Positions 1 through 25,404 of a stretch of 25,404 bases of DNA are shown here, piece after piece (positions within the stretch are counted from its first letter, which is position 1; each line of letters starts with the position of its first letter). The DNA comes from a virus, in the IMG/VR virus record IMGVR_UViG_3300035698_025845, positions 1-25,404 of that record. One strand, 5' to 3'. The translations under genes and the position numbers were made by a program. The notes below the pieces were generated by a model. The model ran no database searches. It saw only the letters and a program-made list of their open reading frames with translations, and had not been told where the DNA came from.

Positions 1-74
1 ACCACTATACAGCGGTCTTAAAGTGAGGTTTGATAGATTGTGATAATATTTTATCGTTAAAAAGATAAAGAAAA

Positions 75-111
75 GCAATATGAACCGTCCGAGTAAAAGG
101 GTTCATATTGC
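75..111 (+). repeat. Perfect 12-bp inverted repeat (hairpin)
   Basis: GCAATATGAACC at 75-86 is the exact reverse complement of GGTTCATATTGC at 100-111, with a 13-base loop. No T-run follows on the plus strand, so it is not a standard intrinsic terminator. A smaller possible stem, TTTATC/GATAAA, lies just upstream. It could be part of a structured RNA or a protein-binding palindrome. Confidence 0.7.
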
Positions 112-292
112 GTCATCTTCGCAGGTGTCTTGTCATACCCAAGTTGCTGTGTCTATATATCGAAAATATATCAAATATGTGGCTAAATAGGCTTTTTTTT
201 ATATATTTTTGTTTTTGCACAAGATAAAAAACATAAATTTGACGTATATGACATTAAGGTGATGACATTAACCGAACCCCAGTCCAACACCT

Positions 293-365
293 AATTGAGG
301 GGAATTGAGAAAAACAGCTATCAAATTGAGGGGAGTTGAACTTTATTCGTCAACCCTTCAATTTG
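293..365 (+). repeat. Tandem AATTGAGGGG repeats running into a 16-bp hairpin
   Basis: AATTGAGGGGAATTGA (293-308) and AATTGAGGGGAGTTGA (324-339) differ at one base and start 31 bases apart, about three helical turns. The second copy is also the left arm of a hairpin (322-339 with 350-365): 16 pairs with one G-U and a 2-base bulge, and a 10-base loop. The same AATTGAGGGG string is the ribosome binding site region of the methyltransferase gene (from 10543), and a shorter AATTGAGGG lies before the kinase gene. It may be an operator pair, a terminator-like element, or the relic of a gene start. Confidence 0.55.
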
Positions 366-486
366 TATTTATTAAAGTTATTGAATCTAAAAATATAAAG
401 TATAAGAGAAAACTATTTGGATGATATAGAAGATCGTATTAATAACAACTCATGTATGATAAGTATTAAAACAAGAATTTATCTTG

Positions 487-492
487 TATAAT
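487..492 (+). promoter_or_regulatory. Probable -10 box for the 516-1286 gene
   Basis: A consensus TATAAT lies 12 bases before the GAGGTGG ribosome binding site, implying a leader of about 17 nt. No convincing -35 is seen 17 bases upstream. Confidence 0.4.
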
Positions 493-515
493 ATAACTGA
501 ATAGAGGTGGTTTAT

Positions 516-1286
516 TTGAAGAGACTTTGGTTTTTAAAAGTTTTTGACAAGGAAGAATATGCAGATAAATTTATAGAAAAAGGTGAAATGAAATTCACCT
601 CTTCGAATAAATTTAGAGAATATCCAGATGAATTTTATAGAAGAGACCACAATGAAGGCTTAATAAGAGAAAAAGTAAAAATACCAAAAGAATATGCAGA
701 TTCTAAAATAACTATGAAAGGAATGTACGGCAGAGAATTTGTAATTGATAGTATATTAAAAGCTGTTAAAGATGTAAGAGAAAAAGAATGTGGAGAAGAG
801 GTAACAATAACACAGTATGGTGATATAGAGGCAACGATTGATTATTATACAAAAACATTTATATATTCAGTGTTTTTAGTTGATTCGAATTTCATAGCAA
901 GTCAAAAATTGTTTGATTCACTTAGATCACTTGGAAATTTTTGTGTCTTAGTTGCTGGAGATATAATTTTAGAGGAATTATCAAAATATATGGAGGATAA
1001 GGTTGTATATTTGAATCATGGAAAAATAAAGTATGTTGATGAAGAATATTTGAATAAAAATAGGATGAATTCTTTTATTAAGCATGATAAATACAAAGAT
1101 CAAAATGAATATAGAATTACAATGTTACCAAAAGAAGACTACGAAGGATTAGATTATGTATTTGTAGCACTTGGTAATATAATAAAAATAGCTCAGAAAA
1201 CAACTGTAGATAAATTTATAGAGATTTTAGATACTGCAAGCAAACAAGTCGTGAAAGATTTGAGAGAAACGACTAAATTTATTTAA
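516..1286 (+). CDS. Uncharacterised 256-residue protein
   Basis: I do not recognise a named domain. I chose the TTG at 516 because GAGGTGG (504-510) ends 5 bases before it; an in-frame GTG at 507 lies inside that ribosome binding site. The N-terminus (KxFDxxEYADKFIEKGEMKF, then FRE, then RDHNEG) and a later segment (FIKHDKYKDQNEYRI) follow a pattern I associate with unnamed proteins scattered in phages and accessory regions, but this is memory, not a search. There is no signal peptide or membrane segment, so it is likely cytoplasmic. It stands alone with its own TATAAT and is AT-rich. A possible out-of-frame remnant follows it (1264-1368). It could be host accessory DNA or an outer prophage cargo gene. 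Confidence 0.75.
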   Translation: MKRLWFLKVFDKEEYADKFIEKGEMKFTSSNKFREYPDEFYRRDHNEGLIREKVKIPKEYADSKITMKGMYGREFVIDSILKAVKDVREKECGEEVTITQYGDIEATIDYYTKTFIYSVFLVDSNFIASQKLFDSLRSLGNFCVLVAGDIILEELSKYMEDKVVYLNHGKIKYVDEEYLNKNRMNSFIKHDKYKDQNEYRITMLPKEDYEGLDYVFVALGNIIKIAQKTTVDKFIEILDTASKQVVKDLRETTKFI

Positions 1287-1548
1287 CTTTAAAAGAATTG
1301 CGGTTATTTTAGGTAATACAAATAACTTGAATGAGTTATTGGAAACTATTGATGAATCTGAGGATTAAGCAGATTAATATCAAGTATTATTATTATTTTG
1401 CAAACATAAAAAAACTCTTAAAACTAGAAATGTAAAATTTTAAAGTAGACTTTTATAAGAAAATAAATATACGTGAAGCACTTTTAAATAGTAATGTGCT
1501 GAAAAAACCATAATACAAAATGCAAGTAAAATGTATTAGCTAATTTTT
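1287..1548. other. Gap with possible short gene remnant
   Basis: The only coding-like signal is a stretch open from 1264 to a TAA at 1366-1368, in another frame from the preceding gene. It reads VILGNTNNLNELLETIDES with no start codon or ribosome binding site, so it may be a decayed 3' end. The rest is AT-rich with no clear feature. Confidence 0.3.
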
Positions 1549-1776
1549 TTAGGCTCTATTGTTAATATAATACTTAATTAAAGCAGTCATTGTTCCAGAA
1601 CCAATTATTATGTAACCATATTGATTAAAAAAATCGGCAAACCCCCACCATGGACCTAAAAAAACAAACGCAAGTATCAAAAGTAATAAGTGAAGCAAAA
1701 CTATCTTGTATGCTTTATCAAACAAAAAGTATAAAATAATTTCAATTACTAATACTATAATAATTAAAAATAGCAT
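1549..1776 (-). CDS. Small hydrophobic membrane protein, 75 aa
   Basis: This is a short protein dominated by hydrophobic residues. I see probable membrane segments at about residues 2-19, 24-42 and 53-67, with a GPWWGF turn between the second and third. The start is supported by AAGGA seven bases upstream of the ATG on the minus strand. It reads in the same direction as the serine recombinases but lies beyond their terminator, so it is probably a separate unit. The family is unknown; possibilities include a host membrane peptide, a phage superinfection-exclusion protein or a toxin-like peptide, and nothing in the sequence decides among them. Confidence 0.6.
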   Translation of the reverse strand: MLFLIIIVLVIEIILYFLFDKAYKIVLLHLLLLILAFVFLGPWWGFADFFNQYGYIIIGSGTMTALIKYYINNRA

Positions 1777-1941
1777 AGCAGAATCCTTGGATTAATAATG
1801 ATTTGATAACCCATCACAAAATAATCCAGACCTTTCTTTATTTGTTTAGTATAATTATCTATATTGTATCATTAGGATGCTTTACCGTCAATAAAGTGGA
1901 CACAAACATTCATAGTATAAGTTTAATTTTCAATAAATCGT

Positions 1942-1984
1942 AAAAAAACTGCCTAAAGCATAACATAATGCTCTAGGCGGTTTT
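1942..1984 (-). terminator. Intrinsic terminator overlapping the recombinase stop codon
   Basis: The arms 1945-1961 and 1968-1984 form a 17-position stem with one mismatch and one G-U, and a 6-base loop. On the minus strand it is followed by a run of U (the A-run at 1942-1948). The stop codon of the 1953-3587 gene (1953-1955) and its last ten codons lie inside the hairpin. T-rich sequence also follows it on the plus strand (1981-1991), so it may work in both directions. Confidence 0.8.
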
Positions 1985-3587
1985 CTATTTTTCTGACTAT
2001 GTAATTTACAAATAAAGACTTGGTTTTTAACAGTCCACTGCATTCGACATGTTTAATTCTAAACTCAATATTATTTTTGTTAATGACTGTGATTGATTTG
2101 ATTAACTCTCCAAGCAGAGAATCAAAATCGTTACTTTTTGCTTGCTTTAGTAAAATATTATTTATCGTGTTTTTCACTTGTTCAGGTTGGTAGGTTTTGG
2201 ATAGCTGATTGTTGATTGATGGTAGTTCTAGACTTGAATCATTTAGCTCATTATTGATTTCTTCCATCACTTTTAGTTCAAACTCGTTAATTGGATCAAG
2301 GAGTTGTTGCTTCTTTGCTTGTAAGCCGAGAATTTTGGCTTCAGTGGCTTCTTTAACAAGGAGTAAACTAAGTCTTTGCGGATTTGATTCAACAGCCTTA
2401 TAAACTAAGTTTAAGAAGTCTTTTTTATTACTTATAATGTATTTCAACTGATTTAGAATTGCCTTGTCTAAGATACTTACTGAAATGTTTTCACCTGGAC
2501 ATGTTTTAATCATTTTGTTGGAAGGACACATCATCATGTTTCTTGAGTATTCAGAGTTTGTGTTCTTTTTTCTGCGAATATAACTTTTACCGCAATATGG
2601 ACATTTTAACATCCCTGCATATTTGGTATGCTGATTGTACATGTCTTTATCAATCTTTTCAGAAGTAATATGATGAAACTTTTCAATTTGAGCTTTTCTG
2701 ATTTCTTGAGCTTTATTAAATAGTTCTTGGGTGACAATTGGCGGGTGAGAGTTTTCCACATAATACATGGGTAACGTTTCGTTTTTTACTTTGAGTTTTG
2801 CTTTAAAAGAAGGTCTAACTGTTTTTTGAAGGAGTGCATTACCCGTATATTTCTCATTCTTTAATATGTTATAAATCGCATTACCATACCATTTACCTTT
2901 GTTGTAAGTGGTTTTTATATTGTTTGAATTTAAGTGTCTGATAATTTCACTAACACCAATACCTGTCGTATACATCTCGTATATCTTTCTAACAACTGCA
3001 GCTTCATCTTCGTCAATAACCAGGTTCCTATCTTCATCATATTTATATCCAAGGAATCCTTTTGCTACAATATAGAACTTACCTTCAGAGAACCTCTTTC
3101 TAACATTCCATTTAACGTTTTCACTCACATTTCTTGCTTCTTCCTCAGCCATACCAGAAAGCACAGAGATGACGAATTCAATCTTAGGGTCAAAGGAACT
3201 AATATTCTCATTTTCAAACCACACCTCAACTTTTGCTTGCTTTAAGTTCTGAAGGATAGTGATTGTGTCCACAACGTTTCTTGAAAACCTGGAGATTGAT
3301 TTGGTAATGATGAGATCAATGAGTCCACTTTTAGCCATTCCAATCATTGTTTGAAATTGGGTTCTCTTACTCATGTTAGTTCCGGATTTGCCCTCATCAG
3401 CAAATACGCCTATGAAATTCCAGTCTGATCGCTCCATGATCATCTTTGTGTATGTTTGGACCTGGGTATCAAAGCTTAAGTGAGCAACATCTTTTAATGT
3501 TGAAACTCTAGCATACGCGCATACATTTTTCTTACGTACCTGATTATCAATTAGTGTTTCAATCGATGTGATTTCTCTAATGTCCAT
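1953..3587 (-). CDS. Large serine recombinase (second of a pair), 544 aa
   Basis: This is a site-specific recombinase of the resolvase/invertase superfamily, large serine type, expected to cut and join attachment sites through a phosphoserine link. The catalytic domain is at about residues 20-165: YARVS places the nucleophile at Ser29, followed by DEGKSGT and the ITKSISRFSRN arginine motif. A recombinase domain with KGFLGYKYD and NEKYTGNALLQK follows, then a zinc ribbon (KCPYCGK with two later cysteines) and a lysine-rich, probably coiled C-terminus. The usual STDxxxQ after the serine is altered to STLKDVAHLS. Its start lies within the end of the upstream recombinase gene (11-base overlap), implying coupled translation. 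Paired large serine recombinases recall ccrA/ccrB. It could be a partner subunit rather than an independent integrase. Confidence 0.93.
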   Translation of the reverse strand: MDIREITSIETLIDNQVRKKNVCAYARVSTLKDVAHLSFDTQVQTYTKMIMERSDWNFIGVFADEGKSGTNMSKRTQFQTMIGMAKSGLIDLIITKSISRFSRNVVDTITILQNLKQAKVEVWFENENISSFDPKIEFVISVLSGMAEEEARNVSENVKWNVRKRFSEGKFYIVAKGFLGYKYDEDRNLVIDEDEAAVVRKIYEMYTTGIGVSEIIRHLNSNNIKTTYNKGKWYGNAIYNILKNEKYTGNALLQKTVRPSFKAKLKVKNETLPMYYVENSHPPIVTQELFNKAQEIRKAQIEKFHHITSEKIDKDMYNQHTKYAGMLKCPYCGKSYIRRKKNTNSEYSRNMMMCPSNKMIKTCPGENISVSILDKAILNQLKYIISNKKDFLNLVYKAVESNPQRLSLLLVKEATEAKILGLQAKKQQLLDPINEFELKVMEEINNELNDSSLELPSINNQLSKTYQPEQVKNTINNILLKQAKSNDFDSLLGELIKSITVINKNNIEFRIKHVECSGLLKTKSLFVNYIVRKIENRLEHYVML

Positions 3588-5286
3588 CTTTGCCCTTGTC
3601 CATTTCTATAAGTCTCCAATTAATTTCATTACCATCATGAGTATAAGTGCCATTTAAGATGGGGAGATATTTTTTATATTTTTCTATTTCATCTCCAAAA
3701 TTAATAAATTCATCATCCGAACTTGAGGTTAGAAAGATAACTTCTGTTGGGGATGTGACAATGATTTTTTTTACCAGCATCATTAGTGCTTCCCTGCTGA
3801 TGATGTTTTGCTTTTCTTCTAAGAAGCTTTTGAGCTGAATGATGCGTTCCTTATTTAAATGTGAATCCATAAGTTTTGATTTGTAATCACTTAGTGTTTG
3901 ATTGAGTCTTTTGAGTTCAGCTTTTTTATCTAAAAATACGGATTGATAATATTTGTCATCATCTGTAGAAGTGCTTGATATTCTAAGCTGAATTAAATTT
4001 TTAATTTCATTTTCGATTGCTATGACTTGATGCTCTGCAGATTCAATCTGTTCTTTAATGATTGGCTGCGTTAGATTAGATTCTAGAAGTAGAAGTGTTT
4101 GATTCATAATCTCAGGTGCTTCTGAGTTGATTTCATGAAAGACATACGCACTCAGTGTTTCTAATAATTGATTATCAATTGGCGTGTTAGAACAACTGCA
4201 GTGTTGCTCCCTGCCATTCTTACAGCTTAATACAATTCTGTTATAGCTCGTATTTGGATTGTAGTGCTGTCTATTCATTTTTCTATGACAAATCCCACAA
4301 TAGACAATGCCACTTAAAGGATATCTATTGGCAAACCTAGAAGAACCCTGCTGCATGCTGCGTTCCTTTTTAATATTTTGTACAATCATAAAAAGTTCTT
4401 TAGAAATGATCGGTTCATGATTATTTGTTATGTAATATTTAGGTGCTTGGCCAGTGTTTACAACTGATTTATGTGTTAGATAGTCTATGGTGACTCTTTT
4501 TTGCAAAATGACGTCTCCTGAGTATTTCTCATTGGTCAGGATAGACATAACAGTCGCTGGTTTCCAGAAAACCTCACCACGTCCATTTTTGATGTTGTTA
4601 TCTGTTAACATATTCGCTATATCCCTGGTTGATGAACCAGATAGATAAAGGTTAAATATTATTTTGATAATCTTGGCTTCCTCTACGTTAATAATAATCT
4701 TTTTATTTTCATCTTTGTCATAACCTAAAAATCTTTTTGTATTGATATGAACAATCCCTTCTTTAAATCGTTTTCTAAATCCCCATTTGACGTTCTCACT
4801 GATGTTTCTTGATTCTTCTTGAGCAATCGATGAAAATATTGTCAGCATAAAATCCACTTTAGGATCACTTGAGTATAGATTCTCTTTTTCAAAGAAGATC
4901 TCAACACCAACACCTCTAAGCTCTCTAATCATGGTTAGGCTATCGACAGTGTTTCTAGCAAAGCGTGAAATTGACTTTGTTAAGATTAAATCAATCTCTC
5001 CTTCTTTAGCATCATCGATCATCTTTAGAAACTGCAATCTTTTTTTCGTGCTCGTTCCAGATAAGCCCTCATCAGCGTACATCCCTTGAAATATCCATAG
5101 TTGGTTTTCGTTAATAAGTCTCGTGTATTCATGAATTTGTGCTTTGTAACTATTGATCTGATCTTCTTGATCTGTAGAGACGCGTGCGTAGGCGCATACC
5201 CTTTTCTTTTTGATCCCTTGAGATGCACCAAGATCAACACTATGTAATATAGGGTTAATCACGGTGACTTTGCGTTCTATCATCAT
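3577..5286 (-). CDS. Large serine recombinase (first of a pair), 569 aa
   Basis: The protein has all signs of a large serine recombinase: YARVSTDQEDQ with the nucleophile at Ser37, DEGLSGT, LTKSISRFARN, a recombinase domain with KRFLGYDKD and NEKYSGDVILQK, a zinc ribbon (YCGICHRK, then paired cysteines) and a C-terminal helical region with coiled-coil character. AAGGAGG ends six bases before the first ATG, supporting that start; a second ATG follows at once. It leads a two-gene unit with the 544-residue paralogue, which shares the same architecture but is clearly diverged. A short peptide gene and the phage repressor lie upstream on the same strand, the usual setting of a phage integration module. 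The attachment site would be expected near this block. Confidence 0.94.
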   Translation of the reverse strand: MMIERKVTVINPILHSVDLGASQGIKKKRVCAYARVSTDQEDQINSYKAQIHEYTRLINENQLWIFQGMYADEGLSGTSTKKRLQFLKMIDDAKEGEIDLILTKSISRFARNTVDSLTMIRELRGVGVEIFFEKENLYSSDPKVDFMLTIFSSIAQEESRNISENVKWGFRKRFKEGIVHINTKRFLGYDKDENKKIIINVEEAKIIKIIFNLYLSGSSTRDIANMLTDNNIKNGRGEVFWKPATVMSILTNEKYSGDVILQKRVTIDYLTHKSVVNTGQAPKYYITNNHEPIISKELFMIVQNIKKERSMQQGSSRFANRYPLSGIVYCGICHRKMNRQHYNPNTSYNRIVLSCKNGREQHCSCSNTPIDNQLLETLSAYVFHEINSEAPEIMNQTLLLLESNLTQPIIKEQIESAEHQVIAIENEIKNLIQLRISSTSTDDDKYYQSVFLDKKAELKRLNQTLSDYKSKLMDSHLNKERIIQLKSFLEEKQNIISREALMMLVKKIIVTSPTEVIFLTSSSDDEFINFGDEIEKYKKYLPILNGTYTHDGNEINWRLIEMDKGKDGH

Positions 5287-5363
5287 AGTTGACCTCCTTA
5301 ACTTTCATGTGTATCTATCACTCATGTTGCTCTAAATAGCAAGTCATTTTGAAACTAATTTTA

Positions 5364-5507
5364 TTAAGCTGCTGTGATCAAGTTGAATTCAATCCTTAGT
5401 TCAATTAAAGATTGATACCATTCAAAAAATGATATTTTATTTTCTGTTTTTAATATATCCAAATATGCTTTTTTTTGATAATAAATTGTATCTATGATGT
5501 TTTTCAT
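5364..5507 (-). CDS. Small 47-aa protein upstream of the recombinases
   Basis: A short open frame from ATG (5507-5505) to TAA (5366-5364) is preceded by GAAAGGATCAA, a good ribosome binding site 4-5 bases from the ATG. The peptide begins MKNIIDTIYYQKKAYLDILK and contains SFFEWYQSLIELRIEF, a probably helical, amphipathic composition without a signal peptide. It is too small to assign. Its position between the repressor and the recombinase pair, on the same strand, suggests an accessory factor such as a directionality factor or a leader, but this is inference. Its ribosome binding site can pair with an upstream inverted repeat. Confidence 0.55.
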   Translation of the reverse strand: MKNIIDTIYYQKKAYLDILKTENKISFFEWYQSLIELRIEFNLITAA

Positions 5508-5509
5508 TT

Positions 5510-5568
5510 GATCCTTTCTAAAAGTGCAAAAGAAAAAAGAACTGCCTAAGCAATTCCATGAAAGGATC
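5510..5568 (-). promoter_or_regulatory. Inverted repeat able to mask a ribosome binding site, with a 13-codon upstream frame
   Basis: GATCCTTTC (5510-5518) and GAAAGGATC (5560-5568) are exact reverse complements. On the minus transcript the upstream arm can pair with the ribosome binding site of the 47-aa gene. Between the arms is a 13-codon frame, MELLRQFFFLLHF, that ends at that ribosome binding site. This has the form of a leader-peptide or attenuation control, but a ribosome binding site for the 13-codon frame is weak. Confidence 0.35.
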
Positions 5569-5672
5569 TTTTGTCATCTGTACGAAAAAGATACGACAAC
5601 AACTATCTGATTTACCACTGATAGTCTATCACAAACTAAATCATAAAACTATATGCGCATTGCATAAAACAC
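5569..5672. other. Short gap with palindromes between repressor and recombinase block
   Basis: No gene is seen here. The gap holds the inverted repeat ACTATC...GATAGT (about 5602-5625) and the 8-bp palindrome ATGCGCAT. Such palindromes beside a large serine recombinase operon could be part of an attachment site, but I cannot define a core sequence. Confidence 0.25.
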
Positions 5673-6272
5673 TTAAAAGAAGTTCTCGATTGAAAAATCT
5701 TTTTTTAGTGTCCCCATGAACACACCTTTAAAGATGAGGTTTTCTGCATGAGCCTTTGTAAAATACTGAGGCTCATCGTTGATAAAGAATATACCACCCT
5801 TGTCTTTATTGAAAAAAACTTTTGAACTGTAAATAGAATCATAATATTCAAATAGCATGACACGATTATGTTGATTTGTTTGTGTGCGCCAATAAAAATC
5901 AATTTCAAGCTCAGTCTTTTTAACAGTAATGACATCATCATTAATTGTTGAAAGGGCCATCTGTATAGTAGGCACAATTTTGGTTTCTTTGTACTCAAAG
6001 CTCCGGAATGTTATCTTTTTTTCACTTCGATTTGAATATGGATTACCAATGATGTCATCTACCCGAACATTATAGAATCCAGAAAGTGTTATGAGATCAT
6101 GAATGCCGATTTCTCTTACACCTGTCTCGTAATTGACATAACCTTGTCTGGATTTATTGATGATTTTTGCCAACTGTATGGGTGATAAATTATTCATCAA
6201 ACGTAGTCTTTTTAAATTTTCACTAATGAATAAATTATTAAAATCATAATCAGAATTTAAGCCAGTAGACAT
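5673..6272 (-). CDS. XRE-family phage repressor (CI-like), 199 aa
   Basis: The N-terminus (about residues 18-75) is a helix-turn-helix of the XRE type: ENLKRLRLMNNLSPIQLAKIINKSRQGYVNYETGVREIGIHDLITLSGFYNVRVDDIIG. The C-terminal half ends in GIFFINDEPQYFTKAHAENLIFKGVFMGTL, which is shaped like the LexA/CI peptidase fold, but I see no clear Ser-Lys catalytic pair, so self-cleavage is doubtful. I start at the ATG at 6272 because GAGGTG lies six bases upstream; an in-frame GTG three codons earlier is part of that ribosome binding site. It is divergent from the plus-strand early genes, as expected of a lysogeny repressor controlling the region between. Confidence 0.85.
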   Translation of the reverse strand: MSTGLNSDYDFNNLFISENLKRLRLMNNLSPIQLAKIINKSRQGYVNYETGVREIGIHDLITLSGFYNVRVDDIIGNPYSNRSEKKITFRSFEYKETKIVPTIQMALSTINDDVITVKKTELEIDFYWRTQTNQHNRVMLFEYYDSIYSSKVFFNKDKGGIFFINDEPQYFTKAHAENLIFKGVFMGTLKKDFSIENFF

Positions 6273-6509
6273 ATAGTTCACCTCGTTATAAGTATCATGT
6301 AATTATTATAGTGCAACATATGTAGGATAGTCAAGGGTTATGTATACATTAATTCATAAATATCATGTATTTTATGGGCAATAATAGGAAAGATTTAACT
6401 CTCTTTGTTGCAACGATTAAATAATCATAAAAAGTCATTTTTTGATTCTTTCTAATCCGATATAATCTAGCATGTCATCTATAAAACAATGGAAAGGAGA
6501 CAAAAACGG
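6273..6509. promoter_or_regulatory. Divergent lysogeny/early control region
   Basis: This gap lies between the repressor (minus) and the Cro-like gene (plus). TATCATGTA occurs twice in direct orientation (6293-6301 and 6361-6369), a candidate operator half-site. A consensus TATAAT at 6461-6466 is a good -10 for the plus-strand operon, with only a T-rich sequence at the -35 position. GTTGCAAC (6408-6415) is a small palindrome. Confidence 0.5.
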
Positions 6510-6818
6510 ATGTTTGAACAAGATTTGCCACGAGTGAGAAAGAAGTACATTCCTTTAGTGCGTGACTATTTAAAAGGCTACCGCTACAAAACGGTGTATT
6601 CTGCGGAATCTATATCGCGAGAATTAGATATTTCAGCAGTTTATTACCGTCAAATTGAAGGAGGCCAAAGGGGAAGAAGACTACCTATTGAGCTTGTGAT
6701 TGAACTTATTGGATTGTTACAAGTTGATGCTTTAGAATTTCTTAAAAATGAAGCTGAATACTTAGTAGAATTTGAAAAATTAAACAGTATTAAAAAAAGA
6801 AAAAAGATCATTTGGTAA
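6510..6818 (+). CDS. Cro-like XRE helix-turn-helix regulator, 102 aa
   Basis: This is a small DNA-binding protein. YSAESISRELDISAVYYRQIEGGQRGRRLPIELVIELIGLLQV is a helix-turn-helix with the XRE spacing, in the middle of the protein, and the C-terminus is basic (IKKRKKIIW). I start at the ATG at 6510 because GGAAAGGAG (6491-6499) lies ten bases upstream, whereas the in-frame ATG at 6489 has no ribosome binding site. It is the first plus-strand gene opposite the repressor, the usual place for Cro, which would turn off lysogenic transcription. It could instead be an activator of the early operon. Confidence 0.75.
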   Translation: MFEQDLPRVRKKYIPLVRDYLKGYRYKTVYSAESISRELDISAVYYRQIEGGQRGRRLPIELVIELIGLLQVDALEFLKNEAEYLVEFEKLNSIKKRKKIIW

Positions 6819-6845
6819 TCAATAATCTGAATGTTCTAAGTTAAG

Positions 6846-6851
6846 TATAAT
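6846..6851 (+). promoter_or_regulatory. Possible -10 box before the tyrosine recombinase
   Basis: A TATAAT lies 24 bases before the recombinase ATG, upstream of the AGGTG ribosome binding site. The -35 position is not convincing. Confidence 0.3.
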
Positions 6852-6875
6852 ATAAAAAAAGAAACAGGTGAAAAG

Positions 6876-7811
6876 ATGCTCGAAAAAGAGAGGTTTAAGG
6901 AACTCACCCAAAAATATCTAGAATATCTAGATGTGAAGATTCCTACTAAGATAACCTATGCGAGGATCCTTCGTCAATACGTCGATTATGTAGACACACT
7001 ATCTGATTTACCAACTCGTAGTGATGTTATGGCATATAGAGAGAAACTTAGAACAAGAAAATTGAGCGCAACAACGATTGCGTTACACATGGTCATCATC
7101 CGGAATTTTTATAGATGGTTTCATATTGAAGGATATGGTTCAAGTGTTGCAGAGGGGATTAAAAGTCCTAAAATTGAAAAAGAATTCAAACGTTCAGCAT
7201 TAACAGAAGAACAATCAAAAAGACTTCTTCAATTTGCTTATAAAAAATCTAGTAGTTCAATTATTGATTTTAGAAACTATACCTTAGTATCTTTAATGAT
7301 TACAACAGGTATGAGAACCATTGAGGTAGAAAGGGCAGATAAATCAGATATTAGCGAATTAGACGGCGGATATGTGTTATTTGTTATGGGTAAAGGAAAA
7401 GATACTAAAAATGCAGTCATTAGGTTATCACCACAAGTCTATGACTTAATTGAGGCCTATATTATTATACGAAACGATCAAGCAGAACCATTATTTATTA
7501 ATCACAAGGGCATATACGCACATAATCGTATGGTAACAAGAAATATTCGGTTTGTTATTAAAGAAATGTTTAGGGATATCAATATCGATGATAAGCGCTA
7601 TTCAGCTCATAGTTTGAGACATACCACGGCCACTTTGTCACTTGATGAAGGCGCCGGCACAGATGAAGCACAGTTGCTCTTAAGACATTCAGATCCAGCA
7701 ACAACCAAGCTTTACTTGCATCGTAAAAGAAAAAAAGATGGTTTTTACGAATATAAGATTAGTGATAATTTGTTTGATTTTTTAGTAGTTGAAAAGGAAG
7801 AAAAGGAATAA
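6876..7811 (+). CDS. Tyrosine recombinase (phage integrase family), 311 aa
   Basis: This is a XerC/D-like site-specific recombinase that would act through a 3'-phosphotyrosine link. Residues 1-95 form a SAM-like N-terminal DNA-binding domain (ITYARILRQYVDYV, LSATTIALHMVIIRNFYRWF). The catalytic residues are visible: Arg147 in TGMRTIEV, Lys173/175 in GKGKDTK, His245-x-x-Arg248 in AHSLRHT, His271 in LLLRHSDPATT and Tyr280 in TKLYLH. AGGTG lies six bases before the ATG. It sits between the Cro-like gene and the antirepressor on the early strand, not in the lysogeny block, and the element already encodes two serine recombinases. It may serve genome dimer resolution, a second integration pathway or a nested element. 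Confidence 0.93.
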   Translation: MLEKERFKELTQKYLEYLDVKIPTKITYARILRQYVDYVDTLSDLPTRSDVMAYREKLRTRKLSATTIALHMVIIRNFYRWFHIEGYGSSVAEGIKSPKIEKEFKRSALTEEQSKRLLQFAYKKSSSSIIDFRNYTLVSLMITTGMRTIEVERADKSDISELDGGYVLFVMGKGKDTKNAVIRLSPQVYDLIEAYIIIRNDQAEPLFINHKGIYAHNRMVTRNIRFVIKEMFRDINIDDKRYSAHSLRHTTATLSLDEGAGTDEAQLLLRHSDPATTKLYLHRKRKKDGFYEYKISDNLFDFLVVEKEEKE

Positions 7812-7856
7812 TATTGTGTAAGACAAACTATATAAAAGAAAATGGAAGGATACATT

Positions 7857-8609
7857 ATGATCAAAGAGTTTGAGAACAGCCTTTATGGAAAAGTTCGTAC
7901 AGCGATTATCGAGGATCAAGCTTGTTTTAACCTAAAAGATATAGCACATATATACGGCATTAAAAGTACTAATGATTGTCGCTCACGTATTCCATCAGAA
8001 AGCGTAAAGGTAATAGATGTTCCTACAACTAATAACGGAACGAAAAACATGTATTTTATCACAGCAGATCAATTGAGCAGTTGTATGTTTCAATCGACTA
8101 AAATTGAAGCTGAAGGCATTAGCGACTGGTTATACCGTACTGTTTTACCACAACTAATCAAATATCATACGTATCGTGTAAATGATTTCAAAGATCCGGA
8201 TTTGATTCTTAAATTTTTAGATGAATTTGAAGACTTGCGCATCAAAAATAATATCGTAGAAACACAACTGAAATTAAATGCACCAAAAATTAAATATATT
8301 GATATGCTTCTAGGAACAAGTAGTAGTGTTGATTTAGATATTGCGCATGAACTCATTAAATATCAAGGATTAAGAAGCACAGAATTATTAAAAATTCTAC
8401 GAGCTAAGAGAGTTTTAGATGATTCAAATAGTCCACTACAAGAATATTGTGATAAGAAGTATTTTAGAGTGGTTGAATCCAGGGTTGTAAGTTCAGGATC
8501 AGTTGTCACATCTCAACGCACCTATGTTTACCGAAGTGGCATTACATTTATTGAACGCATATTAAAAGAATACGAGGGAGTCAAGCATGATCGAAAAGCA
8601 AAAAGCTGA
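7857..8609 (+). CDS. Phage antirepressor, Bro-N + ANT-type, 250 aa
   Basis: Residues from about 3 to 110 match the Bro-N domain pattern (YGKVRTAIIEDQACFNLKDIAHIYGI, RIPSESVKVIDV, MYFITADQLSSCMFQS, WLYRTVLPQL). The C-terminal part (about 145-240: KIKYIDMLLGTSSSVDLDIAHELIKYQGLRSTELLKILRAKRVLDDSN, then YFRVVESRV and YVYRSGITFIERIL) resembles the ANT/KilA-C antirepressor domain that binds DNA. The ATG at 7857 is preceded by GGAAGG; an ATG at 7842 lies upstream of that site and is less likely. Such proteins inactivate or compete with phage repressors during induction. It overlaps the start of the excisionase-like gene by 23 bases. Confidence 0.85.
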   Translation: MIKEFENSLYGKVRTAIIEDQACFNLKDIAHIYGIKSTNDCRSRIPSESVKVIDVPTTNNGTKNMYFITADQLSSCMFQSTKIEAEGISDWLYRTVLPQLIKYHTYRVNDFKDPDLILKFLDEFEDLRIKNNIVETQLKLNAPKIKYIDMLLGTSSSVDLDIAHELIKYQGLRSTELLKILRAKRVLDDSNSPLQEYCDKKYFRVVESRVVSSGSVVTSQRTYVYRSGITFIERILKEYEGVKHDRKAKS

Positions 8610-8781
8610 ACTATATAAACTAGACGAGGTGGCTAAATATTTAAGAGTTTCAAGAAGAACAATGTTTTCATATATTAAATCAGATAAGATTGCAGCCTTT
8701 AAATTAGGGACAGAATGGCGTATATCAAAAGATAGTTTAGAAAAGTTTCTTGAAACATTGATTAAAGGTCCAAAGAAATAA
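8587..8781 (+). CDS. Excisionase-like helix-turn-helix protein (MerR/AlpA type), 64 aa
   Basis: LYKLDEVAKYLRVSRRTMFSYIKSDKIAAFKLGTEWRISKDSLEKFLE is the classic pattern of the HTH_17/excisionase family, a winged helix of about 50 residues with a conserved K-x-G-x-x-W-R-I strand. GAGGGA lies seven bases before the ATG, and the start overlaps the antirepressor gene, so translation is probably coupled. In phages these proteins act as recombination directionality factors or small regulators. It is close to the tyrosine recombinase (two genes upstream), which makes an excisionase role for that enzyme reasonable but unproven. Confidence 0.85.
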   Translation: MIEKQKAELYKLDEVAKYLRVSRRTMFSYIKSDKIAAFKLGTEWRISKDSLEKFLETLIKGPKK

Positions 8782-8790
8782 TATTTTTTT

Positions 8791-8841
8791 ATTGCACCGG
8801 TAATGTGTGTATGTGGCTTAACGAACAAGAAAACATAAGAA
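8791..8841 (+). repeat. 51-bp dispersed repeat, copy A
   Basis: This aligns without gaps to 13278-13328 at 39 of 51 positions. The first 26 positions match at 23 (ATTGCACCG then TAAT and TGTGTAT) and the end is also conserved (ACATAAGAA). It is in the non-coding gap before the replication genes. The function is unknown; a shared operator or promoter element is the simplest idea. Confidence 0.65.
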
Positions 8842-8871
8842 ATCACATTCAAATGAGTACAATTTATATAC

Positions 8872-8911
8872 GTTCATAGGAAAACCCCAAAATAAGGGTT
8901 TTTCTATGAAC
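8872..8911 (+). promoter_or_regulatory. 16-bp hairpin in the leader of the replication gene
   Basis: Arms 8872-8887 and 8896-8911 pair at all 16 positions with one G-U, leaving an 8-base loop. The hairpin ends two bases before AAAGGA, the ribosome binding site of the replisome organiser. No T-run follows, so it is not a standard terminator. It may be an operator, a stability element or a translational control site. Confidence 0.65.
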
Positions 8912-8925
8912 TGAAAGGAAATTAT

Positions 8926-9852
8926 ATGGCACGACCATTCATCGAAGGTTTAAAATACTTTCCTTTTGATGTAGATATTTTTGAAGATGGAAAAGTCATG
9001 GATATGAATTTGGAATATGGCATCTTAGGAGAGATGGTTTACTTTCGGATGTTAACACTTATCTATAGACAGGGCTATTATTTAGAGATGAGTATTGAGC
9101 TTGCAGCAAAGACTTTAATTAGATCGATGGGTAATGCCTGGGTTCCAGGTGTTAAAGAGATTAAAGCGGTTATTAAGAGAGCTGCAGAGATTGGTTTGTT
9201 TGATGAAGCACTGATGGATAAGGGTGTTTTTACATCAAAAGGTATCCAGAAACAATTTGTATTAGCGACGAGAAGAAGAAGGATCATAACCAATCGTAAG
9301 TATTGGCTTTTGGATGATGAAACAATGCTTGAATTAAGTAATTTCTATAAAAACATCTATAAGGATTATGGTAACAATAACCCTAGTTACTGTAACAATA
9401 ACCCGAGTTATGGTGACAATAATGACACCTCAAGTGTAGTTAATGTAACAAAAGCAGGGGTTTCTGTATACAAAAGTACACAAAAGGAAAAAGAAAAGAA
9501 AAAAGAGAGAGATAAAGATAAAAAGGATAAAGAGGATAAAGTGGTTTTTAACCCTCCTAAAATCCATTTTATAACCCAAAGACTCATTCAAAACAATTAC
9601 CTAGAAGAAGACTCCATTGAGATTGGTAAGTATAACAAGTTATTTATAGAAGCAATAGATGCATATGGATATGATGATGTCTTAGTAGCAACTGATTACA
9701 TCGTGAGTTTTTCTAAAAATCCAGAAAAGCCCATTGAAGATAACTTTGCGTTTTTAAGAAAATCGTTAATAAATAATTTAGAGATGTTTAAAAAAAGGAG
9801 AGAAAATAATAATGAATCAATCAAAGACTGGTTTAAACGACTTGTTTTATAA
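8926..9852 (+). CDS. Phage replisome organiser (Lin1244/Lin1753-like N-terminal domain), 308 aa
   Basis: The N-terminus (MARPFIEGLKYFPFDVDIFEDGKVMDMNLEYGILGEMVYFRMLTLIYRQGYYL) matches the winged-helix domain found in phage replication initiators annotated as Lin1244/Lin1753-like. A low-complexity linker follows (about 148-205) with NNNPSYCNNNPSYGDNN and a highly charged lysine-rich run. The C-terminus (about 205-308) resembles the DnaD-like or loader-interacting part of such proteins. It would bind the phage origin and recruit host helicase. The linker DNA contains three 21-bp iteron-like repeats, so the origin may lie in the gene. AAAGGA six bases before the ATG supports the start. It overlaps the next gene by 41 bases. 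Confidence 0.8.
   Translation: MARPFIEGLKYFPFDVDIFEDGKVMDMNLEYGILGEMVYFRMLTLIYRQGYYLEMSIELAAKTLIRSMGNAWVPGVKEIKAVIKRAAEIGLFDEALMDKGVFTSKGIQKQFVLATRRRRIITNRKYWLLDDETMLELSNFYKNIYKDYGNNNPSYCNNNPSYGDNNDTSSVVNVTKAGVSVYKSTQKEKEKKKERDKDKKDKEDKVVFNPPKIHFITQRLIQNNYLEEDSIEIGKYNKLFIEAIDAYGYDDVLVATDYIVSFSKNPEKPIEDNFAFLRKSLINNLEMFKKRRENNNESIKDWFKRLVL
9368..9430 (+). repeat. Three 21-bp iteron-like repeats (candidate phage origin)
   Basis: GTAACAATAACCC occurs at 9371 and 9392, and the diverged GTGACAATAATGA at 9413, an exact 21-base period (seven codons, two helical turns). The repeats lie in the poorly constrained linker of the replisome organiser, as the lambda origin lies in gene O. They could be only a protein repeat (NNNPSY), but the DNA match is closer than the codons require. 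Confidence 0.5.
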
Positions 9853-10240
9853 ATGGATAGACGATTTGAGAAGAGCAGATAGATTTTTACAGGAATATCC
9901 AGAAAAATTTAAGTATCTTGAAGTAAAACTTATTGGATATAAAAGTGTTTCATTTGATCAGATTATGTCAACAATATCTAATTTTAAATCAGATGAATCA
10001 ATCATCTATTGGCTGGATAGAATAGACCAACTTGATAAACAGAGGGAAATTTCAGATGAATTGTTAAGAAGTTACTGGAGTCTAAAAGAAAGCTTGACTC
10101 TTGGTCAAAGTAGAGCATTAAGGATGATTGTCGATCTAGATAATTTTTATAAAGGCAACTCATATTTTCAAACAAGTTCTTTTAAACAGTTTAGAAATTT
10201 AGTTATAAGAAAGTGGGAAGAAAAGTTTAAAAACAGGTAA
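9812..10240 (+). CDS. Unrecognised phage protein after the replication gene, 142 aa
   Basis: I do not recognise a domain. The protein is charged and mostly helical in composition, with SDESIIYWLDRIDQLDKQREISDELLRSYWSLKESL and LGQSRALRMIVDLDNFYKG, and no membrane segment or signal peptide. AGGAG lies about 11 bases before the ATG, and the start overlaps the replisome organiser in another frame, so it is probably coupled to it. In many phages this position holds a helicase loader or a small regulator of the ArpU/RinA kind; neither motif set is clear here. A probable terminator follows at 10386-10424, making it the last gene of the early operon. Confidence 0.7.
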   Translation: MNQSKTGLNDLFYKWIDDLRRADRFLQEYPEKFKYLEVKLIGYKSVSFDQIMSTISNFKSDESIIYWLDRIDQLDKQREISDELLRSYWSLKESLTLGQSRALRMIVDLDNFYKGNSYFQTSSFKQFRNLVIRKWEEKFKNR

Positions 10241-10272
10241 AAAGCATTGATATGAAATACTCTCATTGTAAG

Positions 10273-10297
10273 CACCAAAGTTATCTTTGATTGCTCC
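10273..10297 (+). repeat. 25-bp perfect direct repeat (block 1), left copy
   Basis: This 25-base block, CACCAAAGTTATC followed by TTTGATTGCTCC, occurs again without change at 13055-13079, in the same orientation, on the other side of the methyltransferase-nuclease cassette. A perfect 25-base repeat in non-coding DNA 2.8 kb apart suggests duplication or a recombination site. Confidence 0.8.
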
Positions 10298-10319
10298 GTG
10301 GGCTATATTGTCCTATGGT

Positions 10320-10340
10320 GTCCTATAAAAGGTATGTTGA
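10320..10340 (+). repeat. 21-bp near-perfect direct repeat (block 2), left copy
   Basis: GTCCTATAAAAGGTATGTTGA matches 12971-12991 at 19 of 21 positions, same orientation. On the left, block 2 follows block 1; on the right it precedes it. The short motif TGTCCT occurs twice near each copy. Confidence 0.7.
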
Positions 10341-10385
10341 CGTTGCCGTTCACGAATGGTTCTCGGCAGTAAAACTAGAGATGTA

Positions 10386-10424
10386 AGACCAGTTTTCGAA
10401 AAGGAATTGGTTTTTTCTCTTTTC
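10386..10424 (+). terminator. Probable intrinsic terminator after the replication operon
   Basis: ACCAGTT (10388-10394) pairs with AATTGGT (10405-10411) with one G-U across a 10-base loop, followed by a T-rich run to 10424. The stem is short, so strength is uncertain. Confidence 0.5.
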
Positions 10425-10529
10425 AATATTAGAATCTGAAGTGGTTATCTTCAAATGAATTTTGATATTGTGTCGATTTATATTGATTAAAATGGTAAAA
10501 TATATTAAATGTTGTAGTTGTACATAAAA

Positions 10530-10544
10530 ATTGATTGAATCAAT
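10530..10544 (+). promoter_or_regulatory. 15-base palindrome at the start of the methyltransferase cassette
   Basis: ATTGATT-G-AATCAAT is a perfect 7-bp inverted repeat with one central base, ending three bases before TTGAGGGG, the ribosome binding region. It could be an operator for autoregulation of the cassette, for instance by the methyltransferase itself, or chance in AT-rich DNA. Confidence 0.4.
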
Positions 10545-10561
10545 AATTGAGGGGAAAATTT

Positions 10562-11764
10562 ATGAGCAAAAAAACCAATGGAGTAAATGATGAATTTTAC
10601 ACGCCAGCAGAAACAATCATAAATGAATTGAAATGGTATGGATATGATGGAGAATTCAAAGGTAAGACGGTATATCTACCATGTGATTTTGATGCAACGT
10701 TACCATATTTGAAAAAAGAAATAAAACATGTCAAGACAATTGATGGTTTTTTAGAATTTAATGAGGAAGTTATTATTTATAAAGTTATGCCAGAACTTTT
10801 TACTGAAAAAGACAAAAATAATACACCAAGAAATTGTCAATTCGTTGCATATTTAACGGAACACAAAGAAGATTTTCACATAAAAGATATTTTCATAAGT
10901 GGATTTGATGCAATTACTGGTAAGGGGTTAAGATTTCAAGATGCCCCATTTGAGCAATTTGATGTAATAATTACAAACCCACCCTTTTCACAAATGAATG
11001 AATGGATTAATAAAATTATCGAGTTTAAAAAAACAGGTGGAGAATTTCTGTTCTTAGCTCCTTTGTCAATTCTTACAAATACTTTTGCCTTCCCCTACTT
11101 TAAGGGCCAGGATTTATGGTGTGGATATACTGAACCTAGCAAATATGAAGATGCAAAAGGTAATTTAGTTTCTCAATATTTGCCATCTGTATGGTTAACC
11201 AATTTTGATGTTAAGAAACATAAACTTAAAAGGATACTAACGAAAAGTTGGAAAGATAAACCTGATGAGTTTATGCCTTATTGGAACTATGAAGCAATAA
11301 ATGTACCAAGTGTAATTGATATACCTTATGACTATTCTGATGTATTTGGAGTTCCAGCAACCATGCTGAAGGATTTGCATCCCGATCAATTTGAGATTAT
11401 TGGTCTTGGTCAAGGGAAAGAACAATTTCAGTCATTGCCTGGATGGATAGACAGGTCTAATTGGACATTTAAGGATTATATGGAATATGCTGATACTCCA
11501 AAGACTGCACATAGTTTTGATGTATCTAGTCTGCTAATAATCTCAAAAGACCTTATTAATCCCTATAAGGCACCATTTTGCAAAGTTCTGTTAAAGAATA
11601 AAGAATTGATTGAGGGAAGAGAATATTACACTTACAAAGATGTAGTTAGTTTTGTCGAAGATCAATCTAAGATAAAATCGCCTGATGATATATGGAATCC
11701 TAAATTATTCAAAACACGAGGGAATCAAAAAGCCAAACAAGGTAAAGGAGATGGAAAAAAATGA
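10562..11764 (+). CDS. EcoRI-type adenine-specific DNA methyltransferase, 400 aa
   Basis: This enzyme would transfer a methyl group from S-adenosylmethionine to adenine N6 in a specific DNA site. The N-terminus (NGVNDEFYTPAETIINELKWYGYDGEFKGKTVYLPCDFD) follows the pattern of the EcoRI methylase family. The catalytic motif is FDVIITNPPFSQ with NPPF at residues 139-142. The C-terminal 200 residues, rich in aromatic residues, probably carry target recognition. I chose the ATG at 10562 because GAGGGG lies seven bases upstream; the TTG at 10547 is part of that site. It is longer than M.EcoRI (326 residues). Its stop overlaps the ATG of the DUF262-HNH gene by four bases (ATGA), so the two are translationally coupled and probably form a restriction-modification unit. 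Confidence 0.88.
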   Translation: MSKKTNGVNDEFYTPAETIINELKWYGYDGEFKGKTVYLPCDFDATLPYLKKEIKHVKTIDGFLEFNEEVIIYKVMPELFTEKDKNNTPRNCQFVAYLTEHKEDFHIKDIFISGFDAITGKGLRFQDAPFEQFDVIITNPPFSQMNEWINKIIEFKKTGGEFLFLAPLSILTNTFAFPYFKGQDLWCGYTEPSKYEDAKGNLVSQYLPSVWLTNFDVKKHKLKRILTKSWKDKPDEFMPYWNYEAINVPSVIDIPYDYSDVFGVPATMLKDLHPDQFEIIGLGQGKEQFQSLPGWIDRSNWTFKDYMEYADTPKTAHSFDVSSLLIISKDLINPYKAPFCKVLLKNKELIEGREYYTYKDVVSFVEDQSKIKSPDDIWNPKLFKTRGNQKAKQGKGDGKK

Positions 11765-12945
11765 AAAGAGAAATCACAAGTTTTTCAGTTGAAGAAATAA
11801 CAAAACTGATTAAGCTGAACCCTGCTACACTGGAAACATTACCTGACACTATAATTAAAGTAAATATTGAATATCAGCGTGGCGTAATCTATTCAGCAGA
11901 AAAGCAAGCCGCAGTACTTGAAAGTATTATTAAGGATTTTGCAATTCCCTCTATAGTACTTTGGAAAAACATTGAAGATGATACCTATGATGTTATTGAT
12001 GGAAAACAAAGATTAACAAGTATATTTTTATTTTTAAGTGGAAATCTTCAAATTAATTACATCGGAAATACGAAAAAATATTATTCTCAAATTAGTGAAG
12101 TTGACAAAAAGAAAGTCAAAGAATATCAAATACCATTTATTATAATGAGTGGAACAAAAGAAGAAGAGCATTTTAAACATGAATTGTTTGAAATCTTAAA
12201 TATAACAGCAGAGAGTTTAAATAAATGGGAATTACTGCAAGGATCTTATTATGGAAATTTTTTGAACACGTTCAAAGAAGAAATTCAGAATCCATTAAAT
12301 GTTGAAATTCAAAATGATTTTAATTTTAGAGATAAGAGTGTACCAGCAAGAGCTAGATATTCTGGGGTTTATAAGTTACTGTTAATTCATCTTGATTCAG
12401 AAAATGAAATAAAAAAATTCGTGGAAACCCATCGAGAAGATAGTGGACAATTATTCTACAATAAGGAAATAAAGAGTGTCTTAACAGAAATTAGTAAATT
12501 GCCTGAACCTAGAAATGTTGCAATTTATTATGAGATAATAAGAGAAATATTAGGAGATAATACAAAATATAAGAATTACAATTCAAAAAGAAATGAAGTA
12601 ATTACGGACTTAAAAGGTTTCTATGCTGAAAATGTTTATACGAAAATTACTGGAAATGATTTAAGAATCGTACTTAGAAATATATTTGGATTAGAGTGTG
12701 GTTTTGTAGAATTGGACCCAAAAAGGATTTTTAACCAAACTGATAGGGATGACTTGTATAAAATTTATGATGCCAAAAGAAAAACCGAAAATGGATTAGT
12801 TCGGTGCCCTAAATGTGGTAAACTTTTTGACCATAAAGCAATGCATATTGATCACGTAATACCTCACAAACTAGGAGGAAGAACGGAACTAGTTAATGCG
12901 CAATTTTTATGTTCACATTGCAATCCAAGCAAAGGCACAAACTAA
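11761..12945 (+). CDS. DUF262 + HNH nuclease, probable restriction enzyme, 394 aa
   Basis: The N-terminal domain is of the DUF262 (GmrS/ParB-like) type: YQRGVIYSAEKQAAVLESIIKDF (from residue 39) and the hallmark YDVIDGKQRLTSIFLFL with DGKQR at 80-84, thought to bind or hydrolyse nucleotides in this family. The C-terminus is an HNH nuclease with zinc-binding pairs: CPKC (349-352), HIDHVIPHKLGG with the catalytic His365 region, Asn379 in LVNAQFLC, and CSHCN (384-388). GmrSD, BrxU and SspE join DUF262 to a DUF1524-type HNH; here the HNH is the short, zinc-ribbon type. It starts inside the stop of the EcoRI-type methylase. Most characterised DUF262 nucleases cut modified DNA; the cognate methylase suggests this one cuts unmodified DNA, which is inference. 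Confidence 0.88.
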   Translation: MKREITSFSVEEITKLIKLNPATLETLPDTIIKVNIEYQRGVIYSAEKQAAVLESIIKDFAIPSIVLWKNIEDDTYDVIDGKQRLTSIFLFLSGNLQINYIGNTKKYYSQISEVDKKKVKEYQIPFIIMSGTKEEEHFKHELFEILNITAESLNKWELLQGSYYGNFLNTFKEEIQNPLNVEIQNDFNFRDKSVPARARYSGVYKLLLIHLDSENEIKKFVETHREDSGQLFYNKEIKSVLTEISKLPEPRNVAIYYEIIREILGDNTKYKNYNSKRNEVITDLKGFYAENVYTKITGNDLRIVLRNIFGLECGFVELDPKRIFNQTDRDDLYKIYDAKRKTENGLVRCPKCGKLFDHKAMHIDHVIPHKLGGRTELVNAQFLCSHCNPSKGTN

Positions 12946-12970
12946 AAAATGTCCTCTACTTTCCCACCAT

Positions 12971-12991
12971 GTCCTACAAAGGGTATGTTGA
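12971..12991 (+). repeat. 21-bp near-perfect direct repeat (block 2), right copy
   Basis: GTCCTACAAAGGGTATGTTGA matches 10320-10340 at 19 of 21 positions. It starts 26 bases after the DUF262-HNH stop codon. Confidence 0.7.
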
Positions 12992-13054
12992 TGGACAAAA
13001 GAACACTTTTCAGTGTTTTCATCAAAAAGTGCGAATTTATTTGTGCTACTATGA

Positions 13055-13079
13055 CACCAAAGTTATCTTTGATTGCTCC
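13055..13079 (+). repeat. 25-bp perfect direct repeat (block 1), right copy
   Basis: Identical over 25 bases to 10273-10297, same strand. It lies 63 bases beyond block 2, whereas on the left side block 1 comes first. Confidence 0.8.
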
Positions 13080-13277
13080 CAAAAACCAGGGGAAAACAAC
13101 ACTAATTTTGATGAAAAAAGACCTTATTTCTAATGATAATGTGTACCCTATGTCAAGGACTAAGTTAGACAGAATTAGAATAGACATGTTAAACTAGATT
13201 TATATACATATGATTATGCGTTAAATAAATGGAAAGCGGTATGTTAAGAAGTATTTAAAAATAGACATTTTTATTTT

Positions 13278-13328
13278 ATTGCACCGATAATCTGTGTATA
13301 TGGACAAGTCGATAAGAATACATAAGAA
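13278..13328 (+). repeat. 51-bp dispersed repeat, copy B
   Basis: Aligns without gaps to 8791-8841 at 39 of 51 positions. Copies A and B bracket the replication genes and the methyltransferase-nuclease cassette. Confidence 0.65.
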
Positions 13329-13422
13329 TTGAAATACATCTGACTATAAATAGGTGCTTTTTATAGGAAATGGAAATTCTCTTAGCCATCAAATTATTAT
13401 GCTTAGGGCATATAGATAAAAA

Positions 13423-13520
13423 TTGACATTTATGATAAACTCTAATTATCGTGGAATACTGGCTCAAACCGAGCTTAGAAGCAAAGGACCTTACTTATCG
13501 TGAGATCCTTTTTCTTTTGC
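13423..13520 (+). promoter_or_regulatory. Possible late-operon leader: TTGACA and a terminator-like hairpin
   Basis: A consensus TTGACA lies at 13423-13428, but 17 bases later there is only TTATCG as a -10. AAAGGA (13483-13488) pairs with TCCTTT (13506-13511), followed by T-rich sequence to 13518. TTATCGTG occurs at 13446 and again at 13496. Promoter, leader RNA or attenuator are all possible. Confidence 0.35.
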
Positions 13521-13595
13521 AATGAATTGTAGTGTTTCAACTAGTAAATAACTTCAGTTTTTGAAATAGACTGAAGAAATGAGGAGTTGTACCTA

Positions 13596-14114
13596 TTGGC
13601 AAAAGTACTAGATACCTATCTGCAATGGCAAGCAGATAGAGTACTTGATGAAAAATTAAAAACGATTCAAGAGCTCGTTTCAAAACGTATATTACAAAAA
13701 GATATCTCAAAAGTTATCGGAGTAAGCGAAAGAACACTTATTAAATTAAAAAGAGCACATCCAAGATTAAATCAAGCATTTATCAATGGGGATGATGATC
13801 TAAAGTACAAAGTATTTGATGCGCTTTATCAAAGAGCAGTTGGCGGAGATTATGAAGAATCACAAACAATCATTGAAGAAACCAAAGCAGGAACAAAAAA
13901 GCGAATCGTAAAAACGAAGAAGAAAGTTCAACCTGATGTATCAGCTATCAAATATCTTTTATTGATTAAGTTCGGTAAGGAATATAACGAAAGACGCGAA
14001 GAGATTGATGTCATGATTAAACGATTAGAAAAAGGTGAGGAGGTTTGGACCAATGAATATAGTGATGAAGAAAACTCTGGAGTTATTAGAATACGAAAAC
14101 AATCCAAGAAATAA
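13596..14114 (+). CDS. Helix-turn-helix phage protein, small-terminase-like, 172 aa
   Basis: The protein has a helix-turn-helix near residues 38-65 (KRILQKDISKVIGVSERTLIKLKRAHPRLNQAFINGDDDLKYKV), then ALYQRAVGGDYEESQTIIEETKAGTKKRIVKTKKKVQPDVSAIKYLLLIKFGKEY. This order (helix-turn-helix, RAxGxxYEE, charged strand, then PDVxAxxxLL) is typical of phage small terminase-like DNA-binding proteins. A more likely small terminase lies directly before TerL at 20430, so this is perhaps a regulator or a DNA-binding partner of the downstream methyltransferase. I prefer TTG at 13596 because GAGGAG (13581-13586) is nine bases upstream; TTG at 13587 touches that site. It overlaps the next gene by 62 bases. 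Confidence 0.75.
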   Translation: MAKVLDTYLQWQADRVLDEKLKTIQELVSKRILQKDISKVIGVSERTLIKLKRAHPRLNQAFINGDDDLKYKVFDALYQRAVGGDYEESQTIIEETKAGTKKRIVKTKKKVQPDVSAIKYLLLIKFGKEYNERREEIDVMIKRLEKGEEVWTNEYSDEENSGVIRIRKQSKK

Positions 14115-15258
14115 TGATGCTGCAGTTGATGCTGTAGCAAATAGTATTAAAGAATTTGGTTTTAAAGTGCCGATTGTGATCACTAGTGATCATGTTATTA
14201 TTGCAGGGCACACAAGGCTTAAAGCAAGCCTTAAGCTAGGACTGGAACTTGTTCCTTGCATCGTTGCTGATGACCTCACACAGGCGCAAATAAAGGCCTT
14301 TCGTTTGGCTGATAACAAGACTGCAGAGCTAGCAACCTGGGATTTCAGTAAGCTTGAAGAAGAACTATCAAATATCGATATGGATATGCTTCAGTTTGGA
14401 TTTGAAGATCTACATTCAGATGTTCCAGAAAATGCAACTGATGATGACTTTGATCCCACAAATGATTTATCAGAAAAACCTTTCTCAGAGATTGGCGATA
14501 TTTATCTCCTTGGAAACCACAGAGTTATGTGTGGAGATTCCACCAAAAAAGAAGATGTTCAAAAATTACTGGACGGAAAGACAATAGACATGATCTTTAC
14601 TGATCCACCATACAATGTGGATTATGAAGGAACTGCAGGGAAAATTATGAACGATAAGATGGAAGATAACGCCTTCTATCTTTTTTTATTGTCAGCATTC
14701 ACAAATATGTTTGATTCCATTAAATTAGGCGGAGCGATATATGTATTTCATGCTCACACAGAAGAACTTAATTTCTTATTGTCCTATATTAAAGCAGGAT
14801 TTAAGTTAGCACAAATACTCGTATGGGAAAAGAATGTGTTTGTTTTTGGTAGACAAGATTATCATTGGAGACATGAACCAATCATATATGGTTGGAAAGA
14901 AGGAGCTGCACATTACTTTATAGATGATTATACACAAGATACAATTTTCAACTATAACAAGCCAAGCAAAAACGAACTTCATCCAACAATGAAACCACTA
15001 GAACTAGTTGGCAAAACAATAGCCAATTCATCTAGGGTTGGTGAAGCAATATTAGATTTATTTGGCGGTTCTGGATCCACAATGATTGCAGCTGACCAAC
15101 TTCAAAGAAAATCACTACTCATGGAACTTGATGAAAGATATGTCGATGTCATTGTGAAAAGATATATTAGACATAAAGAATCGAGTGTTGATTGTTATTT
15201 AATCCGGAAGGGCAAATCCGTTTCTTTGGATAGTATATCCGAATTTCAAAATAACTGA
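14053..15258 (+). CDS. ParB-like domain fused to a DNA methyltransferase, 401 aa
   Basis: The N-terminal 120 residues are a ParB/Srx-like domain (LEYENNPRNND, NSIKEFGFKVPIVITSDHVIIAGHTRLKASLKLGLELVPCIVADDL, then FRLADNKT), with GHTR at 52-55. The C-terminus is a beta-class amino-methyltransferase: IFTDPPYNVDYEG with DPPY at 184-187 and, later, ILDLFGGSGSTMIAADQ, the S-adenosylmethionine-binding FxGxG. It would methylate adenine N6 or cytosine N4. ParB-methylase fusions are common in phages, where they are thought to protect phage DNA or affect packaging. The ATG at 14053 has GAGGAGG nine bases upstream. No paired nuclease is adjacent, so it is probably an orphan methylase. Confidence 0.92.
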   Translation: MNIVMKKTLELLEYENNPRNNDAAVDAVANSIKEFGFKVPIVITSDHVIIAGHTRLKASLKLGLELVPCIVADDLTQAQIKAFRLADNKTAELATWDFSKLEEELSNIDMDMLQFGFEDLHSDVPENATDDDFDPTNDLSEKPFSEIGDIYLLGNHRVMCGDSTKKEDVQKLLDGKTIDMIFTDPPYNVDYEGTAGKIMNDKMEDNAFYLFLLSAFTNMFDSIKLGGAIYVFHAHTEELNFLLSYIKAGFKLAQILVWEKNVFVFGRQDYHWRHEPIIYGWKEGAAHYFIDDYTQDTIFNYNKPSKNELHPTMKPLELVGKTIANSSRVGEAILDLFGGSGSTMIAADQLQRKSLLMELDERYVDVIVKRYIRHKESSVDCYLIRKGKSVSLDSISEFQNN

Positions 15259-15337
15259 CTATAGTGACGAATTAACTTGCTATTATTTGCCTTTAGAGTG
15301 ATATATGTAGTAACCGAAAAGGTAAAGGAGAAAAACA

Positions 15338-15715
15338 ATGTTTAAAGAATTCAATGCACATCCAAAAGAGATCAAAACATCTGACTGTGTAGTAAGAGCA
15401 ATATCGACTTCCAAGAATACCGATTACAGCACGTGCAGGCGCGAGTTAAATCAACTCAAAAGAGAATGGGGATTTACAAGTTACAAAGATACAAAGTTCT
15501 TGTATAAATATTTCGAAGGATATCCAAGACTAATCTTCAAAGCAATAAAAGGGGAACCTAGAATCAAAGGATCTGACTTTACATTGATTCATCCAAAAGG
15601 AATTTACGTATTAAAAATGACAGGACATGTTACAGCTTGTATCGATGGAGTAATTCTTGATACTTGGGATTGTAGTTATCGTTCAGTTTATACAGCATGG
15701 GAGATTACAAAATGA
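15338..15715 (+). CDS. Papain-fold-like small phage protein, 125 aa
   Basis: The protein has a pattern seen in phage proteins that resemble cysteine peptidases: SDCVVRAIS with Cys17 at the head of a helix, GHVTACIDGVILDTWDCS with His97 and Asp108/Asp111. The order Cys-His-Asp and the small size fit a papain-like fold, but I see no substrate clue and activity is inference. AAAGGAG seven bases before the ATG supports the start. Its stop overlaps the start of the next gene (ATGA at 15712-15715). It lies in a block of small genes between the ParB-methylase and metK. Confidence 0.75.
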   Translation: MFKEFNAHPKEIKTSDCVVRAISTSKNTDYSTCRRELNQLKREWGFTSYKDTKFLYKYFEGYPRLIFKAIKGEPRIKGSDFTLIHPKGIYVLKMTGHVTACIDGVILDTWDCSYRSVYTAWEITK

Positions 15716-16011
15716 AAACAAACTTTTTAAGAAAAGCATCAAGCGATGAACTGATTCCACAAGATTCATTTGTTATTGAAAAAACCGTTATTGTTGAAAA
15801 AGAATTGTTTGAGTGTTTCATTCATGATCCACTCAATGATTATGATTTCATTAAAGACAATGTTGAACTCATGTATTGTGATAAGGATGAAGTCTTTCAC
15901 TGCATCTTTGTTACATCAGAAGAACATGATTTCGGTATCCTTGTTGAAAGTGAAGGATATCATTATGCTAGGTACGCAGCTTATCTTCTAAAAACATATA
16001 AATTAAGATAA
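15712..16011 (+). CDS. Conserved small phage protein of unknown function, 99 aa
   Basis: The protein reads FLRKASSDELIPQDSFVIEKTVIVEKELFECFIHDPLNDYDFIKDNVELMYCDKDEVFHCIFVTSEEHD-FGILVESEGYHYARYAAYL. I recall closely similar unnamed proteins in prophages of low-GC Gram-positives, possibly under DUF6329, but the family number is from memory. It is acidic, soluble and short, with no catalytic motif I can name. I start at the ATG at 15712, which overlaps the preceding stop and has GGGAG eight bases upstream, rather than the ATG at 15697. A terminator follows at once (16031-16057). Confidence 0.75.
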   Translation: MKTNFLRKASSDELIPQDSFVIEKTVIVEKELFECFIHDPLNDYDFIKDNVELMYCDKDEVFHCIFVTSEEHDFGILVESEGYHYARYAAYLLKTYKLR

Positions 16012-16030
16012 ATAATAGAAGGGATTAACC

Positions 16031-16057
16031 AAGGAGCGAGATACAAGCTCCTTTTTT
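16031..16057 (+). terminator. Intrinsic terminator before metK
   Basis: AAGGAGC (16031-16037) pairs with GCTCCTT (16047-16053) over a 9-base loop and runs into TTTT. It separates the small-gene block from metK, so metK expression needs read-through or its own promoter. Confidence 0.75.
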
Positions 16058-16081
16058 AGTGCTTCAACAGGAGGAGTTTAA

Positions 16082-17212
16082 ATGCAAAGAATAACGAGTG
16101 AATCTGTTTTTAGTGGACATCCTGATAAAGTCTGTGACCAAATCAGTGATGCTATTTTAGATGCAATATTAGAACAGGATAAAGAATCAAGAGTAGCGGT
16201 TGAAACAGCTATAAAAGATAATTTTGTTTTTATCTTTGGTGAGGTAACAACAACAGCTTATATTAACTATAAAGCAGTAGCGAAAACTGTACTTAAAGAT
16301 ATTGGATATGACGATGAGTTTGTTGTTATGGAACTCATCAGTAAACAATCACCAGATATTGCGATTGGTGTAAATGAATCATCATCTAAAGAACAAGGTG
16401 CAGGTGATCAAGGGATCATGTTTGGTTACGCATGTAATGAGACAAAAGAATTGATGCCACTACCAATCATTCTTGCACATCGAATTTCAAAAGGTATAGA
16501 TAAAGCAAGAAAAGAAAAATACGGACATATTTTTGGACCAGATGGTAAATGTCAAGTTAGTGTTGATTACAAAGATGGCAAACCACATAGCATTCCTATA
16601 GTTGTTGTTTCTGCACAAACCAAGCCTGGAGTAACAAGGGAAGAATATGAAAAAATCATCATGGGTATTGTGTTAAACTCAATGGATCAAGAAGATCTAA
16701 TCAAAAAAACAAAGATCTTGATAAATCCAACAGGGGAGTTTGTGATTGGCGGTCCTAAAGCAGACTCAGGATTAACAGGCAGAAAGATTATTGTTGATAC
16801 GTATGGTGGATACTCCAAACATGGAGGAGGTTCTTTCTCAGGAAAGGACGTAAGCAAGGTTGATCGCAGTGCGGCTTATTATGCCAGATACGTAGCAAAA
16901 GCCGTTGTAGCGGCAAATTTAGCGACACACTGCGAAGTTAGTTTAAGCTATGTGATTGGGAAAGCTGATCCAACAAGTATACTGATAAATACTTTTGATA
17001 CAGGCGTTACCGGTGATGATGAAATACAAAGTTTAGTTGAGTTTGTGTTTAACTTCAAACCAGGATCAATAATAAAAGAACTTGAGCTAAGCAATGTCAA
17101 GTTTAAAGAGTTAGCAAAATATGGTCATTTTGGCAGAGTTGATTTGCCTGTTAGATGGGAGCATGTTAAAGATAAAGCAGCTCTATTAAAACGATTTTAT
17201 GAAAAAACCTAA
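16082..17212 (+). CDS. metK: S-adenosylmethionine synthetase (methionine adenosyltransferase), 376 aa
   Basis: This enzyme makes S-adenosylmethionine from methionine and ATP. The family signatures are intact: GHPDK (12-16), GAGDQGIMFGYA (106-117), GGGSFSGKD (248-256) and the following DRSAAY, and the length is close to the usual 380-400. AGGAGGAG lies six to seven bases before the ATG. The gene lies in phage context, between small phage genes and an HNH nuclease whose start overlaps its end by 14 bases, so it is phage-borne rather than the host housekeeping copy. The window carries two DNA methyltransferases that would use its product. It may also offset S-adenosylmethionine depletion by phage or host enzymes. 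I see no missing catalytic residue. Confidence 0.96.
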   Translation: MQRITSESVFSGHPDKVCDQISDAILDAILEQDKESRVAVETAIKDNFVFIFGEVTTTAYINYKAVAKTVLKDIGYDDEFVVMELISKQSPDIAIGVNESSSKEQGAGDQGIMFGYACNETKELMPLPIILAHRISKGIDKARKEKYGHIFGPDGKCQVSVDYKDGKPHSIPIVVVSAQTKPGVTREEYEKIIMGIVLNSMDQEDLIKKTKILINPTGEFVIGGPKADSGLTGRKIIVDTYGGYSKHGGGSFSGKDVSKVDRSAAYYARYVAKAVVAANLATHCEVSLSYVIGKADPTSILINTFDTGVTGDDEIQSLVEFVFNFKPGSIIKELELSNVKFKELAKYGHFGRVDLPVRWEHVKDKAALLKRFYEKT

Positions 17213-17483
17213 GGTCTTACACAACTTCTATAAGTCTGCAGAATGGCAATTAGCAAGACAATTAAAAATCACGCAAGTCAATGGCAAGTGTGAACGATGT
17301 GGTGCTGTAGGACAAGAAGTGCATCATATGGTAAGACTTAATATAGAAAATGTTAAGGATGCTTCAATAAGCATTAATCAAGAAAACTTAGAATTGCTTT
17401 GTAAAGATTGTCATAATAAAGAACATGATAGGTTTAAATCTATACAAGAATTTGATGATGATGGAAACTTAATTTCTAGATAA
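17199..17483 (+). CDS. Phage HNH endonuclease, 94 aa
   Basis: The small protein FYKSAEWQLARQLKITQVNGKCERCGAVGQEVHHMVRLNIENVKDASISINQENLELLCKDCHNKEHDRF has the complete HNH fold: zinc pairs CERC and CKDC, the HH of VHHMVRL and the Asn of NLELLC followed by CHNKEH. This kind of HNH gene usually stands directly before the small terminase in cos-type HK97 phages, where it assists terminase in cutting the genome. Here about 2.9 kb separates it from TerS, filled by the PIN and kinase genes. It starts inside the end of metK, overlapping by 14 bases, so the two are probably translated together. Confidence 0.92.
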   Translation: MKKPKVLHNFYKSAEWQLARQLKITQVNGKCERCGAVGQEVHHMVRLNIENVKDASISINQENLELLCKDCHNKEHDRFKSIQEFDDDGNLISR

Positions 17484-17505
17484 CCTCGAATAAATCATAC
17501 AAATT

Positions 17506-17514
17506 TGATATAAT
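17506..17514 (+). promoter_or_regulatory. Extended -10 promoter of the PIN-like gene
   Basis: TGATATAAT is a perfect TGnTATAAT. Transcription would begin near 17521, one base before the AGAGGTG ribosome binding site, leaving a leader of only about 16 nt. No clear -35 is needed for extended -10 promoters. Confidence 0.6.
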
Positions 17515-17536
17515 CAACTAAAAGAGGTGACACTTT

Positions 17537-18820
17537 ATGAATAAAAAAGTAATTGTGTTTGACACAAATGCGCTATTAGATATTTATCAATATACAAATC
17601 AAACCATAGAGCAAATTGTTAATTTTTTTCAAAGTCAAAGTGAGTATGACTTGTATATTTCATCTTTTGTACATGAAGAATTCAAAAATCATTATTTAGA
17701 GGCCCGTAGTAAGAGTGGTAATAGAAACCCTATACTTAAATTTAAATCTAAATTCAATGGTTTTCATAATTCAACATCAGTAAAAATAAATGATTTGATA
17801 AATGATAAATCATATAAAGGCTATAAGACTAATATCGAAGCAGGACTTATTGATCTAAGAGAAAAGGTATCGGTAGGGTTGAATGATCTAAAAAATGAAA
17901 TAGAAAGCTTGTATAGTATCGAAGATATCGGTTATTCTGGAGATGATTTAATATCTGATTTAGTTAATAGTGTGTACGCTAAATGCAATGCTAACAAATA
18001 TAATATTCATGAAAAAATATTCATGTCCATTATTGCTGACCAACGAATCAAGTTAAACCTAAGACCGGGACTTACGGATTTGAAAAAAGAAGGATTTAGG
18101 AAATATAGTGATATATTTATATGGTTGGATTTAATAAAAATCTCAAAAGACTATGATGAAGTTGTATTTATTGAGAATGAAATAAAAAAAGACTGGTGGG
18201 AAAATGATAGTTACAAAGAACCTGCTGATAATATAGTTAGAGAATGGGAAGACTTATTTGACGAGAAGAAGACTCTCACTATGATTAGGCTAGATGCTTT
18301 ACTGATTAGTCAAGCCGAAGCTTATTTAGATGGTGATGCACAATTAGAAATTACTCGATTAGCATCTGAATTTCTCAAATCAATAAAAACCAAATCGATG
18401 TTTTTGAACTTACCTGTTAATGATAGACTAGGTGACTTTGCACCAAATGATATTGACTTCATTTTGTTGGGAGAAGAACTAAATGGAGGGAATATTGATG
18501 AAATTGAAGTTTTAGAAATGTTAGAACCTGAAACGTTGACTAATGATGTGAGATTTCAATATGATAGTACCACAAGAACACTCTTTGCCGAAACTCAGGT
18601 GAAAGTACCATATATTGTTAACGTGATTAATTCATTTGGAAGATATTCAACGCCAGAATATTATCATGGAACAGTGTATATTACTTTTAACTGTGAATTT
18701 GAGTTCTACTTAATTACTAATAATGACCTAGAGTATTACTTGAATTCTGTTAGATATGATATACATAAAACAAGTGTTGATATTAATGAGTTGAAGGCAT
18801 CGAACGTGTATGATGATTAG
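17537..18820 (+). CDS. PIN-like (DUF4935/PIN_8 type) protein with C-terminal extension, 427 aa
   Basis: PIN-like proteins are metal-dependent RNases. The first strand VIVFDTNALLDIYQY carries Asp9 and Asn11; SSFVHEEFKNHY gives Glu47/48; and LRPGLTDLKKEGFRKYSDIFIWLDLI plus VVFIENEIKKDWW (209-221) match the PIN_8 signature PPGxxD...YGDLIIW...FVTDDxKxDWW, with GD changed to SD and TDD to ENE. Residues after about 230 form an extension with an acidic linker and a beta-rich end. GAGGTG lies seven bases before the ATG and an extended -10 promoter precedes it. Similar PIN proteins occur in phage-defence islands. It is inserted between the HNH and small terminase genes with a kinase-like gene, and probably acts as accessory cargo. 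The altered acids may weaken or retune activity. Confidence 0.8.
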   Translation: MNKKVIVFDTNALLDIYQYTNQTIEQIVNFFQSQSEYDLYISSFVHEEFKNHYLEARSKSGNRNPILKFKSKFNGFHNSTSVKINDLINDKSYKGYKTNIEAGLIDLREKVSVGLNDLKNEIESLYSIEDIGYSGDDLISDLVNSVYAKCNANKYNIHEKIFMSIIADQRIKLNLRPGLTDLKKEGFRKYSDIFIWLDLIKISKDYDEVVFIENEIKKDWWENDSYKEPADNIVREWEDLFDEKKTLTMIRLDALLISQAEAYLDGDAQLEITRLASEFLKSIKTKSMFLNLPVNDRLGDFAPNDIDFILLGEELNGGNIDEIEVLEMLEPETLTNDVRFQYDSTTRTLFAETQVKVPYIVNVINSFGRYSTPEYYHGTVYITFNCEFEFYLITNNDLEYYLNSVRYDIHKTSVDINELKASNVYDD

Positions 18821-18924
18821 CCCCCCCTAGTCTTAGCAAGATATTTTTGTTGGGTACCGTACAGGTGGGCAATTAAAATACACAAGGCATAATTTTTGAA
18901 AATTAGGAATTGAGGGTCAGTTAT
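18821..18924. other. Gap with C7 run between PIN-like and kinase genes
   Basis: A run of seven C directly follows the TAG stop of the PIN-like gene, unusual in this AT-rich DNA, and a relatively GC-rich GGGTACCGTACAGGTGGG follows at about 18852-18869. CATAAT at 18888-18893 is a weak -10. This may mark a junction of the insertion. Confidence 0.35.
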
Positions 18925-20418
18925 ATGATTGAGAAGGAATCTTTTTATAAATTTATTGATTATCTTTATGAACATTTTCTTGTAGAAAAATCAGACGAAA
19001 CTAATTGGGTTTATTCTGGTTTCATTTTTGATTATATATATGAAAATGGAATATATAAGGATGAGTATTTTTCAGTAGAAGATTATTTTTACATCAAAGT
19101 TGGAATGCAATATGATGAATCAATAGATTTACATCAGTATTTTAATGATAAATCCGAAGATAAAATCATTTTATTTATTGAGAGTATTTATAACTTATTC
19201 GACAAATTTGGCGACAATGAAAAGTACCAAAGTTTTTGTAATAAAATCATTAAAATGTTGAATAGAAACAGTCTAAACATTTTGTCAGACACAATTTACT
19301 CAAGAATCATATCGAGCAATTCAACTAAAGAAGGATATTTTTGTGTAGTTGAATTTATTAACGATTTTATTGTAAGGAAAAAATTAAAACCACATATGAT
19401 TTCTGATGATACAATAAGTCGCTTCAAACATGAATACAAAATGATGGAAAAATTATCTCAAAACACTAAGTTTTTGAAAGTGTATGATTATAACCAAGAA
19501 ACGAATAGTTATTTTATGGATCGTTGCGATATGGATTTGTACGATTATCTAAAAGAAAACAAGTTGGATGAAAAGAGAAAAGTTGAGTTAATTAAACAAA
19601 TGATTGATTTAATGGACGTTGCATATGGACAAAAAATAATTCATAGAGATTTACATCTTGGAAATTTGTTGGTCCGTGGAAGTCAACTTTTCATATCTGA
19701 TTATGGTCTTGCAAAAGACAGCGATGTCAAACGCTCGCTTATCTCTTCGACAGGACCCAAAAACGATCACTTTTTTGTTTCACCTGAAGGTATGAAAGAT
19801 ATAAAGCAAGTAGATGTTAGAAGTGACATTTACTCCATTGGAAAAATTATTGATTACATAATGGGGAATGGAATATTGGGCACAAATCATTTTTTGTTAC
19901 CCGTAGTTCACAAGTGTATAATGATAGAAAAAAGCGACAGGTACTCAGATTATAAGTCACTGATTCATGCTCTCAACAATATCATTGATGTAACTACAAA
20001 TGGGCAAAATCATTTGTTGGTGCTGAATAACATCATTAATGGTGAGTGTAATGAGCTTGAAGTGCAATTTCTAATGGATTTGTCAGAACATGCAATAATT
20101 GCAAAGTTTTTGGTTGATAATCACTTGAAAAATTTCCATACAGTTTTTAATAAACTTCAATATTCATTACAGTTGAACATGATTGATTCAATTGCTGCTC
20201 ACTTTGTGGATGCCACGGGATACGGCCAATTCCAAAATTACGACATTTTTGGAGAGTTTGCATATCAAATCATTCTTAATGGCAAAGTTCAAACAGATAT
20301 TTTAATTAAAGCTGCTAATATTTTGAAAGTCTGTGCAGGATATAGATTTTCATTTAAAGATAAACTCGATTCATTACAGCTAAACCCCAAAGTAAACAAC
20401 TCAATATTTAATAATTGA
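18925..20418 (+). CDS. Protein-kinase-like protein with helical flanks, 497 aa
   Basis: A eukaryotic-type Ser/Thr kinase domain lies at about residues 135-350: a possible ATP-binding lysine in FIVRKKLKP (153/155), Glu170 of helix C, the catalytic loop IIHRDLHLGNLLV (HRD at 240-242), the metal-binding DYG (259-261) in place of DFG, SPEG (286-289) in place of APE, and VDVRSDIYSIGKI with Asp301. Residues 1-130 are helical and may sense or bind a partner; the C-terminal 140 residues also look helical. No membrane segment or PASTA repeat is seen, so it is not the PrkC type. The ATG at 18925 has GAGGG eight bases upstream; TTG at 18910 is part of that site. It follows the PIN-like gene and its stop overlaps the TerS region. 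Phage defence or exclusion is the likeliest role. Confidence 0.85.
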   Translation: MIEKESFYKFIDYLYEHFLVEKSDETNWVYSGFIFDYIYENGIYKDEYFSVEDYFYIKVGMQYDESIDLHQYFNDKSEDKIILFIESIYNLFDKFGDNEKYQSFCNKIIKMLNRNSLNILSDTIYSRIISSNSTKEGYFCVVEFINDFIVRKKLKPHMISDDTISRFKHEYKMMEKLSQNTKFLKVYDYNQETNSYFMDRCDMDLYDYLKENKLDEKRKVELIKQMIDLMDVAYGQKIIHRDLHLGNLLVRGSQLFISDYGLAKDSDVKRSLISSTGPKNDHFFVSPEGMKDIKQVDVRSDIYSIGKIIDYIMGNGILGTNHFLLPVVHKCIMIEKSDRYSDYKSLIHALNNIIDVTTNGQNHLLVLNNIINGECNELEVQFLMDLSEHAIIAKFLVDNHLKNFHTVFNKLQYSLQLNMIDSIAAHFVDATGYGQFQNYDIFGEFAYQIILNGKVQTDILIKAANILKVCAGYRFSFKDKLDSLQLNPKVNNSIFNN

Positions 20419-20429
20419 TGGAAGTTAAA

Positions 20430-20762
20430 ATGCAAAAAAAACAAATAGCGATCGAGTATGAGCGACTTAGATCGCTTTTTTCATCGGTTGATGAGAATAA
20501 AACAAAACTAGTTGATAGCCTTATTGGACAAGCAGCATTCATGAAGATCGAGCTTGGAATTCTTCAAGAACAGATTCGTAAGTACGGTTCAGTCCAGGTA
20601 TCTAACAAAGGCTCACAACGGCAGACAGAATCCGCAAAGTATTATACCAAACTAATTAATTCATATGGTACAGTTATTAAAACACTCAATTCAATCATGG
20701 GTAAGAACGTCCAAGAAAGCGACGATGCATTTGATGAATTTCTTAAAAGAACAAGCGAATGA
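20430..20762 (+). CDS. terS: Phage terminase small subunit (P27-like), 110 aa
   Basis: The small subunit binds the packaging site and loads the large subunit. The protein is helical and charged: IEYERLRSLFSSVDENKTKLVDSLIGQAAFMKIELGILQEQIRKYGSVQVSNKGSQRQTESAKYYTKLINSYGTVIKTLNSIM, which follows the P27-family pattern. Its stop overlaps the start of the large subunit (ATGA). I prefer the ATG at 20430 with GGAAG five bases upstream. An ATG at 20418 overlaps the kinase stop, and the TTG at 20415 is less likely. The close join to the kinase gene suggests the cargo was inserted just before the original ribosome binding site. The usual neighbour HNH gene is displaced upstream. Confidence 0.85.
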   Translation: MQKKQIAIEYERLRSLFSSVDENKTKLVDSLIGQAAFMKIELGILQEQIRKYGSVQVSNKGSQRQTESAKYYTKLINSYGTVIKTLNSIMGKNVQESDDAFDEFLKRTSE

Positions 20763-22402
20763 ATTATTTAATTGATTATTATAATCAAATTGAAAACGGG
20801 AATATATTGATTGGTGAAGAGCTCAAAAAACAACTTGATATCTTATTGAGCGATTTAGATGATCCAAGGTACCTATTTGATGAAAGTCCGGGTAATCTTC
20901 GAATAGATTTCATACAAACTTTCTGTAAACATACAAAGTCACCGTTTAATGGAAAACCATTTATCCTAGACCTTTGGGAAAAAGCGATTATTCAAACAGC
21001 TTATGGGTTTAAGGTGAGAGATACTGGTCTAAGAAGATTTAATGAAGTTATCTTGCTTGTTGCCCGTAAGAATGGAAAAACAACCTTTGTCGCAGGAATA
21101 GATCTTGCTGAATTTTTCCTATCAAAAGGTGGGGTTGACATTGTATGTGCATCCAATACAAGTGAACAGGCTAATATTTTATTTGAAGAAATTAACAATA
21201 TGCGAGAACAATCCCCATCTCTTTCAAATGAGAAGCGAAGCAAGAAAAATATATTTTTCATATATTCTCCAAAAACTAAGAATAAAATCAAGAAATTATC
21301 AGCACAAAGCAGAAATAAAGATGGTTATAACATTGAAGTAGGTTGTATTGACGAAGTTCACGAAATGACTGATTCAAAAGTCTATGATGCAATTAAGCAA
21401 AGTCAATCTACAAAGAAGGAACCACTTATCTTTATTATTACCACGGAAGGTACAACAGTTGGAGGCTTTCTTGATAATAAACTTGAGTATTGTAGAAAGA
21501 TGCTGAGCGGTGAAATTAAAGATGAAAGAGTGCTTCCCTGGTTGTACACTCAAGATTCGACACAAGAAATCTATGATGATTCAAACACTTGGCAGAAATC
21601 AAATCCAAGTATAGGTGTAGTTAAACTCCGCTCATATTTAGAAGATGTCATGAATAAGTCAAAAAACGATCACTCAACAAGAGTGACCATGCTTTGCAAG
21701 GACTTTAATGTCAAACAAGTCGACCAGGGTGCTTGGCTATCATTTGATGATCTAAACAATGAAATGAAAAATGATATCAACTATATTAAAAATAGTTATG
21801 CTATTGGTGGAGTAGATCTTTCCTCAACTACAGATTTAACTGCAGCCGTTTTATTAATTCAGAAGAAAGATGATAATCGCAAATATGTCATCACACACTT
21901 CTTTATGCCTAGTGAGGTGGTAAAGAAAAGAATGGATGAAGATGGCGTTCCATATGATATCTGGGTTAAGCGAGGATTGATTACATTAACTGAGGGGAGC
22001 CAAAATGATTTTAGTCTTGTAACTCAGTGGTTTATGAAGATGATTCATGAATATCAGATAAGACCACTCTGGGTTGGATTTGATCCATGGAATTCACAGT
22101 ATTGGATTAAAGAAATGGAAGATCTAGGATTCAATATGGAAAAGGTTAGACAAGGTGTCTACTCGTTATCTGAACCGATGAAACAGTTAGAAGCTGATTT
22201 AAAGAATAATATACTTGTTTACGATAATAATCCAATATTAAAATGGTGTTTAGCTAACACTCAAGCTAAAGTAGATTTGAATGGAAATATTCAACCTTCT
22301 AAACTAAATTCAAAATATAAACGAATAGATGGAACGGTTGCTCTTATAATTGCATACGCTGTTTTAAATCGATATAAGAATGACTATGAAAATATGTTAT
22401 AA
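20759..22402 (+). CDS. terL: Phage terminase large subunit, 547 aa
   Basis: This is the packaging motor: an N-terminal ATPase pumps DNA into the prohead and a C-terminal nuclease cuts the concatemer. Walker A is ARKNGKT (102-108), Walker B CIDEVHE (196-202), and the coupling motif is near IITTEGT. The nuclease has GGVDLSSTTDLTA with Asp353 and Asp359, and a late DGTVALIIAY acid. The length and motifs fit the HK97-like Terminase_1 family, usual for cos phages. It overlaps TerS by four bases. The extended -10 of the next gene lies across its last codons and stop (22395-22403). The gene is complete and shows no frameshift. Confidence 0.96.
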   Translation: MNYLIDYYNQIENGNILIGEELKKQLDILLSDLDDPRYLFDESPGNLRIDFIQTFCKHTKSPFNGKPFILDLWEKAIIQTAYGFKVRDTGLRRFNEVILLVARKNGKTTFVAGIDLAEFFLSKGGVDIVCASNTSEQANILFEEINNMREQSPSLSNEKRSKKNIFFIYSPKTKNKIKKLSAQSRNKDGYNIEVGCIDEVHEMTDSKVYDAIKQSQSTKKEPLIFIITTEGTTVGGFLDNKLEYCRKMLSGEIKDERVLPWLYTQDSTQEIYDDSNTWQKSNPSIGVVKLRSYLEDVMNKSKNDHSTRVTMLCKDFNVKQVDQGAWLSFDDLNNEMKNDINYIKNSYAIGGVDLSSTTDLTAAVLLIQKKDDNRKYVITHFFMPSEVVKKRMDEDGVPYDIWVKRGLITLTEGSQNDFSLVTQWFMKMIHEYQIRPLWVGFDPWNSQYWIKEMEDLGFNMEKVRQGVYSLSEPMKQLEADLKNNILVYDNNPILKWCLANTQAKVDLNGNIQPSKLNSKYKRIDGTVALIIAYAVLNRYKNDYENML

Positions 22403-22403
22403 T
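22395..22403 (+). promoter_or_regulatory. Extended -10 promoter across the end of terL
   Basis: TGTTATAAT fits TGnTATAAT exactly and covers the terL stop codon. Transcription would begin near 22410, directly before the GGGGTG ribosome binding site, with a leader of about 13 nt. The form closely matches the promoter at 17506-17514. Confidence 0.55.
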
Positions 22404-22422
22404 CACTGCATGGGGTGATAAA

Positions 22423-23436
22423 ATGAATTATTTTAATGAAAATATAATGAGGATTATAGGGGAATTTAATAAAAAAATTAATTTTCCTATTTTTAATGTT
22501 AGTGTAGAATATAATGATAGTATTGTGGAATGCTATATTGACTATTTGGATGATAAAAATGAAGAACAGGTATATTACAGTAGCTTCGATAACTTATCAA
22601 AGATTAGTGATGAAAACATTGATATATCTGAGAATGAGCTAAAGATAATTGAAAAAATATTCAGTAAAAAATATGGTTTGCAATATGAGATACAAGGAAT
22701 TAAGAAATATAAAGATCCACATCTGTATGTAATCATTTATAAGGATTTCAGTGGAAACAGCATGCTAGCAATTTATGACAGAGAAAAAAGACAATTCAGT
22801 GATTTTTTGAATTATCAAAAATATATATCCTTTGAGATATTAAGTTTGTATCTTCAGTTTAATAATTGGTACCAATTATACTTTTATCATGAAGGAAGTT
22901 ATAGCAATATAAATGGACAAAAAATGGCTTGTTATGCAATTAATAAAGCGATGGATAACTATGGCATTGTGCCCAGTAACTTTGATGAACTGTATGAGAG
23001 TGATGGGGATTTGGATTATAAAACATTATGGGATAGTGGAAAACTATATCCGGATGTCGATTTACGAGTTGTTGATAATTTCCGATGTTTATTTACTGAA
23101 AGATCTCAATATAGTTATGGTGATGGATTTGAATGCGAAGAAATTTTTAGAAAAATCAGAAGAAAACAATATAACTTAATTAGAGAGAAACACAAGGTTA
23201 AGAATCTTGATTTTAATAATGAAACCAAATTCATACATTATGTCTACTCAACCTTAAAAGTATATAAAGAACAATTGAATACTGAAAAAGTAAAAATAAG
23301 TATAGAAAAAATAACTAAAATATGTGGGCAAATGAAAAGCAAGCAAATGAGAGACATTCTTGATTATTTAGTTGAAAATCATAAAGTTTCAATCTCCAAA
23401 GCATCACAAGGCTATTATTATAATGTATTAGAATAA
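22423..23436 (+). CDS. Unrecognised cargo protein between terL and portal, 337 aa
   Basis: I do not recognise the family. The protein is very rich in Tyr, Asn, Ile and Lys and uses many ATA codons, visibly more AT-rich than the terminase and portal genes beside it. It has no membrane segment or signal peptide. The middle contains YSNINGQKMACYAINKAMDNYGIVPSNFDELYESDGDLDYKTLWDSGKLYPDV; the last 75 residues (KISIEKITKICGQMKSKQMRDILDYLVENHKVSISKASQGYYYNVLE) resemble a winged helix. GGGGTG five bases before the ATG supports the start, and an extended -10 promoter covers the terL stop. Genes rarely stand between terL and portal in this phage type, so it is probably a moron. Defence, exclusion or regulation are all possible. 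Confidence 0.7.
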   Translation: MNYFNENIMRIIGEFNKKINFPIFNVSVEYNDSIVECYIDYLDDKNEEQVYYSSFDNLSKISDENIDISENELKIIEKIFSKKYGLQYEIQGIKKYKDPHLYVIIYKDFSGNSMLAIYDREKRQFSDFLNYQKYISFEILSLYLQFNNWYQLYFYHEGSYSNINGQKMACYAINKAMDNYGIVPSNFDELYESDGDLDYKTLWDSGKLYPDVDLRVVDNFRCLFTERSQYSYGDGFECEEIFRKIRRKQYNLIREKHKVKNLDFNNETKFIHYVYSTLKVYKEQLNTEKVKISIEKITKICGQMKSKQMRDILDYLVENHKVSISKASQGYYYNVLE

Positions 23437-23457
23437 GATTATTTCAAGGAGTTTGTT

Positions 23458-24678
23458 ATGGCTATATTTAAAAGAAAAAGCAAAACTGGTTCATTTGATG
23501 CACTCCAGTTGATCAGTAACCTCAATACATTTTATACACCATTTGGAAACAACATATCCAATAGTGACGTTGTTAAGATATGTATTGACCGAGTGGCCAG
23601 CCAGTGCGCAAAACTAAAACCAAGATTTATCAAAACTGAAAATGATAAGACAGTAACCGAGAAGAAAGGTCGACTGTCTTTTCTTTTGAAATTTAAACCA
23701 AATGAAATCATGACGCCATATGATTTTATCTATAAAACAATCACATTGTTACTATTAAATGATAATGCATTTATTTATCCTAAGTTTGATAAACAAACCG
23801 GAGAGCTAAAAGGTATGTATCCATTAAGGCCAGTGACAGTTGAGATGATAGTTGATAGTGGTGATACGTATTTCATAAAGTTCTTATTTGATAATGGAGA
23901 GTCACACATTCTACCTTACGATAACATTATCCATTTACGTAAGCATTATGGACAAAATGATATCTTTGGTGGAACTGGATCATCAGGTGATCATGAAGCA
24001 ATTCTTAAAACAATCTCTATCAATGATAGTTTGCTCCAGGGCATCGATAATGCGATTAAATCTTCAATGCAAATCAAAGGTATTATTAAGATGAATGGGA
24101 TGCTATCAGAAGTAGATAAGAAGAAGCAAAGAGATCTCTTCGATACTGCATTATCAGAATCCATCAACACTAAAGGAAGTTCAATTATACCGATTGATTT
24201 AAAATCGGAGTACATTCCATTAAATGTTGATCCGAAACTCATTGATAAAGATACTCTAGAATTCTTGCAGTCAAAGATACTTGATTATTTTGGTGTATCT
24301 GTTCCAATATTTACAAACAAATATTCTGAAAATGAGTATAACTCATTCTATGAATCAACCATCGAGCCTCTTGCTATTCAATTAAGCGAGGCTTTTTCTT
24401 TAGGATTACTAACAGATAATCAGCTAGAACGCGGTGAAGAGATAATCTTCTATAGCGAAAGACTTCAATATGCATCCTGGAATACCAAGGTGACTGCGAT
24501 TGAAAAGCTCATGAGTCTTGGAATTATGTCATTAAATGAATCAAGATCACTGTTGGGATTAGAGCCTATAGAGGGTGGAAATAAACGACTACAATCATTA
24601 AACTTTGTTGATGCCGACAAAGCAAATCTATATCAAGTAGGAGAGGAGGAAAAACTAGATAATGAAGATAACAGTTAA
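23458..24678 (+). CDS. Phage portal protein (HK97 family), 406 aa
   Basis: The portal forms the dodecameric ring through which DNA enters the head. The pattern is typical: SNSDVVKICIDRVASQCAKLKPRFI at the start, SFLLKFKPNEIMTPYDFIYKTITLLLLNDNAFIYPKFD, MYPLRPVTVEM, then IIHLRKHYGQNDIFGGTG and SINDSLLQGIDNAIKSSMQIKGIIKM, and late FGVSVPIFTNKYSENEYNSFYESTIEPLAIQLSEAF followed by a C-terminal LMSLGIMSLNESRSLLGLEPIEGG. Length and order fit the HK97 family. AAGGAG lies before the ATG. It should be co-transcribed with the genes downstream, with which it overlaps (the next start is at 24662). Confidence 0.95.
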   Translation: MAIFKRKSKTGSFDALQLISNLNTFYTPFGNNISNSDVVKICIDRVASQCAKLKPRFIKTENDKTVTEKKGRLSFLLKFKPNEIMTPYDFIYKTITLLLLNDNAFIYPKFDKQTGELKGMYPLRPVTVEMIVDSGDTYFIKFLFDNGESHILPYDNIIHLRKHYGQNDIFGGTGSSGDHEAILKTISINDSLLQGIDNAIKSSMQIKGIIKMNGMLSEVDKKKQRDLFDTALSESINTKGSSIIPIDLKSEYIPLNVDPKLIDKDTLEFLQSKILDYFGVSVPIFTNKYSENEYNSFYESTIEPLAIQLSEAFSLGLLTDNQLERGEEIIFYSERLQYASWNTKVTAIEKLMSLGIMSLNESRSLLGLEPIEGGNKRLQSLNFVDADKANLYQVGEEEKLDNEDNS

Positions 24679-24877
24679 CGGGAAAATATCAGAAGAAGCG
24701 ATCAAAGTGGTCTTAAACACTCAAAAAGAGAAAGTTAAGATTATTGATGATTTCTGTAAACAAGAAAAGTTAGAAACTTTAGTTTATAAAGATTCAGAAC
24801 TTGAGTATGAATATTCAAAAGAAGCGAAACAAGATAAACCTAAACCAAAGAAAGTGGAGGTAAGAACAGATGCTTAA
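24662..24877 (+). CDS. Small charged protein between portal and protease, 71 aa
   Basis: This short, lysine- and glutamate-rich protein (MKITVNGKISEEAIKVVLNTQKEKVKI...KPKPKKVEVRTDA) overlaps the end of portal by 17 bases and the protease start by 8, so translation is tightly coupled. A long purine-rich ribosome binding region (GGAGAGGAGG) lies about 12 bases upstream. Small genes in this slot are common in HK97-like head operons but their role is unknown to me; an assembly helper is a guess. Confidence 0.7.
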   Translation: MKITVNGKISEEAIKVVLNTQKEKVKIIDDFCKQEKLETLVYKDSELEYEYSKEAKQDKPKPKKVEVRTDA

Positions 24878-25404
24878 AGAAACTAGATTAGCTGACGTTA
24901 CACTAGAAGAATCAGAAGGCAAGATGATCCTTGAGGGATATGCCATAGTCTTTAACAATGAAACACTCATCGGCGATGAGAACTATGGATTTATTGAAGA
25001 GATAGATTCGAGAGCTTTATCAGAAACTAAAATGAAGGATGTTCCTATGAAATATAATCATATGGATTCCTTTTTAATTATTGCTAGAACTAAGAATCAG
25101 TCCCTGCAGTTATCAATTGATAGTATCGGATTAAAAGTTAGAGCGGAGCTTCTTGATACGAATACAAACCAGGATATCTATAAAATGGTTAGAAGTGGTT
25201 TGTTGGATAAGATGAGTTTTGCTTTTACAGTTGATGAACAAGTATGGAACCGTGAAGGTAAAATACCAAAAAGAACAATTACTAAAATTGAAAGATTGTA
25301 TGATGTGTCGGTTGTGGATACTCCGGCATATGATGCATCTAGTATATATGCTCGTTCTTTAGAGTCTATGGAGTTAGAACTAAAGACTATGGATTTAGCA
25401 GAGC
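24870..25404 (+). CDS. Prohead protease (HK97 family), partial
   Basis: The first 178 codons are present; the gene runs off the window. The protease matures the capsid by cleaving scaffold and coat in the prohead. LEGYAIVFNNET near the start, MKYNHMDS with the probable catalytic His, and DKMSFAFTVDEQVW with the probable catalytic Ser, then KIERLYDVSVVDTPAYDAS, are the hallmarks of the U35/HK97 protease family. GGAGG lies ten bases before the ATG at 24870. The major capsid protein is expected next, beyond the window. Confidence 0.93.
   Translation, partial: MLKETRLADVTLEESEGKMILEGYAIVFNNETLIGDENYGFIEEIDSRALSETKMKDVPMKYNHMDSFLIIARTKNQSLQLSIDSIGLKVRAELLDTNTNQDIYKMVRSGLLDKMSFAFTVDEQVWNREGKIPKRTITKIERLYDVSVVDTPAYDASSIYARSLESMELELKTMDLAE

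Follow-up and report, generated by a model that had tools for sequence, protein, structure and literature searches.

Two genes that lie side by side in a viral genome, one for a predicted EcoRI-type DNA methyltransferase (MTase) and one for a nuclease with a DUF262 domain, raise the question of whether they form a single restriction-modification (R-M) unit and which of the two proteins sets its target. They lie in an IMG/VR virus record of 25,404 bases, which was analysed at full length and is called the window here. The features on which the analysis turns are as follows.

10273..10340, + strand: left flanking repeat unit, candidate left edge of a cassette (25 nt exact and 38 nt imperfect)
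10562..11764, + strand: gene for an EcoRI-type (PF13651) predicted N6-adenine DNA MTase of 400 aa (PF13651, E 8.3e-40)
11402..11581, + strand: MTase block (aa 281-340), hypervariable by column entropy and proposed as the target recognition domain (TRD)
11761..12945, + strand: gene for a nuclease of 394 aa, with a DUF262 domain (GmrSD_N, ParB/Srx-like NTPase fold), a helical middle domain and an HNH domain (PF03235, PF01844)
11998..12012, + strand: DGKQR NTPase motif of the nuclease (aa 80-84), DGQQR in 182/186 relatives
12805..12942, + strand: C-terminal zinc-ribbon-like HNH of the nuclease (CPKC..DH..GG..N..C..CN..K, aa 349-394; PF01844/PF14279)
12954..13079, + strand: right flanking repeat unit, candidate right edge of the cassette (direct repeats)

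The two proteins and their phage setting

The MTase gene runs from an ATG at 10562 to a stop at 11764; a TTG at 10547 is an alternative start, and position 10530, at which the earlier note had begun the pair, is just upstream. Its product matched PF13651 with 137.6 bits (curated cut-off 26.4) and the PADLOC family MTase_II PDLC03297 with an E-value of 9.8e-35; there was no NCBIfam match call, and a PDB sequence search found no relative. The protein carries the motifs DEFYT and TNPPFS, and T138, N139 and P141 are kept in 186/186 non-identical pairs of relatives. Its AlphaFold model (pLDDT 80) resembles class I adenine MTases, with residues 12-268 matching the catalytic domain of M.TaqI (Z 9.5). 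From the NPPF motif and this fold, adenine N6 methylation is predicted.

The nuclease gene starts with an ATG at 11761, overlaps the MTase gene by 4 nt (ATGA) and stops at 12945. Its product matched PF03235 (GmrSD_N) over aa 37-216 with an E-value of 2.2e-16 (61 bits, cut-off 33.2) and the HNH families PF01844/PF14279 over aa 349-394 at about 1e-10 (PF01844 7.2e-11); the profile search gave no match to DUF1524 (PF07510). D80, G81, Q83, R84, H365, G372, G373 and N379 are kept in all 186 pairs, and Q39 and R40 in 185/186. A PDB sequence search returned only HNH or partial DUF262 matches. The AlphaFold model (pLDDT 83) was most similar to BrxU (Z 8.3), with further matches to SspE (Z 7.0, 126 aa), ParB/Noc and the HNH nickase 4h9d, and a weak match to DndI (Z 5.1). 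The domain assignments of both proteins are far beyond chance, and they confirm what the earlier note had read from the letters, namely an EcoRI-methylase type protein with TNPPF and a DUF262 protein with DGKQR and a zinc-ribbon HNH.

The record is a temperate tailed phage genome. Its left part holds recombinases, a repressor and a Lin1244-type replication gene, its right part TerS, a ParB-MTase, MetK, an HNH gene, TerL and the portal gene, and the MTase and nuclease pair sits between the replication gene and TerS. The right-hand genes are syntenic in those relatives, found through TerL, that are long enough to show it. The pair was absent from 80/80 of these phage relatives, although many of their contigs end before the site (only 29 extend to TerS). 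With that qualification, the idea that the pair is a phage core gene was rejected; from its distribution it looks like phage cargo, plausibly serving the exclusion of competitors. The left repeat unit (10273-10340) is repeated directly at 13055-13079 (25 nt, 100%) and at 12954-12991 (38 nt, 76%), and the repeats stand on either side of the pair with their order reversed, like marks at the edges of an exchanged cassette. A megablast search with the window found no related phage record.

The phage has other features of its own. Two large serine recombinases adjoin at 1953-5286 on the - strand with an overlap of a few bases, and there is a tyrosine recombinase at 6876-7811 besides. An S-adenosylmethionine synthetase, MetK (16082-17212; TIGR01034 8.7e-142), lies beside the ParB-MTase fusion and is present in 52/80 of the TerL-found relatives. 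A PIN_8-domain protein and an Stk2-like Ser/Thr kinase (17537-20418; PADLOC Stk2 1.7e-57) are inserted between HNH and TerL, an interval that varies among relatives, with Stk2 in 2/80. This is likely a second cargo site, and the kinase is likely an abortive-infection kinase.

Pairing of the nuclease with the MTase

When single window proteins were used as queries, no relatives were found in genome or viral contigs, because the window pair is divergent; the nearest paired relatives of its MTase (L185-L187) are 29-36% identical to it. Alignment queries did find relatives, which we collected by nuclease-seeded and MTase-seeded scans of genome and viral contigs. The counts come from top-scoring or pattern-seeded sets and describe this subfamily, not all DUF262 proteins. 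A same-strand MTase stood beside the nuclease in 154/160 nuclease-seeded loci from genomes and viral contigs. Among the six others, five start at a contig end or no farther than about 100 nt from one, and in the sixth (L076) the contig stops 125 nt past the nuclease. A set of 295 Bacteroidales genomes, drawn evenly, gave 30 matches, 29 of them with an MTase and one a fragment at a contig start. The MTase-seeded scan found the nuclease in 42/78 loci and the MTase alone in 36/78. Furthermore, the distance matrices of the MTase core and the nuclease were correlated at r=0.81 over 186 pairs, with a permuted maximum of 0.095. Chance pairing of the genes was rejected by the 154/160 and 29/29 counts and by this mirror correlation.

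The usual order in relatives is MTase first, with the same short overlap. The pair also occurs in a Flavobacterium phage, in faecal phages and on plasmids of Bacillota, Actinomycetota, Pseudomonadota and Bacteroidota. Judged by these comparisons, the MTase and the nuclease are one conserved, co-inherited and widespread cassette whose catalytic motifs are intact, and the MTase as obligate partner of the nuclease is supported. The view in the earlier note that the overlapping genes form one unit thus held in the search across genomes that it had proposed.

In six loci the MTase is broken and the nuclease ORF intact, and in four the reverse holds. The former include Chryseobacterium (L016), Microbacterium (L019) and Rothia (L049) assemblies; in L019 the MTase fragment adjoins an IS256 copy. 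These counts do not suggest a freely lethal nuclease, although sequencing errors or MTases acting in trans are possible.

In an Enterococcus dispar plasmid (L010), MTase and nuclease are separated by the optrA resistance gene, and in an Aerococcus plasmid (L021) optrA lies beside a truncated nuclease. In L108/L241:2862-5067 the order is reversed, with the nuclease before the MTase and a silent TRD cassette after the MTase.

A variable and sometimes invertible block in the MTase

Across 186 pairs the hypervariable C-terminal block of the MTase reached an entropy of about 3.1 bits per column, whereas the 20-aa blocks on its two sides had 0.94 and 1.34. The nuclease had no hypervariable block (maximum entropy 2.2 bits). 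The block is bordered by conserved QFEIIG and CKVLLKNK in the window and by QFEI(I/L)G and YxRIxIRxK in the family. In M.TaqI the DNA-recognition domain lies after the catalytic domain. Because the block is placed after the M.TaqI-like catalytic region, and because of the pattern of exchange described below, we consider that it is probably the TRD.

In Bacteroidales relatives this block can be inverted, and silent cassettes, inverted repeats and a tyrosine recombinase go with it. Silent copies on the opposite strand lie beside the MTase in ten loci, which with L264 counted represent at least seven lineages. Invertible cassettes lie at L008:2190-2582 and L051:3573-3969, and also in L098, L105, L108, L111, L113, L118, L148 and L264. 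Several of the silent cassettes share 82-88% identity with TRDs that are expressed at other loci. Seven regions were examined for repeats, and in these the QFEI codons coincide with inverted repeats of 15-42 nt. Downstream of the nuclease, the Phocaeicola lineage and the loci L098, L123 and L264 have a tyrosine recombinase gene, with a gap of 38-76 nt in the six loci measured, and homologues of it among about 290 loci occurred only in loci with silent cassettes. In the Phocaeicola loci the nuclease is separated from the silent TRD cassettes by a gene for a Bro-N domain protein (L051:4109-4957).

Two Phocaeicola massiliensis records, L008 and L051, capture both states. The segment between 22-nt inverted repeats is reversed in one relative to the other, and the flanks are 99.6-99.8% identical. 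The MTase cores (330/330) and the nucleases (393/393) are identical, and the expressed TRDs share 18% identity. Similarly, L111 and L113 have nucleases identical at 392/393 positions and TRDs 8% identical; these nucleases are 98.5-99.7% identical to that of L008 and L051. Switching of nuclease cassettes was rejected, as no inverted nuclease cassette was found in the flipping loci. A megablast search turned up no further phage copy of the invertible locus.

We also compared nuclease and TRD sequences in 16,653 locus comparisons among the 186 pairs, in which locus pairs are non-independent. At matched MTase-core identity, most bins showed equal nuclease identity for pairs with the same TRD and pairs with different TRDs; in the 0.65-0.70 bin, for example, the nuclease middle domain gave 0.578 for same-TRD against 0.592 for different-TRD pairs. 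In the 0.7-0.9 core bins, same-TRD pairs had slightly more similar nucleases in all domains. Partial rank correlations between nuclease and TRD were about -0.05 to -0.01. By this comparison the nuclease sequence does not track TRD identity; a determinant of a few residues would be missed by it, a weakness from which the L008/L051 flip is free. A nuclease with a fixed site would not survive the flip, except where the old and new TRDs share one recognition site. One pair of loci is an exception: between L005 and L006, the C-terminal third of the MTase and the middle and HNH domains of the nuclease changed together, with DUF262 unchanged. Such a joint change would be expected if these regions of MTase and nuclease meet in a physical interface, or if the nuclease of that lineage contributes to specificity.

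The window MTase has the same TRD borders and no silent cassette, and the flipping relatives are about 25% identical to the window nuclease. We infer by homology, from the same domain order and the same TRD borders, that MTase-carried specificity extends to the window copy.

How the pair may choose its target

The MTase alone probably sets the target. In the best reading of the comparisons, it would be the specificity subunit, with the nuclease acting through the MTase or its mark, like Type III systems or DndI. More specifically, we put at about one half the chance that the pair is an R-M operon carried as phage cargo, in which the MTase TRD sets specificity and the nuclease is targeted through a complex with the MTase. 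The MTase would methylate host and phage DNA at the site set by the TRD. The nuclease, lacking a fixed sequence specificity of its own, would be brought to its target in a complex with the MTase, much as Res and Mod act together in Type III systems, and its NTP-binding DUF262 domain would license nicking or cleavage by the HNH domain at unmethylated sites. A single site-specific flip would then re-program methylation and restriction together, with the nuclease unaltered. For the window phage the gain would be a lysogen, and its own methylated genome, protected against competing phages and plasmids, and such protection is the likely benefit.

Type III systems hold specificity in the modification subunit and keep a constant nuclease, and the flip, the variable block and the lack of tracking suggest that the pair may be organised alike. 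However, Res is a helicase-type protein with a PD-(D/E)xK nuclease, whereas the nuclease here is DUF262-HNH, and hence the pair is not classed as Type III; neither the MTase nor the nuclease matched an SF2 helicase translocase domain. Phase-variable Type I systems with invertible hsdS switch TRDs by recombination, as the flipping relatives do, but unlike Type I the pair has no separate S subunit. We are evenly divided on whether the family is a distinct R-M architecture, in which the specificity of a ParB/Srx-fold NTPase-HNH nuclease would be set solely by one EcoRI-type m6A MTase, through a plug-in TRD that can be inverted in some loci.

The constant nuclease beside a changing TRD would also be accounted for if the nuclease reads a mark, in the manner of DndI and SspE. 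Its DUF262 domain would sense the N6-methyladenine that the MTase places in host DNA, NTP hydrolysis would free the nuclease from self DNA (or activate it), and unmarked DNA would be nicked without a matching site. The earlier note had described characterised DUF262 nucleases as responding to modified DNA, or to phosphorothioation in the case of SspE, and as not paired with an EcoRI-like methylase. That account was incomplete, as SspE and DndI are DUF262-HNH nucleases that have cognate DNA-modification genes as partners and leave self DNA uncut (PMC9646914, PMC11662687). The pair shares with them the DUF262-HNH plan, the modification genes at its side and the NTPase motif DGQQR, and both are matched by the nuclease model, as given above. 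SspE senses phosphorothioate via Y30/Q31 near the NTP pocket, and YQR is near-invariant here, a candidate equivalence drawn from the motif. In SspE and DndI, however, the modification is phosphorothioation by Ssp or Dnd proteins, whereas that of the pair is predicted base methylation by one MTase; the pair differs further in its exchangeable TRD and in another HNH family, and no dnd or ssp genes were found among the window proteins scanned. Moreover, hosts and phages commonly carry m6A, and a context-free reader of it would therefore discriminate poorly. Because the partner was always of the PF13651 MTase family, in every informative sampled locus, a specific protein partnership is favoured, and we prefer targeting through an MTase complex; mark reading we rate as a possible but doubtful alternative.

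Classical Type II R-M, in which nuclease and MTase independently recognise the same site and methylation blocks cutting, is less probable still, and we regard it as unlikely. Both parts are already catalogued as Type II enzymes in PADLOC-DB (version 2.0.0): 21/21 nucleases tested matched REase_II PDLC03418 (best E 3e-142) and 18/18 MTases tested matched MTase_II PDLC03297 (best E 1.5e-124), with the window nuclease a distant PDLC03418 member (77 bits, aa 32-172). The suggestion of a new type by combination alone is therefore not supported. A Type II system likewise consists of an MTase gene and a separate REase gene that belong together, and the tight pairing with frequent lone MTases, together with the joint change between L005 and L006, agrees with this label. 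The label presumes, however, that the nuclease has independent specificity, and the natural TRD flip beside an identical nuclease argues against that, as do the lack of a hypervariable block in the nuclease and of any tracking of the TRD by its sequence. The intact nuclease ORFs in the six broken-MTase loci, read with the reservations given above, would also be disfavoured by a lethal free nuclease. The same flip and lack of tracking argue against the earlier note's classical protect-and-cut pair, taken as two independent site-specific enzymes. M.EcoRI itself belongs to the PF13651 family, but the partner here is a DUF262-HNH nuclease, and the annotated neighbourhoods contained no EcoRI-type endonuclease. 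The pair is an R-M-type unit that most likely departs from classical Type II logic.

A Type IV-like nuclease that attacks modified DNA, with the MTase an unrelated or immunity neighbour, is highly improbable: its nearest characterised single-chain fold relatives, BrxU and GmrSD, do attack modified cytosine DNA, but an MTase adjoining the nuclease in essentially every locus and the mirrored phylogenies argue against an independent nuclease of this kind, and its nuclease domain is a PF01844-type HNH without a DUF1524 match. GmrSD and BrxU share with the window nuclease a DUF262 NTPase-like N-domain and a His-Me finger nuclease; they are about 580 aa long against 394 aa and have DUF1524, whereas the window nuclease has a PF01844/PF14279 HNH and an obligate MTase partner. 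An analysis of the GmrSD family reported Type I R-M genes as common neighbours, and the sections of it consulted make no mention of a PF13651 MTase (PMC4619093).

In the open-access papers searched we found no experimental paper on the PF13651 and DUF262 pair and no invertible EcoRI-type TRD; an earlier description of either is possible. What appears to be new is the exchangeable specificity carried by the MTase and its programmed flip. If our reading is correct, a large family filed as Type II works otherwise, with the nuclease lacking a site and following a swappable MTase domain. It would link the modification-sensing DUF262 nucleases (GmrSD, BrxU, SspE and DndI) to specificity sharing of the Type I and Type III kind, and it would provide a compact restriction system of two genes whose target could be changed by swapping about 60 residues. 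The invertible Bacteroidales loci would then be phase-variable restriction systems outside Type I.

What the first reader, a model, noticed from the sequence alone, without database searches (positions are those of the whole stretch)
17484..20418. PIN-like RNase and protein-kinase pair inserted between HNH and small terminase
HNH and TerS are normally neighbours in this phage type; here about 2.9 kb of cargo separates them. The cargo has its own extended -10 promoter and encodes a PIN_8-type protein with a long extension and a kinase with helical N- and C-terminal regions. A kinase could control the RNase, giving a sensor-effector pair for abortive infection or superinfection exclusion. The pairing itself is not one I know as a named system.
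Basis: partly seen in the sequence, partly recalled or inferred. Interest (0 to 1): 0.7.

Follow-up and report, generated by a model that had tools for sequence, protein, structure and literature searches.

The report
Two swappable defence slots in phages
The nuclease gene and the kinase gene are not a matched pair: they are two separate, probably anti-phage, passenger genes sitting in two slots on either side of a conserved DNA element (probably the phage's packaging site), and related phages swap the contents of each slot independently.

Summary
The PIN_8 gene (17537-18820), the kinase gene (ATG 18925-20418) and the extended -10 promoter are real. The "pair inserted between normal neighbours" reading fails. 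In this phage clade (TerL at least 75% identical) 60 of 62 distinct HNH-TerS intervals carry cargo; HNH and TerS touch mainly in distant relatives. The site is bipartite: one conserved non-coding element (C-run, then GGTACCG; window 18821-18905), probably cos, lies in 59 of 60 cargo-bearing intervals, here exactly between PIN stop and kinase start. Slot A (HNH-element) has a resident promoter: perfect TGNTATAAT in 57 of 60 against about 1% expected. Slots reassort: of 1711 interval pairs 33 share slot A only, 27 slot B only, 0 both. The kinase is a divergent Stk2 relative; a sister phage carries canonical Stk2 in slot A without PIN. None of 14 genomes with Stk2-like kinases has PIN_8 on the same contig; none of 16 other PIN_8 loci has a kinase nearby. 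Most likely: two single-gene superinfection-defence passengers in a cos-flanking two-slot site, a new variant of the P2/P4 cos-adjacent hotspots. Defence activity and cos identity are inferred.

The parts
17199..17483 (+). HNH endonuclease gene, left border of the cargo site
   Evidence: Pfam HNH 9e-8; conserved border in relatives
17506..17514 (+). resident extended -10 promoter TGATATAAT of slot A
   Evidence: perfect TGNTATAAT within 120 nt of the HNH stop in 57 of 60 distinct intervals; shuffles 1.5%, interval interiors 0.9%; TerL-portal site 3 of 51 and HNH-TerS-adjacent relatives 0 of 7
17537..18820 (+). slot A cargo: PIN_8-type ribonuclease-like protein, 427 aa
   Evidence: PIN_8 1.5e-25; D9, E48, D192, D219 conserved among 11 relatives; model residues 3-264 align with VapC/PIN chains, Z about 8
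18821..18905 (.). conserved non-coding element, candidate cos (packaging) site: C-run 18821-18827, GGTACCG 18853-18859, A/T-rich TTTTTGAAAAT
   Evidence: one copy in 59 of 60 cargo intervals, fixed spacing; shuffles 0.03%
18925..20418 (+). slot B cargo: divergent Stk2-like Ser/Thr kinase, 497 aa
   Evidence: PADLOC Stk2 1.7e-57 over 51-490; alignment A4
20415..20762 (+). small terminase, right border of the cargo site
   Evidence: phrog_1066 6.5e-29 (unknown function by name), directly followed by TerL; conserved in relatives

Best explanation
The 2.9-kb region is two cargo slots of a temperate, HK97-like phage clade, not one inserted operon. Slot A lies between HNH and a conserved non-coding element that is probably cos; it is served by a resident extended -10 promoter and here holds a PIN_8 ribonuclease gene. 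Slot B lies between the element and TerS and here holds a divergent Stk2-type kinase gene. Each slot is refilled independently by recombination among related phages. The likely function is superinfection defence from the lysogen: the kinase as an Stk2-like single-gene abortive-infection sensor and effector, and the PIN protein as a stand-alone RNase effector. Shown: the slots, the element, the promoter motif and the reassortment. Inferred: cos identity, promoter activity, anti-phage activity, and mechanism from relatives.
For: Cargo between HNH and TerS in 60 of 62 distinct clade intervals, 455-4861 bp. Element in 59 of 60, with the slot A stop codon close to it (1-42 nt from the GGTACCG start in 55 of 59). 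Promoter in 57 of 60 against 3 of 51 at the TerL-portal site. Reassortment: 33 pairs share A only, 27 B only, 0 both, of 1711. Known or candidate defence families in both slots: PDC-M68A/B in slot A of L165, LmuB in slot B of L090, bSEFIR in slot B of L088, PDC-S49 in slot B of L096, Stk2 in slot A of L067/L147. Kinase to Stk2 1.7e-57. P2/P4 precedent of defence hotspots next to cos (PMC9122126, passages).
Against: No experiment. Contig ends do not mark a cut site: only L169 ends inside the element. Dereplication merged 3 pairs of near-identical intervals before the sharing count, and exact copies were collapsed, 92 to 69. Most slot proteins have no recognised function, and the comparison set of 49 non-slot ORF families also gave PADLOC matches such as R-M proteins and PDC-S14, so I claim no numerical enrichment. 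The kinase's glycine-rich loop is degenerate, so it may be inactive or regulated differently.
Confidence: 0.78

Rival explanations
1. Functional pair: the kinase senses infection and switches on (or off) the PIN RNase, giving a two-gene abortive-infection or toxin-antitoxin module.
For: They are neighbours on the same strand and may be co-transcribed from the slot A promoter; no strong promoter lies between them. PMC13092281 (passages) reports a PIN protein that needs a second gene for defence (DS-5).
Against: A conserved element that separates unrelated cargo in 59 of 60 intervals lies between them. Stk2 without PIN in a sister phage. 0 of 14 genomes with both on one contig. 0 of 16 PIN loci with a kinase in the flank held. 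Slot contents never shared as pairs.
Confidence: 0.08
2. The cargo is lysogenic-conversion or phage-physiology genes rather than defence; the PADLOC resemblances are incidental.
For: Most slot families have no annotation; PADLOC also matches non-slot ORFs of these phages; PDC families are only candidate systems.
Against: Long matches to bSEFIR (5.2e-83), LmuB (2.3e-116), Stk2 (best 5.9e-151) and PDC-M68B (2.6e-88) in the slots, and Shedu and Uzume proteins at the neighbouring TerL-portal site.
Confidence: 0.15
3. The conserved element is not cos but a recombination or regulatory site (e.g. a site-specific recombination target, or an RNA or operator element) that organises the slots.
For: Contig ends do not pile up at the element. 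Its length, fixed spacing and A/T-rich inverted motif could suit other functions.
Against: It lies between HNH and TerS, also in a relative without cargo there (L167). A similar C-run plus ACCG stretch is part of the short HNH-TerS gap of phages phiCD08011 and CBP1. cos between HNH and TerS is recalled for HK97.
Confidence: 0.25

Closest known systems
[quoted passage not shown] 2022, PMC9122126; passages read)
   Same: hypervariable cargo next to a packaging site, with many known or candidate defence systems; the authors speculate that cohesive ends drive exchange
   Different: here the slots flank the candidate cos on both sides and reassort independently, a resident extended -10 promoter fronts slot A, nearly all cargo is co-directional (161 of 164 ORFs), and the phages are a different, HK97-like clade whose TerL is nearest to Clostridioides and other Firmicute phages; cos not mapped
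Stk2 anti-phage kinase of Staphylococcus (original paper not held, recalled; review PMC6532042 passages; single-locus remark in PMC11341870 passage)
   Same: full-length profile match, catalytic Lys, HRD and Asp present, stand-alone kinase gene
   Different: 25-29% identical to Stk2-like kinases here, degenerate glycine-rich loop, DYG for DFG, carried by a phage
Stand-alone PIN defence protein DS-3 (PMC13092281, passages)
   Same: single PIN ribonuclease-type protein without antitoxin
   Different: no sequence comparison made; DS-3 has a split PIN domain, P0001 an N-terminal PIN_8 domain with an unmodelled C-terminal half
HNH-cos-TerS packaging modules of HK97 and Staphylococcus cos phages (Kala 2014, Quiles-Puchalt 2014: titles seen in reference lists; content recalled)
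   Same: HNH and TerS flank the element
   Different: two cargo slots have opened on either side of it

Membership tests
Stk2 kinase family | full-length profile match including the C-terminal region outside the kinase domain | tested here: met
   PADLOC PDLC02375 1.7e-57, residues 51-490 to 34-486 of 500; PknB-type kinases match only about 130-317 at about 110 bits
Stk2 kinase family | active-site residues: Lys, HRD, Asn, DFG | tested here: met
   K157/K158, H245 R246 D247, N252, D264-Y-G266 aligned; DYG instead of DFG
Stk2 kinase family | intact glycine-rich loop | tested here: inconclusive
   only the last Gly (G142) and V146 are kept; the model is poor there, residues 1-147 pLDDT under 50
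Stk2 kinase family | activation by a phage protein and host killing | not testable with these tools
   needs phage and strain work; reported for Staphylococcus
PIN_8 (PF18476) | profile above curated cut-off | tested here: met
   90.9 bits against 26.1
PIN_8 (PF18476) | acidic catalytic residues | tested here: met
   D9, E48, D192, D219 invariant or at least 90% among 11 relatives; which residues are catalytic is recalled from PIN domains in general
PIN_8 (PF18476) | ribonuclease activity | not testable with these tools
   no assay
PIN-kinase pair system | the two genes recur together | tested here: not met
   1 of 14 distinct genomes with a Stk2-like kinase has any PIN_8, on another contig; 0 of 16 other PIN loci has a kinase in the flank held; L067 has Stk2 and no PIN
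cos-adjacent defence hotspot (P2/P4 kind) | conserved borders with variable content | tested here: met
   62 distinct clade intervals; 98 protein families in 59 intervals, 74 in one interval only
cos-adjacent defence hotspot (P2/P4 kind) | known defence families among the cargo | tested here: met
cos-adjacent defence hotspot (P2/P4 kind) | adjacent to a proven cos site | tested here: inconclusive
   conserved element between HNH and TerS; physical ends not shown
cos-adjacent defence hotspot (P2/P4 kind) | anti-phage activity of the cargo | not testable with these tools
   no assay

The most novel reading that the evidence does not exclude
The site is a cos-centred two-arm exchange device. Because slot A ends and slot B begins at the cohesive ends of the linear virion genome, co-infecting phages with compatible ends can be joined end to end in trans, so that left-end and right-end passengers are dealt out independently, while a resident promoter at the left border expresses whatever lands in slot A. 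Defence diversification would then be coupled to genome entry and packaging itself.
Probability: 0.35. Interest if true: 0.8.

Novelty: new variant of a known kind. Interest (0 to 1): 0.62.

Why it matters
It replaces a speculative pair with a predictive anatomy: borders (HNH, element, TerS), a resident promoter and two independently filled slots. That makes the phage clade a ready catalogue of candidate single-gene or small-operon defence systems: 98 protein families in 59 intervals, many without annotation. It also turns the idea voiced for P2/P4, that cohesive ends drive the exchange of defence genes, into a test: exchange on the two sides of cos should be independent, as seen here. And it warns that neighbouring genes in such sites should not be read as one system merely because they are adjacent.

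Tried and rejected
Pairing of PIN and kinase: tested by co-occurrence in genomes, plasmids, phages and the clade, and rejected as the leading reading. Kinase as an ordinary PknB/PrkC housekeeping kinase: rejected, since those match the Stk2 profile only in the kinase domain. Contig ends as proof of cos: tried with an element scan and by inspecting open ends, gave nothing beyond L169. Own promoter for slot B: perfect TGNTATAAT in 4 of 51, rejected as a general feature. Numerical enrichment of defence families over other phage ORFs: the comparison set (49 families) itself held accessory R-M genes, so not claimed. Structure search of the PIN model: Foldseek gave no match at E 0.001 or better; the VIA second look gave PIN/VapC chains at Z about 8 among unrelated helical rows, so supportive only. 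The C-terminal half of the PIN protein (261-427) stayed unmodelled. Close relatives of P0001 in viral contigs and phage records: none. Host of the phage: not determined; an IMG-number literature search gave nothing. Literature: PIN_8 with phage defence, PIN domain with Stk2, hotspot searches and PIN/kinase/abortive infection showed, in their listings, no description of this site or pair in the open-licence library; subscription papers were not searchable. Other papers looked into by passages only, of little bearing: PMC6105707, PMC5052747, PMC6739421, PMC11087260, PMC12373285.

Full report
What is there. The window is an IMG/VR virus record of 25,404 bases. Between the HNH gene (17199-17483) and the small terminase gene (20415-20762) lie two same-strand genes. 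The first, 17537-18820, encodes a 427-residue protein with a Pfam PIN_8 domain (1.5e-25, residues 5-228). Its acidic residues D9, E48, D192 and D219 are invariant or nearly so among 11 relatives, and its modelled part (1-260) aligns with VapC-type PIN chains at Z about 8 (Foldseek itself gave nothing at E 0.001). The second, best started at ATG 18925 and ending at 20418, encodes a 497-residue kinase. It matches the PADLOC Stk2 model over nearly its whole length (1.7e-57, residues 51-490), including the C-terminal region that ordinary PknB-type kinases do not match. It keeps the catalytic Lys, HRD and Asp (as DYG), but its glycine-rich loop is degenerate. It is 25-29% identical to the Stk2-like kinases aligned with it.

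Is the neighbourhood unusual? A search with the large terminase gave 211 confirmed relatives in IMG/VR, of which the tool kept the best 80 (82-100% identical); a search with the HNH protein gave 59. Of the loci that hold both HNH and TerL, window included, there are 92; these give 69 different HNH-to-TerS intervals and 66 clusters at 85% identity over 70% of length. Four clusters are distant (TerL 29-34%), and in them HNH is followed directly by the terminase genes. Of the other 62, 60 carry 455-4861 bp of cargo between HNH and TerS; two (L167, L170/L171) have HNH and TerS adjacent and cargo between TerS and TerL instead. In the named phage phiCD08011 (TerL about 40%) HNH and TerS are about 84 bp apart.

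The site has two slots. In 59 of the 60 cargo-bearing intervals there is exactly one copy of a non-coding element: a run of C, then GGTACCG mostly 31-33 nt after the start of that run, then a G-rich and an A/T-rich stretch; L173 is the exception. Shuffled intervals contain the C-run plus GGTACCG in 0.03% of 3000 trials. ORFs hardly ever cross it (two, of 55 and 58 aa). The cargo on its left usually ends with a stop codon close to it. In the window it lies at 18821-18905: the C-run begins at the base after the PIN stop codon, and the kinase start follows. Slot A (HNH to element) is filled in 59 of 59; slot B (element to TerS) in 48 of 59, not counting a recurrent small family (DUF3846-like/62-aa).

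The slots are filled independently. Among 1711 pairs of the 59 intervals, 33 share a slot A protein family only, 27 share a slot B family only and none share both. The dereplication had merged three pairs of near-identical intervals beforehand and exact copies were collapsed, so recent common ancestry is not counted. Eleven pairs share a family across slots, among them the Stk2-type kinases: slot B in the window, slot A in L147 (the same contig as L067), where no PIN gene is present. The L067 kinase is the canonical one (best Stk2 E-value among 94 cargo proteins 5.9e-151; assigned to L067 because the window's own value is 1.7e-57).

A resident promoter. A perfect extended -10 motif TGNTATAAT stands within 120 nt after the HNH stop in 57 of 60 intervals; the expectation is 1.5% from shuffles and 0.9% from interval interiors. 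The exceptions are L163, L148 and L165. At the second variable site between TerL and portal the same kind of test (100 nt) gives 3 of 51, and in seven relatives with HNH and TerS adjacent 0 of 7. Phages with different cargo share the promoter sequence up to the ribosome-binding site (listing). Slot B shows no such resident motif (4 of 51).

The two genes elsewhere. None of seven genomes with Stk2-like kinases found by the genome scan has a PIN_8 protein. Of nine genomes tested (two of them repeats), one has one, on another contig: together 1 of 14 genomes, 0 on the same contig. Two of the 14 (G604, G083) are weaker kinase relatives, two (G165, G332) have interrupted genes and one (G064) a split one. 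In a sample of 398 Bacilli, three genomes have a P0001-like protein; one of them also has a partial Stk2-profile match, 2.9 Mb away. Sixteen other PIN_8 loci, from plasmids, genomes and viruses, have no kinase within the flank held, with short flanks for L046-L048 and truncated ends for L052 and L058; among their neighbours the only similar genes are those of the near-identical pair L051/L057, a two-gene set shared by L049 and L052, and one weak match.

What the slots carry. PADLOC scans of representatives found Stk2, Lamassu-type LmuA/LmuB, bSEFIR and candidate families PDC-S31, M68, M41, S32, S49 and S11 (only the first 25 of 97 and of 50 matching models are listed). Named cases: L165 slot A, PDC-M68A plus PDC-M68B; L081/L138 slot B, an Argonaute-associated REase-like protein plus PDC-M68B; L096 slot B, PDC-S49; L088 slot B, bSEFIR; L090 slot B, LmuB (L102, L149 and L161 gave none). 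The TerL-portal site gave Shedu, Uzume and PDC-S31. A comparison set of 49 non-slot ORF families also gave matches, chiefly restriction-modification proteins and PDC-S14/S11, so these phages carry defence-like genes elsewhere too, and I claim presence, not enrichment.

How it probably works. The element sits where cos is expected between HNH and TerS (recalled for HK97; HNH proteins as packaging factors, PMC9611059 passages). Related stretches with a C-run and ACCG make up part of the short HNH-TerS gap in phiCD08011 and CBP1. If it is cos, slot A and slot B are the two ends of the linear virion genome. Rousset et al. [quoted passage not shown] the independent exchange on the two sides seen here fits that idea. 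The kinase would act as in Staphylococcus, where Stk2 is activated by a phage protein and causes cell death (PMC6532042 passage) and is a single-locus system (PMC11341870 passage). The PIN protein would act alone as an RNase effector; a single-protein PIN system that protects has been reported (DS-3, PMC13092281 passages). None of these activities is shown here.

Verdict. The finding is real in its parts, its pairing is not supported, and the better description is a two-slot, promoter-fronted cargo site around a candidate cos element: a new variant of the cos-adjacent defence hotspot.

Noticed in passing
window 22423-23436 and TerL-portal interval of relatives: A second variable site lies between TerL and portal (67 distinct intervals, 16 of them 30 bp or less); cargo in relatives includes Shedu SduA, UzuA and PDC-S31. 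The window's 337-aa protein there has no significant family match.
   Followed up: partly
window 10547-12945: EcoRI-type adenine methylase directly followed by a GmrSD_N-HNH protein: a possible further defence module; no homologue in the TerL loci as fetched, whose flanks are often short.
   Followed up: no
window 1953-5286 (-) and 6876-7811 (+): Two overlapping large serine recombinases resembling staphylococcal Ccr proteins lie beside a tyrosine integrase.
   Followed up: no
window 16082-17212: A SAM synthetase gene (MetK) stands next to HNH and is conserved across the clade, with a ParB-N6/N4 methylase upstream.
   Followed up: no
L167:8778-10247 and L171:8749-10221: Two relatives keep HNH and TerS adjacent and instead carry a 490/491-aa plus a 59-aa ORF between TerS and TerL.
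   Followed up: partly
L157:8001-12703: After HNH and a 196-aa protein with a HELGH motif only a short TerS match remains, followed by minus-strand genes including a 549-aa protein that looks like a DUF2326/AAA-type ATPase (my reading, no profile run): perhaps a decayed or recombined prophage end.
   Followed up: no
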